Positions 1 to 64,000 of a stretch of DNA of 64,000 nt are shown here, piece after piece. The DNA comes from Arthrobacter echini. GTDB lineage: Bacteria; Actinomycetota; Actinomycetes; Actinomycetales; Micrococcaceae. The notes beneath the pieces were generated by a model that saw nothing but the letters and a program-made list of their open reading frames with translations, did no database searches and was not told the origin of the DNA. Each line of letters opens with the position of its first letter. The stretch's first letter is position 1. The position numbers and the translations under genes were made by a program. The stretch is taken from positions 124,001 through 188,000 of the forward strand of contig NZ_VSLD01000005.1 in NCBI RefSeq assembly GCF_008107445.1, written 5' to 3'.

Positions 1-64
1 AGCCACTGGCCGAAGAACCGCCCTGCGGTGACGGAGAGGGCGAGGTCTGCTATAGAACTAGGGT

Positions 65-604
65 ATGAACGTTCGTACCCCTGACCCCAACCCGGGCTGG
101 CTCTCCGACGAAGATCTGTACGAGGCCCGCCGCCGCCTGCCGATGGTCTACGTGGAGGCGATCCCTGTGCGCTGTGATGCGTTGGGCTACGTCGACGAGG
201 TGGGCCTGCTGCTTCAGGCGAACGAACAGGGCGAGATGGTGCGCACGTTCGTCTCGGGGCGCGTGATGTACCGGGAGACCATCAGGGCGGCCCTGCTGCG
301 GCACTTGGAGAAGGACCTCGGACCGCTGGCCCTGCCGCAGCTGTCCCCCTCTCCCCTGCCCTTCACCATCGCCGAGTACTTCCCGTCTCCCTCGGAGACC
401 GGGCTGACCGACGACCGCCAGCACGCCGTCGCATTGGCCTACCTGATTCCGGTGACAGGCGAATGCAACCCGCGCCAGGACGCCCTCGAGCTGTCCTGGA
501 TGACGCCGGCGGAGGCACTGAGCCCCGCGATCCAGGCCGAGTTCTCCGGTGGACGCGCCGATCTGCTCCGCCAGGCACTGGCTCACGCCGGGTGGGGTCG
601 CTGA
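65..604 (+). CDS. Degenerate NUDIX-fold protein (DUF4916-like)
   Basis: A 179-residue cytosolic protein resembling the actinobacterial NUDIX-family/DUF4916 group. A Nudix-box-like stretch sits at residues 65-86: the first Gly, the following Glu, the Arg and the closing Gly are in register. The catalytic REUxEE glutamates are replaced by His, Lys and Asp, so pyrophosphohydrolase activity is doubtful and a binding or structural role is possible. There is no signal peptide or membrane segment. The ATG at 65 has no Shine-Dalgarno site; a -10-like TAGAAC at 53-58 ends 6 nt before it, which suggests a leaderless transcript. DUF6707 follows 69 nt downstream on the same strand. The family call is good; the substrate is unknown. 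Confidence 0.7.
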   Translation: MNVRTPDPNPGWLSDEDLYEARRRLPMVYVEAIPVRCDALGYVDEVGLLLQANEQGEMVRTFVSGRVMYRETIRAALLRHLEKDLGPLALPQLSPSPLPFTIAEYFPSPSETGLTDDRQHAVALAYLIPVTGECNPRQDALELSWMTPAEALSPAIQAEFSGGRADLLRQALAHAGWGR

Positions 605-673
605 GCAGGAACACCACCACGGGCAGGTCGTAACATCGGGGCGCTGCAGGGCGCACACCCAGGAGGGGATCGA

Positions 674-1537
674 GTGGCGGACAAGGACATGACGGGACTG
701 CGCGCGGTGCCTGCGGACCGGCTCACGGTCGGAGACATGCTCGCGCTTCCACGGGACGAGGGGACGGCGGAGGTCACCTCCGTGGAGGTGGAGCACGACG
801 ATTTCGGGATCGCCGCGCTCATCGTCGCCACCGTCGAGGACGGGCGCCGCATCTCGATCGCCAGTGGGTCGCTGGTCCACCTCGAGCCCGCCGACACGGA
901 GCTCGGGGTCTCGGCCGTGGCGGCCGACCACGGATCGCCCGAAGCACTCGTGGCCCAGATTGCCCGGACCCATGAGCACAATCCTGCCCTGCAGGAGATT
1001 GCCGGACGCCTGGCACGAGGGATCAATCTCAAGGCCGGGAGTAATCTCCAGGATCTGCACCAGCTCGCCACCACCCTGCTCGTCGACGAGGCGGACACGG
1101 CCGCGGCCCTCGGCATCGCCGATCTGCTCGCCGGGCAGCCCTTCGACGGGAACTTCGGTCGCTGGAAGTGGATCGAGGGCGGCCTGGCGATCGCGGCCTA
1201 TCTCACGCGGCACGACGACGAGCGGTCCGCTGGGTACTCCGCGGCCATCCTCGCGGCCGACGCGGCCGAGACGGATCCGCTGCGCGCGAAGACGGCGGCC
1301 ATGTACCGGCAGCGGCAACTGAACGAGCCCAATGTGTACGACCCGGAGATCCTGCGGGCAGCCGCGGCCGGGCAGGATGACGTCGAGCGCGACTGGCGCG
1401 TGCTGCGCATCGGCGTGCTGCTCTATCTGCGGGCGCACGGCGGCTCCCAGACCCTGGGCCGCGAGGTGCTCGAACGGCGCATCGCCGCGGAACTCGCCGC
1501 CGTCGCCGCCCTGAACGGGCGACTGGGGGAGCGCTGA
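674..1537 (+). CDS. DUF6707-like conserved actinobacterial protein
   Basis: A 287-residue soluble protein starting at GTG 674 with a strong AGGAGG upstream (about 660-665). The first 75 residues are beta-rich and hydrophilic, with a Val/Asp/Glu alternation like a small barrel. The remainder (about 85-285) is Ala/Leu-rich and looks helical, with TPR-like spacing, matching proteins annotated DUF6707 in Micrococcaceae as far as I recall them. No catalytic motif, signal peptide or membrane helix is visible. It sits between the Nudix-like gene and tgt, all on the same strand, but tgt seems to have its own promoter. Function is not known. Confidence 0.6.
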   Translation: MADKDMTGLRAVPADRLTVGDMLALPRDEGTAEVTSVEVEHDDFGIAALIVATVEDGRRISIASGSLVHLEPADTELGVSAVAADHGSPEALVAQIARTHEHNPALQEIAGRLARGINLKAGSNLQDLHQLATTLLVDEADTAAALGIADLLAGQPFDGNFGRWKWIEGGLAIAAYLTRHDDERSAGYSAAILAADAAETDPLRAKTAAMYRQRQLNEPNVYDPEILRAAAAGQDDVERDWRVLRIGVLLYLRAHGGSQTLGREVLERRIAAELAAVAALNGRLGER

Positions 1538-1560
1538 ACGGGTGATCGGCGGAGCGCTGA

Positions 1561-2865
<1,305 letters not shown>

Positions 2866-2930
2866 GTCCCCTGCCGGTCCCGATGCATCGGGACTGGCCG
2901 CTCCGGAGTCCGGTCGGGCAGACTAGGAGG

Positions 2931-3755
2931 ATGTCCATCACCGAGTCATCCGCAGCCCCTGTCACCCTGACCATCGCCGGATCGGAGGCAACCGGCGGTG
3001 CCGGCGCCCAGGCCGATCTGCGCACTTTCCAGGAACTCGGCGTCTTCGGTATCACGGCGCTGACCTGCATCGTCTCCTTCGACCCCGAGCACGACTGGCA
3101 GCATCGCTTCGTGCCCATCGACCAGCAGGTCATCGCCGATCAGCTCGAGGCGATCCAGGCCACCTACCCGCTCTCCACGGTCAAGCTCGGCATGCTCGGT
3201 ACACCCGCCACCATCGACACCGTGGCCGCCACACTGCAGAGCCAGGAGTGGGGGAACGTGGTGCTCGATCCCGTGCTCATCTGCAAGGGCCAGGAGCCCG
3301 GCGCGGCCCTCGACACCGATAAGGCGCTCACAGCGAAGATCCTGCCGCTGGCCACCTTCGTCACCCCGAACCATTTCGAGGCCGAATCGCTCTCCGGCAC
3401 GAGCATCACGAGTCTCGACGACCTGAAGGAAGCCGCCCGCATCATCCACCGCAAGAGCGGCGCCGTCGTCCTCGCCAAGGGCGGCGTGCGCATCGAGGGC
3501 CCGGACGCCGTTGACGTCTACTTCGACGGCGAGACCCTCGAGGTGCTGTCCACCCCGAAGATCGGCGACGTCGCCGTCAGCGGTGCAGGATGCACCCTCG
3601 CCGCCGCAGTCGCGGCGGAACTCGCCAAGGGTGCCACACCGCTCGACGCCGCGCGGACCGCGAAGGATTTCGTGACGGAGGGCATCCGGAACCGGCTCAC
3701 CTCCAATGCACCGTTCGACGCCGTCCGGCAGGGCGGGCCGCGCTCCTCGGACTGA
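2931..3755 (+). CDS. pdxK: Pyridoxine/pyridoxal kinase, ThiD-like
   Basis: A 274-residue PfkB/ThiD-fold kinase that phosphorylates B6 vitamers (vitamin B6 salvage). The N-terminal [20 protein letters not shown] is the ThiD/PdxK signature. [18 protein letters not shown] and the C-terminal GAGCTLAAA anion-hole/ATP segment with Cys match the Gram-positive ThiD-like PdxK subgroup better than true HMP-P kinase. A role in thiamine synthesis cannot be excluded by eye. The AGGAGG immediately before the ATG has zero spacing and cannot serve as a Shine-Dalgarno site; CAGACT at 2919-2924 followed by exactly 6 nt suggests a leaderless start instead. It lies 65 nt after tgt and ends at a terminator convergent with the LytR_C gene. 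Confidence 0.85.
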
Positions 3756-3762
3756 TCCGCGT

Positions 3763-3785
3763 CAGGGGATGCACGGCGTCCCCTG
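3763..3785. terminator. Hairpin between convergent pdxK and LytR_C genes
   Basis: Perfect 7-bp inverted repeat CAGGGGA/TCCCCTG with a 9-nt loop in the short gap between two convergent genes. There is no T-tract on either side, so this is a probable but not classical terminator. Confidence 0.5.
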
Positions 3786-3803
3786 CTACGTGCTGCAGTC
3801 TCG

Positions 3804-4502
3804 CTAGGGAGCCGTCGGCGTGGCCTCCGGCGTCGGAGCCTGCTCTTCCTCGGCGCTGCAGGACAACCCCGCGGGCGTTTCATCGATCCCCTGCGGCGCC
3901 GCAAGTCCCTTGTAGGCAGAGCCCAGGATCACGTCGACCGAACGGTCCTCGCGCTCATCGGACACGAAGATCGCGTCCGGGATGGTGCGTTGCAGCGTGA
4001 AGGCGTTGGCTTGCCCACCCTCTCCGGCGACGATGATAGCCGTCATGCCCGTCGGTTCCACGTCCCTGTTCCCGACCTCGCGGACCGCGAAAGCACGCCC
4101 GCGCAGTTGCTCGGCCGCGGTTCCGGCGAGACCGCCGATGGTGGTGCTGTTGTAGACGTCGACGGTGATCGAGCTCGGGTCCTGGAGATCGAACGGCCCG
4201 GCGGGGCAGTCCGAGGCCGAGGTGGAGGTCGACGAGGGCGTGCGCTCGAGGGCGTCGAGGGTGATGTCTCCACGGGCCATGCCGACCGCCAGATACACAG
4301 CCGCCGCCACCAGACCGACCAGCAGCACGAGGACTACACCGTGACGGATCCGCCGCGTCGAGATTCGCCGCCGGTCTGCTGCGTCGTCGGTCTCGAAGGT
4401 GCTGCCCAGATCCGTCTCCGTGACGATCCGCTGGCCGTGCCACTCGGTGGGGTCCCGCCTTGCCCTGGCGCGTTGCTTGCGCTTCGACTCCTGCCCGCTC
4501 AT
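3804..4502 (-). CDS. LytR C-terminal-domain membrane protein
   Basis: A 232-residue single-pass membrane protein. The N-terminal 50 residues are highly basic and cytoplasmic. One helix (about residues 55-75, rich in V/L/A) is followed by an extracytoplasmic LytR_C domain (about 105-200, with VDVYNSTTIGGLAGTAAEQL typical of the family) and a Pro/Thr/Glu tail. The LytR_C domain accompanies LytR-CpsA-Psr wall-polymer ligases, but the catalytic LCP domain is absent, so this is a stand-alone accessory protein of unknown function at the cell wall. The gene is monocistronic, convergent with pdxK, and 135 nt downstream of rbsK on the same strand. Confidence 0.8.
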   Translation of the reverse strand: MSGQESKRKQRARARRDPTEWHGQRIVTETDLGSTFETDDAADRRRISTRRIRHGVVLVLLVGLVAAAVYLAVGMARGDITLDALERTPSSTSTSASDCPAGPFDLQDPSSITVDVYNSTTIGGLAGTAAEQLRGRAFAVREVGNRDVEPTGMTAIIVAGEGGQANAFTLQRTIPDAIFVSDEREDRSVDVILGSAYKGLAAPQGIDETPAGLSCSAEEEQAPTPEATPTAP

Positions 4503-4637
4503 CGGGCATCACCAGGGTTCCGGGGGCGAACTGTTCTGAGGATCACTGCCCCAGCCTAGGTAATCGTCTCCCCCAATGGAACGCGGGCCCGTTTCCCGGC
4601 ATGGCGGCAGCTCGCGTGATGGCCGACGGGCCCGCCC

Positions 4638-5555
4638 CTACTGCGCCTGCAGCGGCAGATCGTCGTCGAGCGCTGGGTAGGAGGGCTGGGCGCCGGCATG
4701 CTGGACCGCATAGGCACCCACCTGCACGGCGAACCGGACGGAGTCCTCGAGTCCGCTCCCTTCCGCGAGTCGTACGGCGAGCGCACCGACGAAGGCATCT
4801 CCTGCCCCCGTGCTGTCCACGGCATCCACGCGAGGGGCGGGCACCGCAATTATTCCGCCGCCGTCGGACACCAGGGCACCAGCAGCGCCCAGCGTCATCA
4901 CCACCGATGCCAGCCCGCACTCCAGCAGAGCCTCGACGACGCTCTGCTCATCGGAAGCCTCGCGGCCCCCGAGCTGAGCCAGGACGAGCGCGCCCTCGTG
5001 TTCGTTGACCACCAGCGGATCGGCGAGGAGGAGCGCCTCGCGGTTGAGGTGTATGACCGGCGCCAGATTGAGGATCACCCGCCCCGAGCCCAGTCGCATG
5101 GCGGCCTCGGTGGTGTCTGCGGGGACCTCGCCCTGCGCTACGACGACTGCAGCGTCCGCGATGGTCTCCGCAGCAGAGTCCACCAGCGCGGGGGTGGCTT
5201 CAGCGTTCGCTCCGGGAACCACCACGATGGTGTTCTCGCCGTCATCGGAGACCTCGACGATGGCGATGCCCGTGGTGCCGGGCGACCTGCGGACAGCTCG
5301 CAGGTCGACGCCGGCGCTCGTCAACATCGAGAGTCCGGTGTCCGCATACTCGTCCGAGCCCACGGCGCCGATCATGGTGACGTGACCGCCGAGCAGCGCT
5401 GCCGCGACCGCCTGATTGGCTCCCTTGCCGCCGGGCAGCACGGTCAGCGACCGGCCGCGCACGGTCTCCCCAGGTCTGGGATGCCGCTCCAGCGTGACCA
5501 CGAGGTCGACATTGATGGAGCCGACGACGACGATCCTGGGCGACCCTGTATTCAT
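4638..5555 (-). CDS. rbsK: Ribokinase
   Basis: A 305-residue PfkB-family sugar kinase that phosphorylates D-ribose to ribose 5-phosphate. It contains both family signatures: the N-terminal GGKGANQAVAAALLGG segment (residues about 42-57) and the C-terminal DSTGAGDAFVGALA segment carrying the catalytic Asp and the GAGD anion hole. SINVD near the N terminus is the usual ribokinase substrate strand. No rbsDACB transport genes or LacI regulator lie beside it, so it stands alone. A methyltransferase pseudogene precedes it on the same strand. Other pentose or nucleoside substrates are possible, but the ribokinase subgroup fits best. Confidence 0.88.
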   Translation of the reverse strand: MNTGSPRIVVVGSINVDLVVTLERHPRPGETVRGRSLTVLPGGKGANQAVAAALLGGHVTMIGAVGSDEYADTGLSMLTSAGVDLRAVRRSPGTTGIAIVEVSDDGENTIVVVPGANAEATPALVDSAAETIADAAVVVAQGEVPADTTEAAMRLGSGRVILNLAPVIHLNREALLLADPLVVNEHEGALVLAQLGGREASDEQSVVEALLECGLASVVMTLGAAGALVSDGGGIIAVPAPRVDAVDSTGAGDAFVGALAVRLAEGSGLEDSVRFAVQVGAYAVQHAGAQPSYPALDDDLPLQAQ

Positions 5556-5645
5556 GCCGCGAGTCTCTCATCCTGATCGGCAGGCGTGACACGACTGGGC
5601 TCACACAACTGCCTCAAGTGACCGGTTGTCCGTGGTGAGGCTGTC

Positions 5646-6127
5646 TCAGGTGTTGGGAGCGATCCCGCGCCCAGTACGAGCCACGGCCAGGAGCTCGAAC
5701 CCTCCGGTGGGTGACCCGACCTCCTCGAAGAGGGCCTGGCGCAGGGCCTTCTGCTTGTCATGCGCGCCCTTGGATCGGTGACGAAGTGCAGGACCAATTG
5801 GGGGAGCAGCACATCCTTGGAATCGTCCTGATACGGCAACTCCTCGGCGCTGCACCGATCGACTTCGACGCCCTGATTGCGGGTACGACACTCAGCGACG
5901 AACGGCGCGGACGGATCGCAGGCCGTCACCGCCGTCGCGCCAAGCCGTTCCGCCAGGACCCTTGTCAAAGCACCAGGACCACATCCCACATCGATGGCAG
6001 ACCATCCACTCTCGACCCCCGCCCAGTCGGCGAACGCTATCGCGAGCGGGTTGGAGTAGCGCCCCATGAAAGCATCGTAATCCTTCCCTGACTTCTGGAA
6101 GGTGGCAGCACCCTCGACAGGTTTCAT
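5646..6127 (-). pseudogene. Class I SAM methyltransferase, internally deleted and frameshifted
   Basis: The ATG at 6127 has a good GAGGAG site upstream. The first about 120 residues form the N-terminal half of a methyltransferase: the SAM-binding strand VGCGPGALT, then the LPYQDDSKDVLLPQLVLHF region where family members have motif IV. Near 5760-5770 the frame breaks. The next frame carries an ending (KALRQALFEEV then GGFELLAVARTGRG) that matches the extreme C terminus of this family, with roughly 80-100 residues missing between the two parts. An internal deletion with frameshift therefore removed the substrate-binding half. The product would be non-functional. Confidence 0.75.
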
Positions 6128-6334
6128 CACCCGCTCCTCATCCGGAGGCGCGCCGTCTCCCACATTCAGATTATTCCGCTCGTAGCGCTTCTGCAGCCCA
6201 TTTCTGGACATTCCTGCCAACCGCACTGGTTCCCTATGGATAGCCGCCGTGCTCCAGTGGTCAGCTGAGAAGAGCTACTACTGTCAGCCGGCATGCGAAT
6301 GGAAGCCAGACCCTGAGCGGAACATACTGGGACC

Positions 6335-7288
6335 ATGCCTACGGATGCCCCCATCGACCTGCTGCCCGACGCTCCTGCCCTGCCCTCGGAGGAAAATCGC
6401 CCCGTGCAAGGGTTGCTCCTCGATGTCGACGGACCGATCGCCAGTCCTGAAACCCGGACGGTGCCGCCCGGCATCATCACGGATCTGCTGCTCCTCGCCG
6501 CGGCGGGGTGGCCCGTGGTCTTCAATACCGGTCGCTCGGACCACTTCATCCGGACACAGGTGATGCAGTCGATGCTCGATGTCGGGATCCCGGCCGGCGT
6601 CACCTTCCACGCGGTCTGCGAGAAGGGCGGAACCTGGTTCTCCTTCACGGCCGACGGCGCCGGGGAGGTCTTCGTCGACCAGGGACTCGCGCTGCCCACC
6701 AGCTTCGCCGACGACATACGGGATCTCGTGGAGGAGAAGTACGCGCACCTCATGTTCTTCGACGAGACGAAGCTCGCCATGGTGTCCGTGGAGCAGTCAC
6801 TCGCCGCGAAGAATGCCGAGTACCTCGAGGGCCAGGCCCACTTCGACAACGACGTGTTCAACGTCATGCACAGCCACGACATGGGCGTACGCCGGCTGGA
6901 ACGCGACGAGCCGGACAGCGCGGGGGAGGTCGGGTACCGGATCGATCCGACCATCATCTCCACCGACATCGAGTCGGTCCGCGTAGGCAAGGACCTCGGG
7001 GCGGAGCGGGCCCTGACACTCGTGGCACCGCTCATGGACCTCCCCCACACCTGGCGGACCGTGGGCGACTCCCGCACCGACTACGCCATGGCCGACTACC
7101 TGCACGAGCAGGGCTTCGACGTCGCGCACGTGGACGTCCGCCCGGCCGACGGCATTCCGGACAAGCCCTACGAGGTTGTCACCGAGGGTCCACTCATCCA
7201 CGAGGAAGCGGGAGCCGCGTTCTTCGCGCGCTGTGTAGCGTCACTCTCCTGGAATGCCGGCGGCCCCGACGGGGTAGCCCGGCACTGA
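6335..7288 (+). CDS. HAD-superfamily (Cof/IIB-like) phosphatase with atypical motif I
   Basis: A 317-residue soluble protein with all four HAD motifs in order: motif I LLLDVDGP (about residues 27-34), motif II FNTGRS, the motif III Lys in RVGKDLGAERAL, and motif IV TVGDSRTDYAMADYL. The fold and order resemble Cof-type or sucrose-phosphatase-like C2-cap enzymes. The Thr that usually follows DxDG is Pro here, which may affect activity. No sugar or nucleotide specificity can be read from the sequence. CATACT at 6323-6328 lies exactly 6 nt before the ATG with no Shine-Dalgarno site, so a leaderless start is likely. Neighbours give no pathway hint. Confidence 0.72.
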   Translation: MPTDAPIDLLPDAPALPSEENRPVQGLLLDVDGPIASPETRTVPPGIITDLLLLAAAGWPVVFNTGRSDHFIRTQVMQSMLDVGIPAGVTFHAVCEKGGTWFSFTADGAGEVFVDQGLALPTSFADDIRDLVEEKYAHLMFFDETKLAMVSVEQSLAAKNAEYLEGQAHFDNDVFNVMHSHDMGVRRLERDEPDSAGEVGYRIDPTIISTDIESVRVGKDLGAERALTLVAPLMDLPHTWRTVGDSRTDYAMADYLHEQGFDVAHVDVRPADGIPDKPYEVVTEGPLIHEEAGAAFFARCVASLSWNAGGPDGVARH

Positions 7289-7410
7289 GCCCTCGGGCCC
7301 TGCAGGAGCAAATCGGGCAGCGGATACGTTGGATACGAGGGACGGCTCCACGGCCGGCTCCCCCTGCCCGACGAGGGCATCGCTAGGCCACGGAGAGAAC
7401 AGGTCACCGC

Positions 7411-8328
7411 ATGGGCATCATCGATACGTGGAAGCTACAGCTACGCACCACCTTCACCGACGGTGATCCGAGCATTCCGCAGTGGCAGTTCGAATTCGAG
7501 AAGGGCGACGACGTCGGCTACTTCCCGGTGGGCTCCGCCGTCTGGACCGTCCACAGCTCGATGACCCCCACGGTCGCCGGTATCCGGGCCCTCCTGCTGC
7601 AGGCCCTGCACCCCGGCGCCATGGCCGGCGTCCACGCGCACTCGAGCTTCCGCGAGGAACCACTCGGCCGACTTGCCAACACCATCCGGTGGATCTTCAC
7701 GGTGACCTATGGCTCGCGGGTCGCAGCACAGGAGGGTTCGGCCTTCGTGCAGCGCCTCCACACCAGGGTCAACGGAACCTACACCGACAGCAGCGGCAAC
7801 GAGAAGCCCTACTCCGCAGCCGATCCTGAGCTGATCCGCTGGGTGCACCTGGCGTTCACCGACGCCTTCGTCGCGGCGCACAAGGCTTACGGCGGGCCGA
7901 TCCCGGGCGGAGTCGATGCGTATGTGGCGGAGTGGGCGGCGGCCGGGGAGCTCATGGGGCTGCAGGATCCTCCGCGTTCCGAAGCTGAACTGAGGGATCA
8001 GCTCGCGGCGTTCGACGGCGAACTCTCCGACAGCGCACAGGTGCAGGAGACGCTGACCTACATCCGTCGCCCACCACTGCCTCGTTCGCAGCGCATCGGA
8101 TACCAGATCCTGTTCGCGGGGGCGGTGGCCACCCTCGAGCCGAGACACCGCGAGATGCTCGGGCTCACGGTCCCTTCCCTCGGGCTGATCCCCCTGCCCA
8201 TCCGCACGGCCGTGCGACTGGTTCTCGGCGTGATCCGGCTGGGTCTGGGACCCGCGGGTCCGGCCGAGACGGCGGCGAAGAAGCGGATCAGCCGGCTCCG
8301 TGGCATGACCGACACCTCGACGGCCTGA
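7411..8328 (+). CDS. MpaB-type oxygenase domain protein (DUF2236)
   Basis: A 305-residue protein with the DUF2236/MpaB signature LLLQALHPGAMAGVHAHSSF near residues 64-83 and further conserved His and Asp/Glu residues (GVHAHS; WVHLAFTDAF) that in the family help build the haem site of latex-clearing-protein-like oxygenases. It has no signal peptide. A hydrophobic stretch near the C terminus (about 265-290) may contact membrane. The substrate is unknown; characterised relatives act on polyisoprene or unidentified compounds. A paralogue lies at 38.9-39.8 kb. A strong bidirectional terminator follows. Confidence 0.75.
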   Translation: MGIIDTWKLQLRTTFTDGDPSIPQWQFEFEKGDDVGYFPVGSAVWTVHSSMTPTVAGIRALLLQALHPGAMAGVHAHSSFREEPLGRLANTIRWIFTVTYGSRVAAQEGSAFVQRLHTRVNGTYTDSSGNEKPYSAADPELIRWVHLAFTDAFVAAHKAYGGPIPGGVDAYVAEWAAAGELMGLQDPPRSEAELRDQLAAFDGELSDSAQVQETLTYIRRPPLPRSQRIGYQILFAGAVATLEPRHREMLGLTVPSLGLIPLPIRTAVRLVLGVIRLGLGPAGPAETAAKKRISRLRGMTDTSTA

Positions 8329-8333
8329 AGCAC

Positions 8334-8367
8334 AGAAGGACCCCGACCGACAGGCCGGGGTCCTTCT
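8334..8367. terminator. Bidirectional Rho-independent-like terminator
   Basis: Perfect 12-bp inverted repeat AGAAGGACCCCG/CGGGGTCCTTCT with a 10-nt loop between the MpaB gene (+) and tRNA-Ser (-). It is placed to end both transcripts. Confidence 0.8.
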
Positions 8368-8379
8368 GAGGTGCTACAG

Positions 8380-8464
8380 CGGAGGATGGGGGATTTGAAC
8401 CCCCGAGGGCGTGAACCCAACACGCGTTCCAGGCGTGCGCCATAGGCCGCTAGGCGAATCCTCC
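8380..8464 (-). tRNA. tRNA-Ser(GGA)
   Basis: Read on the minus strand it begins GGAGGAT and ends ATCCTCCG, closing a 7-bp acceptor stem. The anticodon loop CTGGAAC gives GGA. The T arm GGGGGTTCAAATCCCCC is intact, and a long class II variable arm fits serine. CCA is not encoded. Confidence 0.95.
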
Positions 8465-8566
8465 TCGTTGGAGCAGATCCCAGAATACCCATACATGGTG
8501 ATCCTGCCGAATCACGGCGTCCCGACTGTCCCTGAGACCGATTCAGGAGCTACGTGGGCAACTGTG

Positions 8567-8572
8567 TAGACT
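8567..8572 (+). promoter_or_regulatory. -10 box of the SRP RNA promoter
   Basis: TAGACT ends 7 nt before the predicted 5' end of the SRP RNA at 8580, the spacing expected between an actinobacterial -10 element and the transcription start. Confidence 0.6.
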
Positions 8573-8579
8573 ATTCGCT

Positions 8580-8667
8580 GGCCCCCCATGTGGTGTCACC
8601 CTGTGAACTCCCCCAGGACCGGAAGGTAGCAAGGGTAAGCGGGCTCTGGCAGGTGCATGGGGGGTCT
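8580..8667 (+). ncRNA. ffs: Small bacterial signal recognition particle RNA (4.5S-like)
   Basis: The terminal stem GGCCCCCCATG pairs with CATGGGGGGTC. The apical domain contains the conserved Ffh-binding loop sequences (CAGGACCGGAAGGTAGCAAG and the opposing GGGTAAGCGGG). At about 88 nt it lacks the Alu domain, as in most actinobacteria. It lies just upstream of gluQ-dnaX, a location common in Micrococcaceae. Confidence 0.95.
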
Positions 8668-8700
8668 TACCTTTAAGTACCGGCTTCAGGAGGTCGCGCG

Positions 8701-9654
8701 GTGGCAGAGACGGGCACCGGTCGATTCGCGCCGAGCCCCTCGGGCCCTCTCCATGTCGGGAATCTGCGCACCGCCGTCCTCGCCTGGCTCTTCGCGCGAT
8801 CGACGGGCCGCCGCTTCCTGATCCGCGTCGAGGACCTCGATCGCGTACGGGCCGGCGCAGAGGCCGAACAGCTGGCAGAACTCGCGGCTCTGGGCCTGAT
8901 GTCCGACGCCGCCGTGATCCGCCAGAGCGAGCGGGCCGACCACTACGCCCTCGCCCTCGGCCGGCTGCAGGACCTGGGCCTGGTCTACGAGTGCTTCTGC
9001 ACACGCCGTGACATCGCCGAGGCAGCCAACGCTCCCCACGCGGACCCCGGCTTCTATCCCGGCACCTGCCGGAACCTGGGCGATGCCGAGAGGGCGCGAC
9101 GACGCGCAGAGCGCGCGCCCGCCCTCCGCCTGCGCTCCGGCGTCGACTCCTGGGCGATCGACGACGTCCTGGTCGGCCGCTTCCGGGCCCCGGTGGACGA
9201 CGTCGTGCTGCGACGCAACGACGGCGTGATCTCCTACAACCTCGCCGTGGTCGTGGACGACGCGGCCCAGGGCGTCGACCAGGTGGTGCGCGGCGACGAT
9301 CTGCTCGCCTCCGCTCCCCGGCAGGCCTACCTCGCCTCGCTGCTCGGGCTGGCCATCCCTACGTACGCCCATGTGCCGCTCGCTCTCTCGCCGCAGGGGC
9401 AGCGCTTGGCAAAACGGGACGGCGCTGTGACACTGGAGGACCTCGCGGACCTCGGCCACGCGCCGTCGGCCGTGTTGGCCGCCATCCTCGGCTCGCTCGA
9501 GCTTCCCACCGGCTCACTGGCAGCGGCGCTCGGAGTCTTCGATGCGCAGCGGGTACCTCGTGAGCCGTGGATCGTGGACCCTGCGCACCTGCTCTCCACC
9601 GTCGCCCGTCCGGCACCCGAACAGTCAGCACCAACCGATAAGGTTCATCCGTGA
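8701..9654 (+). CDS. gluQ: Glutamyl-Q tRNA(Asp) synthetase
   Basis: A 317-residue truncated GluRS paralogue that glutamylates the queuosine at position 34 of tRNA-Asp. It has the HIGH-like PSGPLHVGNLR at residues 12-22 and the KMSKS-like LAKRDGA near 237, and lacks the anticodon-binding domain of true GluRS. The zinc site CxC...Y...C (CFC, then YPGTC) matches characterised GluQ-RS. It starts at GTG 8701 with AGGAGG upstream. Its stop overlaps the dnaX GTG start by 4 nt, so the two are translationally coupled. With tgt (1.6 kb) and tRNA-Asp (56.1 kb) in the same window, a queuosine-dependent tRNA modification route is supported. Confidence 0.93.
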   Translation: MAETGTGRFAPSPSGPLHVGNLRTAVLAWLFARSTGRRFLIRVEDLDRVRAGAEAEQLAELAALGLMSDAAVIRQSERADHYALALGRLQDLGLVYECFCTRRDIAEAANAPHADPGFYPGTCRNLGDAERARRRAERAPALRLRSGVDSWAIDDVLVGRFRAPVDDVVLRRNDGVISYNLAVVVDDAAQGVDQVVRGDDLLASAPRQAYLASLLGLAIPTYAHVPLALSPQGQRLAKRDGAVTLEDLADLGHAPSAVLAAILGSLELPTGSLAAALGVFDAQRVPREPWIVDPAHLLSTVARPAPEQSAPTDKVHP

Positions 9655-12600
9655 GTACAGCCCTCTACCGTCGCTATCGCCCCGAGACCTTCGCGGACGT
9701 CATCGGCCAGGAGCACGTCACAGACCCCCTGATGGCGGCCATCGACAAGGACCGCATCAATCACGCCTACCTCTTCTCGGGGCCGAGGGGTTGCGGCAAG
9801 ACCACGTCGGCGCGAATCCTCGCCCGGTGTCTCAACTGCGCCCAGGGGCCGACGTCCACTCCGTGCGGTGTGTGCGACAGCTGCGTGGGACTCGCCCGCA
9901 ACGGCTCGGGCAGCCTCGACGTGATCGAGATCGACGCTGCCAGCCACGGGGGCGTCGACGACGCCCGCGACCTCCGCGAGCGCGCCACCTTCGCGCCGGT
10001 GCGTGACCGCTTCAAGATCTTCATCATCGACGAGGCCCATATGGTGACCTCCGCAGGGTTCAACGCCCTGCTGAAGATCGTGGAGGAGCCACCGGAGCAC
10101 ATCCTCTTCATCTTCGCGACCACCGAGCCCGACAAGGTCATCGGCACCATCCGGTCGCGCACCCACCATTATCCGTTCCGCCTCGTGCCACCCGAGCCGC
10201 TCATGGCCTACCTGGAGCTGCTGTGCCGGCAGGAGAATGTTCCGGTGGCGCCCGGGGTCCTCTCGCTCGTGATCCGGGCCGGCGGCGGATCGGTCCGTGA
10301 CTCGCTCTCCGTGCTCGATCAGCTCATGGCCGGCGCCGGCGAGAACGGCCTGGACTACGAGCTGGCCGTCTCCCTCCTGGGGTACACCCACGCGGCGCTG
10401 CTGGACGACGTCGTCGATTCCATGGCGGCCGGTGACGCTGGGACGGTCTTCCACGCCGTCGATCGCGTCATCCAGACCGGACACGATCCCCGCCGGTTCG
10501 TGGAGGACCTGCTCGAGCGCTTCCGCGATCTGATCGTCATCAACGCAGTGCCCGAAGGCGCGGCGTCGATCCTCCGCGGCGTGCCCGACGACCAGCTGAA
10601 CCGCATGCGCACCCAGGCGAACCAGCTCGGGGCCGGAGAGCTGTCGCGCGCCGCCGACGTCACGAACACCGCGCTGACGGAGATGACCGGGGCCACCTCG
10701 CCACGGCTGCATCTGGAACTGCTGTGCGCCAGGTTACTGCTGCCGGCGGCCGACGCCACCGTCCGCGGCACCCTGGCCCGCGTGGACCGCATCGAGCGGC
10801 GCCTCGAGTACGCCGGGGGCACCCCGGTGGTCGAGCCGCGGGTCGAGGCGGGGGTCGAGACGGAGGCTGCGCCGGAGGCTGCGCCGGAGGAGCCTGCGCG
10901 ACCCGCGGAGCGTTCGCGGCTCGAGGGAGTCCCCCGGAACGCCGAGGAGGCGGCCGCTCAGTGGTCCCTGCCGACGGCTGCGCCGGACCCGCATGCACCG
11001 GCCGTTCCTGCTGCGGCACGGACCGGCTCGCCCTCCGCGCCCGACGCGTCCGCCGACTGGGGCGCGAGCTGGGGCATGTCGACCGACGCCGGCTTCTCCG
11101 GACCGGAACCCGCGAGCAAGACCGCTGCGACGACGCCGGGCGCTGCCTCGGGAGCCGACCGCCCTGCAGCGCAGGCCTCGGAGCCGTCCGCCGGCGACCG
11201 CCCCGCTTCCGGTGCCAGTCTGCCCTCGTCCGACCGGGCCGCGGAAAGCCCCTCGACCGCGGGCATCTCCGCGGAGTCTGACGGACCGCCGCCGAACGGC
11301 CCTGGCAAGGGCGACCCGTCATCTGTCGGTCAGCCCATGCCGGGCGACCCCACGCCCTCCAGACCCGCCGATGTCGATCGATCGGTTGCTCCGGGTGAGT
11401 CCGCGCCCACCGACGCCGATCCGTCGGTCGCTCCGAGTGAGTCCGCGCCCGCCGACGCCGACCGGTCGATCGCTCCGGATGAGCCCGCGCCCGCTGCGCC
11501 CGCCGACGCAGACCGGTCGATCGCTCCAGTCGGCCCCGCGCCTGCGGCCCACTCCGGGCTCGCCCGGCCCACGGATGCCCAACCCGCTTCCGGGGAGAAT
11601 TTCCCCGCAGAGTCTGTGCCGGCTCAGGGAGCATCGCCCAGGCAGGACCATGCACCGAGCGAGAACATCGAGATGATCCGCCGCGCGTGGCCCGAGATCA
11701 TGAACGAGGTCGCGGGGATCAAGCGAGCCACCTGGCTGATCGTCAATGTCTCCGCAGCACCGCGCTCGTTCGACGGCAACCAACTGGTGCTTGCCTTTGC
11801 CAATCAGGGCAATGCCATCGGCTTCCAGCGCGGACAGCACATGGACAACGTCAAGCAGGCCATCCACAAGGTCCTCGGGCTCACGTGTTCCATCGAAGTG
11901 GTGCACGACGCGGGCGGAGGAGGTGGGGCCGACCCAAAAGCACCAGCCGGCCCGCCGGCCCCCACCAGTGACCGGCGTCCCGCTGCGACCACACCCGCTC
12001 CCGAGCGCCCGGCCGCCCCGGGGCCCGGGCACGGCCAGCAACCCAGGCAACCGGGAACGGCGTCGACCCCTGACCGCGGACCCCGCCAGCAACCCACGCA
12101 ACCGGAGCCGGCGTCGACCCCTGACCGCGGACCCCGCCAGCAACCCACGCGACCGGAAACGGCGTCGACCACGAACAACGGCGACCCCTCTCCTGCGGTA
12201 GACCCGCTCGCCGGGAAGGTTGGCACCCCGGATCCCGGCGCGGACCCGCCGCGCCGGCCGCGCGAGACCCCGCGAGAAGCTTCTCCCGCACGGGCGTCCA
12301 CGGCCCGACGTCCACCGGACGAAGGGGTCAGTGGCTGGGATCCGACCATTACCGATGACTCGTGGGCGCTCGTCGAACCTCCGGAGGAGGCCTTCGATCC
12401 GGGTGCAGCCTGGGGATCCGTCCCGGACGATCCCTCCGAGCCCCGCAGCAGCGCCTCCGCGGGCGCGACGCGCGCCCCTCGCCCTGATGAAGCAGACCGC
12501 GGGGACCGGGCACCGGCGCCGCAGGAGCTCACGGCACATCGGCAGGAGCAGCAACCCTCTGCAGCGCCACCGTCCCGCTCAGTGGTGTGGAGTCCCCCGG

Positions 12601-13001
12601 CAACTCCTGCACCGACAGGGGACATCGAGGGAGCAGCCGGGATTCCCGGCGCCGCTCCCAACACCGGCGGCGGGTGGAACGGTCCTGCTGCGACGGCCCG
12701 CGCCGGTGCGTCCGTCACCGCCCCCCGCCCGGGTAGCGGATCCGCGACGGAGCAGCGCGAGGCTGCGGGTGCGCTCCGCGAGAAGCCCGTCAGCCGGTAC
12801 CAGCAGTTGCTCGACGAGGGTCAGCGCAAACGGGCGGAAGAGGCAGCCAGCACCCGCGGCGCCGTCGACCTCCGGTTCGTTGAGGATGAACCCAGTGCCG
12901 ACGACGAGACGCTCGAGGACTCCGGACTCGTCGGTCGCGCCGCGATCGAGCGGATCCTCAACGGGCGCCTGGTCGAGGAACGGACCCCCGACGGCCAGTA
13001 G
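9651..13001 (+). CDS. dnaX: DNA polymerase III gamma/tau subunit with very long repetitive linker
   Basis: The clamp-loader ATPase subunit, 1116 residues. Residues 1-370 hold the AAA+ core: Walker A GPRGCGKTTSARI, a four-Cys zinc module (CLNC...CGVCDSC), Walker B FIIDEAH, and the sensor and lid region. Residues about 675-760 contain the conserved tau domain (starting ENIEMIRRAWPEIMNEV). The stretches 380-670 and 765-1050 are Pro/Ala/Ser/Glu-rich low complexity with two sets of in-frame tandem repeats (45 bp and 51 bp periods). A short conserved C-terminal motif ends KPVSRYQQLLDEGQRKR...ILNGRLVEE. The total is longer than most DnaX proteins because of these linkers. It overlaps gluQ by 4 nt; recR follows at 119 nt. 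Confidence 0.95.
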   Translation: MSTALYRRYRPETFADVIGQEHVTDPLMAAIDKDRINHAYLFSGPRGCGKTTSARILARCLNCAQGPTSTPCGVCDSCVGLARNGSGSLDVIEIDAASHGGVDDARDLRERATFAPVRDRFKIFIIDEAHMVTSAGFNALLKIVEEPPEHILFIFATTEPDKVIGTIRSRTHHYPFRLVPPEPLMAYLELLCRQENVPVAPGVLSLVIRAGGGSVRDSLSVLDQLMAGAGENGLDYELAVSLLGYTHAALLDDVVDSMAAGDAGTVFHAVDRVIQTGHDPRRFVEDLLERFRDLIVINAVPEGAASILRGVPDDQLNRMRTQANQLGAGELSRAADVTNTALTEMTGATSPRLHLELLCARLLLPAADATVRGTLARVDRIERRLEYAGGTPVVEPRVEAGVETEAAPEAAPEEPARPAERSRLEGVPRNAEEAAAQWSLPTAAPDPHAPAVPAAARTGSPSAPDASADWGASWGMSTDAGFSGPEPASKTAATTPGAASGADRPAAQASEPSAGDRPASGASLPSSDRAAESPSTAGISAESDGPPPNGPGKGDPSSVGQPMPGDPTPSRPADVDRSVAPGESAPTDADPSVAPSESAPADADRSIAPDEPAPAAPADADRSIAPVGPAPAAHSGLARPTDAQPASGENFPAESVPAQGASPRQDHAPSENIEMIRRAWPEIMNEVAGIKRATWLIVNVSAAPRSFDGNQLVLAFANQGNAIGFQRGQHMDNVKQAIHKVLGLTCSIEVVHDAGGGGGADPKAPAGPPAPTSDRRPAATTPAPERPAAPGPGHGQQPRQPGTASTPDRGPRQQPTQPEPASTPDRGPRQQPTRPETASTTNNGDPSPAVDPLAGKVGTPDPGADPPRRPRETPREASPARASTARRPPDEGVSGWDPTITDDSWALVEPPEEAFDPGAAWGSVPDDPSEPRSSASAGATRAPRPDEADRGDRAPAPQELTAHRQEQQPSAAPPSRSVVWSPPATPAPTGDIEGAAGIPGAAPNTGGGWNGPAATARAGASVTAPRPGSGSATEQREAAGALREKPVSRYQQLLDEGQRKRAEEAASTRGAVDLRFVEDEPSADDETLEDSGLVGRAAIERILNGRLVEERTPDGQ
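11380..11541 (+). repeat. 45-bp in-frame tandem repeat inside dnaX linker
   Basis: Three to four degenerate copies of a 15-residue unit (pattern ADxDRSxAPxEpAPa). Copies start near 11380, 11425 and 11470, with one enlarged by an extra Ala/Pro segment. The units keep frame, so copy-number change would alter only linker length. Confidence 0.75.
12036..12171 (+). repeat. 51-bp in-frame tandem repeat inside dnaX linker
   Basis: Copies begin at 12036, 12087 and 12138 with near-identical bases and encode QQPxxPexASTPDRGPR (17 residues); the third copy is partial. High identity between units suggests recent expansion by slippage or recombination. Confidence 0.85.
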
Positions 13002-13119
13002 CACCGCGGACCGTACCGACCGGTCGACGCTCACGGCGTAACCACTGCGCTCCTCGGCGTGCAGCACCCGCCGAGGGCGGACAATGGACAGAAGTCATCA
13101 CCGCAGAAAAGGGAGCACC

Positions 13120-13716
13120 GTGTACGAAGGCGCAGTCCAGGAGCTGATCGACGAGCTCGGACGTCTCCCAGGGGTGGGCCCGAAATCCGCCCAGCGCCTC
13201 GCATTCCACATCCTCGAGGCCGACGGGGAGGACATGGCGCGTCTCGTCACCGCCATCACGACCGTGAAGGAGCGCGTCAAGTTCTGCACCATCTGCGGCA
13301 ATGTCGCAGAGGAGGAACGTTGCGCCATCTGCCGCGACCCCCGGCGGGATCCGAGCATGATCTGCGTGGTCGAGGAATCGAAGGACGTCATCGCCGTCGA
13401 GCGCACACGGTCGTTCCGCGGGAGGTACCACGTCCTCGGAGGCGCCATCAATCCGATCGCCGGGGTGGGACCCGATCAACTGCGCATCCGCGAACTGCTT
13501 GCGCGTCTTTCCGACGACCAGGTCCAGGAGATCATCATCGCCACCGACCCGAATCTCGAGGGCGAGGCGACGGCAACCTATCTCGTGCGTATGCTGCGGA
13601 CCATCGGGATCCCTGTGACCCGGCTCGCGTCCGGGCTGCCGGTGGGTGGAGACCTCGAGTATGCGGACGAGGTGACGCTCGGCCGCGCCTTCGAGGGCCG
13701 CCGGGTCATGACCTGA
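13120..13716 (+). CDS. recR: Recombination mediator RecR
   Basis: A 198-residue member of the RecFOR pathway that helps load RecA on gapped DNA. The N-terminal helix-hairpin-helix [17 protein letters not shown], the four-Cys zinc finger CTIC-x8-CAIC, and the Toprim domain (ICVVEESKD ... [13 protein letters not shown]) are all intact, and the length is typical. GTG 13120 preceded by GGGAGC is chosen. An in-frame ATG at 13084 would add 12 residues not usual in the family. It follows dnaX as in most bacteria, and a hairpin ends it against the convergent ABC permease. Confidence 0.95.
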
Positions 13717-13738
13717 ACCACCGTCCACGACGCGCCGC

Positions 13739-13760
13739 ATCCCGGGCACCATACCGGGAT
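13739..13760. terminator. Hairpin between convergent recR and ABC permease
   Basis: 7-bp inverted repeat ATCCCGG/CCGGGAT with an 8-nt loop. Its right arm abuts the second stop codon of the permease reading frame, consistent with that frame once having extended to here. Confidence 0.5.
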
Positions 13761-13921
13761 CAGGCGATCCGCGTCCCCTTCGCCAGCTGCCGTGCGGGCA
13801 TGGTCAGCCTCCGGCGCCCGAGGAGCAGAAGGACCCCCGCGAGCGCTACCTGGATGCCCAGACCGAGAGGCCAGATGGGGACCTCCTGGGGCAAGGGCCG
13901 CAGTGCCGCGGCGGCTTCCTC
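13760..13921 (-). other. Orphaned in-frame C-terminal tail of the ABC permease
   Basis: Directly after the TGA at 13922-13924 the same reading frame stays open for 53 codons to a second TGA at 13760-13762. It encodes an acidic/Ala stretch, a hydrophobic segment of about 20 residues (PIWPLGLGIQVALAGVLLLL) and a basic end RRRLTMPARQLAKGTRIA. This is what the C terminus of this permease family looks like (last transmembrane helix plus a basic cytosolic tail ending GTRIA or similar). It is either lost through a nonsense mutation, reached by UGA readthrough, or separated by a sequencing error. Confidence 0.75.
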
Positions 13922-14899
13922 TCAGGTGACGTCCAGATCCGGCCCGGCCTGCGCAGCACGCACCAGCTGGCTCGCCATCTCCATGACACCGGGCGCGTAG
14001 TAGTCCCCCGCGTACGCATAGGGGTCGGGTACGGCGTCCGCCGGTGGTTCATCAGGGAGACCGTAGGGCACCGCATCAGCCACCACCACGAAGGGGTTGG
14101 CCGCAAGAAGCCAGGCTACGTACTCCGTATGGGCCACCGGGGTCGTGTAGGTCTGGGTGATGCACTCGAGTTCGGCGTCCTCGTCGAACCTCCCGTCGTC
14201 CCGGTAGGCGGAGTCGGGGTAGTCGTAGTAGGACGTCGTCGTCATCCTGTCCTCCGTCACCAGCGCGCTGCTCAGGCCGAAGACGATCAGCGTCCCGATG
14301 CTGAGCAGCGCCACCACCATGTAGGTGCTGACGATCGAGAACAGGGGTCGGTCGGCGAGCGCAGAGATCCCGACGCCGATGGCGCAGAGAATGCCGAGCT
14401 CGACGGCGAGCATGAGCAGGGAGACCAGTGCTTCGGACGCGTCGACGCCGCCGAGAGCCAGGGCCCAGAAGATGAAGGGACTGCTCAGTACGAGGAAGGC
14501 GAGCGACCCGACCCAGGATGCCAACCACTTGCCCAGGAGCAACTGCCCGGGGCTCAGCAGTGTCACCTGCAGGATGGCAAGGGTCCCTCCGGCGCGGTCG
14601 CCGTTGACCGCGTTGGCGGAGAGCCCGGGCGCCACGAGCAGTCCGAAGAAGAGGACGAAGCCGACCACGAGATCGAAGAGGATGCCGCCCTCGTTGTCCA
14701 TGGTTCCGAGGAAGGCGGTCCCGAGGACGAAGATGAGGCCGATCACCACGAACCAGACGCCGAGCATCCAGTACCAGGCCCTACCGCGCAGGCGCTGCTT
14801 CATCTCGAGCGAGAAGACTGTGCGGACGGCCGTCCAGGCGGGAAGGCTCGTGGAAGTACGGACCGGCTGCGGGGTCGAAGGCTCGGTCACCGTGCTCAT
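13922..14899 (-). CDS. ABC-2-type transporter permease, prematurely stopped
   Basis: A 325-residue membrane protein starting at ATG 14899, which overlaps the ATPase stop by 4 nt (ATGA). It has an N-terminal cytosolic segment, then helices at roughly residues 45-65, 85-105, 125-145, 150-170, 180-200 and 215-235, and a large acidic external loop with Tyr/Asp-rich sequence and one Cys (about 240-280). A short hydrophobic stretch LLAANPFVVVADA follows, with an acidic tail. The normal last helix lies beyond the TGA at 13922. Together with the upstream ATPase it would form an exporter of unknown substrate. Whether the truncated form works is uncertain. Confidence 0.75.
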   Translation of the reverse strand: MSTVTEPSTPQPVRTSTSLPAWTAVRTVFSLEMKQRLRGRAWYWMLGVWFVVIGLIFVLGTAFLGTMDNEGGILFDLVVGFVLFFGLLVAPGLSANAVNGDRAGGTLAILQVTLLSPGQLLLGKWLASWVGSLAFLVLSSPFIFWALALGGVDASEALVSLLMLAVELGILCAIGVGISALADRPLFSIVSTYMVVALLSIGTLIVFGLSSALVTEDRMTTTSYYDYPDSAYRDDGRFDEDAELECITQTYTTPVAHTEYVAWLLAANPFVVVADAVPYGLPDEPPADAVPDPYAYAGDYYAPGVMEMASQLVRAAQAGPDLDVT

Positions 14900-15828
14900 C
14901 GTCTGTCCGTGTCGAGGCTCATGTAGGTCTCCTCCAGTGCGCCGCCCGCGGGCGCGAAAGCGGTGATGACCACGTCGCCGAGCACGAGGGTCCGCAGCAA
15001 CCACGACGCCTCTGCGGTACTGCCGAGCTGGATGAGGAACTCCTCGCGCCGTGAGTCCCCGCGCGTCTCGAAGCGCACCCCGTAGCTCTGCAGCGCCGTC
15101 GCGAGCTCCGACATCGGCTCCGCCCGTACGTAGTAGCGCCTCGTCTGGCTGCCGGCCTCGTCGAGGGTCTGGCTCTTCACCGATCGGCCTCGGCTCACGA
15201 ACACGGCCCGGTCGGCGATCTCGTCGAGCTCGGACAGGACATGACTGGACACGACGACGGTCTTGCCGGCCGCTGCCAGCGACCGCAGGAGGGAGCGCAG
15301 CTCCACACGGGACCCCGGGTCCAGGCCCGACGCCGGTTCGTCCAGTAGCAGGACCTCCGGATCGTGGATGAGCGCCCGCGCCAGGCTGAGACGCTGCTGC
15401 TGGCCCCTCGAGAGAACACGCGCCGGCTGCTTCGCGTACTCCGTGAGGTTCACCGTGCCGAGCAGATCCTCGGCACGGGAGGAACGGTCCGCTTCACCCA
15501 GCCCGTAGAGGGCACCCATGGTCTTCAACACCTCCGACGCTGTGAGGGAATCCCAGACACCAAGGGTGTCCGGCATCCAGCCCATGCGCCTGCGGACCTC
15601 GCCCGGTTGGGCGACCGGGTCGAAACCTGCCACCCGGACGGTCCCTTTGTCGGGGGCCAGGAGGCTTGCCAGGATCAGCAGCAGCGTGGTCTTGCCGGAA
15701 CCGTTCGGGCCGATCAGGGCCGTTACTTCTCCGGGCGGGGCCTTGAAATCGACGTCGTTGACGGCCTGCACCGAGCCGAAGCTCCGGGCGACACCCTCGA
15801 CGACGATTCCCCCATTCTCGTCGGTCAT
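14896..15828 (-). CDS. ABC transporter ATP-binding protein
   Basis: A 310-residue ATPase of an exporter-type (ABC-2) system. Walker A GPNGSGKT is at about residues 40-47, signature LSRGQQQRLSLARAL near 138, Walker B VLLLDEPASGLDP, and the switch His in VVVSSHVLSELDE. The C-terminal about 90 residues (YYVRAEPMSELATAL...) form the accessory domain seen in multidrug/Na+-efflux-like ATPases. ATG 15828 is chosen: TACCCT ends exactly 6 nt before it on the minus strand, suggesting a leaderless start. It is divergent from lysC and coupled to the downstream permease. Confidence 0.88.
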   Translation of the reverse strand: MTDENGGIVVEGVARSFGSVQAVNDVDFKAPPGEVTALIGPNGSGKTTLLLILASLLAPDKGTVRVAGFDPVAQPGEVRRRMGWMPDTLGVWDSLTASEVLKTMGALYGLGEADRSSRAEDLLGTVNLTEYAKQPARVLSRGQQQRLSLARALIHDPEVLLLDEPASGLDPGSRVELRSLLRSLAAAGKTVVVSSHVLSELDEIADRAVFVSRGRSVKSQTLDEAGSQTRRYYVRAEPMSELATALQSYGVRFETRGDSRREEFLIQLGSTAEASWLLRTLVLGDVVITAFAPAGGALEETYMSLDTDRR

Positions 15829-15940
15829 GGTAAGAGGGTATGCGATAGGGGCGCTCCATGACCCCGGCCGGACGCTTATTTCCTGCGGAAGCGTGCGTAC
15901 ACAATCGGACACCGACTTCCGGTCCGCAATCACGGCGCCC

Positions 15941-15946
15941 TACACT
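15941..15946 (+). promoter_or_regulatory. Candidate -10 box for lysC
   Basis: TACACT with a weak -35-like TTCCGG at 15917-15922 (18-nt spacer). A start about 7 nt downstream would give a leader of about 100 nt before lysC. Confidence 0.35.
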
Positions 15947-16052
15947 GGCACGGGTACCCGGGCCCGGCCGAAGGCTTCAGGTCACGAGGCACCCGCGAAT
16001 GTCCCGACGGCGCGGCGCGGCCCCGCCGTCCTCCCTAGCAGTGAGCGAGTGC

Positions 16053-17342
16053 ATGAGCCTCATAGTCCAGAAGTTCGGGGGCTCCTCGGTGTCCGACGCC
16101 GAGGGGATCAAGCGTGTGGCGCGGCGCATCATCGATACCCAGGCCGCCGGTCATGACGTGGTGGTGGTCGTCTCCGCTATGGGCGACAGCACCGACGAGC
16201 TGCTCGATCTCGCCGCGCAGGTGGGCCCCGAGTCATCGAGCGATCGCGAGATGGACATGCTCCTCAGCGCCGGCGAACGCATCTCCATGGCGCTGCTGGC
16301 CATGGCGATCCACGGGCTCGGCGCCTCGGCGCAGTCGTTCACGGGCAGCCAGGCGGGCATGATCACCGACGCCATCCACGGCAAGGCGCGCATCATCGCC
16401 GTCTCCCCCCACCGGATCCGGACGGCCATCGAGAAGGGTGACGTCGCCATCGTCGCGGGCTTCCAGGGTATGAGCCGGGACAGCAACGACATCACCACCC
16501 TTGGCCGCGGCGGGTCCGACACGACCGCCGTCGCCCTCGCCGCAGCCCTCGACGCCGACGTCTGCGAGATCTACACGGACGTGGACGGTGTCTACACCGC
16601 GGATCCGCGGGTGGTCGCCTCCGCACAGAAGATCGATGCCATCTCCAGCCAGGAAATGCTCGAGATGGCGGCCTCGGGCGCCAAGATCCTGCATCTGCGC
16701 TGCGTCGAGTACGCGCGCCGCTTCGGGGTGCCCCTCCACGTCCGCTCCTCCTTCACGCACAACGAGGGCACCTGGGTACTCCCGGCGCCCGACGACCAGA
16801 TCACGATCGAAGAGGGAGAACCCTTGGAACAGCCCATCATCTCCGGTGTTGCGCACGACAGGTCCGAGGCGAAGGTCACCGTCATCGGAGTCCCGGACAT
16901 CCCCGGCAAGGCCGCCGACATCTTCGGCATCGTCGCCGGCGCCAACACGAACATCGACATGATCGTGCAGAACATCTCGACGCACGGCTCGGGCCGGACC
17001 GACATCTCGTTCACCCTGCCGATGGTCGACGGTTCCGCCGCTCTCGCAGCCCTCGACTCCGCCCGGGACCGGGTGGGCTTCGAATCGGTCGAGTACAACG
17101 AGAGGATCGGCAAGCTCTCCCTGATCGGCGCGGGCATGCGCTCCAATCCCGGGGTCTCCTACCGGTTCTTCCGGGCGCTGTCCGACGCCGGCGTGAACAT
17201 CGACATGATCTCCACCTCCGAGATCCGCATCTCCGTGGTCACCGAGGCGGAGCTGCTGGACACCGCGGTTCGCGCCGTCCACGCGGCGTTCGAACTCGAC
17301 GGCGAAGCCCCCGCCGTGGTGCATGCGGGGACGGGACGCTGA
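16053..17342 (+). CDS. lysC: Aspartate kinase (alpha, with possible internal beta start)
   Basis: First enzyme of the Lys/Thr/Met/DAP pathway, phosphorylating aspartate. It is 429 residues, starting [13 protein letters not shown], the nucleotide-binding signature. The kinase domain covers about 1-245 ([16 protein letters not shown] is the conserved catalytic segment), followed by two ACT regulatory domains at about 265-340 and 345-425 that bind Lys/Thr. The sequence resembles the corynebacterial alpha2beta2 enzyme. An in-frame TTG at 16824, preceded by GAGGGAG with 5-nt spacing, would give a 172-residue beta subunit, about the size of the C. glutamicum one. asd does not follow; the next 0.8 kb is a palindrome array. 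Confidence 0.95.
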
Positions 17343-17475
17343 TCCTCCCCTGACCCGGGCCCTCCCTTTGCCGGCGCCCGGCCCCTACCTTTGTCGGCGC
17401 CCGGCCCTCCCTCAGCACTCCGACACCAGCACCCCTGCTCGACCTACTGCTGCCCCACCACCGTTCGAGCCCCAG

Positions 17476-17978
17476 CAGTGGGAGCGAAGCCCACGCCCGG
17501 CTCGCTCCCACTGCTCATGCGCGAGTAGTGGGAGCGATCGCTTGTTCCCACTGCTTCAACGCCAGTGATGGGATCGACGAGGACACACCGCGCTCAATCC
17601 CACCGTTCAGGAGCCGACACCGGGATCGAAGACCACGCCCGGCTCACTCCCACCGGTCGGGACCCACCAGTGGGAGCGACCGCTTGTTCCCACTGCTTCC
17701 ACGCCATCGCTGGGATCGACGAGGACACACCGCGCCCGATCCCACCGATCAAGCCCCAAAACTGGGATCGAAGACCATGCCCAGCTCACCCCCACCGCTC
17801 GAGAGCCAATACTGGGATCGACCGAACGCACGACACCTGCAGCTGCGAAGGTCCCACCGGTCGGGACCCACCAGTGGGAGCGACCGCTTGTTCCCACTGC
17901 TTCAACGCCAGTGATGGGATCGACGAGGACACACCGCGCTCGAACCCATCCCTTCAACGCCAGTGATGGGGTCGACGC
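17476..17978. repeat. Array of about ten GTGGGA/TCCCAC palindromes
   Basis: This lies in the 826-nt gene-free stretch between convergent lysC and the subtilase gene. It holds successive hairpins built on TGGGA/TCCCA arms. Examples are CAGTGGGAGCGA (17476-17487) with TCGCTCCCACTG (17502-17513), and TGGGATCG (17711-17718) with CGATCCCA (17737-17744). A block containing AGTGGGAGCG, TGTTCCCACTGCTTC and TGGGATCGACGAGGACACAC recurs at about 17527, 17669 and 17873, with a partial copy at 17950. Spacing is irregular and no ORF is conserved through the copies. It looks like a REP/BIME-type intergenic repeat cluster. The flanks (17343-17475 and 17979-18093) show no gene. Confidence 0.85.
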
Positions 17979-18093
17979 CGATAGACGGGCCGGACGGCTC
18001 GGTCGAACCGAGGAGAAATGCCAGCGCCGCGGCCCCACCCGAAGCTCGGCGTCCAGACACCAGTGCCGCGGCCTCGCCCGGACACGGAACGCA

Positions 18094-18128
18094 GGAAGGC
18101 CAATGGATCGATGATCCATCGGCCTTCC
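18094..18128 (-). terminator. Terminator of the subtilase gene
   Basis: Near-perfect inverted repeat GGAAGGCCAATGGATC/GATCCATCGGCCTTCC about 40 nt downstream of the subtilase stop codon. It has a long stem and tiny loop but no T-tract. Confidence 0.7.
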
Positions 18129-18168
18129 CGTGCTGATCACTCAGCTGGTGTCACAGGTTGAGCTGGTG

Positions 18169-21100
18169 CTACTTGTTGCCGGTCGGGGTGGTCGACTGGG
18201 CGGGGCCCGTCAGGAGCTTGTCGACCGGATTGACGGAGGGGAGCTGGGCCGTGGCCTGACCCTTGCCGTCGACCAGAACGGTCACGTAGGTCGTTGCAGA
18301 GGATCCTGCGTAACTCACGCGGCCCACGTAGGAGCCCGGCGCAAGCCCGGTCCAGGTGAGCGTGACCGTACCCGAGGTGCCGTTCGCCAGGCGAAGCGGA
18401 TTGGGCGTCACCTTTGCATTGTTCTCATCGCCGCCCAGGATCGCAGCGTCGATGGTGCCGGTGGCCGGCTTGCTGTCGGTGCTGGAGTACAGATTGGCGA
18501 TGATGCGGTAGGCACCGGGAGCCGGATTCTCGAGCGTGATCGTCTCACTGGAGTCGGACGTCGCCACCTGGGTGACAGCGCCGGCCGGGGTGATGAGGAA
18601 CATGTCGAAGTCCGCCGCCGGATCGTCCGAGAGGACCGAGAACTTCGCCACCGGAGTGCCCTCGGGGACGGTGACGTCCTTGACGGCGTTGGAGGCGTTG
18701 TTCCCGTTGGAGAGCCCACCGGGAACCAGGCTGATCGCTGACGAGTCGGCCTTCGACAAACCCTCGAGCGTCATCTTGATCGGGGTGTTGGTACCCGACG
18801 TGACATCGAAGGTACCGCTGCCATTGGCGCCGGCGGACGTGAAGCCGACCTCGGCAGGCGCATTGACGGCCTGGGGACGGACGGCCACCGGGGAGGTGAC
18901 CTTCTTGCCCTGACCGGACCAGGTGAGCGAACCCTTGGCGAACTCTCCGAAGGCGGCGCCCTGGTTCTCGAAGGAGACCTTGAACGTGCGGGTCTCGCCG
19001 GCGGCGCTGAAGTTCAGGATCGACGGCGTGACCGTGACCTTCACTCCGGGCACGTTCGAGGTGGCGCGGTAGATGCCGGGCGTCACGGCGGTGACCGTGC
19101 GGGTCACTTCGGTGCGTCCGGTCAGGTTACCGAGAGCGAAGGACGGCACGTTGGTGTCCTTCGCGGCGACGGCCTCGAGGCCGTCGATCCCGAGGTCGAG
19201 CCCGGTGCCCTGGATGAAGCGGAGGTAGTCGTCGGCATCCTGGTCGTACACCAGACCCGGGCTGAGGACGCTGGCCGGGTTGATGTGACCGGCACCCACG
19301 GCGAGGACGTCGGTCTCGACGCCGCCGGATGCGGTCTTCAGCGGGTAGGCCGTGGTCATCATCGCGGACTTGACCGCGGCGGGCGACCAGTTGGGCTTCT
19401 GCCCGAGGACCAGAGCACCGAGACCCGCGACGTGCGGCGATGCCATGGAGGTTCCGGACAGGAACCCGAACTGCTCACCGTTCGAACCGACGGTGGAGAC
19501 GCCTGCGAGGACGGCGACACCGGGAGCGGTGATGTCCGGCTTCAACAGATCGGAGTCGGTGGCCAGGAGCGGCCCGCGCGAGGAGAAGCCGGCCACCTGC
19601 GGTGTGGGAGGCAGGGGCTTGCCGGTGGTGTCCGTGGGCTTGAGGGCAACCTTGATCGACGGGTTCGCCGCGACCTTCGCCTTGAGCTCGATCGCCTCCG
19701 GAGCGTTCACGTGCACGGTGGGGACTGCATGCACATCGGTGTCCGTCGAGGAATCGACGAGGTTCACGAGGATCATGCCGACGCCGCCGGCGCGGGCGAC
19801 TTCGTCGCTCTTGTCGGTACGGGCGATGGCGCCGCGGTCGCAGACCACGATCTTGCCGGCGACCTTTGCCGGGTCGAGCGTGTTCGCGCCACAGAGATTC
19901 GGACTGGCTGCTCCCGCTGCCGCGACATTCGCTGCGATGACGACCGGGCTGGCCGGGACGCCGTTGCGCATGATCGACGCTCCGCGGTACTTGGACCCGT
20001 CGGAGAACTCGGCCGTGCCCTGCAGCTCGTAGCTGAAGGTGCTGGCGGCAACGGTGGTCATCCAGGGTCCGCCATGGTTGACGGTGCTCGCGGTGGGACC
20101 GGAGTTGCCCGCGGAAGCCGCGACGAAGACGCCGGCGGAGGTCGCGGACAGGAAGGCCAGGGACACGGGGTCCGTGGTCGTCGTCGTGCTGCCCGAGATC
20201 GAGTAGTTCAGGACATCCACGCCGTCGAGGATGGCCTGGTTGATGGCAGCGATGGCGGCGGAGGAGTAGCAGCCGCCGGTATCGGGATCGGTGTCTTCCC
20301 AGCAGACCTTGTAGACGGAGATCTTCGCTTCGGGAGCCACGCCCGACGACTCACCGAACGAGCGGCCCGCGGCCCGCTGCTCCACGCCGGAGTTGCCGGC
20401 GGCGGTGCTCGCGGTGTGGGTGCCGTGGTTGTCGATGTCCACCGGGGAGATGACTTCCTCGGGCGCCCGCTCGGCGGCCGGGACGTTGTCGAGGAAAGTG
20501 TCCGCGAAGTAGCGGGCCGAGACGATCTTCGAGTTGCAGAGGCTGCCGTCGAAGTCCTCACCGACCTGGCACTCGCCCTCGAAGGTGGTGCCGTCGCTCT
20601 TGAGCATGGCGATGGTACCCGCGGCCGTGAGGTAGGGCTCGCCGACCTTGGGCTGCTGCTTACCCTTCAGCGGCTTGACCTTCTTGCCCTCGAAGAAGGG
20701 GTTGTCCGGGGCGTAACCGGTGTCGATCACGCCGACGACGGTTCCCTTGCCAGCGTTCTTCTTGCCGCCGAACTGGGTCTTCCAGGCTCCCTTGCCGCCG
20801 TCGAGGCCGAGGAAGTCGATGCTCGAGTAGTCCGGGGCGTTCTCGACGTCCGGCGCAACGAGGAGCACGTCGTCGCTCTTGGCCAGCTGGACCGCCTGGC
20901 TGGTGCTGAGGTCGGCCGCGAAACCATTGATGGCCGCCGTGTAGGTGCGGGCGATCTCGACGTTCTCCTCGGCAGCGATGTTCTCCTGCTTCGACTCGAG
21001 GAACTCCGAGTACTGCTGGACGTTCTCAGCGGTGGCATCGAGCTTGGCGCCGTCTTCAGGTTTGGTCGGCGCCAGTCCCTCCACTCCGCCCTCGTAGGTG

Positions 21101-21330
21101 GCTACCGGCTTGTCGGCGAGTACGACGATGTACTTGCCGTCCGGGTACTGAGCAGGGTCCAGATCCTTGGCCGGCGCTTTCTGGGGCGAGACCGAGGTGG
21201 ACGGAGTGGGTGCTGCGAACGCGGCGGGTGCCACGGCGGTCGAGGTGACCAGTAACGGCAGACCCAGGACGATCGCCGTGGCAGCGCGCAGCGTACTGCG
21301 GCCCTGCACGGCTTTTCTCCGTTGTGTCAT
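18169..21330 (-). CDS. Secreted subtilisin-like serine protease (S8) with PA insert
   Basis: A 1053-residue exported preproenzyme. The signal peptide covers residues 1 to about 40 (basic start, hydrophobic core, AFAAP cleavage region). An I9-type inhibitor propeptide runs about 60-160. The catalytic triad is Asp203 (GVIDTGY), His302 (NHGTHTAST) and Ser628 (GTSMASPHVAG), with the oxyanion Asn in AGNSGP (about 409). A protease-associated domain is inserted at about 440-560 before the Ser. After the catalytic domain come a fibronectin-like domain (about 740-830), a PPC-like beta domain (about 870-960) and a C-terminal beta domain. There is no sorting signal, so it is probably released. The layout is the cucumisin/pyrolysin-like type found in actinobacteria. 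It is monocistronic, divergent from the 21550 gene. Confidence 0.92.
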   Translation of the reverse strand: MTQRRKAVQGRSTLRAATAIVLGLPLLVTSTAVAPAAFAAPTPSTSVSPQKAPAKDLDPAQYPDGKYIVVLADKPVATYEGGVEGLAPTKPEDGAKLDATAENVQQYSEFLESKQENIAAEENVEIARTYTAAINGFAADLSTSQAVQLAKSDDVLLVAPDVENAPDYSSIDFLGLDGGKGAWKTQFGGKKNAGKGTVVGVIDTGYAPDNPFFEGKKVKPLKGKQQPKVGEPYLTAAGTIAMLKSDGTTFEGECQVGEDFDGSLCNSKIVSARYFADTFLDNVPAAERAPEEVISPVDIDNHGTHTASTAAGNSGVEQRAAGRSFGESSGVAPEAKISVYKVCWEDTDPDTGGCYSSAAIAAINQAILDGVDVLNYSISGSTTTTTDPVSLAFLSATSAGVFVAASAGNSGPTASTVNHGGPWMTTVAASTFSYELQGTAEFSDGSKYRGASIMRNGVPASPVVIAANVAAAGAASPNLCGANTLDPAKVAGKIVVCDRGAIARTDKSDEVARAGGVGMILVNLVDSSTDTDVHAVPTVHVNAPEAIELKAKVAANPSIKVALKPTDTTGKPLPPTPQVAGFSSRGPLLATDSDLLKPDITAPGVAVLAGVSTVGSNGEQFGFLSGTSMASPHVAGLGALVLGQKPNWSPAAVKSAMMTTAYPLKTASGGVETDVLAVGAGHINPASVLSPGLVYDQDADDYLRFIQGTGLDLGIDGLEAVAAKDTNVPSFALGNLTGRTEVTRTVTAVTPGIYRATSNVPGVKVTVTPSILNFSAAGETRTFKVSFENQGAAFGEFAKGSLTWSGQGKKVTSPVAVRPQAVNAPAEVGFTSAGANGSGTFDVTSGTNTPIKMTLEGLSKADSSAISLVPGGLSNGNNASNAVKDVTVPEGTPVAKFSVLSDDPAADFDMFLITPAGAVTQVATSDSSETITLENPAPGAYRIIANLYSSTDSKPATGTIDAAILGGDENNAKVTPNPLRLANGTSGTVTLTWTGLAPGSYVGRVSYAGSSATTYVTVLVDGKGQATAQLPSVNPVDKLLTGPAQSTTPTGNK

Positions 21331-21549
21331 AAGAAGGTTGTGCCTCTCGTCAGTGTGCGGGCCGGCCTGTGCCGTTCCCCCTGTGCCGCGATCTCCTGGT
21401 TAGGACCCCCTGCCTGTGATGATGCTCACAGACGTCGCGGCGAGGACAAACTTACCCGAGGCAACACACCTTGACCAGCAACTCCGGCGGGCGATTCCCA
21501 GAATCTTCGCAGGGTATTTACGCCCATCGATACGGGTGATAATGAGAGA

Positions 21550-22431
21550 GTGCCCCACCGTCCGCTCCGCCTCTCCGAAGGAGAGTGGCAGGACCGCCGA
21601 CACCGGCACCGGGAGCGCGTGTCGAGGTTCGCGGATCCCTACCTGGACCGCCGCTCACGCGGCGAGAAGCATCCCGTGGAAGACTTCCTCTTCACCTACT
21701 ACAGCCAGAAGCCCGGTCAACTCCTCCGCTGGCATCCCGGGGCAGGCGTGCTCCTCGAGGGCGGCGCAGCAGCCGAACGCGCAGACTGGAAGTACTACAT
21801 TCCCGACGACGACGGTGTGCGCGTCGATGCCCGACGGTTCGCCGAGGAGCGACGCGAGGCCATCGACTTCGCGCGCGTGATCCTCGCCAGGACGACGGCC
21901 CGGCCCGCCCGGTTCGGCTGCTTCGGACTCCACGAGTGGGCCATGGCCTATCGCTCGACCGTCAACGGCGCGCGCCACGAGTACCTCCAGTTGCGTCTCG
22001 GCGCAGCCGGCACCGACGACGTCGTCGAGGGCTCCCGTCTTCGCTGCACCCACTTCGACGCATTCCGCTTCTACGCGCCGGAGGCCGAACCGCTCAACGA
22101 GCACACGCCCACACGACAGACCCAGCGCGACCTCGAACAGCCCGGTTGCCTGCACGCCAACATGGATCTGTACAAGTGGGCATACAAGCTCACTCCACTG
22201 CTGTCGAGCGACCTCGTGATGGACTGCTTCGAGTTGTCCTGGCGTATCCGGACGATGGACATGCGCGCCTCACCCTACGACCTCGAAGCCTGGGGCTACT
22301 CACCCATCGCCATCGAGACCACCGCCGGCAAATCGGAGTACGTCCAGCTGCAGCGCGGTTTCTCCGAGGAGTCCCAGGCCCTGAGGGAACGGCTCCTGCG
22401 TGACCTGGAGTTCGCGCTCGCCACGCCCTGA
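21550..22431 (+). CDS. Conserved hypothetical, often labelled 3-methyladenine DNA glycosylase
   Basis: A 293-residue soluble, Arg/Trp/Tyr-rich protein. I recognise it as the conserved actinobacterial protein that databases often name 3-methyladenine DNA glycosylase. I see no helix-hairpin-helix or AAG-type catalytic motif supporting that name. Notable segments are DPYLDRRSRGEKHPVEDFLF, CFGLHEWAMAY, CTHFDAFRFY and NMDLYKWAYKL, suggesting a metal- or nucleotide-binding enzyme with conserved His/Asp. It starts at GTG 21550; GATAAT (21538-21543) lies exactly 6 nt upstream, so it is likely leaderless. It is divergent from the subtilase. Confidence 0.6.
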   Translation: MPHRPLRLSEGEWQDRRHRHRERVSRFADPYLDRRSRGEKHPVEDFLFTYYSQKPGQLLRWHPGAGVLLEGGAAAERADWKYYIPDDDGVRVDARRFAEERREAIDFARVILARTTARPARFGCFGLHEWAMAYRSTVNGARHEYLQLRLGAAGTDDVVEGSRLRCTHFDAFRFYAPEAEPLNEHTPTRQTQRDLEQPGCLHANMDLYKWAYKLTPLLSSDLVMDCFELSWRIRTMDMRASPYDLEAWGYSPIAIETTAGKSEYVQLQRGFSEESQALRERLLRDLEFALATP

Positions 22432-22507
22432 ACCGGCACGCGTCGCGGCCGCCGTCCGTTGTCCGGGCATCAGCCGCTAGGCTGGGGGGCCAGCCGAAGG
22501 GGACATC

Positions 22508-23131
22508 ATGGCAAGCACATCCGGGGTCTCGCCCGCATCCGCGCCATGCCGTTTCGTGAGGAGGGTCGTGGTTCCGCTCGCCGCCCTGTCCCTCGCACTC
22601 TCGGCCTGCACCACGAGCGGGCCGGGCGCCGGACCGACAGCCGAATCGACAGGAACGGAAAGCCCCGTGCAGTCACCCACTCCCCAACCTCCCGCATCCT
22701 CGGTCCCCGCCTCGCCGACGGGACAGCCAGCGCAGACGGGACCCACGGCGGACAGCACACCGGCGCCCTCCGGCTCCACGCCCGATGCCGCGGCGACGAG
22801 CGCGACGTTGACCGTCTCCATCCAGCAGGACGCCTCATCCGAACCGGTGCAGTACGTCCTCGAGTGCGTCGACGGTGCGCCCGGACCGGCGTCCACCCTC
22901 CCGAACGCGGAGGCCGCCTGCGCCCGGCTCGCGCAGCTCGGTACCGACTTCTTCACGGCCCGACCCGACAAGGACATCATCTGTACCCAGCAGTACGGCG
23001 GCCCGCAGACAGCGAGCATCACGGGGGATCTCGACGGGACCTCGGTGCTGGCCTCGTTCGCCCTCACGGACGGCTGCCAGATCTCGCGCTGGAAGCAGGC
23101 CCAGGACATCCTCGGAGCCCCCGGGGCCTAG
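22508..23131 (+). CDS. Lipoprotein with subtilisin-inhibitor-like (SSI) domain
   Basis: A 207-residue lipoprotein: n-region, hydrophobic core and lipobox LSAC at about residues 32-35. A Ser/Pro/Thr-rich linker of about 55 residues leads to a C-terminal domain (about 95-205). Four Cys there fit the two SSI disulfides: ECVDG, then AACARL; and IICTQQYGGPQ, then TDGCQISRW. The segment after the third Cys aligns with the SSI reactive-site loop, and by that alignment P1 would be Gln, unusual for subtilisin inhibitors. The gene lies 1.2 kb from a secreted subtilase. A -10-like TAGGCT (about 22479) and an AAGGGG site precede it. Inhibitory activity is inferred only. Confidence 0.65.
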   Translation: MASTSGVSPASAPCRFVRRVVVPLAALSLALSACTTSGPGAGPTAESTGTESPVQSPTPQPPASSVPASPTGQPAQTGPTADSTPAPSGSTPDAAATSATLTVSIQQDASSEPVQYVLECVDGAPGPASTLPNAEAACARLAQLGTDFFTARPDKDIICTQQYGGPQTASITGDLDGTSVLASFALTDGCQISRWKQAQDILGAPGA

Positions 23132-23179
23132 GAAGCACCCGGGGCACAGCGGCCGGCCCGGACGCCGTCGGGTGCCCGG

Positions 23180-23304
23180 TAGACTTGACGGGCAAGCTCG
23201 CGGAGCGCTCGTGTCACCCGGATACAGCGTGAGACGGCACTCCCGAGCTCCTGCACGACTGCTGGAACCGCCAGCATTTGCCGCTCACGCACAGGAGTTG
23301 CCGG
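23180..23304 (+). promoter_or_regulatory. Promoter and leader of purSQL
   Basis: A -10-like TAGACT at 23180-23185 implies a leader of about 110 nt. The leader contains a small hairpin TGCTGG/CCAGCA (23260-23276) and then AGGAG before purS. I could not match it to a known purine or ZTP riboswitch. Confidence 0.4.
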
Positions 23305-23565
23305 ATGCCCCGGATTGTTGTCGACGTCATGCCGAAGCCCGAGATCCTCGATCCGCAGGGTAAGGCCATCGCAGGGGCTCTGCCCCGCATCGGGCTGACC
23401 GGGTTCGCCGCCGTCCGCCAGGGCAAGCGATTCGAACTGACGGTGGACGGTGAGATCACCGAGCAGATCCTCGAGCAGGCACGCCACGCCGCCACCACCC
23501 TGCTGTCCAATCCTGTGATCGAGGACGTCACCCGCGTGGAGGTCATCGAGGAGGACGCCCCGTGA
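23305..23565 (+). CDS. purS: Phosphoribosylformylglycinamidine synthase subunit PurS
   Basis: An 86-residue small subunit that bridges PurQ and PurL in the three-part FGAM synthase. It starts at ATG 23305 with AGGAG 7-8 nt upstream; an in-frame ATG 27 nt earlier is less likely. The sequence pattern (RIVVDVMPKPEILDPQGKAI, GKRFEL, TLLSNPVIEDVTRVEV) is typical. Its stop overlaps the purQ GTG by 4 nt, so stoichiometric coupled translation is likely. It is first in the purSQL operon. Confidence 0.95.
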   Translation: MPRIVVDVMPKPEILDPQGKAIAGALPRIGLTGFAAVRQGKRFELTVDGEITEQILEQARHAATTLLSNPVIEDVTRVEVIEEDAP

Positions 23566-24356
23566 CCAGCACGAGCATCGAGACGCCGCTGATCGGCGAT
23601 CTGCAGTCCATGACCGGCAACGACGACGGCCCGCTCGCCGCAGTGAGGGTGGGCGTTGTGACGTTCCCCGGCTCGCTCGACGACCGCGACGCGATGCGGG
23701 CGATCCGGCTCGCCGGGGGTAGCGCCGTCGAACTGTGGCACGGCGACCACGATCTGCAGGAGGTGGACGCCGTGATCATCCCCGGCGGCTTCTCCTACGG
23801 CGACTACCTGCGCGCCGGCGCCATCTCACGGTTCGCCCCGCTCATGGAACAGATCACGCAGGCGGCCACCGGCGGAGCGGACGCCCTGCCTGTCCTCGGC
23901 ATCTGCAACGGGTTCCAGATCCTCACCGAGGCGCACCTGCTGCCCGGGTCCATGATCAAGAACGAGCACCTCCACTTCCTCTGCCGGGACCAGCGCCTGC
24001 GCGTGGAGAACGCCGACACGCACTGGACCGGTGAGTACTGGGCCGGCGAGGAAGTGGTGATCCCGCTCAAGAACCAGGACGGGCAGTTCGTCGCCGACAA
24101 TCGGACGCTCGACGAACTCGAGGGTGAGGGGCGCGTGGTGTTCCGATACGTGGGCGGGAATCCCAACGGGTCACGCCGCAATATCGCCGGCATCTCGAAT
24201 ACGGCAGGCAATGTGGTGGGCCTGATGCCGCACCCCGAGCACGCGGTGGAGGCCGGATTCGGTCCGGATTCCTCGGCACGCGGCGAGGTGGGGCTCCGTG
24301 GGGGTACCGACGGACTCGGGATCTTCACGTCGGTACTCAGGAAGCTGGTGGGCTAG
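23562..24356 (+). CDS. purQ: FGAM synthase glutaminase subunit
   Basis: Supplies ammonia from glutamine to PurL. It is 264 residues, a class I glutamine amidotransferase with nucleophile Cys in LGICNGFQIL and the His-Glu pair in MPHPEHAVE. The N terminus (about 27 residues before VRVGVVTFPGSLDD) is longer than in most PurQ. The GTG overlapping purS is the natural coupled start, but a shorter start cannot be excluded. It ends directly at the purL ATG. Confidence 0.95.
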   Translation: MTSTSIETPLIGDLQSMTGNDDGPLAAVRVGVVTFPGSLDDRDAMRAIRLAGGSAVELWHGDHDLQEVDAVIIPGGFSYGDYLRAGAISRFAPLMEQITQAATGGADALPVLGICNGFQILTEAHLLPGSMIKNEHLHFLCRDQRLRVENADTHWTGEYWAGEEVVIPLKNQDGQFVADNRTLDELEGEGRVVFRYVGGNPNGSRRNIAGISNTAGNVVGLMPHPEHAVEAGFGPDSSARGEVGLRGGTDGLGIFTSVLRKLVG

Positions 24357-26645
24357 ATGACGGCAGAGGCAATGTCCAGGAAGTTCAACATCGACACGGT
24401 GGCGAACGCCGAGGCGACACCGGGTCAGGATCTGCCCTGGGCCGCGCTGGGGCTCACGGAGAGCGAGTACCGGCGCATCGGGGAGATTCTCGGCCGCAGG
24501 CCCACGGGCGCCGAGCTCGCCATGTACTCGGTGATGTGGAGCGAGCACTGCTCCTACAAGTCCTCCAAGGTGCACCTGCGCCAGTTCGGGGACAAGGTCA
24601 CCGACGCGATGAAGGAACACCTCCTCGTGGGGATCGGCGAGAACGCCGGCGTCGTGGACATCGGCGACGGCTGGGCCGTGACCTTCAAGGTGGAGAGCCA
24701 CAACCATCCCTCCTTCGTGGAGCCATACCAGGGCGCCGCGACCGGCGTCGGCGGGATTGTCCGCGACATCATCTCCATGGGCGCACGTCCGGTGGCCGTC
24801 ATGGATCCGCTGCGCTTCGGAGCGATCGACCACCCCGACACCGCCCGCCTGGTCCACGGGATCGTGGCCGGGATCGGCGGGTACGGGAACTCCCTGGGGC
24901 TGCCGAACATCGGCGGCGAGGTGGTCTTCGACGCCGTCTACCAGGGCAATCCCCTGGTCAACGCCCTCGCCGTGGGCGTGCTGCGGCACGAGGACATCCG
25001 GCTCGCCAATGCGTCCGGCACCGGCAACAGGGTGGTGCTCTTCGGGGCACGCACCGGCGGAGACGGGATCGGCGGCGCCTCGGTGCTCGCCTCGGAGTCC
25101 TTCGACTCCTCCAAGCCGTCCAAGCGCCCTGCGGTGCAGGTGGGTGATCCGTTCGCCGAGAAGGTGCTGATCGAATGCTGCCTGGAACTGTTCAAGGCCT
25201 CCGTGGTGGAGGGCATCCAGGATCTCGGGGCGGCGGGGATCTCCTGTGCGACGTCGGAGCTCGCCTCCAACGGTGACGGCGGCATGCACGTGGAACTGAC
25301 CAACGTGCTGCTGCGCGACCCGTCCCTGACCCCCGGCGAGATCCTCATGTCGGAGTCGCAGGAGCGCATGATGGCCGTGGTCACTCCCGAGAATGTGACC
25401 GCGTTCGAGGCGATCATGGACCGGTGGGCCGTCGAATACTCGTGGCTGGGCGAGGTCACCGACACGGGCCGCCTGATCATCGAATGGGATGGCGAGACGA
25501 TCGTGGACGTGGATCCGCGCACCGTTGCCCATGACGGCCCGGTCTACGAGCGCCCCTATCATCGGCCCAGCTGGCTCGACCGCGTCCAGGCCGATGCCTT
25601 CGACGCCGAGCAGCCCACCGATCTGCGCGCCGCTGTGCTCGAGCTCATGGCCTCGCCGAACATGTGCTCGAAGGACTGGGTGACCGATCAGTTCGACCGC
25701 TACGTGCAGGGCAACACCGCACTGGCCATGCCCGACGACGCCGGTGTGGTCCGGGTGGACGAGGAAACCGGCCTCGGCGTCGCCATCTCCACCGACGCGA
25801 ACGGCCGCTACTCCTACCTCGACCCGTACGAGGGCGCGCGCCTGGCCCTCGCCGAGGCCTACCGCAACGTGGCAACATCGGGCGCCGAGCCACTCGCCGT
25901 CTCCGACTGCCTGAACTTCGGCTCCCCGGAGGATCCCGAGGTCATGTGGCAGTTCGCCGAGACCGTCCGCGGGCTCGCCGACGCCTGCCAGGAACTCGGC
26001 GTCCCGGTGACCGGCGGCAACGTCTCGCTGTACAACCAGACCGGCGGCGTTGCGGTGCACCCCACCCCGGTGGTCGGCGTGCTGGGCGTGTTCGACGACG
26101 TCGCCCGGCGGACGCCGTCGGGCTGGCGCGAGGACGGTCAGGCCATCTACCTCCTCGGGACCACGAAGGACGAGCTGGACGGCTCGGAGTGGGCGAATCT
26201 GCACGGGCACCTCGGCGGGAGGCCCCCGGCGCTGGATCTGGCCGCGGAGAAGACGCTCGCGGCGATCCTCGTCAATTGCTCGCGCGACGGCATGATCGAC
26301 GCCGCCCACGATCTCTCCGAGGGCGGTCTCGCGGCGGTCCTGAGCGAGATGGCGCTGCGGTTCGGCGTCGGCGCGCGCATCGGGCTCGACGAGCTGTGCG
26401 AACGCGATCGGATCGACGCCTTCACCGCGCTGTTCAGTGAGAGCCAGGGGCGCGCCGTCGTCGCCGTGCCCCGGTCCGAGGAGGTGCGCTACAACGACAT
26501 GTGCACCGCGCGGAACTACCCCACCCTGCGGATCGGCGTGGTGGACACGGAGAACGAGGCGCTCGATCTGCAGGGCTACTTCAATCTGCCGCTGGACCAG
26601 CTCCGCGAGGCGCATCAGGGAACGCTGCCGAGGCACTTCGGCTAG
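24357..26645 (+). CDS. purL: FGAM synthase large subunit
   Basis: A 762-residue small-type PurL (no fused glutaminase) that converts FGAR to FGAM using ATP and ammonia. It has the characteristic [10 protein letters not shown] near residue 60, [28 protein letters not shown], and the second AIRS-like half with [12 protein letters not shown] and [10 protein letters not shown]. The ATG immediately follows the purQ TAG (0-nt gap). It completes the purSQL operon and is convergent with the sortase gene. Confidence 0.96.
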
Positions 26646-26670
26646 GACTGCGGAGCAGCTGGAGCCGCGC

Positions 26671-27483
26671 TCAGCCAGCTTTGGGCAGGGCGGTGACGAC
26701 GACGTTCTTGCCCCACGGGTCCTCGGTGTAGCAGCTGATGAGGACCACGCGGTTCGGCACGACGTTCCAGATGTCGCTGTCCTTCAGGGTGTCCTTGTCA
26801 TGCGTGGTGACGGAGTCGACGACGAAGGTCATGATGCCCGTCCCCGTCGTGAGGCTGAACTCCTTCCCCACGAGGGACTCGTCGCTCAACCGGTTGAAGG
26901 GTGCGTCCCGGCCCTCCCAGCTGTGACCGGCGATGTAGGTGGTGTTCACCGAGCCGTCGCCCGGAACACCGTAGGAGGTCAGCCAGTAGGCGTCGATCGT
27001 GAGCGGCGGGACGAGTGTCTGTGCGGCGAGTTCCGTCCCGCTCGGGGTGAGTGGCAGGACTCCCATGTGGATCCCCGCGGCGGGGAAGGTGAATCCGGTG
27101 GGTGCGGAGGCCGCCGGGCCGCGCTCCGGCGCCGGGGGCGGCGTGGGCGCCGTCGGGGCAGGCATTGTGGCAGGCGACGACGGTGTTGCGACGGCGGAGA
27201 GGGTCGGCTGCGCCGCAGGGGACGTGGCAGCCGGCTCCAGCGGCAGGACCGACGCGGCGATCGCCAGACCAAGGGCCGCCACGAGGGGTAGGGCCAGCCA
27301 GCGCCGGCGGAGTGAGGTCTTCGACGGCGCTGCTGTGAGTTGTCGCGTGGAGTCGTCGAGTCCCGCCTCCACCGACGCCGGGGTGTCGCGCTCCGATGCG
27401 GGCTCGCGGGGGGCGGCCGCCGGGCGGTCGGGATCCTCGCCGTCCGGCACGGCGGAACTCGCGTCCGTAGGATCGTCCGGCAT
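26671..27483 (-). CDS. Class F sortase
   Basis: A 270-residue membrane-anchored transpeptidase that attaches proteins to the cell wall. It has a basic Pro-rich cytosolic N terminus, a single helix at about residues 65-85, a Pro/Ala linker, and a sortase domain from about 130. Catalytic His187 is in TYIAGHSW and Cys251 in VVLISCYTEDPW. The position where sortases carry the active-site Arg reads GKNVVV, so Lys may stand in for Arg, as I recall for some class F members. ATG 27483 is chosen for its AAGGAG with 7-nt spacing; an alternative ATG lies at 27498. The probable substrate gene lies 109 nt upstream on the same strand. Confidence 0.85.
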   Translation of the reverse strand: MPDDPTDASSAVPDGEDPDRPAAAPREPASERDTPASVEAGLDDSTRQLTAAPSKTSLRRRWLALPLVAALGLAIAASVLPLEPAATSPAAQPTLSAVATPSSPATMPAPTAPTPPPAPERGPAASAPTGFTFPAAGIHMGVLPLTPSGTELAAQTLVPPLTIDAYWLTSYGVPGDGSVNTTYIAGHSWEGRDAPFNRLSDESLVGKEFSLTTGTGIMTFVVDSVTTHDKDTLKDSDIWNVVPNRVVLISCYTEDPWGKNVVVTALPKAG

Positions 27484-27592
27484 GTCGTGCTCCTTCATCC
27501 CTGCGATGTCCTGACTCGAGTCCTGGCCGGGTGCCGTCGGGCCCGGACCCGCGATCCCTCGATCACAGGTCCGGGCCGGTCGTCGTGCAGTG

Positions 27593-28537
27593 CTAGCGCT
27601 GGGCGCGCTCGAGGCGGCGCATGCGTGCGGCCGTGGCCATGGGGACGGCCACACCGGCGGCCAGCAGCGCTGCGATGAGTGCGAGCGCCGGACCTCCCGT
27701 GTCCTCGGCGGCGGCAGCGGTCTGGACATTCAGCCCCTGATTGGTGGCGACCGGCGCCGGAGCAACTGGGGCAACACCGGGAACCACCGCCGGGGCTGCC
27801 GGTGCCGCGGCTGTCACGGGCACGACGGGTGTCGCGACCGGCGCCGGGACCACGACGGGCGTGACCGGATCCGCACCGATGGCGCTCGCGTCGCACGCTG
27901 CGAGGAACGCCTCGAACAGACCGAGCAGTTGATCGGCAACCGCCTCACCCACGCCCACCTGACCGAGGAGACCCTGGACCTCCTGGGCCGCGGCGTCGAG
28001 TTCCAGCTCCGCGGCAGCCAGCGCCGGGTCCTCGAAGGCCGCCTGGACAGCGGCATCGGCGGCGTCCGAGTCCGCAATGGCGGCCAGTTCCAGGTCTTCG
28101 GCCGCCTTGAGCGCCTCGCGGGCCTTGATGACGCGCTCATCGTTCTCGGGTTCATCGTCGGTGTCGACATTCTCCGCAGTGGCCAGGGCGACCGCGTCGT
28201 CGACGCTCTGCTGTGCGACGGCCACGGCAACCTCTGCGTCCTCGACGAGCTGGTAGGTGCGGTCCGCCTCGTCGAACAGTGCCTCGAGACCGAGTGCCGC
28301 TGCGATGCTCTCGTACTTCTCCTCCGCGATGACGACCGCGTCGGTTGCCGCTTCGAACCGGTCCACGAAGTCGACGGTGATACCGGCCGCCGCCAGTGCC
28401 GCCTCGAACTGCGTCGAGGCCTGCAGGCAGGCGGCGTCGCCGGGAGCGGCCGAGGCCATCGGGGTGCCGAGGAACAGTCCTCCGGCCAGAAGGGTTGCCG
28501 TCGACCCAGCAGCGACCCACTTCTTCGGAACAATCAT
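27593..28537 (-). CDS. Secreted wall-associated protein, probable sortase substrate
   Basis: A 314-residue Ala-rich exported protein. A signal peptide (MIVPKKW, hydrophobic core, ASAAP) covers about residues 1-31. A long alpha-helical, probably coiled-coil region (about 35-210) is rich in Ala/Glu/Asp with few aromatics. A Pro/Val/Ala linker follows. The C terminus carries AEDTGG just before a hydrophobic helix and a basic tail (RMRRLERAQR). That layout is a cell-wall sorting signal, with AEDTG in place of LPxTG. AGGAG lies 8 nt before the ATG. The sortase F gene directly downstream supports the pairing. Function is unknown. Confidence 0.7.
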   Translation of the reverse strand: MIVPKKWVAAGSTATLLAGGLFLGTPMASAAPGDAACLQASTQFEAALAAAGITVDFVDRFEAATDAVVIAEEKYESIAAALGLEALFDEADRTYQLVEDAEVAVAVAQQSVDDAVALATAENVDTDDEPENDERVIKAREALKAAEDLELAAIADSDAADAAVQAAFEDPALAAAELELDAAAQEVQGLLGQVGVGEAVADQLLGLFEAFLAACDASAIGADPVTPVVVPAPVATPVVPVTAAAPAAPAVVPGVAPVAPAPVATNQGLNVQTAAAAEDTGGPALALIAALLAAGVAVPMATAARMRRLERAQR

Positions 28538-28814
28538 TTTCGCGTCTCCTGAAACACGTAGTATCCCCCGGGCCATCCCCGACGGCGCAGCTGCGCAACC
28601 ACAGGGAAGCGGCGTCCTCCGAGGAGGGCGCCGCAGGGTTCCATGATGTCGCCGATCGTGAGACCAGGGTCCGATACTGGATGAACCCTGTGCGATCGCT
28701 GTACGACTCAACATAGGGCCACCACGGGGTCGCGACAAGAGACGCGACATGCGGGCGCCCATAACACTTCGGTATCGATCGGAGCCGCGGCGTTCGACCC
28801 GCAGGGGCGCCTGA

Positions 28815-29381
28815 TCAGCCGCCTGCCGCCAGCGCCTCGGCAGCCTTCGCGTACCGCGTCAGGACGTAGCGCTGCCCCAGCCGGGTCACGGGAGCCGCGA
28901 GCCGGTACAGCGCACTGGCCGGGACGCTGTAGGCCGAGCAGATGAACAGCACGCGGTTGTCGGCGGTCAGCTCCGCGTAGAAGCCCTCCTCGCCCCGCAC
29001 CGGATGACCGGGCAGTGTGCCGTACCCGAAACCTCCGCGTTGCCCCGGCACTGCCCGGCCTGCGCCGTCGAGCTGCGGGTCCCTGGCCCACAGGACCCGG
29101 CAGGGTGCCTTGATCCGCGCCGGGCCCACCCCGAGCCCGGACGTGACCTGTACCCCCGGCGCCGCGCGGTCGGCGTCGGACTCCATGGTCAGACCCGCGC
29201 CGCGGTGCAGGTCCCAGGCGAGGATCCCCTCCGTGAGTGCGATGAAAGCGGCCGACGGATCCTCCGCGCTGATCTCGTGGGTCTCCACCATGACGGTGTA
29301 GCCGGGGGGCCAGCCGCCGTCGAGCGACGCGGGATAGGGCCTGTCGGTGGCACCCTGCTCCTGGTACGTGAACTGCTCCAT
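28815..29381 (-). CDS. DUF1990 family protein
   Basis: A 188-residue soluble protein of the DUF1990 family. Recognisable segments are FTYQEQGATD near the N terminus, the central LTEGILAWDLHRGAGL, and the C-terminal GYGTLPGHPVRGEEGFYAEL with ICSAYSVPASALYRLAAPVTRLGQRYVLTRYA. It has no signal peptide or membrane segment. ATG 29381 is preceded by AAGGAG at 6 nt; an upstream GTG/ATG would add residues without better support. Family function is unknown; a lipocalin-like ligand-binding role is only a guess. It lies 88 nt downstream of the CoA-binding gene on the same strand. Confidence 0.75.
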   Translation of the reverse strand: MEQFTYQEQGATDRPYPASLDGGWPPGYTVMVETHEISAEDPSAAFIALTEGILAWDLHRGAGLTMESDADRAAPGVQVTSGLGVGPARIKAPCRVLWARDPQLDGAGRAVPGQRGGFGYGTLPGHPVRGEEGFYAELTADNRVLFICSAYSVPASALYRLAAPVTRLGQRYVLTRYAKAAEALAAGG

Positions 29382-29469
29382 ACATGCTCCTTCTTCCGGG
29401 GCAGGCATCCGATCGGCCAGGCTTGTCCTTGCCTGAATCCGGATGCCGTAGGCCGGATGCTACGGGGTG

Positions 29470-29886
29470 TCAGAGACCGAGCGCCGGCCCCTCGATGGCG
29501 GGGCACGCGTCCATGACGACGTCGAGCCCGGCGTCAGAGGCCCGCTGTGCCGCGGCCTCGTCGATCACGCCCAGCTGCAGCCACACGGCGCGCGCTCCGA
29601 CCTCGATGGCCTGGTCCACCACCGCTCCCACCTTCTCGGAGTTCACGAAGCAGTCGACCACGTCGATCTGCCCCGGTACGTCCGAGAGCCGCGTGTAGCC
29701 CTGCTGCCCGTGGACGTCGTCGCCCTTCAGGCTCACCGGGACGATCTCCATCCCGAGCCCGTCCATCAGGTACCGCGAGACGCCGACGGCCACGCGGCGT
29801 GGGTTGCTGGACAGTCCCACCACGGCCCAGCGGCCGTGCCCGGTCAGGAGCCTTTCGATCACGTCGGGATCGTTCTGGTGCGCCAT
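29470..29886 (-). CDS. CoA-binding domain protein (YccU-like)
   Basis: A 138-residue single-domain Rossmann protein of the CoA-binding family (as in succinyl-CoA ligase alpha N termini). WAVVGLSSNPRRVAVGVSRYL is the binding loop, followed by IVPVSLKGDDVHGQQGYTRLSDVP and VDCFVNSEKVGAVVDQAIEVGARAVWLQLGV, closing with DACPAIE. It is cytosolic, with no catalytic partner nearby. AGGAGG lies 4 nt before the ATG. It is divergent from the SAM-riboswitch operon. Physiological role unknown. Confidence 0.85.
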   Translation of the reverse strand: MAHQNDPDVIERLLTGHGRWAVVGLSSNPRRVAVGVSRYLMDGLGMEIVPVSLKGDDVHGQQGYTRLSDVPGQIDVVDCFVNSEKVGAVVDQAIEVGARAVWLQLGVIDEAAAQRASDAGLDVVMDACPAIEGPALGL

Positions 29887-29985
29887 GGTGCCTCCTGGTG
29901 CTTCTGCGTCGATTGTTACGGTCTCTATTACACGTCCTCGCCGTCCGATTTTGTTCACCCGCGCCTCCGAGCGTTTCATGGGAGT

Positions 29986-30146
29986 GACCATCCCGAGCGG
30001 CTGAGAGACCTGGATCAGTGACGCCGCAGCAACCCTGGTTGTCCGCATCACCCTGATGCCGGGCAGTAACGAGGTTCGAGCCATGGGACCACCGGCAGCG
30101 GTGGCAAGGCTCGATCCGTAGGGTGCTCCCGCCAGGATCGATGGAG
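29986..30146 (+). promoter_or_regulatory. SAM-I (S box) riboswitch
   Basis: P1 forms from CCATC (29988-29992) and GATGG (30140-30144). The core CGAGCGGCTGAGAGACC, then GTGACGCCGCAGCAACC, and the 3' GGGTGCTCCCGCCAGG match the conserved SAM-I aptamer blocks in order, with variable P3/P4 hairpins between. P1's 3' strand overlaps GGAG, the Shine-Dalgarno site of the next gene (ATG 30152). SAM binding should therefore hide the ribosome site and switch translation off. Confidence 0.88.
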
Positions 30147-30151
30147 ACACG

Positions 30152-30964
30152 ATGACTGCACTTCTGACGCCGGGCAGCACCCACCCGCACCACGACCACA
30201 GGGCCTTCGGCATCCGCTTCTCCCGGCTCGGGCAGAGTTTCGGCGCGGCGGAGAAGCGGCGCGCCGTCCTCCGCGATGTGAGCCTCGAGGTCCGCCCCGG
30301 TGAGATCCTTGCCATCCTCGGGGCCAGCGGATGCGGCAAGTCCACCCTGCTCCGGACGGCGGCCGGCCTCGACACTCCCGATACGGGCGAGGTGCTGATC
30401 GACGGCGACCCCGTCCGCGGCATCGACGAACGATGCGCGGTCGCGTTCCAGGAGCCACGTTTGCTGCCGTGGCACACACTCCGGGCCAATGTGGCGATGG
30501 GTCTGCCCAGATCCTCCAGCGCGAGTGCGGGCAAGGCCAGGGTGCTTGAACTGCTGGAGCTCGTGGGGCTCACGGCCTTCGCGAAGCACCGCCCGCGTGA
30601 AGTCTCCGGCGGCATGGCCCAGCGCACCTCCCTGGCGCGTGCGCTTGCCAGGAATCCCGGGGTGCTCCTCCTCGACGAACCGTTCGGCGCGCTCGATGCG
30701 CTCACGCGCATCAGGATGCAGGACCTTCTCCTGGACGTCCATCGTGTCAAACCCACGACCGTTCTGCTCGTCACCCACGACGTCGACGAGGCGTTGCTCC
30801 TCGCAGATCGCGTCCTCGTCCTCGGACCCGGTGAGGATGAACACGGCTCCACCGTCGCGGAGCTCCTCCCGGTCCCGGGTACCCGGCCGCGGGGGCGCAC
30901 CTCGGCGGATCTCGCCGCGCTCCGCAGCAGCCTGCTCTCGATGCTCGGCGTCGACGGCCACTAG
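30152..30964 (+). CDS. ssuB: Sulfonate/nitrate/taurine-type ABC ATPase
   Basis: A 270-residue importer ATPase of the SsuB/TauB/NrtD group. It has Walker A GASGCGKST, the Q-loop in VAFQEPRLLPW (the EPRLLPW motif is typical of SsuB), signature VSGGMAQRTSLARAL, Walker B VLLLDEPFGALDA, and the switch His in LLVTHDVDEAL. It is first gene of a three-gene operon under a SAM-I riboswitch, tying uptake to sulfur/methionine status. The substrate could be an alkanesulfonate, taurine or another sulfur compound; the riboswitch favours a sulfur source over nitrate or thiamine precursors. Confidence 0.85.
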   Translation: MTALLTPGSTHPHHDHRAFGIRFSRLGQSFGAAEKRRAVLRDVSLEVRPGEILAILGASGCGKSTLLRTAAGLDTPDTGEVLIDGDPVRGIDERCAVAFQEPRLLPWHTLRANVAMGLPRSSSASAGKARVLELLELVGLTAFAKHRPREVSGGMAQRTSLARALARNPGVLLLDEPFGALDALTRIRMQDLLLDVHRVKPTTVLLVTHDVDEALLLADRVLVLGPGEDEHGSTVAELLPVPGTRPRGRTSADLAALRSSLLSMLGVDGH

Positions 30965-31043
30965 GCCCCTCGGCGCCCTTCCCCCTCCTCTCGCCGCACA
31001 TCGTGCGCGCGTGTCCTCCTGCCTACCCTCCGAAGGATCCATC

Positions 31044-32069
31044 ATGCATCGCACCCTCCTGCCCCTGAGCCTCACGGCCGTCCTCGCCGTCGGCCTGACC
31101 GGCTGCCTCGCCGGAGAGGACGCCTCCACCACCCGGTCCACCGACGAGCCCGGTGCCACCGAACTCACCCTCGATTTCGCGACCTACAATCCGCTGAGCC
31201 TGGTGATCAAGGACCAGGGCTGGCTCGAGGACGAACTGGCCGATGACGGCGTCAGCGTCACCTGGGTGCAGTCGGCCGGCTCGAACAAGGCGAACGAGGC
31301 GCTGCGGGCGGGCGCCATCGACGTGGGCTCCACCGCGGGATCCGCAGCGCTCCTGGCCCGCTCGAACGGCTCGCCCATCAAGACCATCGACATCTACTCG
31401 CAGCCCGAGTGGTCGGCCCTGGTCACGGTGGAGGGCACGGGGATCACCGGCGTCGAGGACCTCCGCGGCAAGTCCATCGCGGCCACGAAGGGGACGGACC
31501 CCTACTTCTTCCTCGTCCAGGCACTTGAGGCCGCCGGGCTGGACAGCTCGGAGGTGACGGTCCAGAATCTGCAGCACGCCGACGGGTGGGCCGCCCTGAA
31601 CAACGGATCGGTGGACGCGTGGGCCGGACTGGATCCGATCATGGCATCGGCGGAGCAGGAGGGCGCCGATCTGTTCTACCGGAACATCGACTTCAACACC
31701 TACGGCTTCCTCAACGCCACCGAGGACTTCCTCACCACCAGCCCCGAGCTGGCGCAGACCGTGGTCGACGCCTACGAGAAGGCTCGCCAGTGGGCCACGG
31801 AGAATCCGGAGGAGACAGCGCGCATCCTCGCGGAGGAGGCGGGCATCGACGTCGAGCTGGCGACGACGGTAATCGTGGAACGGACGAATCTCGACGTCGA
31901 CCCCGTCCCCGGTGAGGCCCAGCGCCTCGTCCTCGAGACCGTGGGAGCGAACTTCGTGGAGACCGGCGACGTCTCCTCGCAGGACTCGATCGACGAGGCC
32001 CTCGACACGCTCTTCGACGAGAGCTTCGCGACGAATGCTGACCCCGACGCCATCGGCGCGGCCTCGTGA
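31044..32069 (+). CDS. ssuA: Sulfonate-type ABC substrate-binding lipoprotein
   Basis: A 341-residue lipoprotein with lipobox LTGC at about residues 18-21, then the periplasmic-binding fold of the SsuA/NMT1-like family: LDFATYNPLSLVIKDQGWLE, a QSAGSNKANEALRAGAIDVGSTAGSAALLA substrate loop, and LRGKSIAATKGTDPYFFLVQAL. It starts at ATG 31044, 79 nt after ssuB; CGAAGGA lies upstream at slightly long spacing. Its stop overlaps the permease GTG by 4 nt. The precise ligand is not readable from sequence. Confidence 0.85.
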   Translation: MHRTLLPLSLTAVLAVGLTGCLAGEDASTTRSTDEPGATELTLDFATYNPLSLVIKDQGWLEDELADDGVSVTWVQSAGSNKANEALRAGAIDVGSTAGSAALLARSNGSPIKTIDIYSQPEWSALVTVEGTGITGVEDLRGKSIAATKGTDPYFFLVQALEAAGLDSSEVTVQNLQHADGWAALNNGSVDAWAGLDPIMASAEQEGADLFYRNIDFNTYGFLNATEDFLTTSPELAQTVVDAYEKARQWATENPEETARILAEEAGIDVELATTVIVERTNLDVDPVPGEAQRLVLETVGANFVETGDVSSQDSIDEALDTLFDESFATNADPDAIGAAS

Positions 32070-32965
32070 GCCAGGGGTCCAGGACCGCCGTCCATGCCCG
32101 GACCGCTGCGTCCCGCACCGGTCAGCGGGGCGTTGTGGAGGACGACGCGACGAGCCGGTATGTGCGGGAATCCGCTCGCCCCGATCCGACCGGCACATCG
32201 GCAGGAGCACTCACGCGCCGCCCTGTGCGCCTGATGCTGGGGCTGATCGTTCCCCTTCTGGTCCTCGGGGCCTGGCAGTCCAACGCGGTGATCGGCGTCT
32301 TCAGTCCGGTCCAGTTGCCGCCCCCGGCGGCGGTCCTCGCGGCCGGCGCCGAACTGGCCGCCCGGGGTGAGCTCTGGCTCCATATCATCATCTCCACCCA
32401 GCGCGTGCTCATCGGCTTCGCTATCGGCTCCGTCCTCGGCCTCGCCGTCGGAGCGCTCCTGGGCCTCTCCCGACTGGCGGATGCGCTCCTGACGCCGGTC
32501 GTCGGCGCATTGCGCGCGGTACCCTCGCTCGCCTGGGTGCCGCTGCTCATCCTGTGGATGAAGATCGGGGAGGATTCCAAGGTGACGCTGATCCTCATCG
32601 GCGCCTTCTTCCCGGTCTTCACCACCGTCTTCGTGGCGTTGCGCCACGTGGACCGTGATCTCGTGGAGGCGGGGCGGGCCTTCGGGCTCCGCGGCATGCA
32701 GCTCCTCACCACGGTGCAGCTGCCGGCGGTGGTGCCCGCCATCTTCTCGGGCCTGCGTCTGGCGCTGGCCCAGGCCTGGCTCTTCCTGGTGGCGGCCGAA
32801 CTGATCGCTTCGTCGCTGGGGCTCGGCTTCCTGCTGATCGACTCCTCGAACAACGGGCGCACCGATCGGATCTTCCTGGCGATCATCCTGCTCGCCGTCA
32901 TCGGCAAGGCGACCGACGCACTCCTCGGGCTGGCCGAACAGTGGGCGGTACGGCGCTGGACCTGA
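32066..32965 (+). CDS. ssuC: Sulfonate-type ABC permease
   Basis: A 299-residue inner-membrane permease of the SsuC/TauC type with about six helices from residue 55 onward. The EAA-like loop is DRDLVEAGRAFGLRGMQLLTTVQLPAVVPAI, which contacts the ATPase. The first 45 residues are polar and cytosolic, longer than usual; the GTG overlapping the ssuA stop is the coupled start, although a later start is possible. It is last gene of the riboswitch operon, followed by a strong terminator. Confidence 0.88.
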   Translation: MSQGSRTAVHARTAASRTGQRGVVEDDATSRYVRESARPDPTGTSAGALTRRPVRLMLGLIVPLLVLGAWQSNAVIGVFSPVQLPPPAAVLAAGAELAARGELWLHIIISTQRVLIGFAIGSVLGLAVGALLGLSRLADALLTPVVGALRAVPSLAWVPLLILWMKIGEDSKVTLILIGAFFPVFTTVFVALRHVDRDLVEAGRAFGLRGMQLLTTVQLPAVVPAIFSGLRLALAQAWLFLVAAELIASSLGLGFLLIDSSNNGRTDRIFLAIILLAVIGKATDALLGLAEQWAVRRWT

Positions 32966-32995
32966 CCCTCACGTTCTGCACAGTCCACATTAAAA

Positions 32996-33034
32996 GGAAG
33001 CGGCAGGTGCCCCGTCCAAGCACCTGCCGCTTCC
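32996..33034. terminator. Bidirectional terminator between ssuC and LysM gene
   Basis: Perfect 15-bp stem GGAAGCGGCAGGTGC/GCACCTGCCGCTTCC with a 9-nt loop, between convergent genes. TTAAAA precedes it, giving a short T-run for the minus strand. Confidence 0.85.
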
Positions 33035-33054
33035 CGCATGGGATCGCTCCTGGG

Positions 33055-34062
33055 TCAGCGTGCGACCCGGACGAACTGTGCACCCGGCAGATCCGAGAGG
33101 GGGTGCTGCATGGTGAGGTTCCGCCCGTTCATGCCGCTGCTGATGACCTGTCCACCACCGGCGTAGATGGCCACGTGGCCGCCGGTGACCACCAGATCGC
33201 CGGGAGCCGGGCTCGAGACGGGTGTGCCGTAGTTCAGGAACTGCAGGGGACCGAGATCTCCCACAGGGATGCCTGCTGCGCGCAGTGCGACCTCTGCCAG
33301 CACGGTGCAGTCCTGGACGGCGCCGGCAGCGAGCTGCGCCTGGGCCGAGCCGAGGATGATGCCACCGAGGTTGCCTGCTGCAGGAGCGCTGACCACGGGG
33401 GTGGCCTTGGGCGCGGTCCTGCTGTTGATCCCGGTGGAACTGAGCTGGTAGTCCGAGGCAGCAGCAGCCGGGGCCGCGTAGGAAGCGGCAGCAGGGGCCG
33501 CGTAGGCGGCGGGCGTCGAGACCGCTACCTGCTGGGCAACGGGAGCAACGACGGCGGCCTGCTCAACGGCGGGGGCGATCGCTGCCACCTGCTGGGCAAC
33601 GGGTGCGACGACGGCCGCCTGCTGTGCGGCGGGAGCGACGGCGACGGGCACGGAGACCGTCCGGACCGGTGCGGCCACTGCGCCGGCGCTCGGCAGGACG
33701 ATGCTCTGTCCCGGCATGATGACGGAGTTCAGCGAGAGACCGTTCACGGCCAGGACGGCGGTGAGGTCCACGGCGTAGCGTGCGGAGATGGCGCCGAGCG
33801 TGTCGCCTGCGACAACCGTGTGGGTGCCGGCGGCGGCAGGAGCGGCGACGACGGCCGAGGCCGACGTGGTGCCCTGCTCCGTGTAGGTTCCGGCCTGTGC
33901 CGTACCCATGGCGCTGAGGGCGAGGCCCGAGGTGACGGCGACGATGGCGACGGGACGGCCGACGGTCGTGGCGTGTGCACGGGCTGCACGGGACAGACCC
34001 TGCAGCGCGATGTTTCCGTCGACGGCCGCGCGGTGGCGTGCCGGTGGAGTGTTTCGTGACAT
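33055..34062 (-). CDS. LysM-NlpC/P60 cell-wall hydrolase
   Basis: A 335-residue secreted peptidoglycan hydrolase. The signal region is long (about 1-58, basic start and a hydrophobic core ending AQAG). A LysM domain (about 78-123, THTVVAGDTLGAISARYAVDLTAVLAVNGL) binds glycan. A 100-residue Ala/Val/Pro/Gln-rich linker with AAVVAPVAQQV repeats leads to an NlpC/P60 domain at about 225-335. Its catalytic Cys is in QDCTVLAE, His in TGGHVAIY, and a polar third residue follows. GAGAGG lies 7 nt before the ATG. A c-di-AMP riboswitch upstream is the common control for such Rpf/NlpC genes in actinobacteria. Confidence 0.9.
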   Translation of the reverse strand: MSRNTPPARHRAAVDGNIALQGLSRAARAHATTVGRPVAIVAVTSGLALSAMGTAQAGTYTEQGTTSASAVVAAPAAAGTHTVVAGDTLGAISARYAVDLTAVLAVNGLSLNSVIMPGQSIVLPSAGAVAAPVRTVSVPVAVAPAAQQAAVVAPVAQQVAAIAPAVEQAAVVAPVAQQVAVSTPAAYAAPAAASYAAPAAAASDYQLSSTGINSRTAPKATPVVSAPAAGNLGGIILGSAQAQLAAGAVQDCTVLAEVALRAAGIPVGDLGPLQFLNYGTPVSSPAPGDLVVTGGHVAIYAGGGQVISSGMNGRNLTMQHPLSDLPGAQFVRVAR

Positions 34063-34078
34063 GTGTGTACCTCTCCCA

Positions 34079-34272
34079 TGCCTGCGGGGTGAGCTGTCGG
34101 GTTCGGATGGGAGTCACCCGGTCGCGGGCACCGCCGGTGGGCGGTGCTGTGCGACTTCACCCCGAGGACGCGGTCAGGAGGTCCTGTGCGCCCGGTGGAA
34201 CCATGGTTCCCCCGTCTCTGCCTTCATGTGTGCGGACGAGTCCCGGTCGGCGGCAGAGCTCGGCAATCCGAC
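34079..34272 (-). promoter_or_regulatory. c-di-AMP (ydaO/yuaA) riboswitch
   Basis: On the minus strand the conserved blocks occur in order: GCCGAGCTCTGCCGCC, GACGGGGGAACCA, TCGGGGTGAAGTCGC, GGGTGACTCCCATCCGAA and CCCGACAGCTCACCCCGCAGG. This matches the ydaO aptamer. It ends 16 nt before the LysM-NlpC/P60 start codon, so c-di-AMP probably lowers expression of this wall hydrolase. The rest of the 340-nt gap (34273-34402) holds only the presumed promoter. Confidence 0.9.
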
Positions 34273-34402
34273 CTGAAGAGCCTCACGTGGACGGAGGCAC
34301 TGGATGAGAGTAACCACCCCATGCGGGATTTGTCACATTCCGGTAACGTCGCCTATTGTTCCCGCCGGCGGGAGCGCACCGCGGCCCGCGAGGGGCGACG
34401 GA

Positions 34403-35209
34403 TCAGTGGGCGTCGACGATGGTGTCGTTCCGGCTGAACCGCCGATTCCTCAGCACCGGCAGGAACTCACGGACGTCGTCGACCCTGCGCCGCGTGACCT
34501 CGGCGCTGACAACCCCGCGTTCCTCGTTCTCCAGGTGCGCGAGCGGGATCCCCATGGGGTCGATCACGGCCGAATGACCGATGGTGTGGCCGCCGGAGGT
34601 CCCCGCTGCCGCGATCCACACCGTGTTCTCGATGGCCCGCGCCTTCAGCAGCGTCTCCCAGTGCTCGATCTTGTGCTCGCCCTCGAACCAGGCTGCCGGC
34701 ACGCAGAGCAGCTCCGCGCCGTCGTCGGCCAGTGCACGCGCCTGCTCGGGGAAGCGGATGTCGTAGCAGGTCATGAGCCCCACCCGGAGACCGCCGATCT
34801 CGGCGACCTTGATGCCGCCGTCGCCGGGCTTGATGCGGGTGGACTCCTGATAGCTGAACGCATCGTACAGATGCAGCTTGCGGTAGGTGTCCACGATGCG
34901 CCCGGTCGCGTCGATGAGCACGAGGGTGTTGAACGGGCGTTCCTCCCCGCTCGGCTCGTAGCCACCGGCGACGACGGCGATCGAGTACTCGGCCGCGAGG
35001 AACGACAGCTGCTGGACGAAGGAGGTCCAGTGGGCCTCCACGGCGTCCGCGAGCGCGCCCTCCACGGCACCGATGGAGAACATCGACTCCTCGGGGAAGA
35101 CGATCAGCGCGGAGCCGTCCGCACTGGCGCTCGCCGCGAGCTCCCGCATGACGCCCATGTTCACGGCGGTGTCCCCGCCGGGCCGGAACTGACCAACACT
35201 CACCTTCAT
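34403..35209 (-). CDS. Nitrilase-superfamily amidohydrolase
   Basis: A 268-residue cytosolic carbon-nitrogen hydrolase. The catalytic triad is visible: Glu in LIVFPEES (about 40), Lys in TYRKLHLYDAF (about 112) and Cys in GLMTCYDIRFPE (about 146). Residues around the Cys (CYDIRFPE) resemble the Nit/omega-amidase and predicted amidase branch rather than true nitrilases. Deaminated glutathione or an omega-amide is a plausible substrate but unproven. It is monocistronic, divergent from the DUF427 gene. Confidence 0.82.
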   Translation of the reverse strand: MKVSVGQFRPGGDTAVNMGVMRELAASASADGSALIVFPEESMFSIGAVEGALADAVEAHWTSFVQQLSFLAAEYSIAVVAGGYEPSGEERPFNTLVLIDATGRIVDTYRKLHLYDAFSYQESTRIKPGDGGIKVAEIGGLRVGLMTCYDIRFPEQARALADDGAELLCVPAAWFEGEHKIEHWETLLKARAIENTVWIAAAGTSGGHTIGHSAVIDPMGIPLAHLENEERGVVSAEVTRRRVDDVREFLPVLRNRRFSRNDTIVDAH

Positions 35210-35285
35210 ACTGCCGCCCTCTCCCTGTGTCCTCCGTCCAGCCTACAGACCCGCCCGAGGCACCCCCGGAGTAGCCTGTGTGTCC

Positions 35286-35792
35286 ATGAGGAAACCGCAG
35301 AACAACAGACGCGTGCCGCCCGGACCGGGCCAGGAATCGGTCTGGGACTATCCGAGGCCGCCCCGCGTGGAGAGGATGCCGGCGAGGATCGAGGTGCGCT
35401 TCGGCGGGCAGGTGATCGTCCGGACCAGCAACGCCGTCAGGGTCCTGGAGACGAGCCACCCGCCGGTCTACTATCTTCCGATCGAGGACTTCGTGCCCGG
35501 TGTGCTGGAGCCGGTGGAGAGCACCACGCACTGCGAGTTCAAGGGTGCTGCCGCCTACTTCGACGTCGTCGCGGGCGCCGCACGCAGCCTCCGCGGCGCC
35601 TGGACGTACCCCTCCCCCGTGCGCGGCTACGAGGAGCTCTCCACCCGGGCAGCGATCTATCCCTCACAGATGGACTCCTGCTCGGTGGACGGCGAGCAGG
35701 TCCAGGCACAGGAGGGAGATTTCTACGGCGGGTGGATCACCTCGGCCATCGTGGGCCCGTTCAAGGGTGCCGCCGGGACCTGGGGCTGGTAG
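35286..35792 (+). CDS. DUF427 family protein
   Basis: A 168-residue soluble protein with a DUF427 beta-domain (about 30-125): RIEVRFGGQVIVRTSNAVRVLETSHPPVYYLPIEDF, then THCEFKGAAAYFDV and AWTYPSPVRGYEEL. A 40-residue C-terminal extension (MDSCSVDGEQVQAQEGDFYGGWITSAIVGPFKG) is seen in some actinobacterial members. TAGCCT (35272-35277) lies 8 nt before ATG 35286, suggesting a leaderless or near-leaderless mRNA; a GTG at 35280 is possible but too near the -10. Function unknown. Confidence 0.8.
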   Translation: MRKPQNNRRVPPGPGQESVWDYPRPPRVERMPARIEVRFGGQVIVRTSNAVRVLETSHPPVYYLPIEDFVPGVLEPVESTTHCEFKGAAAYFDVVAGAARSLRGAWTYPSPVRGYEELSTRAAIYPSQMDSCSVDGEQVQAQEGDFYGGWITSAIVGPFKGAAGTWGW

Positions 35793-35898
35793 CACCGCGC
35801 GCCCTGCCCCATGTCCAGGGTCCGTGAAGGTTCCACTCATCGGGCGGTCATCCCGGTTTGCTAGTGTTCCACGCTGACCCACGACGCGAGGACACATC

Positions 35899-36687
35899 AT
35901 GGCCAGCAGGACACCAGCACGGAAGCGGTTGCTGCTCGCTGCCGCGTTCATCGGATCGGCGGCGCTCCTGAGCGCCTGCGGCGCAGCGGACGAGGCCGAC
36001 GACGGGGCGGCCTCCGCCACCGCGGAATCGTCCTCCGGAGCACCCGGGGCATCCACTGAAGCGCAGCCCCAGCCAGAACCGGATCTCGAGGGCATCCCTG
36101 AGGTGGTGGCCGTGGTAAACGGGACGGACATCGGTCGTGACGAGTTCACCACCGCCTACGAGTCCCAGTTCACCCAGGCCGCGGCAGCTGCGCAGGCCGG
36201 TGGGCAGGAGCTCGATCAGGAGCAGCTGCGGACGAGCGTGGCGGACAATCTCGTCAGCGCCGAACTGCTGCGGCAGGAGGCCGAGGACCGGGGCATCGAG
36301 GCGAGCCCCGAGGCCCGCGCCGCCGCGATCGACGATCTGCTCGAGACGAGCCAGCTCGGGACCGAGGACGAGCTGCGTGCTGCCTTCGCGGAGCAGGGCC
36401 TCGAGGACGAGGAGTTCGACAGGCAACTCGCCGACCAGGTGAAGCTCGACGCGCTGCTCGCCGAGGAGGCCGGCGACACCGCACCCTCCGGCCAGGAGGT
36501 CCAGGACACCTACGACGCCGCGAAGGCGCAGCAGGAAGCAGCGGGCGAGACGGCGACGCCCATCCCGCCGCTGGACGAGGTCCGTCCCCAGATCGAGGAG
36601 CAGCTCGCCGGGGAGAAGCTCTCCGAGGCGGCGCAGAAGCTCATCGAGGAGCTGCGGGCGGATGCGGACATCTCCGTGAAGCTCTAG
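35899..36687 (+). CDS. SurA_N-domain lipoprotein (PrsA/SurA-like chaperone without PPIase)
   Basis: A 262-residue lipoprotein: basic n-region, hydrophobic core and lipobox LLSAC near residues 23-27, then an acidic Ser/Glu/Pro linker. A SurA_N-like helical domain (about 70-250) begins VAVVNGTDIGRDEFTTAYESQF, the hallmark of SurA/PrsA-type foldases. No parvulin PPIase domain is inserted or appended. It probably assists folding of exported proteins at the outer membrane face of the cytoplasmic membrane. A -10-like TAGTGT (about 35861) precedes it. It is convergent with purA. Confidence 0.75.
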   Translation: MASRTPARKRLLLAAAFIGSAALLSACGAADEADDGAASATAESSSGAPGASTEAQPQPEPDLEGIPEVVAVVNGTDIGRDEFTTAYESQFTQAAAAAQAGGQELDQEQLRTSVADNLVSAELLRQEAEDRGIEASPEARAAAIDDLLETSQLGTEDELRAAFAEQGLEDEEFDRQLADQVKLDALLAEEAGDTAPSGQEVQDTYDAAKAQQEAAGETATPIPPLDEVRPQIEEQLAGEKLSEAAQKLIEELRADADISVKL

Positions 36688-36744
36688 CCCGGATGCCCCG
36701 GAACGGCCACGCCGGGCTGCTCCGGGGCCCTGCCAAGGCTGCGG

Positions 36745-38034
36745 TCAGGACCCGATCAGATCGTTGATCACGATGGTCTGGTCGCGGTCCGGGCCCACAC
36801 CGATGGCCGAGAAGCGGGTTCCGGAGAGCGTCTCGAGCGCTCGCACGTAGACCTGCGCGTTCGGCGGCAGATCGTCCACGGTCCGCGCCCCGGTGATGTC
36901 CTCGGTCCAGCCGTCGAAGTACTCGAAGATCGGCTTCGCGTGGTGGAAATCGGTCTGCGTCATGGGCATCTCGTCGTGGCGCACGCCGTCCACGTCGTAC
37001 GCCACGCACACCGGAATGCTCTCGATGCCGGTGAGGACGTCGAGCTTCGTCACGAAGTAGTCCGTGAAGCCGTTGACGCGTGAGGCGTGGCGGGCCAGCA
37101 CGGCGTCGTACCACCCGCAGCGGCGAGGACGGCCGGTGTTCACGCCGAACTCCCCGCCCTTGGTCTGCAGACGGAGGCCCATGTCGTCGAACAGTTCCGT
37201 GGGGAAGGGGCCCGCACCCACGCGCGTGGTGTACGCCTTGATGATGCCCACCGCGCGGCTGATCCGGGTGGGGCCGATCCCCGAGCCGACGCAGGCGCCG
37301 CCCGCCGTCGGGTTCGACGACGTCACGAACGGGTAGGTGCCGTGGTCGACGTCGAGGAAGGTGGCCTGGCCGCCCTCCATGAGCACCACCTTCCCGGCGT
37401 CGAGCGCCTCGTTGAGCACGAAGGTGGAGTCGATGACGAGGGGCCTCAGCCGCTCGGCGAAGGACAGGAAGTAGTCGACGACCTCCTCCACCTCGACATC
37501 GCGCCGGTTGTAGACCTTCACCAGCAGCTCGTTCTTCTGCTTGAGCGAGCCCTCGACCTTCTGCCGCAGGATCGACTCGTCGAAGACGTCCTGGACCCGC
37601 AGGCCGAGGCGGGCCACCTTGTCCATGTACGCCGGGCCGATGCCGCGTCCCGTGGTGCCGATGGCGCGCTTGCCGAGGAACCGCTCCGTGACCTTGTCCA
37701 GAACCTGGTGATACGGCGCCACGAGGTGGGCGTTGGCCGAGACGCGCAGCTTGGACGTATCGGCCCCACGGGCCTCCAGCCCGTCGATCTCCTCGAACAG
37801 GGCCTCGAGGTTGATGACGCAGCCGTTTCCGATGATCGGCACGGCGTTGGGGCTCAGGATGCCTGCGGGAAGGAGCTTGAGCTCGTACTTCTCGCCGTTG
37901 ACCACCACGGTATGTCCGGCGTTGTTACCACCGTTGGGCTTGACGACGTAGTCGACCCGCCCGCCGAGCAGATCAGTGGCCTTGCCCTTGCCCTCGTCGC
38001 CCCACTGGGCTCCGACGATGACGATTGCTGGCAT
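36745..38034 (-). CDS. purA: Adenylosuccinate synthase
   Basis: Joins IMP and aspartate with GTP to make adenylosuccinate, committing purine flow to AMP. It is 429 residues, starting [18 protein letters not shown], with the catalytic Asp and P-loop in the first 18 residues. [39 protein letters not shown] and the C-terminal KLDVLTG with [10 protein letters not shown]-like end are all canonical. ATG 38034 follows a GGGGGAG site. The leader starts with a stem-loop just after a TAAACT -10. It is unlinked from purSQL, as usual. Confidence 0.96.
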
Positions 38035-38100
38035 GGGATACTCCCCCATTCGGTACGGCGTCCCCCGCGTGCCGGGGACCAGACGCCGTGCATGAGAACG

Positions 38101-38155
38101 CCCCAACCGGCCGCATACTGCTCGCGGCCACTGGGGCTCTTACCGTCCGAGTTTA
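38101..38155 (-). promoter_or_regulatory. purA promoter and leader stem-loop
   Basis: On the minus strand TAAACT (38155-38150) is a good -10. A transcript starting about 7 nt later would begin almost at once with a bulged hairpin, CCCCA/TGGGG outer arms and GGCCG/CGGCC inner arms (38101-38135), about 70 nt before the start codon. It may protect the 5' end or attenuate; no known riboswitch is recognised. Confidence 0.45.
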
Positions 38156-38259
38156 GCCGAGGTCCCCGGAGGTCACCGCACGGGGCCCTTCGGCGAGCGG
38201 TTCCCGTGGCTGCTCCCCACTTCTTCCCCGGCCCACCCCGAGCCGTGGACAATGGGGGC

Positions 38260-38862
38260 ATGGACCGCTTCGTTGGACACATCGCCGGTATCGGCACCAC
38301 CTCCGGCACGCGGCTCGTGATCGGCCGGTGGGACTCCTCGCCGCTCGGCGTCTTCACGGACGTCATGATGGAGGACGCCGCCGGTCACCGCACCCTGCTC
38401 GCTCCGTCGCAGGACGTGGCTGACTACGTGGGTGCCACCTACTCGTTCGACGACGTGGTCCTGTGCCCCATCTCCTCGACGCTGGTGGAGGACCGCCTCG
38501 TGGTGGACGGCGGTGAGCTGCAGGTCTTCGCCGAGATCGGCCGGATCACCGCGCTCGGACGCATGCTCGGCGTCGTCCCCCCACGCCTGGCCACGCATCC
38601 GCGGTGGCTGGCGCTCATCAATCCGCTGGCCTCTCGGCTGATCGCGGGGGTCGCCACGGCCGGTTCTGCGGGTCACGGGCGCACGGAGTACTACGGGGTC
38701 ACCTCGGCCCGGGCCATCGAGGGTGCGACGGCGGCCTGGCGGGGCATGGATCTCGGCTCCCTGGCCCCCGTGAGCCCGCCGGTGCGCTTCGGTTTCAGCT
38801 CCGCTCCTCCACGCCCGCAGCTGGTGTCCGTCACCACGACCATCCGCCGCCCGGAGGACTGA
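38260..38862 (+). CDS. Conserved hypothetical protein
   Basis: A 200-residue soluble protein that I do not recognise as a named family beyond similar actinobacterial hypotheticals. The first half is beta-rich (GHIAGIGTTSGTRLVIGRWDSSPLG, LLAPSQDVADYVGATYSFDDVVLCPI). The middle has a basic, helical LGRMLGVVPPRLATHPRWLALINPLASRLI stretch. The end returns to beta with GHGRTEYYGVTSARAIEGATAAWRG. It has no signal peptide and no clear catalytic motif. GACAAT (38248-38253) lies exactly 6 nt before ATG 38260, so it is likely leaderless. It is divergent from purA. Confidence 0.6.
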   Translation: MDRFVGHIAGIGTTSGTRLVIGRWDSSPLGVFTDVMMEDAAGHRTLLAPSQDVADYVGATYSFDDVVLCPISSTLVEDRLVVDGGELQVFAEIGRITALGRMLGVVPPRLATHPRWLALINPLASRLIAGVATAGSAGHGRTEYYGVTSARAIEGATAAWRGMDLGSLAPVSPPVRFGFSSAPPRPQLVSVTTTIRRPED

Positions 38863-38913
38863 CCCGGCAGGCACTGTCCGCTCCATGTCCGGGCCGGCCG
38901 TCCCGCCTCCCGG

Positions 38914-39798
38914 TCAGTCCACCGCGTCGGCCAGGCGCGCGAGGGCCACACGGTAGTGCGGCCAGTAGCGGATGCTTCCGGGGAGCACCGGAGCCAGGAC
39001 GCGCACCACGCGGCGCAGGACGGCGAACGCCAACTGCTCCCGACGCCGCCAGGGGAGGGCGTAGGCGTACCGCACCGTCGGCGGGAGGAGACCCGCGGCC
39101 AGGAGCGAGGGCACCCCTCGCAGCGGGCGCATCACCAGGGGCGGGTCCGGCGCGAGGATCTGATCCTCGATGAGGTGCGCCGTCGAACCGACGTCCAGCA
39201 CAGTGCGGATCTGCTCGTGGAGATAGCGCTCCAGGGCGTCGTAGTCCGTGGGGAGAACGTCCTCGGTGACGTCGAACAACCGGGCGAACTGCGTCATGTC
39301 GCGGTAGTAGGCGTCGCGCTCCGCCGGGGTGACCGGTCGGAGGAAGATCTCGGTGACCTCGAGCGCGGTCCACACGAGGGTCGCGAACACCCACAGGGCC
39401 AACTCCGGATCGCGGGCGCTGTAGGCGGTGCCGGCGGGTATCGACGCGCCGTCGTCGGGGAGCGTCCCCCGCACCGGCCGGTGCCTGCGTGCCACCAGAT
39501 CGCCGGCAGCCCCGACCTGGGCATGGTCTCCGAAGGTGACCGTCAGGACGGCGTCGAGCGTTCCGCGCAGGCGCCGCAGCGGGTCGGTGGCGAAGTCGCT
39601 GTGGGCGCGGACTCCTTCGCCGACGAGGGGATGCGCCACCTGGAGCAGGAGTGCAGCCGGCCCCCCGGCGAGAACGGTCCGCTCGCGGGCGATCCTCCAC
39701 GCGGTGGAATCGGGACCGAAGAGCCCGGGGTCCCCAACGGCACCGGCCATCGGGCGCGCAGGAAAGAACCGGTCCAGGCGCCTCGTCCACGCTCGCAT
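38914..39798 (-). CDS. MpaB-type oxygenase domain protein (DUF2236), second copy
   Basis: A 294-residue paralogue of the 7.4-kb gene. The LLLQVAHPLVGEGVRAHSDF segment corresponds to its His signature. Further matches are VTFGDHAQ and DPELALWVFATLVWTALEVTEIF. The two copies share the fold but little else, so they are old paralogues. Haem-binding oxygenase activity is a family inference; substrate unknown. TAGTGT (39810-39805 on the minus strand) lies exactly 6 nt before the ATG, suggesting a leaderless start. It is convergent with the 38260 gene. Confidence 0.75.
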   Translation of the reverse strand: MRAWTRRLDRFFPARPMAGAVGDPGLFGPDSTAWRIARERTVLAGGPAALLLQVAHPLVGEGVRAHSDFATDPLRRLRGTLDAVLTVTFGDHAQVGAAGDLVARRHRPVRGTLPDDGASIPAGTAYSARDPELALWVFATLVWTALEVTEIFLRPVTPAERDAYYRDMTQFARLFDVTEDVLPTDYDALERYLHEQIRTVLDVGSTAHLIEDQILAPDPPLVMRPLRGVPSLLAAGLLPPTVRYAYALPWRRREQLAFAVLRRVVRVLAPVLPGSIRYWPHYRVALARLADAVD

Positions 39799-39878
39799 CC
39801 CACCACACTACCGAGCCGGTGGGCACCAGCTGCGGACCTGCCGTGCCGCCCGGTTCCGGATGGTCCGGGAAGATCGAT

Positions 39879-40073
39879 TCAGTCGATCGAGTAGTCGCTC
39901 CCCGGGTTCCTCTCGTCAAGATACTCGCGTACCGCGCTCTTGGGCACCCGGTACGATCGTCCGAATCTGATGCTGTCGATGGTTCCCGACTGCACCAGCC
40001 GGTAGACCGTCATCTTCGACACCCGCATCATCGCGGCCACCTCTGCCACCGTGTACAACTGCTCCGTACTCAT
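39879..40073 (-). CDS. Excisionase/MerR-like helix-turn-helix protein
   Basis: A 64-residue DNA-binding protein made almost entirely of a winged HTH of the excisionase/BldC type: LYTVAEVAAMMRVSKMTVYRLVQSGTIDSIRFGRSYRVPKSAVREYL. This stand-alone form is conserved across actinobacteria (M. tuberculosis Rv0500A-like) and is not linked to a phage here. No integrase is nearby. Its start is uncertain: ATG 40073 gives the compact family form, while ATG 40100 would add nine residues and has a weak GAGG site. Its regulon is unknown. Confidence 0.8.
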   Translation of the reverse strand: MSTEQLYTVAEVAAMMRVSKMTVYRLVQSGTIDSIRFGRSYRVPKSAVREYLDERNPGSDYSID

Positions 40074-40187
40074 CTTCGTCGACACCCAGCCCACTCCCAT
40101 TCGCCTCTGTACGTTCGTGGAGCCTTAACTCTGGGCACACCGCTACCACAAGCACAAGGACTCTGGCTACTCGTCTTCGGCCCCGGT

Positions 40188-40211
40188 GGCCGGACGAGTG
40201 GGCGTCCGGCC
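40188..40211 (-). terminator. Terminator after DUF3151
   Basis: Perfect 9-bp inverted repeat GGCCGGACG/CGTCCGGCC with a 6-nt loop, 60 nt downstream of the DUF3151 stop. It probably ends the fbaA-DUF3151 transcript. Confidence 0.55.
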
Positions 40212-40270
40212 CCCGGACGGGAAGTGCTGTCGGGGACCGCTGCCGGGACCGGCGCTACCGGCCCGTGCCG

Positions 40271-40687
40271 TCAGGCGAGCCGGGCACTCGCCTCGGGATC
40301 GGACTCCCGCAGGAGAGCCGCGATCCGCTCCGCCTCCTCCAGCTCACCGATGGAAGCGGCCGCCCTGCCGAGGGCGTAGAGCGCCCGCAGGAAGCCGCGG
40401 TTCGGTTCATGCGAGTAGGGCACCGGACCCGTTCCGCGCCACCCGCTGCGCCGGAGCGCGTCGAGTCCGCGATGATAGCCGGTGCGGGCGAAGGCGTAGG
40501 ACTCGATGGTCCGGCCCTCCGCGTACGCCTCGTCCGCGAGCACGGCCCAGACCAGCGACGACGTCGGGTGCGCAGCCGCGAGGTCGAGAGCCTCGTCCCC
40601 CGCCGCGAGGCGCTCGACCACCTCCGGCTCCTCGGGGAGCAGCGTGGCGTCGGGGCCGAGCAGATTCCTCCTGAACTCGTCGGACAC
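40271..40687 (-). CDS. DUF3151 family protein
   Basis: A 138-residue soluble, all-helical protein of the actinobacterial DUF3151 family (RRNLLGPDATLLPEEPEV, then AAAHPTSSLVWAVLADEAY and FARTGYHRGLDALRRSGWRGTGPVPYSHEPNRGFLRALYALG). The repeated helix pattern is TPR-like. It starts at GTG 40687, 3 nt after the fbaA stop, so it is co-transcribed and probably coupled to fbaA. This fbaA-DUF3151 pairing is common in actinobacteria. Function unknown. Confidence 0.85.
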   Translation of the reverse strand: MSDEFRRNLLGPDATLLPEEPEVVERLAAGDEALDLAAAHPTSSLVWAVLADEAYAEGRTIESYAFARTGYHRGLDALRRSGWRGTGPVPYSHEPNRGFLRALYALGRAAASIGELEEAERIAALLRESDPEASARLA

Positions 40688-40690
40688 GAC

Positions 40691-41710
<1,020 letters not shown>

Positions 41711-41785
41711 GCTGAACTCCTTCTAGGTAGGTGCTTGCCTCATCCTAGCGAGCGGACCTGCCGGGCGCAGGGGTACGTCCGGGGT

Positions 41786-42448
41786 TCAGACCTGCTGGCC
41801 GAAGGCGTGCCGCCGGACCCAGCCGTGCATCGCGATCGCCGCAGCGGCCGAGGCGTTGATGGAGCGGGTGGACCCGAACTGGGCGATCGACAGCGTGGCC
41901 TCCGCCGCCTCGTGCACCTCGGGCGTCAGGCCGGGGCCCTCCTGCCCGAACACCAGCACGCAGCGCTCCGGCAGCTCATAGGTCTCCAGGGGTACGGAGT
42001 CCGGGAAGTTGTCGATCCCGATCACGGCCAGTCCCTCCGCATCGGCCCACGCGACGAAGTCGGCCACATCCGGGTGATGGCGCACGTGCTGGTAGCGGTC
42101 CGTGACCATGGCGCCGCGCCTGTTCCACCGGCGTCGCCCGATGATGTGGACCTCCTTCGCGAGGAACGCGTTCGCGGTCCGCACCACGGAGCCGATGTTG
42201 AGGTCGTGCTGCCAGTTCTCGATGGCCACGTGGAACTGGTGCCGCCGCACGTCGAGCTCCGCCACGATCGCCTCGTGCGTCCAGTACCGGTACCGGTCGA
42301 CGACGTTGCGGGTGTCTCCTGCTGCCAGCAGCTCGCTGTCCCAGTGCTCGCCGTCGGGCCACGGGCCCTCCCAGGGGCCCACCCCGACCCTCGGTGGCGC
42401 GGCGGGATCGTCCGTGGTGGCGCCGGCGTCGGGCAAGGTTTCCTTCAC
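41786..42448 (-). CDS. TrmH/SpoU-family RNA 2'-O-methyltransferase
   Basis: A 220-residue SPOUT methyltransferase. Motif 1 is NIGSVVRTANAFLAKEVHIIG, motif 2 CVLVFGQEGPGL, and motif 3 QFGSTRSINASAAAAIAMH, which form the trefoil-knot SAM site with the Arg/Asn catalytic residues. An N-terminal extension of about 70 acidic residues precedes it. The RNA target (tRNA G18 or rRNA) cannot be told. It starts at GTG 42448; TACGCT lies exactly 6 nt upstream on the minus strand, suggesting a leaderless start. It is divergent from the HAD-IIA gene. Confidence 0.85.
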   Translation of the reverse strand: MKETLPDAGATTDDPAAPPRVGVGPWEGPWPDGEHWDSELLAAGDTRNVVDRYRYWTHEAIVAELDVRRHQFHVAIENWQHDLNIGSVVRTANAFLAKEVHIIGRRRWNRRGAMVTDRYQHVRHHPDVADFVAWADAEGLAVIGIDNFPDSVPLETYELPERCVLVFGQEGPGLTPEVHEAAEATLSIAQFGSTRSINASAAAAIAMHGWVRRHAFGQQV

Positions 42449-42526
42449 CGTCCAAGCGTAGTGTGCCGCCGAGGTGGGAGACTGGCACCGGCAGGTTGCC
42501 CGAATCCACCCCGTGAAAGGAAGCTC

Positions 42527-43306
42527 ATGCACGAGAACGAACACATTGAGTGCTGGCTCACCGACATGGACGGCGTGCTGGTGCACGAGAACCATGCGAT
42601 CCCCGGCGCCGCGGAACTGATCGAGCGCTGGGTGGCCACCTCGAAGCGCTTCCTCGTCCTGACGAACAACTCGATCTACACACCGCGCGACCTCGCCGCA
42701 CGTCTGTTGGCCTCCGGGCTCGAGATCCCGGAGGAGAATCTCTGGACCTCCGCGCTCGCCACGGCCCAGTTCCTCTCCGATCAGCTGCCGGGCGGCCGGG
42801 CGTTCGTGATCGGCGAGGCGGGGCTGACGACGGCGCTGCACGAGGCCGGGTTCGTCCTCACGGATACGAATCCCGACTACGTGGTGCTCGGGGAGACCCG
42901 CACGTACTCCTTCGAGGCGATCACCAAGGCCGTGCGCCTCATCCTCGACGGCGCCCGCTTCATCGCCACGAACCCGGATGTCACGGGTCCGTCCAAGGAG
43001 GGGCCCATGCCGGCGACCGGGGCCGTGGCCGCGATGATCACGGCCGCCACCAGCCGCGTCCCCTACGTGGTCGGGAAGCCGAATCCCATGATGTTCCGCT
43101 CGGCCATGAACCGGATCGACGCCCACTCGGAGACGACGGCGATGATCGGGGACCGCATGGACACCGACATCATCGCGGGGATGGAGGCGGGGCTCCACAC
43201 CGTGCTCGTGCTCAGTGGCATCACCCAGCCTGAGGACATCGACACCTACCCGTTCCGGCCCGCGCAGATCTGCACGTCGGTCGCCGACCTGATCGAGCAG
43301 GTCTGA
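42527..43306 (+). CDS. HAD-IIA (NagD-like) phosphatase
   Basis: A 259-residue cytosolic phosphatase. Motif I is WLTDMDGVLVHE (nucleophile Asp), motif II FLVLTNNSIYTP, the Lys is in VVGKPNPMMF, and motif IV is MIGDRMDTDIIAGMEAG. The C2a cap lies between. The TNNS and GDRMDTDI motifs place it in the NagD/phosphoglycolate/4-nitrophenylphosphatase-like group. The physiological substrate is unknown. GAAAGGAAG lies 3 nt or more before ATG 42527. It is convergent with the alpha/beta hydrolase gene. Confidence 0.85.
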   Translation: MHENEHIECWLTDMDGVLVHENHAIPGAAELIERWVATSKRFLVLTNNSIYTPRDLAARLLASGLEIPEENLWTSALATAQFLSDQLPGGRAFVIGEAGLTTALHEAGFVLTDTNPDYVVLGETRTYSFEAITKAVRLILDGARFIATNPDVTGPSKEGPMPATGAVAAMITAATSRVPYVVGKPNPMMFRSAMNRIDAHSETTAMIGDRMDTDIIAGMEAGLHTVLVLSGITQPEDIDTYPFRPAQICTSVADLIEQV

Positions 43307-43320
43307 CCGCATCCGGGCTC

Positions 43321-44298
43321 CTAGAACGCCGTCTTCCGCGTGCCGCCGCCCGCCACCGGCAGGTACTCGCGCTGCACCGCCGTGAGGATCGGGGCGTAGA
43401 TGTCCGCGTTCCACTGCGGACTCGCGTGGGCCGGTAGCGCACCCGCCGTCACGTAGTCGGTGGCCACCACGTTGTCGGGCAGTGCCCGGGCCCACCCGGC
43501 AGGCGCCGTCGAGTAGTCCACCACCTCGTCGTCCGGGTTCCCCGCGAAGACGATCCTCGTGTCGCCGAGGGACAACCTGAAGCGTGACACGTCGAAGTGG
43601 TAGATGTACGAGGACTCCGACTGGACGAGCCGGCTGCTGGGGGCCAGCGGGGAGAGCTGCTCGAGCGACTGCTGCATGACCTGGGTCCAGGTGCGCTCGT
43701 TCTTGTGGGCGATGCGTTCGCCGAGCTCGTAGGTTCCCCGCAGACTGATCGGGACGCTGAGCCCGGCATCGTAGAGTCTGACGACGCCGTTGAACATGCG
43801 CTGGTCACGGACGTCGAAGCGGCTGGACGGCGAGGAGTCGAGGACCACCAGTTCCACCGGGATGCCGCGGTCCCGCAGGCGCGCCGCCACTTCGACGGCG
43901 ACCATCCCGCCGAAACTGTGACCGTAGAAGTAGAGCCTCTCCAGCCGGAAGTTCGCCACGATGGCGTTGATGTCGAGGCCGCGGTTCGAGTACCCCATCG
44001 CGGCCATCTGCCCGCGCCGGGAGAGGGCCGGGCGGAGCGAGTCGAGGATCCAGAGCCCTTCCTCCCAGCTCGTCTTGTACCCGGGGAAGAGCACCCAGCG
44101 GTCCCTCGGGAACCGCCGTCGGGCCCGCTCGTCGTCGAGAGGAAGAATGCGGTTCTGCTGCCGCTGGTTCTGGATGATGCGCGTGGCCACGAGGTCCGTG
44201 CCGAGGGCCGCCGCCGCCGCCGAACCCATGAGGAAGGACCTGCGCGAGGACACATGGAAGTCCCTCGCCCGTCGAAGGGCCCCGCCGTCGTCCACCAT
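43321..44298 (-). CDS. Alpha/beta hydrolase with Tat-like signal
   Basis: A 325-residue protein. Its N terminus has SSRRSFLMGSAAAAALG (about 17-34), a twin-Arg motif followed by a hydrophobic stretch, so Tat export or membrane anchoring is likely. The hydrolase fold shows the nucleophile elbow YFYGHSFGGMVAVEVAARL with Ser, the Asp in VVLDSSPSS or IVFAGNPDDEVVD, and a late His in ALPAHASPQW. It resembles a thioesterase or lipase-like lineage. Substrate unknown. It starts 9 nt after pyrE on the same strand, probably one transcript. Confidence 0.65.
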   Translation of the reverse strand: MVDDGGALRRARDFHVSSRRSFLMGSAAAAALGTDLVATRIIQNQRQQNRILPLDDERARRRFPRDRWVLFPGYKTSWEEGLWILDSLRPALSRRGQMAAMGYSNRGLDINAIVANFRLERLYFYGHSFGGMVAVEVAARLRDRGIPVELVVLDSSPSSRFDVRDQRMFNGVVRLYDAGLSVPISLRGTYELGERIAHKNERTWTQVMQQSLEQLSPLAPSSRLVQSESSYIYHFDVSRFRLSLGDTRIVFAGNPDDEVVDYSTAPAGWARALPDNVVATDYVTAGALPAHASPQWNADIYAPILTAVQREYLPVAGGGTRKTAF

Positions 44299-44307
44299 GC
44301 ACTGTTC

Positions 44308-44883
44308 CTAGGGAAGACCCAGTTCGTCCTTGCCGAAAGCGAAGAGGTAGGGCACTGCGGCTTCCGACTCGATGCGTTCCTTCGAACCCGTATCCCGATC
44401 GACGATCACGGCGACCGCACGCACATCCCCTCCGGCGCGACGCACGCCGTCGACCGCGGTCAGTGCCGAGCCCCCCGTCGTGGAGGTGTCCTCCAGCACG
44501 ACGACGGCGCGGCCGGCCACCGCCGGCCCCTCGACCTGGCGGCCCATCCCGTGGGTCTTCTGGGTCTTGCGCACCACGAAGGCGTCGATGGGGCGACCGG
44601 CCTGCGCTGCCGCGTGCATCACGGCGGTGCCTACCGGATCGGCGCCCATCGTGAGCCCGCCGGCGGCCTCGAAGGCGATCCCGGCGCCGTCGAGCAGCTG
44701 GAGCATGACACGGCCCACGAGTGCGGACGCCTCATGGTGCAGCGTGATGCGGCGGAGGTCGATGTAGTAGTCGGCCTCGACGCCGCTGGAGAGCGTGACG
44801 CGCTCGTGCACCACGGCGAGTTCCTTGATCAGCTCGAGGAGCCGGGTGCGATCGGCGGTCGGCGCGGGAGTCTCGGCGGTCAT
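44308..44883 (-). CDS. pyrE: Orotate phosphoribosyltransferase
   Basis: Converts orotate and PRPP to OMP in UMP synthesis. It is 191 residues with the PRPP loop VVVLEDTSTTGGSALTAV, the flexible catalytic loop region VVRKTQKTHGMGRQVEG, and the N-terminal SSGVEADYYIDLRRITLHHEA. TAGACT lies exactly 6 nt before the ATG (44895-44890), a textbook leaderless arrangement. It is separated from other pyr genes. The alpha/beta hydrolase gene follows at once. Confidence 0.95.
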   Translation of the reverse strand: MTAETPAPTADRTRLLELIKELAVVHERVTLSSGVEADYYIDLRRITLHHEASALVGRVMLQLLDGAGIAFEAAGGLTMGADPVGTAVMHAAAQAGRPIDAFVVRKTQKTHGMGRQVEGPAVAGRAVVVLEDTSTTGGSALTAVDGVRRAGGDVRAVAVIVDRDTGSKERIESEAAVPYLFAFGKDELGLP

Positions 44884-45139
44884 GCGGCCAGTCTATCCAG
44901 CGCGCGGGCACCGCGGTGCGCTCCGGGCCGGAGCCGTGATCCCGCCTCGTCCGCCGGATAATTTTCCGCAGCGATCCGGGGACTTCGACGCGCGGGACCC
45001 CCGGATTCGACGGCGAGTCGTAGCCCGACACGCGTCCGCCCGGCCCGATGTCCCCGGATCAGCACCGCTGGCCGGTGCTGTTGTGCACATAGCAGCTTGC
45101 TCTCCTCAACGGCCGTCTTGCCCGAGGTGGAATCGACCC

Positions 45140-45828
45140 ATGGATGCCGTCACCGCCCTCGCACTCGCCGGATCGGTGGCGAGGACGAACCGGCTCGTGG
45201 AACAGGGAGTCAAGCACCGGGAGATCGCGCTGCAGGTACGGTCCGGGACCGTCATCCGGCTACGACAGGGTGTTCTCGCGCTCCCGGAGGCGCCGCAGGA
45301 TCTCGTCACCGCGACACTGCACGCCGGTCGCCTCACCTGCGCCTCGGCCGCCCGGCACTACGTCCTGTGGCTCCTGCACCCACCTGTGGCCCATCATCTG
45401 TGCTCCCATGCCCGCGCGCAGCAGCAATGGGTCAACCATCACCGGCAGCTCTCCGTGCCCGTGCACCCGACCCTTCCACTGGTCGGCCCGGTGGACGTCC
45501 TGATCCATGCTCTCCACTGCCTGCCGGCGCTCGATGCCGCGGTCATGGTGGAGAGCTCGCTCCGACGCGCCGACACCGTCCGGCCGTTCCTTCTCGATCG
45601 CCTGCAGGGCAACCGCAACGGCCCTGCACGCGCGGCACTCGACCTGGTGACAGGAACGGCGGAGTCAGCACTGGAGGTCGTCGCCCGCGTCCTGTTCTCC
45701 CGCGCCGGGATCCACCTCCAGTGCCAGGTGCAGCTCGACCTCCGGACGGCTACGAGGACGTGAGGTTCCACGCGGATGCGGTCCTCTCACAGGTTCTCAC
45801 CGTCCTCTCCGGTCGTCCGCTCCGCTGA
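45140..45828 (+). pseudogene. AbiEi/DUF559-like protein, nuclease domain deleted and frameshifted
   Basis: The first 190 residues match the actinobacterial proteins that join an AbiEi-like winged-helix start (QGVKHREIALQVRSGTVIRLRQGVLALP) to a C-terminal Vsr-like DUF559 endonuclease (start at ALEVVARVLFSRAGIHLQCQV). About 45-50 residues holding the catalytic Asp/Glu region are missing at about 45735-45745. The frame shifts to the true C terminus GYEDVRFHADAVLSQVLTVL, ending at 45828. The in-frame reading stops at 45763. The product should lack nuclease activity. Degenerate repeats follow directly. Confidence 0.7.
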
Positions 45829-45878
45829 ACGGCCCGGCGTCCGACCATGCGTTGGACCCCGTTTCGGATCGCCATCCA

Positions 45879-46133
45879 TGACCTGTGAGAGACCGCGTCC
45901 GGTCCGGTTCCCCAACGGCAATGCCGGGGAGCCTGACCCGGTCCGAATCAGCCTGTGCCATGCCGGAAAGCTCGAGCCCGGCCCGGCATCGCTGTCTGTG
46001 ACCTGTAAGAGATCGAGCCCGGCCCGGCTCGCAAGTTGCAACGCCCGAAAGCTCGAGCCCGGTCCGAGTCAATCAGTTCGGATTCGGGGAGTTCGGGCTC
46101 ATGCTGTTCGGATCCGGGGAGTTCGGATCGGTC
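45879..46133. repeat. Degenerate repeat patch downstream of the AbiEi pseudogene
   Basis: In the 577-nt gap before the GH1 gene, short motifs recur with variation. TGACCTGTgAGAGAcCG occurs at about 45888 and 45999. GAAAGCTCGAGCCCGGcCCG occurs at about 45965 and 46047, with a related GATCGAGCCCGGCCCGG at 46012. TTCGGATtCGGGGAGTTCGG occurs at about 46077 and 46108. No ORF, tRNA or known element is recognised. The remaining part (46134-46405) shows only a -10-like TAGGCT near 46364 and a Shine-Dalgarno site for GH1. Confidence 0.6.
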
Positions 46134-46405
46134 CCACGGCTCCAGCCCGGCGTGTCGTGGGCCGACACCCTATGCGCAGCGGCAATCCCCCCGTACCAGA
46201 GCGGCTCAGGCCGACACCCCAGGACGGCTTCGGGCGACACCCCGGGACCGGGCCGCGCCGAGATCCCCGAACGGGCGTGGCGCCACCGAATGCCGCACCT
46301 CGCGGTACCCCTCAACACTCCGGGCTCCGGCAGCGGTTCAATGCGTGACCCTCTCCCGGGTCGTAGGCTCGTAGTTCCACGCCTACCAGGAGCAGTGAAG
46401 GGCCC

Positions 46406-47836
46406 ATGCCACGCGGAACAGCACCCCGACCCCACAGTCCACTCGGCACCAGATCCTGGCCCGACGGTTTCCTCTGGGGATCCGCCACTGCCGCGGCCCA
46501 GGTCGAGGGCGCCAGCCACGAGGACGGCAAGGAGGACTCCATCTGGGACGCCTTCGCCAGCGTCCCTGGTGCCATCGCGAACGGAGAAACCCTGCAGGAC
46601 GCCGTGCAGCACTACCGGCGCATGCCCGAGGACGTCGCGATCATGAAGACGCTCGGACTCGATGCGTATCGTTTCTCGACGAGCTGGGCCCGCGTGCGCC
46701 CGGGCGATCGCGCTCCGAACACCGCGGGCCTCGACTTCTACTCCCGCCTGGTGGACGAACTGCTCGAGGCCGGGATCCTGCCTTGGCTCACCCTCTACCA
46801 CTGGGACCTCCCACAGGCACTCGAGGAGAAGGGCGGCTGGGCCAACCGCGACACCGCCCACCGCTTCGTCGAGTACGCCGACGATGTCCACTCCGTCCTG
46901 GGCGACCGCGTGCACCACTGGACCACCTTCAACGAGCCGTTCTGCTCGTCGCTGCTCGGCTACGCCGCCGGAGTCCATGCTCCCGGACGCCAGGACCCGA
47001 GGGCAGCCGTCGCAGCCATCCACCATCAGCATCTGGCCCACGGGCTGGCGGTCACCGAACTGCGCTCGCGCGGCGTCGAACAGCTGGGGATCACGCTCAA
47101 TCTCAGCAATGCGCTCCCCCGGGACCCCTCGGATCCCGTGGACCTGGACGCCGCACGTCGCTTCGATTCGCTCCAGAACAGGATCTTCCTCGACCCCATC
47201 CTCCGCGGCGCCTACCCCGAGGACACCCTGGCCGATCTCGAGCAGTTCGGCCTGCGGGAGATCATCCAGCCCGGCGACCTGGACGTCATCGGCACGCCCA
47301 TCGACTTCCTCGGCGTGAATCACTATCACGACGATCTCATCAGCGGGCACCCCACCACCGAGGACGGCGACGGCCACTCGGGTGGCGCACCGCGCCCGAC
47401 GTCGTCGTGCTGGATCGGCTCGGAGGACATCGCCTTCCCCAGTCGTGGACTGCCGCGCACCGCCATGAACTGGGAGGTCAATCCGGACGGGCTGCGGAAG
47501 CTCCTCGTGCGACTCGGGGAGGAGTACGAGAATCTCCCTCCGCTCTACGTCACCGAGAACGGCGCGGCGTACGACGACGTCGTCGCCTCCGACGGAGCCG
47601 TCCACGACGTCGAGCGGACAGCGTTCGTCCTGGACCACATCGCAGCCGTCGGGGAGGCCATCGACCAGGGCGCCGACGTGCGCGGCTACTTCGTCTGGTC
47701 CCTGCTCGACAACTTCGAGTGGTCCTGGGGCTACGGCAAACGCTTCGGCGTGGTCCGCGTGGACTACGGGACCTTCGAACGGACGATCAAGGACAGCGGT
47801 CTGGCCTACGCGCGGGTGATCGCCGCAGCGACGTGA
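46406..47836 (+). CDS. GH1 beta-glucosidase
   Basis: A 476-residue intracellular glycoside hydrolase family 1 enzyme with a (beta/alpha)8 barrel. It has the N-terminal signature FLWGSATAAAQVEGA, acid/base Glu in HWTTFNEPF and nucleophile Glu in LYVTENGAAY. YRFSTSWARVRP and the WSWGYGKRFGVVRVDY end are also typical. It has no signal peptide, so it acts on imported disaccharides or phosphorylation-free glucosides. ATG 46406 follows CAGGAGCAG at long spacing. It stands 3 kb from the LacI/sugar-ABC operon on the other strand; no LacI-type operator is seen before it. Confidence 0.92.
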   Translation: MPRGTAPRPHSPLGTRSWPDGFLWGSATAAAQVEGASHEDGKEDSIWDAFASVPGAIANGETLQDAVQHYRRMPEDVAIMKTLGLDAYRFSTSWARVRPGDRAPNTAGLDFYSRLVDELLEAGILPWLTLYHWDLPQALEEKGGWANRDTAHRFVEYADDVHSVLGDRVHHWTTFNEPFCSSLLGYAAGVHAPGRQDPRAAVAAIHHQHLAHGLAVTELRSRGVEQLGITLNLSNALPRDPSDPVDLDAARRFDSLQNRIFLDPILRGAYPEDTLADLEQFGLREIIQPGDLDVIGTPIDFLGVNHYHDDLISGHPTTEDGDGHSGGAPRPTSSCWIGSEDIAFPSRGLPRTAMNWEVNPDGLRKLLVRLGEEYENLPPLYVTENGAAYDDVVASDGAVHDVERTAFVLDHIAAVGEAIDQGADVRGYFVWSLLDNFEWSWGYGKRFGVVRVDYGTFERTIKDSGLAYARVIAAAT

Positions 47837-47892
47837 CCTCCGACCGCCGAACTCGTAACGAGCACGAAACCTGGCGCGAGTAGCCTTGGACC

Positions 47893-48720
47893 ATGCGTGA
47901 TATGCAGGCAGAGATCATCCGGGCCATGGGCGTCGAGCCCACCATCGACCCCGCGGCGGAGGTCCGCCGCCGGGTCTCGTTCCTGAAGGACTACCTCCGC
48001 GCCACGGGCACCCGCGGATTCGTGCTCGGCATCAGTGGCGGGCTCGACTCCACGCTCGCCGGCAAGCTCGCCCAGCTCGCCGTCGACGAGCTCCGCACCG
48101 AGGGCGTCGACGCCGACTTCGTGGCCGTGCGGCTCCCCTATCAGGTGCAGCACGACGAGGACGATGCGCAGGCCGCCCTGGCGTTCATCCAGCCTCGCTC
48201 CTCGCAGGTGTTCAATGTGGCACAGGCTGTCGACGGCGTCGAGCAGGAGTACACCGACGCGACGGGCGAGCCGATCTCCGACTTCACCAAGGGCAATGCG
48301 AAGGCACGCGTGCGCATGGTGGCCCAGTACGCCATCGCGGGCCAGCGCAACCTGCTCGTGATCGGGACGGACCATGCGGCCGAATCGGTGACGGGCTTCT
48401 TCACCAAGTTCGGGGACGGCGGCGCGGACATCCTGCCGCTGTACGGACTCGACAAGCGCCAGAACCGTGCGCTGCTGCGGCAACTCGGGGCGCCGGCGGC
48501 GCTGGCGGACAAGATTCCCACGGCCGATCTCCTGGACGGCTCTCCCGGGAGGAGCGACGAGCAGGAACTCGGGCTCACCTACGACCAGATCGACGACTAC
48601 CTCGAGGGCCGCGAGGTCGCCGTCGAGACAGCCGAGAAGATCGAGCACCGCTACCGGATCACGCGGCACAAGCGCACGGTGCCCGTGAGCATCCTCGATT
48701 CCTGGTGGCGGGAGCCGTAG
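47893..48720 (+). CDS. nadE: Ammonia-dependent NAD+ synthetase
   Basis: Last step of NAD synthesis, amidating deamido-NAD with ammonia. It is 275 residues, the short single-domain form lacking the glutaminase domain. The PP-loop is [15 protein letters not shown], and the NaAD/ATP segments are [14 protein letters not shown] and [29 protein letters not shown] (47881-47886) is exactly 6 nt before ATG 47893, so it is likely leaderless. xth begins 23 nt after the stop. Confidence 0.95.
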
Positions 48721-48743
48721 GGGCCGTTGGTAACGTAGGGACC

Positions 48744-49553
48744 GTGAAGATCGCGACCTGGAACGTCAATTCCCTCCGTGCCCGTGCAGATCGAGTCGAA
48801 GCCTGGCTCGGGAGGTCCGACGTCGACGTCCTGGCCATCCAGGAGACGAAGTGCAAGGACGAGAACTTCCCGTGGGACCTGTTCGAGAACAGCGGCTTCG
48901 AGGTGGCGCACTTCGGCTTCAGCCAGTGGAACGGCGTGGCCATCGCGTCCCGGGTAGGGCTCGACGACGTCGAGCGCACGTTCACCGACCAGCCCACCTT
49001 CGGCAAGCCGGGGCAGGAGGCCGTCCAGGAGGCACGGGCGATCGGCGCCACCTGCGGCGGAGTGCGTGTGTGGAGCCTGTACGTGCCGAACGGGCGCGCC
49101 CTCGACGACCCGCACATGCCCTACAAGATCGAGTGGCTCGACACCCTCAGGGGCAACGCCGAGCGATGGGTCGCGGAGGACCCGACCGCCCAGCTGGCGC
49201 TCATGGGCGACTGGAACATCGCGCCGCAGGACGACGACGTCTGGGACATCGACCTCTTCGTGAACGGCGGCTACACCCACGTCAGCCCCCAGGAGCGTGC
49301 AGCCTTCCAGTCGTTCCTCGATTCCGGTTTCGCCGACGTGGCACGTCCCTACACGCCCGGCCCGGGCCTCTACACCTACTGGGACTACAAGCAGCTGCGG
49401 TTCCCCAAGAAGGAGGGCATGCGCATCGACTTCGTACTCGGCTCCCCTGCCCTTGCCGAACGCGTCACCGGCGCCTCCGTGGACCGCGAGGAGCGCAAGG
49501 GCAAGGGCGCCTCGGATCATGCGCCAGTGATCGTGGAGCTCAGCGGGTCGTGA
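48744..49553 (+). CDS. xth: Exodeoxyribonuclease III / AP endonuclease
   Basis: A 269-residue Mg-dependent nuclease of the ExoIII family for base-excision repair. It has KIATWNVNSLRAR at the start, the metal Glu in VLAIQETKC, catalytic MGDWNIAPQDDDVWD, and the C-terminal RIDFVLGSPAL and GASDHAPVIVEL with Asp-His. It starts at GTG 48744; TAACGT (48731-48736) lies 7 nt upstream, with no Shine-Dalgarno site, so it is probably leaderless. Its stop overlaps the next gene's GTG by 4 nt. Confidence 0.95.
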   Translation: MKIATWNVNSLRARADRVEAWLGRSDVDVLAIQETKCKDENFPWDLFENSGFEVAHFGFSQWNGVAIASRVGLDDVERTFTDQPTFGKPGQEAVQEARAIGATCGGVRVWSLYVPNGRALDDPHMPYKIEWLDTLRGNAERWVAEDPTAQLALMGDWNIAPQDDDVWDIDLFVNGGYTHVSPQERAAFQSFLDSGFADVARPYTPGPGLYTYWDYKQLRFPKKEGMRIDFVLGSPALAERVTGASVDREERKGKGASDHAPVIVELSGS

Positions 49554-50398
49554 ATCCGCTCGCCGGTGGTGCCCAGTCGTTTCCCTACGTCTCCTACCTG
49601 CGCATCTATGAGCCGATCGAGGCCTTCTCCGATGCCCAGCAGCTCGCGATCCTCGCCCAGCGCGGCCGGGAGCGCCACCGGATCGATTCCATCGAGCACG
49701 AGCAGTCGCTGCGCAGGATCCTGCGAACACTCTCTGATCCGTTCCCGCACCACGAGACCGAGCTCGTGCGCACCACGCACTTCCCCGGACCGAGCGGGTC
49801 GACGGCCCCGTACTACTGCCCCAATCAGCTCGCCGTCCGGACCACTCTCGCGGCGGAATCGCTCGACCAGAACCTCCGCGGCCCGCTGATCGACGTCCTG
49901 GTGCCCGAGGCCGCCCGTGAAGCCCATCAGGCCAGACTCGACCAGGACACCTTCGCCGACTCGGCCGCCAAGCTGCACACCCGATCAGCCACATGGGGTG
50001 TCCCGTTCGCCTGGTTCGCACTCATCCACGAGGACGATCTCACCGAGGTGGTCGAGGACGACGGTCGGGTGCAGACGGTCCGGATCACCGCGCGCATCGG
50101 CGACTGCATCGATCGTGGCCGTCGGTCCATCGCCCACCTCGCGGTGGCGGCGCCGGAGATGGACCTGCTCGACGAGATCACGGAGATCGTCGACTGGCTG
50201 GAAGTGTTCAGGCGGGACGCCGTGGTCGAGGTGGACTACGGTCCGGTGGCCGAGCGCGTCTTTCCCGACGACTCGCCCTCCGACGTCCGGCTGGGCATCG
50301 AGAGCCTGGCCGAGGCGGACATGCTGGGCGCAGCGGCGTCGTACCGACGCCTGGCGTCGCGGTGGATCCCGATCCGCCAGCTCGCCCGCGCCTCCTGA
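49550..50398 (+). CDS. Conserved actinobacterial hypothetical (DUF8083-like)
   Basis: A 282-residue soluble protein beginning PLAGGAQSFPYVSYLRIYEPIEAF. It is conserved in Micrococcaceae and matches what I recall as DUF8083. Features include the Arg/Glu-rich helix near 35-65 (LAILAQRGRERHRIDSIEHEQSLRRIL shows a coiled pattern), a PYYCPNQLAVRTTLAAESL segment, and WGVPFAWFALIHEDD. No catalytic motif is recognised. The GTG overlaps the xth stop, so translation is coupled to xth and a link to DNA repair is possible but unproven. Confidence 0.6.
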   Translation: MNPLAGGAQSFPYVSYLRIYEPIEAFSDAQQLAILAQRGRERHRIDSIEHEQSLRRILRTLSDPFPHHETELVRTTHFPGPSGSTAPYYCPNQLAVRTTLAAESLDQNLRGPLIDVLVPEAAREAHQARLDQDTFADSAAKLHTRSATWGVPFAWFALIHEDDLTEVVEDDGRVQTVRITARIGDCIDRGRRSIAHLAVAAPEMDLLDEITEIVDWLEVFRRDAVVEVDYGPVAERVFPDDSPSDVRLGIESLAEADMLGAAASYRRLASRWIPIRQLARAS

Positions 50399-50488
50399 GC
50401 CCTACCTGCGCTGCACTGGGCGCGCACGTCATGCTCCCCACAGGCACGTGGCCCGGAAGCTTCCGCCCGTCATGATGGTGCAGCCGCC

Positions 50489-51499
50489 TCAGGAACCGAT
50501 TCGCCCCGTCGATGCCCGCTCCACCAGCGCGTGCGGCCGGGACGGCGGGTAGTCCGCGGCGGCGCCGCGGGTCAGCTCCCCGAGCAGGAGGTCGGCGGCG
50601 AAGGCTCCCTGGTCCTCGGGATCCTGCCGGATGGTGGTCAGTCCCATGGGTTCGGCGAACTCGTGGTCGTCGATCCCGATCACGGACAGCTCGCCCGGGA
50701 CGTCGATCCCGAGTTCGGCGGCCGCCCGCAGCACGCCGAACGCCATCTCGTCGGAGGAGCAGAAGACCGCCGTCGGCCGGTCCGTCGGATCGGCGAGCAA
50801 CGTGAGCGCTGCGACCCGCGCGGTGGTGAACCGGAAGTCGCCGAACGCGGACCACTCCTCGCGGACAGCGAGGCCGTGGAGCTGCATGGTCCGCCGGAAG
50901 GCCTGCTCACGCAGGCGCGGTACCTCGAAGTCGATGTCGAAGGATCCGCCCCCGCGCATGTGGGCGATCCTCGTGTGCCCCAGCGAGATCAGGTACTCCA
51001 CTGCGTCCGCGGCCGCCCGGGCATCATCGATCCCGACGTGCCGTACGCCCTCCAGCGCACCGCCCACCGAGATGCTCGGGTACTCGAGCTCCTGGAGGGC
51101 CAGCCGCTCCTCCTCCGTGAGGTGCATGCACATGACCAGGAGGGCGTCGATGCGCTTCCTGAGGATGGAGCGGTGGAACACGCGCTCCCGATTGGCGCCG
51201 CTGCCACCCAGGCTGAACACGATGAGGTCGTAGCCCGCCGCGCGCAGTCTTCGGTCGACCCCATCGAGCACGGCCGAGAAGTACCACCGGTTGATCGCGG
51301 GGACCAGCACGCCCATCGCCATGGTCCTGCCGGTGGCGAGCCCCCGCGCTGCCGACGACGGCACGTAGCCGAGGGCCGCCGCAGCCGTGGTGACCCGGGC
51401 GCGGGTCTCCTCGGACACCCCCGGCAGTCCGCGCAACGCTCGCGACACCGTGGCCGTGGAGACCCCGAGCGAGGCGGCGACGTCGTCGATGCCGATCAT
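50489..51499 (-). CDS. LacI-family repressor
   Basis: A 336-residue transcription factor. The N-terminal HTH is IDDVAASLGVSTATVSRALRGLPGVSEETR, with the hinge ALGYVPSSAARGLATGRT. A periplasmic-binding-like sensor domain follows (about 60-336, with FCSSDEMAFGVLRAAAELGIDVPGELSVIGIDDHEF). It is last gene of the sugar ABC operon, starting 3 nt after the second permease stop. It most likely represses this operon through the GTAAGCGCTTAC palindrome at 55020. The inducer would be an oligosaccharide carried by the system. Confidence 0.9.
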   Translation of the reverse strand: MIGIDDVAASLGVSTATVSRALRGLPGVSEETRARVTTAAAALGYVPSSAARGLATGRTMAMGVLVPAINRWYFSAVLDGVDRRLRAAGYDLIVFSLGGSGANRERVFHRSILRKRIDALLVMCMHLTEEERLALQELEYPSISVGGALEGVRHVGIDDARAAADAVEYLISLGHTRIAHMRGGGSFDIDFEVPRLREQAFRRTMQLHGLAVREEWSAFGDFRFTTARVAALTLLADPTDRPTAVFCSSDEMAFGVLRAAAELGIDVPGELSVIGIDDHEFAEPMGLTTIRQDPEDQGAFAADLLLGELTRGAAADYPPSRPHALVERASTGRIGS

Positions 51500-51502
51500 T
51501 GC

Positions 51503-52468
51503 TCAGCCCTTCAACCCGCCTGCCAGCAGGCCGCGGACGAAGTAGCGCTGCAGCCCGAAGAAGACGGCGAGCGGCACCACGATCGACACGAATGCCCCGG
51601 CCGTGAGGCGCTGCCATTCCCCGCCGCGCGAGCCCTGGAGCTCCGCCAAGCGCTGCGTGATGGGGGCGACGTCGGCCCCTCCGCCGGAGAACACGAGGGC
51701 CACGAGGAGATCGTTCCAGAGCCAGAGGAACTGGAAGATCCCGAAGGAGGCGAGAGCCGGCGTCGCGAGCGGGACGATGATCCGCCAGAAGATAATGCTG
51801 TGGCCGGCTCCGTCCACCCGTGCCGCTTCGATGACCTCGCCCGGGATCTCGGCGATGAAGTTGTGCAGGAGGAAGATCGCCAGGGGCAGACCGAAGATTG
51901 TGTGAGCCACCCAGAGCTGCGCGTAGGTGCCGCTCGGTAGGAGCTGGAAGTCGCCGATCGCCAGGACCTTCGTGAACAGCTGCAGCAGCGGGATCAGTGC
52001 CATCTGGAGTGGGACGATCTGCAGCGCGAAGACGAAGATGAACAGGCCGTCCTTACCCCGGAACCGGCCCCACGCGAACATATAGGCCGCCATGGATCCC
52101 AGCACGAGGGTGAAGATCGTTCCCGGGATCACGATCGCCAGCGAGTTGACGAAGTACGAGAGCAGATTGGGCGACTGGCTCCCGCCCGGGCTGAGGACAT
52201 CGGCGTAGTTCTCCAGCGTGAACTGCCGGTCCGTGACGACGTTCCACCAGCCGTTGCCCTTGATGTTCGACTCGGGGCGGAAGGACGAGATGAGGAGCCC
52301 GAAGGTGGGGATGGTCCAGATGACGGCGATGATGATCGCCGCCGCCGTGGCACGCCTGGAGGTCAGCTTCTGCTTCACCCGCTTCTGCTGGGTGGATCTG
52401 CCCTGCGTGGCGTCGTCCTTGACCTCGGGCAGGAGGTCCTTCCTGTTCTCCACGGGCACGGTGCTCAT
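51503..52468 (-). CDS. Carbohydrate ABC permease, MalG-type
   Basis: A 321-residue inner-membrane permease with six expected helices. The N terminus is a long polar, Lys-rich cytosolic segment (about 1-35). The EAA loop EIPGEVIEAARVDGAGHSIIFWRIIVPLATPAL is intact, and the end GLQRYFVRGLLAGGLKG is typical of sugar-importer second permeases. Its ATG overlaps the MalF-type stop by 4 nt. It works with the binding protein at 53.6-54.9 kb. No ATPase gene is in the operon. Confidence 0.9.
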   Translation of the reverse strand: MSTVPVENRKDLLPEVKDDATQGRSTQQKRVKQKLTSRRATAAAIIIAVIWTIPTFGLLISSFRPESNIKGNGWWNVVTDRQFTLENYADVLSPGGSQSPNLLSYFVNSLAIVIPGTIFTLVLGSMAAYMFAWGRFRGKDGLFIFVFALQIVPLQMALIPLLQLFTKVLAIGDFQLLPSGTYAQLWVAHTIFGLPLAIFLLHNFIAEIPGEVIEAARVDGAGHSIIFWRIIVPLATPALASFGIFQFLWLWNDLLVALVFSGGGADVAPITQRLAELQGSRGGEWQRLTAGAFVSIVVPLAVFFGLQRYFVRGLLAGGLKG

Positions 52469-53430
52469 CGGATCTCCTTCTGCTTGCGGAGCAGCCGGGC
52501 GTTGTAGACCACCACGGGAAGCACCATCAGGAACAGGACCAGGGCCAGCGCGGCGCCGCGCCCGGGCTCTCCCGCCCGGAACGCCTGGGTGTACATCTCA
52601 TTGGCGACGACCGAGGTCTCGTACTGACCCGCCGTCATGGTCCGCACGATGTCGAACACCTTCAGCGTCCCGATGGTGATCGTGGTGACGACCACGATCA
52701 GCGAGCCCCGGATGGTGGGGATGGTGACGTTCCGGAACTGCTGCCACGCGCTGGCGCCGTCGAGCCTCGCCGCTTCGACGATCTCCGTGGGAATCCCCTT
52801 GATGGCCGCGGACAGGACCACCATGGCGAATCCGGTCTGGATCCAGATCATCACGGCGATCAGGAAGAACGTGTTCGCCGGAGCGTCGAGCAGGAACTGC
52901 CTGGGTTCCTGCCCCAGCCAGACGAGCACCTGGTTGAGCAGTCCGATCTGGTCCTGCCCGGCGCCCTTGTAGGCGTAGACGAAGCGCCAGATGACGCCGG
53001 CTCCCACGAAGGAGATCGCCATCGGCATGAAGACGAGGGCCTTCAGTGCCTTCTCGCCGCGCGCACGGTCGATGAACACGGCGTAGGCGAGACCGATCGA
53101 GGAGGCCAGCAGCGGCACGAGCACGACCCAGATCAGGGTGTTCCTCAGGGTCACCAGGGCCTCCGGCTGGGTGAACAGCCAGGCGAAGTTCTCGAGTCCG
53201 ACGAAGTCGCCGTCGCGGTTCGTCAGCGACAGGTAGGAGGTCTGGAGCGCGGGGAACACCAGCCCGACGGCGAGGAGCACCAGCGCCGGAGCCAGGAAGG
53301 CCGCGACCTGGATCTTCTCGCGCCCGCTCTTCGGAGCACGGTCCACGACAAGCATGATCAGGCCGATGATCGCCGCGAAGATGGCGAGCCCCACCACTAC
53401 CTGTATGCCTTTATCTGCGATTTCTTCCAC
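52465..53430 (-). CDS. Carbohydrate ABC permease, MalF-type
   Basis: A 321-residue permease with an extra N-terminal helix (about 8-28) before the usual six. The EAA loop GIPTEIVEAARLDGASAWQQFRNVTIPTIRGSL is present. It starts at GTG 53430 with AAGGAGG at 7 nt. It is separated from the upstream binding-protein gene by 133 nt carrying two perfect hairpins, a layout that usually lowers permease expression relative to the binding protein. It resembles the AglF/GtsB group for alpha- or beta-glucosides; ligand not assignable. Confidence 0.9.
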   Translation of the reverse strand: MEEIADKGIQVVVGLAIFAAIIGLIMLVVDRAPKSGREKIQVAAFLAPALVLLAVGLVFPALQTSYLSLTNRDGDFVGLENFAWLFTQPEALVTLRNTLIWVVLVPLLASSIGLAYAVFIDRARGEKALKALVFMPMAISFVGAGVIWRFVYAYKGAGQDQIGLLNQVLVWLGQEPRQFLLDAPANTFFLIAVMIWIQTGFAMVVLSAAIKGIPTEIVEAARLDGASAWQQFRNVTIPTIRGSLIVVVTTITIGTLKVFDIVRTMTAGQYETSVVANEMYTQAFRAGEPGRGAALALVLFLMVLPVVVYNARLLRKQKEIR

Positions 53431-53471
53431 AGCACAGCCTCCTTGGCGCGCTTGTCGGGTGTCCCGGGAAC

Positions 53472-53555
53472 GGACCAGGGCGCCGCCCGGAGGGAGCGCC
53501 CTGGTCCATCGACGTCGGTCGGTGCCGGGCCCGTTCAGGACCCCGGCACCGACCG
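53472..53555 (-). promoter_or_regulatory. Two tandem perfect hairpins in the binding-protein/permease gap
   Basis: GGACCAGGGCGC (53472-53483) pairs with GCGCCCTGGTCC (53496-53507), 12 bp. CGGTCGGTGCCGGG (53516-53529) pairs with CCCGGCACCGACCG (53542-53555), 14 bp. They sit just after the binding-protein stop. They probably act as 3'-end stabilisers and partial terminators giving more binding protein than permease. Confidence 0.75.
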
Positions 53556-53563
53556 TCCGCGGA

Positions 53564-54916
53564 TCAGGAGGAGGGCCAGCTGTCCTCGACGGACTTCGTG
53601 ATCTCGTCCGTGGAGGAGCCGTTGATCCAGTTCACGATGCCGCTCCAGAAGGAGTTGGCGCCGACCGCGCCGGGCATCAGGTCCGATCCGTCGAAGCGGA
53701 AGACCGTGTCGGAATCCTGCAGGAGTTCGATCGACTGGCGGTCGAGGTCGGACTGCGCGATCTCCGGATCGAGCCCCTTGTTGGCGCTGATGGCTCCGCC
53801 CTGCGAGACGCGGGCGTTGGCGAACTCGGCACTGGCCAGGTACTGCTGCATCGCCTGGACCTCGGGGCGATCGGCGTAGGCGCCGATCAGCTCACCGCCG
53901 CCGGTGATCGCGGTGCCCATGGACTCGTCGATCGGAGGCGTCATGAATGCCCAGACGTCGCCGTCCTCGGCCACGACGGTCTCCTCCGGCCAGTTGTTGG
54001 CCTGGAACGAGGCCTGGTGATGCATGGCGCACGTGCCGTCGAGGACCGGCTGACCTGCGTCGGCGAAGGGAGTGGAGAGGATGGAGCGCACATCACCGAA
54101 GCCGCCGTTGACGTACTTGTCGTCCTTGAGGATCTCACCGACGCGGTCGAACGACTCGACGATCTGCGGATCGTCGAAGGGGATCTCGTGCGCCACCCAC
54201 TGGTCGTACACCTCGGGGCCGTTGGCGCGCAGGACGGCGTCCTCGACCCAGTCCGTTCCGGGCCAGCCCGTGGCCTCCCCGGACTCGAAACCGGCGCACC
54301 AGGGCTTCATGTCCGGTTCGTCGGCTGCGATCTTCTCGGTCAGCGTCATCATCTCGTCCCACGTGGCCGGGATCTCCCAGCCCTTCTCCTCGAAGGTCGC
54401 CGGCACGTACCAGACGTAGCCCTTGACGTTCGCGAGCATCGGGGCGGCGTAGAAGGTGCCGTCGACCGTGCCGTAGTTCTTCCAGTCCTCCGACCAGTTC
54501 TCGTCCACGAGGTCGGAGACCTCCTGGGGCGCGGGGACGAGATTGGACGCCTGGGCCGCCAGCAGCCCGGGCTGCGGGAAGATGGCGAGATCCGGGGCGG
54601 TGCCGCCCTGGGCGCGGACGCCGATCTGTGTCTCGAACTCCTTGGACCCCTCGTAGGCGACGTCGATCCCCGTGCACTCGGCGAAGTCCGTCCAGGAGTT
54701 CTCCAGCCTCTCGGCCTCGATGTCGACGATGGTCGAGTAGACACTGACCTCCGTGTCCTCGAACGTCCCGTAGGACTCGTAGTCGGCGCAGTCGGTGTCA
54801 CTGCCCGATCCTCCTGCGTCGTCCGACCCTCCGTCACCGCAGCCCGCGAGGGCCAGCAGGGAGACGCTGAGGGCCGCGATGGGCAGGGTCAACTTCCGTG
54901 AGCGAGTTCTCGCCAT
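53564..54916 (-). CDS. Sugar ABC substrate-binding lipoprotein
   Basis: A 450-residue lipoprotein of the family 1 (MalE-like) solute-binding proteins. Signal and lipobox ALAGC lie at residues about 22-26, followed by a Gly/Ser/Asp linker. The mature domain shows alpha-glucoside-type features: FEDTEVSVYSTIVDIEAERLENSWTDFAECTGIDVAYEGSKEFETQI, then PDLAIFPQPGLLAA and KGYVWYVPATFEEKGWEIPATWDEM. It resembles AglE-type proteins. ATG 54916 follows AAGGAG at 8 nt. It is first gene of the LacI-controlled operon. Confidence 0.9.
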   Translation of the reverse strand: MARTRSRKLTLPIAALSVSLLALAGCGDGGSDDAGGSGSDTDCADYESYGTFEDTEVSVYSTIVDIEAERLENSWTDFAECTGIDVAYEGSKEFETQIGVRAQGGTAPDLAIFPQPGLLAAQASNLVPAPQEVSDLVDENWSEDWKNYGTVDGTFYAAPMLANVKGYVWYVPATFEEKGWEIPATWDEMMTLTEKIAADEPDMKPWCAGFESGEATGWPGTDWVEDAVLRANGPEVYDQWVAHEIPFDDPQIVESFDRVGEILKDDKYVNGGFGDVRSILSTPFADAGQPVLDGTCAMHHQASFQANNWPEETVVAEDGDVWAFMTPPIDESMGTAITGGGELIGAYADRPEVQAMQQYLASAEFANARVSQGGAISANKGLDPEIAQSDLDRQSIELLQDSDTVFRFDGSDLMPGAVGANSFWSGIVNWINGSSTDEITKSVEDSWPSS

Positions 54917-55018
54917 TGCACAGACTCCTTCGTCCTGCGGTCCACAGTGCTCTTCGTGGTGGACGACTACTGCTTCCACCTGCTGCTGTGCCGCTTCGTC
55001 CTGAATATGTACCGTCAC

Positions 55019-55032
55019 AGTAAGCGCTTACA
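55019..55032. promoter_or_regulatory. LacI-type operator
   Basis: GTAAGCGCTTAC (55020-55031) is a perfect 12-bp palindrome centred on CG, the form bound by LacI/GalR regulators. It lies about 100 nt upstream of the binding-protein ATG, next to a TACATA-like -10 (about 55010), so bound repressor would block the promoter. Confidence 0.8.
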
Positions 55033-55181
55033 TCGCGTCCGACAACGGCGATTCGTGTGACGACCGTTTCGATACGCAACTGTGACCCGTCTCACCCCGC
55101 AGTGCGGGTCGTCGTCCGCAGTGGGGGATCCGGAGCTACGCCTCTCGCACAGGGGTTCGACCGTCCGGCACAGCCCCTCGG

Positions 55182-55697
55182 TCAGGGATGCTCGCAGTGC
55201 TGCCCGAGCCAGTCCTGCACGGGCTCCATGGCGCGCCGGAAGGTTGCCTCGTCGAAGGTGCCCGAGCCCGTGGGCGGCGCCTCGACCGAGTGTGCGAGGG
55301 CAACGAAGTCGTCCTGCAGATCGGCGGGGAGCTTGTCCCTGAGGTCCAGGAGTTCCTGCTCGAGTTCCACCAGCTGGCCGTGGTCCTCGGTGGAGCGCAG
55401 GCTCAGTGGCGCCAGCATGGCGGTGGTGAGCCCACCGGCGACGATCACGCAGTGGGGGGAGGGTCCTGCTCCCGTCGACGTCCCGGCGTCCCCGGACCCG
55501 GCCCCGGGAGTGCCGTCCTCGGATCCTGCGTCATCCGGAGCCGGGGCAGCGGAGGCATCCTCCTCGGCCGTCGGCACGGCGTGCGGTTCGGCGGGCATGG
55601 TGAGCGTTGCCCCTGCCGGTGGGCCCATATCCTGGTTGCATCCGGTCAGGGCCACGGCAAGGACGCAGAGACCGACGACGGGATGCAGGATTCTCAC
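55182..55697 (-). CDS. Small acidic lipoprotein of unknown function
   Basis: A 171-residue lipoprotein: VRILHP start, hydrophobic core and lipobox ALTGC (about residues 14-18). A Pro/Ala/Asp/Gly-rich linker of about 70 residues leads to a helical C-terminal domain (about 85-170, beginning CVIVAGGLTTAMLAPLSL and ending with Cys near the end). Two Cys in the domain could form a disulfide. GTG 55697 follows AAAGGG at 6 nt; a longer reading upstream lacks support. No family recognised. It lies downstream of tRNA-Phe but is separated by a strong terminator. Confidence 0.65.
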   Translation of the reverse strand: MRILHPVVGLCVLAVALTGCNQDMGPPAGATLTMPAEPHAVPTAEEDASAAPAPDDAGSEDGTPGAGSGDAGTSTGAGPSPHCVIVAGGLTTAMLAPLSLRSTEDHGQLVELEQELLDLRDKLPADLQDDFVALAHSVEAPPTGSGTFDEATFRRAMEPVQDWLGQHCEHP

Positions 55698-55903
55698 GGA
55701 AGCCCTTTCGTCTCGATACCGGAATCGACCACACGGAGCCGGCTCCGTCCCCACGGTGCCGCATCCGAGGCAGCCCCCGGCCCTGGAGGCATGCACCGTG
55801 ATGCTACTGGTCCAATCCCGGCGTTGGCTGGGAGAGGCGTTGGCTGGGAGGCATTGCCGTCGACGTGATGGTGCCGCCGATGAGCAGCGGACATGACGGC
55901 ATG

Positions 55904-55937
55904 AAAAAAACCCCGCGCTCCGTGGGGAACAGCGGGG
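55904..55937 (-). terminator. Rho-independent terminator after tRNA-Phe
   Basis: On the minus strand, CCCCGC/GCGGGG arms are followed by seven T. This is a classical intrinsic terminator and the clearest in the window, just after the tRNA-Phe 3' end. Confidence 0.9.
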
Positions 55938-55947
55938 TCTTCAGCGG

Positions 55948-56020
55948 TGGCTCCGACCGGCGTCGATCCGGTGACCTTTCGATTTTCAGTCGAACGCTCT
56001 ACCAACTGAGCTACAGAGCC
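55948..56020 (-). tRNA. tRNA-Phe(GAA)
   Basis: Minus strand starts GGCTCTGTAGCTCAG. The anticodon loop CTGAAAA gives GAA. The T arm ends with GGAGCC plus discriminator A. 73 nt; CCA not encoded. Confidence 0.96.
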
Positions 56021-56091
56021 TTGCGACCATCGTGGAGATGATCACCGTATCCAGCCCGACCGGTATCCTCGAGGGGATCCAGCCGCCTGAG

Positions 56092-56165
56092 CGACCCTGA
56101 CGGGACTTGAACCCGCGACCTCCGCCGTGACAGGGCGGCGCGCTAACCAACTGCGCTACAGGGCC
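56092..56165 (-). tRNA. tRNA-Asp(GTC)
   Basis: Minus strand starts GGCCCTGTAGCGCAG. The anticodon loop CTGTCAC gives GTC, and the T loop GGGTTCAAGTCCC is intact. 74 nt. Its G34 is the target of Tgt, and the resulting queuosine the target of GluQ, both encoded in this window. Confidence 0.96.
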
Positions 56166-56252
56166 TTGCTAACTTCATGTGCCGTTTTGCACGAGCTTCA
56201 GCCTATCAGCACTTACTGCTCCGATCGACCGCCCGCGAGGGCCACCCATGCG

Positions 56253-56325
56253 TACCCCCAACGGGATTCGAACCCGTGCTGCCGCCGTGAAAGGGCGGTG
56301 TCCTAGGCCGCTAAACGATGGGGGC
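56253..56325 (-). tRNA. tRNA-Glu(TTC)
   Basis: Minus strand starts GCCCCCATCGTTTAG. The anticodon loop CTTTCAC gives TTC, and the T arm CGGGTTCGAATCCCG is intact. 73 nt. It is the third of a Glu-Asp-Phe cluster, probably one transcript. Confidence 0.96.
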
Positions 56326-56532
56326 CTGGACCATCCAGAGGTCCTGCGATCCATCGGACAGCGCGCATTTCCGGAGGATCATTCCCTGGCGTGGACCTAC
56401 AGAACTATAGGTCCAGATCACCGATTACACAAAATCTCCGTTGCCCCGCTCGGCCGTCGGGGCGCCTCGCGCCAGGGGTCCCTCTCCCTGCCCGGGCGCC
56501 GTCGGCCGCGCCGGGGTCGGTACGATCGAAGC

Positions 56533-56904
56533 GTGCCCTTCGAGATGAGCCTGACCGAGTTCGAGGAGGCCGTCGACGACGCGATAGACCGCATCCCCGA
56601 CGATCTCGCGCGGTCCATGGACAACGTGGCCATCTTCGTGGTGGAGGAGTATGATCCCGGTCCCGCCGAGCCTGCTGACACACAGCTCCTGGGGCTCTAC
56701 GAGGGCACGCCGTTGACCGAGCGTGATGCGTGGTGGGACGCGGGTTCGCTCCCGGACCGCATCAGCATCTTCCGCGGACCGCTCATGAGGCTCTGCGACT
56801 CCAGGGAGGAACTCGTGGAGGAGATCCTGGTGACGGTCGTCCACGAGATCGCCCACCACTTCGGCATCTCCGACGAACGGCTCCACGAACTCGGCTGGGG
56901 CTGA
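56533..56904 (+). CDS. Minimal zinc metallopeptidase-like protein
   Basis: A 123-residue cytosolic protein of the zincin_1 (PF06262) family. The motif VVHEIAHHFGISDERLHELGW is HExxHxxG with a downstream Glu that could be the third zinc ligand. The N-terminal SLTEFEEAVDDAIDRIPDDLARSMDNVAIFVVEEY is typical of the family. It has no signal peptide. TACGAT (56521-56526) lies exactly 6 nt before GTG 56533, so leaderless. Its substrate is unknown. Confidence 0.85.
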   Translation: MPFEMSLTEFEEAVDDAIDRIPDDLARSMDNVAIFVVEEYDPGPAEPADTQLLGLYEGTPLTERDAWWDAGSLPDRISIFRGPLMRLCDSREELVEEILVTVVHEIAHHFGISDERLHELGWG

Positions 56905-56925
56905 CGACGCCCGACCCGCACTGCG

Positions 56926-57945
56926 CTAGCCGGCGGGGGCGATCATGGGTCCGAAGGAATCCCGGTCCTCGAGCCGGGGGTCAGCCCTGTCAGGGACCAC
57001 CAGCACCGGCCCGCGGGCGTGGTGCAGCACTCCCTGGCTCGTCGAGCCCACGAGCATCCCGGTGAAGCCGCCGCGACCCCGCGTACCGACGACCAGCAGC
57101 TCCGAGGTCGCCGACGCCTCGATCAGGACCTCGGCCGGGGACCCGTCCACGAGATCCACATGAATCTCGACATCCGGGAAGTGGCTCTTCAACCACTGCT
57201 GCCCGGCTGTGAGCTGAACGGCGAGATCCGCGTGGAGCGCCTCCCTGTCCACCGGCGCCGGCACCCAGGAGAGCGAGCCGCTGAAGGGCGCCACCGAGCA
57301 GATCACGCGGAGGGCGAGACCCCTGGACCGGGCTTCCTCTGCGGCGACCAGCGACGCCATGCGGGCCTGCTCCGAACCGTCCACCCCGACCACGACGATC
57401 GGCTCGACCGCTGCGGGCTGCGTGCCGGCATCCCTGCCCGGGGTGCTGCCCAGCTCCGGGCGCCCAAGACGTGCCGAGGCGCAGATGGGGATGATCGCCG
57501 TCGGGCACTTGGCGTGCGCGGGCAGGGCGCTGCTGACCGAGCCGAGCAGGCGCCCCACGAAACCACCACGACCACGCGAACCCACCACCATCAGTTCCGC
57601 CTGCTCGGAGAGGTCCAGGAGGACCCCTGCCGCATCACCCGTCTCGATCCTGGGCCGCACCTCGATGTCCATGTCCTGCACCTGGGCCAGCGCGCCGTCC
57701 AGGACGGCCTGGGCGCTGTCCCTGATGACGTCGTCGTCGACGACGGCGTACCCGGCATCCATGCTCGAGGCCGCGAAGACCGGGACGGTGTAGGCCGTCA
57801 CCACGTACAGCGGAGTGCGGCGCCGTCGTGCCTCCGCCGCCGCCCACAGCAGGGCGCACGTACCCTGGTCCGAGCCGTCCACTCCGACGACGATTCCGTG
57901 CTGCGCCGGTGACTGCGACGATTCCTCTACATCTCCGTTGCCCAC
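56926..57945 (-). CDS. Tandem universal stress protein
   Basis: A 339-residue cytosolic protein with two UspA domains (about 18-165 and 185-325). Each has the ATP-binding Gly-rich motif: GSRGRGGFVGRLLGSVS in the first, GTRGRGGFTGMLVGSTS in the second. Each also begins with a VVGVDGS strand. This double form is typical of actinobacterial dormancy and stress regulons. GTG 57945 follows GAGGGAGG at 7 nt and is preferred to the 18-residue-longer ATG. Regulation is not visible beyond an AT-rich upstream stretch shared with the divergent region. Confidence 0.9.
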   Translation of the reverse strand: MGNGDVEESSQSPAQHGIVVGVDGSDQGTCALLWAAAEARRRRTPLYVVTAYTVPVFAASSMDAGYAVVDDDVIRDSAQAVLDGALAQVQDMDIEVRPRIETGDAAGVLLDLSEQAELMVVGSRGRGGFVGRLLGSVSSALPAHAKCPTAIIPICASARLGRPELGSTPGRDAGTQPAAVEPIVVVGVDGSEQARMASLVAAEEARSRGLALRVICSVAPFSGSLSWVPAPVDREALHADLAVQLTAGQQWLKSHFPDVEIHVDLVDGSPAEVLIEASATSELLVVGTRGRGGFTGMLVGSTSQGVLHHARGPVLVVPDRADPRLEDRDSFGPMIAPAG

Positions 57946-58111
57946 GAGAGGCCTCCCTCGGTCGCGTGTCCCCACCGCCTCGCGCGGCCGGTCCCCCATT
58001 TGTAACCCACAGCAGAAGATCGGTCTATCAAGTGTCCGAAAAGTTATATAGGCTGCAGGAACCCGTGGCGGGGGGTCCGATCATCTGACCGGGAACCCGC
58101 TGTGCGTAGTG

Positions 58112-58176
58112 CTCTTGATTGACCCGTTCGCAATCAAGAGTCCGTACGGCCCGGAAGAGGCGCCGGGCCGTACGGG
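58112..58176 (+). promoter_or_regulatory. Two back-to-back perfect hairpins in the leader of the 58205 gene
   Basis: CTCTTGATTG (58112-58121) pairs with CAATCAAGAG (58131-58140), 10 bp with a 9-nt loop. The next base starts CCGTACGGCCCGG (58142-58154), pairing with CCGGGCCGTACGG (58163-58175), 13 bp. A possible -10 TATATA lies at about 58047. The pair precedes a GGAGG site and GTG 58205. Confidence 0.75.
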
Positions 58177-58204
58177 ACCATGGCTTTCCTGTGGAGGTAT
58201 CCCG

Positions 58205-58858
58205 GTGATTCCCTTGCCGTTCGACGCTGCGCGCCGTGCATCAGCCACGTGCGGGACGGCGGAACAGACCAGTACCGTCGTGATCGGCTCCGGCCTGTCC
58301 GGCCTCGCCGTCGCGAGCGAGCTGAGCCGGCGAGGCGTCGAATCGATCGTCGTCGAGGCCCTGGAGTGCTCCGATTCCGGCACCATGCGCACCGTGATGG
58401 CGGACGCCGCGTCGCTGGCGGAGCGCACCGAACTGATGCGCCTGCTGCGCGGCTACGCCTCGGCCCACTGCCTCGACGTTCGCCAGAGCACCGTGGCCGA
58501 GCAGCTGAGCATCATCGGCCATCCCGCCCTCATCACGGCGCGCCTCGGCCGGAAACAGTGGGCGGTGCACACGGCCGAGGGCGTCCTGCTCGCCGACCAC
58601 GTGGTCCTGACGAAGTACCCGCAGAACGAGCTGCGCAGGTTCCTCAGGGCCATGGGCGTCGCCGTCGGGAAGGATTTGAGGACAACACTGCGCACCATCG
58701 GCCTGCACCTGATCGGCGTCGGTGAGCCACTGACCCCCACCACGCGGGAGATCGTGCGCCAGGCGAAGCTCGTCAGCGACACCATCGCCACGGAGGTGCC
58801 CGCGACGACGCAACGCCCTGCCCCGACCGCCGCCGGGATCACACCGTTGAGCGCCTGA
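58205..58858 (+). CDS. Small NAD(P)/FAD-binding Rossmann protein
   Basis: A 217-residue soluble protein starting at GTG 58205 after GGAGG at 8 nt. The dinucleotide-binding fold is clear: VVIGSGLSGLAVASELSRRGVESIVVEA (GxGxxG then acidic end), as in FAD monooxygenases. The rest is shorter than full flavoenzymes. It has VRQSTVAEQLSIIG and a middle strand WAVHTAEGVLLADHVVLTKYPQNELRRFLRAMGV typical of flavoprotein interior parts, but no substrate domain. It could be a reduced flavoprotein conserved in Arthrobacter or a partial gene. Two hairpins precede it. Confidence 0.6.
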   Translation: MIPLPFDAARRASATCGTAEQTSTVVIGSGLSGLAVASELSRRGVESIVVEALECSDSGTMRTVMADAASLAERTELMRLLRGYASAHCLDVRQSTVAEQLSIIGHPALITARLGRKQWAVHTAEGVLLADHVVLTKYPQNELRRFLRAMGVAVGKDLRTTLRTIGLHLIGVGEPLTPTTREIVRQAKLVSDTIATEVPATTQRPAPTAAGITPLSA

Positions 58859-58873
58859 GCGTCGGTTCCGGGG

Positions 58874-59500
58874 CTACCGGCTGCCGCCGAGGCGCTTGCG
58901 CGCGGTGAAGGCCAGCACGCCGACGATCACCACGAGCGCCGCGATCATCAGCACGATACTCCAGGGGAAGTCGCTGACCCCGGCGGTCTGCGACCCTGCG
59001 ACAGGATCGTCCTGCACCTCCGCCGGACCGGCCGTGGAGACCGAGTCGAGCGACGCCGTCGAGCCCTGCTGGGTGGTGAACGAGAAGATCCCCTCGATGG
59101 GATGGGAGTCCGAGCTGACCACGCGCCAGGAGACCGTGTACTCGCCGGCCGGTGCGTTGGCGCGCAGGGCCTGCGTGGCCGTGCGGTCCACGATCTCCGC
59201 GGGCCCCTCGGCCCAGTCCTCCCCGGACTCGTCGAGCACCTCCACCTGCGCCCCGATACCGGAGGGAACGCTGGTGAAGCTGAGCTCCACGCCCGGTGGC
59301 AGGACGGCCACGGTGGCGCCCTCCGCCGGGACCGTGCCGGTCAGCTCGTCGTGCGCGACTGCCGCGCCACCCGCCCCGAGGAGCATCGCCGTCGCGAGGA
59401 GGAAGGACAGGACGGAGGCGGCCATGGTGCGCGTGTGACGACGGCGCCCGCGCCTGGACGTGGACGGGTGCAGGACGCGCGGGGAGAGGGAAGCAGGCAT
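58874..59500 (-). CDS. CopC/YobA copper-resistance domain protein
   Basis: A 208-residue exported protein. A basic N-terminal region and hydrophobic core end at AVAHDELTG (about residues 47-55), so the mature protein starts at the conserved His. A CopC domain follows (about 50-145; VSWRVVSSDSHPIEGIFSFTT contains the second metal-site region Asp-Ser-His), then a linker, a transmembrane helix (about 180-200) and a basic tail. The CopC fold binds Cu(II) with the N-terminal His and the later Asp/His. CopD is not beside it. TAGGGT lies exactly 6 nt before the ATG, a likely leaderless start. Confidence 0.88.
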   Translation of the reverse strand: MPASLSPRVLHPSTSRRGRRRHTRTMAASVLSFLLATAMLLGAGGAAVAHDELTGTVPAEGATVAVLPPGVELSFTSVPSGIGAQVEVLDESGEDWAEGPAEIVDRTATQALRANAPAGEYTVSWRVVSSDSHPIEGIFSFTTQQGSTASLDSVSTAGPAEVQDDPVAGSQTAGVSDFPWSIVLMIAALVVIVGVLAFTARKRLGGSR

Positions 59501-59653
59501 GATCCAACCCTACGCGGAGGCCCCGGCACCGGTGCCCGCTGCGGAGCCGGTCGCGGCGGATGCGCGGGGCGGCGTCACGAACCGCCGGGCACGGCGGGGC
59601 CGGGATAGGATATCTGGCGTCGACGCCCGCCTTCCTCCGCCCTAGGATGACCC

Positions 59654-61105
59654 ATGCTCAGAACTGGTTCCGCGCTGGACCGCTACTTCTCCGTCACGCA
59701 GCGCGGGTCGACGTTCTCCCGCGAGATCCGCGGTGGCCTGGCGACCTTCTTCGCCATGAGCTACATCGTGGTCCTCAATCCGCTCATCCTCGCCGGCGCG
59801 GATTCCGCGGGCACCGAGCTCGGCTTCGTCCGCGTCGCGGCCGTGACGGCCCTCGTGGCCGGCATCCTCACCATCGCGATGGGCGCCTGGGCGAAGTACC
59901 CGTTCGCACTCGCCACGGGGCTCGGCGTGAACGCGTTCGTCGCCATCACCGTCGCGACGAATCCGGGCCTGACCTGGCCGGACATCATGGGCCTGGTCAT
60001 GCTCGCGGGCCTGACCATGTTCGTGCTCGTGCTGACGGGCTTCCGGACAGCCGTCTTCAACGCGGTCCCGGAAAGCCTCAAGACGGCGATCGTCGTGGGG
60101 ATCGGTCTGTTCATCGCCCTGATCGGCCTCGTGAACTCGGGTTTCGTGCGTCGCATCCCCGACACGGCGAACACCACGGTACCGGTGGGCCTGGGCTTCG
60201 GCGGCGTGCTCATCGGCTGGCCCACGCTCGTCTTCGTCTTCGGTCTCGTCCTCACCATGGCGCTGGTGGTGCGCAAGGTGCGTGGGGGGATCCTCATGGG
60301 CGTACTCGGCGCCACGGCACTCGCGGTGGTCCTCGAGGCCACCTTCGACATCGGCCCCAGCGTGTCACCCGGACAGGATCCGAACCCTGCAGGATGGTCC
60401 CTCGTGGTCCCCGAACTGCCCACGGGTACCTGGGTGGGGATCCCGGATCTCTCCCTCGTGGGCAACGTGAGTCTCTTCGGCGCCTTCGGCCATCTCGGGG
60501 CAACGGCCGCACTCCTGCTGACGTTCACCATCCTGCTCAGTATCTTCTTCGACGCGATGGGCACCATGGTGGGCCTGGCGAACGAGGCGAAGCTCGTGGA
60601 CGCGAAGGGCAACATCCCCGGCGTCGACCGTGTCCTGGTGGTCGACGCGCTCGGTGCCGTGGCCGGCGGCGCCGGATCCGTGTCGTCGAACCAGATCTAC
60701 GTGGAATCCGGGGCCGGCATCGGCGAGGGCGCGCGGACCGGCCTGGCGAACGTGGTCACGGGGATCCTGTTCCTCCTCGCGATGTTCTTCACGCCCCTCA
60801 TCAGCCTCGTCCCGTTCGAGGCCGTGGCACCGGCCCTCGTGGTGGTCGGCTTCATGATGGTGGCGCAGGTGGGGAGGATCGACTTCGAGGACTGGGGCGT
60901 GGCCATCCCGGCGTTCCTGACCTTCATCCTCATGCCGTTCACGTACTCGATCGCGAACGGCATCGGCGCCGGCTTCATCGCCTTCGTGCTGATCCGCTCC
61001 ATCCAGGGCCGCGCCCGCGAGATCCATCCCCTCATGTGGGTCGTCGCGGCAGCATTCGTGGTCTTCTTCGGCCTCGGCCCCATCGAGGAACTGCTCGGCG
61101 TCTGA
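59654..61105 (+). CDS. NCS2-family purine permease (AzgA-like)
   Basis: A 483-residue membrane transporter with about 12-14 helices and the AzgA-type pattern: an N-terminal LDRYFSVTQRGSTFSREIRGGLATFFAMSYIVVLNPLIL, then ATGLGVNAFVAITVA, a long loop before the second half, IFFDAMGTMVGLANEAKLVD, and SSNQIYVESGAGIGEGARTGLANVVTG (the conserved substrate and proton region). AzgA relatives carry hypoxanthine, guanine or adenine. TAGGAT (59643-59648) lies 5 nt before the ATG, so leaderless. It complements purSQL and purA for purine supply. Confidence 0.9.
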   Translation: MLRTGSALDRYFSVTQRGSTFSREIRGGLATFFAMSYIVVLNPLILAGADSAGTELGFVRVAAVTALVAGILTIAMGAWAKYPFALATGLGVNAFVAITVATNPGLTWPDIMGLVMLAGLTMFVLVLTGFRTAVFNAVPESLKTAIVVGIGLFIALIGLVNSGFVRRIPDTANTTVPVGLGFGGVLIGWPTLVFVFGLVLTMALVVRKVRGGILMGVLGATALAVVLEATFDIGPSVSPGQDPNPAGWSLVVPELPTGTWVGIPDLSLVGNVSLFGAFGHLGATAALLLTFTILLSIFFDAMGTMVGLANEAKLVDAKGNIPGVDRVLVVDALGAVAGGAGSVSSNQIYVESGAGIGEGARTGLANVVTGILFLLAMFFTPLISLVPFEAVAPALVVVGFMMVAQVGRIDFEDWGVAIPAFLTFILMPFTYSIANGIGAGFIAFVLIRSIQGRAREIHPLMWVVAAAFVVFFGLGPIEELLGV

Positions 61106-61127
61106 GGGGCCGGCGCGGGCCCGGCTC

Positions 61128-61922
61128 TCAGCGGGCCGACCAGCCGCCGTCCATGACGTAGGACGAGCCGGTGACCATCCCGGCGTCGTCGCCCGCCAGC
61201 CAGGCGACCACCGAGGCGACCTCCCGGGGCTCGACAAGACGTTTGATCGCCGACTCGGTGAGCATGATCCGGTTCATCACCTCGTCCTCGCTGATGGAGT
61301 GCAAGCGCGCCTGATCGGCGATCTGATCCTCCACGAGAGGCGTGCGGACGTATCCGGGGTTCACGCAATTGCTCGTGACGCCGTGCTCGCCGCCCTCGAG
61401 TGCCGTGACCTTCGAGAGCCCCTCGAGCGCGTGCTTGGCCGTGACGTAGGCGGACTTGAACGGCGAGGCGCGCAGGCCGTGCACGGAGGAGATGTTGATG
61501 ATGCGCCCGAAGCCGCGCTCGTACATCCCCGGTAGGACTGCGCGGATCAGGAGGAACGGTGCCTCGACCATGAGGGTCTGGATGCGGCGGAAATCGTCCG
61601 GGCTGAAGTCCTGGATGGGGCTGACCACCTGGATGCCGGCGTTGTTCACGAGGATGTCCGCCCGCAGGGACAGCTGCTCCAGTGCAATCGTGTCGAGGAG
61701 ATCCACCGCCCAGGACTCTCCCCCGAGTTCCTCGGCAAGACTCCGGGCACCGTCCTCGTCGCGGTCGGCGACGACCACCGCCGCGCCCCGAGCCGCCAGG
61801 GCCCGCGCGCAGGCTGCGCCGATACCGCTCGCACCCCCGGTGACGACGGCGCGGCGCCCGCTGAGTTCGCCCTGCACGGAGCTGCTCCCGGCGTCGTGCT
61901 GCTCTTCTGGATCGGGACTCAC
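61128..61922 (-). CDS. SDR dehydrogenase, probable 3-hydroxybutyrate dehydrogenase
   Basis: A 264-residue short-chain dehydrogenase. The cofactor site is VTGGASGIGAACARAL with an acidic VVADRDEDG end, so NAD is favoured over NADP. NNAG follows at about 105, and the catalytic Ser-Tyr-Lys is in NISSVHGLRASPFKSAYVTAKHAL. The ending VEDQIADQARLHSISEDEVMNRIMLTESAIKRLVEPREVA is characteristic of D-3-hydroxybutyrate dehydrogenases. It starts at GTG 61922 with a GAAGAGG site. It is divergent, 109 nt apart, from a LysR-type gene that probably controls it. Confidence 0.85.
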   Translation of the reverse strand: MSPDPEEQHDAGSSSVQGELSGRRAVVTGGASGIGAACARALAARGAAVVVADRDEDGARSLAEELGGESWAVDLLDTIALEQLSLRADILVNNAGIQVVSPIQDFSPDDFRRIQTLMVEAPFLLIRAVLPGMYERGFGRIINISSVHGLRASPFKSAYVTAKHALEGLSKVTALEGGEHGVTSNCVNPGYVRTPLVEDQIADQARLHSISEDEVMNRIMLTESAIKRLVEPREVASVVAWLAGDDAGMVTGSSYVMDGGWSAR

Positions 61923-62031
61923 GGGTGGCCTCTTCTCGCTCGGGGGACGGGTCCGGCACTCCCGAGTATCTCTGCCGGAGGAAGCCACTCCAATGACCAC
62001 TTCGGCACCATCACTCTGCAATACTGCACAC

Positions 62032-62934
62032 ATGGCCGACCCCAACGCCCAGGATCTCCTCGTCCTGCAAGCCGTCGCCCGGTCCGGCCGCTACACCGCA
62101 GCTGCCCACGCCCTCGGTCTCAACCACACGACCGTCTCGCGCAGGATCGCCGCCCTCGAGAAGGCGCTCGGCGGGCGTGTGCTGTCCCGGGCGGTGGACG
62201 GCTGGGAGCTGACGGCGCTCGGCGCGCGTGCCGTCGCGGCCGCCACGGAGATCGCCGCCGCCGTCGCGCATCTCACCGATGACGACGCCGGAGCACTCAG
62301 CGGCGTCGTCCGCCTCAGTGCCACGGACGGATTCAGTGCCTACATCGCGGCGCCCGCCTTCGCCCGACTGCGCTCCGGGAACCCGGGCCTCAGCGTCGAG
62401 ATCGTCGCCACGACCCGCCGTGCCTCCCAGACACGGACCGGGCTCGACTTCGAGGTGGTGGTCGGCGAGCCGCAGCTCCACCGCGCGGAGGCGATCCGGC
62501 TCGGCGCCTATGTGCTGGGCCTCTACGCCTCACGGGACTATCTGGCGGCGAACGGGACACCGTCTGATCTTGATGGCGTCCTCGCCCACCCGCTGGTGTA
62601 TTTCATCGACTCGATGCTGCAGGTCGACGGGCTCGACACGCCCCGGCGCCTGCTGCCCGCCATGCGTGACGCGCTGAGCTGCACCAATGTCTTCGTCCAT
62701 GTCGAGGCCACCCGCGTGGGAGCGGGGATCGGCCTGCTGCCATGTTTCATGGCGGACCGGCACGCCGATCTGGTGCGGCTCCTGCCCGATGTGGTGGCCG
62801 AGCAGCTGGATTACTGGCTCGTGGCGCGTCCGGATGCGTTGCGCCGCCCTGCGGTGGCCGCCGTCGTACAGGCCCTCCGCGAGGGTACCCGCGCGCTCGA
62901 ACCGCAGCTCCTCGGGCAGGACCGGCGCGCGTAG
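62032..62934 (+). CDS. LysR-family regulator
   Basis: A 300-residue transcription factor with the N-terminal winged HTH LLVLQAVARSGRYTAAAHALGLNHTTVSRRIAALEKALG and a LysR substrate-binding domain from about residue 90 (GVVRLSATDGFSAYIAAPAFARL). AATACT (62020-62025) lies 6 nt before ATG 62032, so leaderless. It is divergently arranged with the 3-hydroxybutyrate dehydrogenase gene, the classical layout for a LysR regulator and its target. The 109-nt gap should contain its T-N11-A sites. Inducer unknown. Confidence 0.88.
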   Translation: MADPNAQDLLVLQAVARSGRYTAAAHALGLNHTTVSRRIAALEKALGGRVLSRAVDGWELTALGARAVAAATEIAAAVAHLTDDDAGALSGVVRLSATDGFSAYIAAPAFARLRSGNPGLSVEIVATTRRASQTRTGLDFEVVVGEPQLHRAEAIRLGAYVLGLYASRDYLAANGTPSDLDGVLAHPLVYFIDSMLQVDGLDTPRRLLPAMRDALSCTNVFVHVEATRVGAGIGLLPCFMADRHADLVRLLPDVVAEQLDYWLVARPDALRRPAVAAVVQALREGTRALEPQLLGQDRRA

Positions 62935-62946
62935 GACACGGCCTGA

Positions 62947-63774
62947 TCAGTCGGCGAGGATCTGCGCGCCCGCGGCGAAGGTCCGTACCCGGGCGTCCTG
63001 CCAGAGCTGCGCCGGCGTTCCTCCGCCGAGCAGTTCGCGCGCCAGCCCAGGGTCTGCCCCGAGGGGTGCATCGCTCCCGGCGATGATCACGTTGCCGAGG
63101 CGCCGACCCTTGAGCATGGCCGGGTCGGCGATGATCGCGGTGTGCGCGAACTCCGCGCCGATGGTCGCCGCCTCACGCCTGGCCATCGCGAGGTCGGGCC
63201 TGTCACCGCAGTTGACGATGTACACGCCGTCGGGCGCGAGAAGACGGCGGACAGCGCGGGTGAACTCCCTCGTGGTCAGGGATACCGGCGTGGTGCTGCC
63301 CGCGAAAACGTCCCGGATGACGAGATCGCGGCTGTCCTCGCTCAGCGATTCCGTCACGGCGCGGGCCTCGCCGACCCTGATGCGCATGAGCGGCGCCCGC
63401 GGCAGCTCGAACCACTGACGCACCAGGTCCGCGAGCCGCCCGTCGAGTTCGACGACGACCTGGCGGGACTGCGGGTGCGACGCCGTGAAACGCCGGGCGA
63501 GGGAGCAGGCGCCCCCGCCGAGATGGAGGGCGCGCAGGCGGTCCGGGGCCGCCCAGCGCGAGTCGACGAGGGAGGCGATCCAGCGCATGTACTCGAAGTC
63601 CAGCCGCAGCGGGTCGACGAGATCGATGTGGGAGCTGGGCACGCCGTTGATCCGCAGCACCCAGCCGTTCGGGTTGTACGGATCGGGCTCGAGTTCGCAG
63701 GTCCCGGTCTCGATGGGGAACTCCCCGATCTCGGGGTGCGCACCCGCGGGTCTCGCCATCAGGGTCGGCCCCAC
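62947..63774 (-). CDS. Spermidine-synthase-like methyltransferase-fold protein
   Basis: A 275-residue soluble protein with the spermidine/spermine-synthase-like Rossmann core. The nucleoside-binding strand is ALHLGGGACSLARRF (about 88-102), the acidic strand VVVELDGRLADLVRQWF, and the last motif DLVIRDVFAGSTTP in place of the polyamine-synthase Asp-x-x-Asp-Pro loop. That catalytic segment differs, so polyamine synthesis is not certain. Many actinobacterial homologues are named fused-MFS or spermidine synthase. The start is uncertain: GTG 63774, or ATG 63759. It is convergent with the LysR gene. Confidence 0.75.
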   Translation of the reverse strand: MGPTLMARPAGAHPEIGEFPIETGTCELEPDPYNPNGWVLRINGVPSSHIDLVDPLRLDFEYMRWIASLVDSRWAAPDRLRALHLGGGACSLARRFTASHPQSRQVVVELDGRLADLVRQWFELPRAPLMRIRVGEARAVTESLSEDSRDLVIRDVFAGSTTPVSLTTREFTRAVRRLLAPDGVYIVNCGDRPDLAMARREAATIGAEFAHTAIIADPAMLKGRRLGNVIIAGSDAPLGADPGLARELLGGGTPAQLWQDARVRTFAAGAQILAD

Positions 63775-63811
63775 CGGAGGGCGGTTCGTGCGGACCGCTG
63801 GCCGGCGGGGG

Positions 63812-64000
63812 TCAGGAGTGGCCCTCGTACTGCTCCTGATCGGCGATGGCCGCCTCCAGCCGCTCCATCTTGCCGGTGAGCTCGCCCGTATGCCCGGGCC
63901 GGATGTCTGCCTTCAGGACAAGCGAGACACGACTGCCGTAGCGGCCGGCAGCGTCGGCGGCGTTCTTGACGACGGCCATCACCTCGTCCCAGTCGCCCTC
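63812..64000 (-). CDS. Thiamine-binding protein (MTH1187/DUF77 family), partial
   Basis: Only the last 62 residues are inside the window. EGDWDEVMAVVKNAADAAG, then SRVSLVLKADIRPGHTGELTGKMERLEAAI is the C-terminal half of the MTH1187/YkoF-like thiamine-binding family, which is about 100 residues in full. The N terminus lies beyond 64000. The family binds thiamine or HMP in the cytosol. It is upstream of the spermidine-synthase-like gene on the same strand. Confidence 0.8.
   Translation of the reverse strand, partial: EGDWDEVMAVVKNAADAAGRYGSRVSLVLKADIRPGHTGELTGKMERLEAAIADQEQYEGHS

Follow-up and report, generated by a model that had tools for sequence, protein, structure and literature searches.

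A lone in-frame UGA at an invariant cysteine position of an ABC-2 exporter permease in Arthrobacter echini: a probable recent nonsense change

In the 64,000-nucleotide stretch of Arthrobacter echini DNA analysed here (the window), the gene for an ABC-2 exporter permease is interrupted by an in-frame TGA, at a position where every relative examined encodes cysteine. We believe, with a probability of roughly two in three, that this is a lone nonsense change, shared by no other genome in the comparison, that inactivates the permease; the gene is probably a fresh pseudogene or a strain polymorphism. In such a model, change of a single codon would have turned the invariant cysteine codon into UGA, translation would end at that codon, and the product would lack Cys326, the last membrane helix and the conserved GTRIA end. 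Missing all three, it should not form a working exporter, and the intact adjoining ATPase would lose its permease partner. Three parts of this account are inferred: that the organism truly has the stop, that the stop arose recently and that the transporter is inactivated by it. With one in-frame stop confined to one lineage, intact orthologues and no other damage, the gene resembles nonsense-type pseudogenes and premature-stop polymorphisms, and differs from them in nothing beyond the chance location of its stop at an invariant cysteine codon. A literature search returned no paper on an Arthrobacter ABC transporter permease with a premature stop, although this is not proof of absence in print.

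The source genome, a draft assembly of 3.16 Mb, comprises 42 contigs; its listed completeness is 100% and its listed contamination 0.15. On the minus strand of the window, an ABC-type ATPase ORF with an intact frame (14896..15933; PF00005, 110.8 bits) lies directly upstream of the permease, its stop overlapping the permease start as ATGA. The ORF is 345 amino acids long counted from the first GTG, and its true start is probably further in. The permease begins with the ATG at 14899 and runs, on the same strand, for 325 codons and a TGA (13922..14899, the TGA itself at 13922..13924). Past this TGA the frame continues, without a shift, through a tail of 53 sense codons (13763..13921, minus strand, read from 13921 to 13763) that ends in KGTRIA and is followed by a TGA at the family's normal C-terminal position (13760..13762, minus strand). 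A preliminary description of the locus had given these coordinates, the 53-codon count and residue number 325, all of which proved correct when the minus-strand frame was read again; its remark that the tail is still in high-GC coding style also holds, the GC contents of codon positions 1, 2 and 3 being 0.65/0.46/0.88 for the body against 0.81/0.53/0.87 for the tail.

The 325-residue product matches PF12679 at 34.7 bits, above the curated cut-off of 27.2, and it is this match, together with the adjacent ABC ATPase in ATGA overlap, that likens the gene to the ABC-2 permeases. In NCBIfam, SagH and GldF match the permease and DrrB its relative, all far under their cut-offs, and the best match of the ATPase, DrrA, is also below its own (218.3 against 312.45 bits). 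Members of the genus can seemingly do without the operon, which has apparently been lost as a unit from two of the 38 genus genomes (G031 and G035), where there is no permease match and the best ATPase match is just 37-38% identical.

A search of genome contigs for related loci returned 36 (L002-L037), of which one, L037, is distant at 25% identity and was not counted. All 35 counted orthologous loci (L002-L036) read through the stop position into a homologous tail, as do all 29 further loci from a genus search (L039-L067), which come largely from the same organisms; the 53-codon tail is thus not a chance open frame. The internal stop is present in none of the 35 relatives, including the nearest, which is 96% identical in protein over 325 residues. 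As printed, the tail ends in GTRIA in 34 of the 35 loci, that of L022 being interrupted by a run of N. The protein alignment was made from 31 of the 35, full-length, with L022 and L035 omitted for their runs of N (in L035 a 100-N assembly gap further upstream), L013 for its closeness to L012, and L015 for a record title that names another organism. Cys326, Cys246 and the C-terminal GTRIA are invariant in these relatives (31/31 each), Cys172 is found in 28/31, and the four omitted loci also carry a cysteine codon at the stop site. With cysteine in every relative examined, the TGA of the window stands at an invariant-cysteine position. The preliminary description had taken the tail for the family's real C terminus, a view that both the 35 loci and the modelled position of the last helix within the tail uphold; a common end of all homologues at the stop, the pattern that it named as contradicting its view, was not seen, since 0 of the 35 end there. 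Made from the sequence alone, that description had no view of the invariant cysteine lost at this codon.

Two of the records deserve separate mention. L015 (WNZI01000008.1), titled Vibrio cholerae strain 35D, holds an Arthrobacter permease of 71% identity, and the record looks mislabelled or contaminated. In another genome, G017, the permease match falls into two pieces; this was not counted as another mutation, because L035 gives the same pattern around its assembly gap.

When the nearest intact relative is modelled, the nearest solved fold is NosY of NosDFY, in a match that covers residues 23-365 of the model; a search of solved structures by sequence yielded a single match, weak and irrelevant (E 0.59). 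Mapped from this model, the last helix occupies codons 343-364 of the full frame (13808..13873, minus strand), in agreement with the earlier claim that the tail encodes a membrane helix. It lies entirely beyond the TGA, leaving the product up to the stop without a complete membrane domain. In the model both invariant cysteines are flanked by helices 5 and 6; the codon for one of them, codon 246 (14162..14164, minus strand), is retained in the window; Cys246 and Cys326 may form an extracytoplasmic disulphide. The large loop with these two cysteines sets the protein apart from NosY and the PF12679 permeases, as does, for the window copy, the stop before the last helix. A 325-residue form that works as a permease without its last helix would be in keeping with the intact reading frame of the ATPase. 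We regard it as very improbable, however, given that all 31 aligned relatives keep the last-helix region and the invariant GTRIA end, and that the fold match to NosY covers the same region.

A UGA aligned with cysteine is, according to PMC1242214, one of two criteria used in systematic selenoprotein predictions, and the window's UGA lies opposite a cysteine conserved in 31/31 aligned relatives, as in bacterial selenoproteins; selenocysteine therefore needed a real test. Two genus members do hold the Sec genes, one of them with a UGA in a formate dehydrogenase. Unlike the genomes of bacterial selenoproteins, however, the window genome (G000) has no Sec gene over cut-off and the UGA has no supported hairpin. 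In a profile search of 38 genus genomes, none of selA, selB, selD and tRNA-Sec was over its family cut-off in the window genome, while all four were over cut-off in the same two of the 38, G010 and G029. Matches to selB, tRNA-Sec and selD below threshold occur in every one of the 38 genus genomes and 14 control genomes, since relatives of these families are expected to score. In the window genome the best of them score 197.8 bits for selB (cut-off 242.25), 43.4 for tRNA-Sec (cut-off 47) and 36.3 for selD (cut-off 125), with no selA match at E 0.001; the 43.4-bit match, at C37:80543, is a tRNA-Ser with anticodon TGA (ARAGORN; L133). Unlike what a selenoprotein would lead one to expect, both Sec-encoding genomes use a cysteine codon at the permease site (L040, L041). 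Across the family, selA is over cut-off in 70 of 295 sampled genomes, so that the Sec trait is patchy, and PMC5029168 lists its transfer into two strains of Arthrobacter. Counted from the window's stop, 60 bases of RNA show no folding beyond that of shuffled sequences (z -0.31, or -0.34 and -0.28 for shorter and slightly longer segments), whereas the control, the UGA of the formate dehydrogenase, scores -2.01. Two relatives that lack the UGA score -0.49 and -1.38 at this site, and because one of them reaches -1.38 the fold test is weak alone.

The window also contains the site of a selenium island of about 10 kb, with Sec and formate dehydrogenase genes, that is present at the same place in G010 and G029 and empty in the window genome and its nearest relative, G034. 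In genome alignment, the match of G010 (C41:85236-95164, L082) to the window stops at 38870 and is taken up again at 38912; about 9.9 kb of G010 sequence stands in place of 41 bases in the window (38871..38911, no strand). The match of G029 (C32, L084) also ends at 38870 and resumes at 38954, and in G034 the alignment with the window runs through the site without a break. The four sel matches lie inside the intervening stretch in both G010 and G029. The stretch in G010 also holds what we take to be formate dehydrogenase genes, named from their ORFs, one of which has an in-frame UGA in what is presumably the sequence context of the catalytic selenocysteine.

Taken together, the absent machinery, the empty island site, the Sec-encoding relatives with their cysteine codon and, as a weak sign, the RNA fold lead us to reject selenocysteine, which this evidence had already largely refuted, and we assign it next to no probability. 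We give just as little credence to a pathway independent of SelA, SelB and tRNA-Sec that would insert cysteine or selenocysteine at the UGA and yield a full-length permease, a reading whose context is that near relatives of this lineage still carry the selenium island; a full-length product, if found, would bear on the decoding of UGA without the known factors. An altered code or a suppressor tRNA is not supported either: none of the 46 tRNA matches in the source genome, all of which were read, has a TCA anticodon, prfB (release factor 2) is intact, and TGA is an ordinary stop in the window, where it ends 19 of the 28 conserved genes with a readable stop, the other 9 ending in TAG (31 gene ends were read, and 3 with coordinates off a stop codon were dropped). 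Leaky readthrough by a near-cognate tRNA, with some full-length permease and hence the two permease forms of the preliminary description, is better grounded but still improbable. The tail retains its coding composition, and PMC7918605 argues that many in-frame bacterial stops are read through, calls TGA leaky and gives 6% TGA readthrough in one B. subtilis reporter; with bacterial UGA leaky at a low level, traces of full-length permease are possible. The same paper, however, rests its case on stops common to orthologues and holds (section 2.1) that in-frame stops tend not to outlast the scale of population polymorphism, whereas the stop in the window is shared by 0 of 35 orthologues, contrary to programmed readthrough. 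The tRNA complement, the intact release factor 2, the lack of Sec genes over cut-off and the post-stop RNA, which folds no better than shuffles, also speak against it. We see no sign in this analysis of selection for traces of full-length permease, and readthrough is without positive support. Where the preliminary description had left the stop as recent, read through or an error, its absence from the 35 relatives favours the recent and the artefactual readings.

A base-call or consensus error in the 42-contig draft assembly, with the organism's own gene intact, is the alternative that we take most seriously, although we consider it unlikely. In its favour, the change is a single isolated substitution without a frameshift, and no relaxed selection is seen in the tail. 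Resolved nonsynonymous and synonymous changes on the window branch stand at 2:4 in the tail and 3:14 in the body (Fisher p 0.58), small counts beside which 11 tail and 32 body differences are unresolved; from these few changes no decay of the tail is seen, an outcome to be expected equally of a stop of very recent origin, of a base-call error and of functional readthrough. The loss of an invariant cysteine codon is mildly suggestive of recoding, although, of the 16 single-substitution paths that lead to TGA in the gene of the nearest relative, 3 start from cysteine codons. Against an error stands the rate of nonsense changes, a rough figure obtained from about 436 kb of the genome (372 kb of a second contig in addition to the 64 kb window) in a codon-usage-aware comparison with the nearest relative. 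Among the 737 and 136 source-genome stops examined, the permease and one weak event were kept, at thresholds that had been loosened after a strict codon-usage version with 0 events missed the permease too; the reverse comparison (454 and 67 stops) kept none. With one clear and one weak event in about 436 kb, the examined part is not riddled with stops, and in our judgement a real recent nonsense change is about three times as likely as an error.

The comparisons themselves were sensitive to shadow frames, which swamped the first of them in this high-GC DNA; two noisy versions missed the permease and were left unused. The weak second candidate (G000:C26 near 196586, TAC to TAG, in an ORF of 78% identity) may itself be a shadow frame. 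A first ORF screen flagged 17 of 54 chosen ORFs, one of them the permease. Inspection by hand found that o87, o142, o166 and o210 overlap better genes, on the opposite strand or in another frame; for the remaining 12 the comparison gave stop positions or partial coverage.

For annotation, the gene is better marked as interrupted than as a short permease. A stop on an invariant cysteine, in a genus with some Sec-encoding members, would tempt a predictor of selenoproteins; the present case indicates that a UGA opposite a conserved cysteine is insufficient for such a call, and that both the machinery and the Sec-encoding relatives must be checked. Elsewhere in the window, between genes for an aspartokinase and a subtilisin-like protease, we noted a repetitive stretch (17458-18140) in which short ORFs repeat motifs such as GATACSHCF and overlapping alignment blocks with G034 are found.
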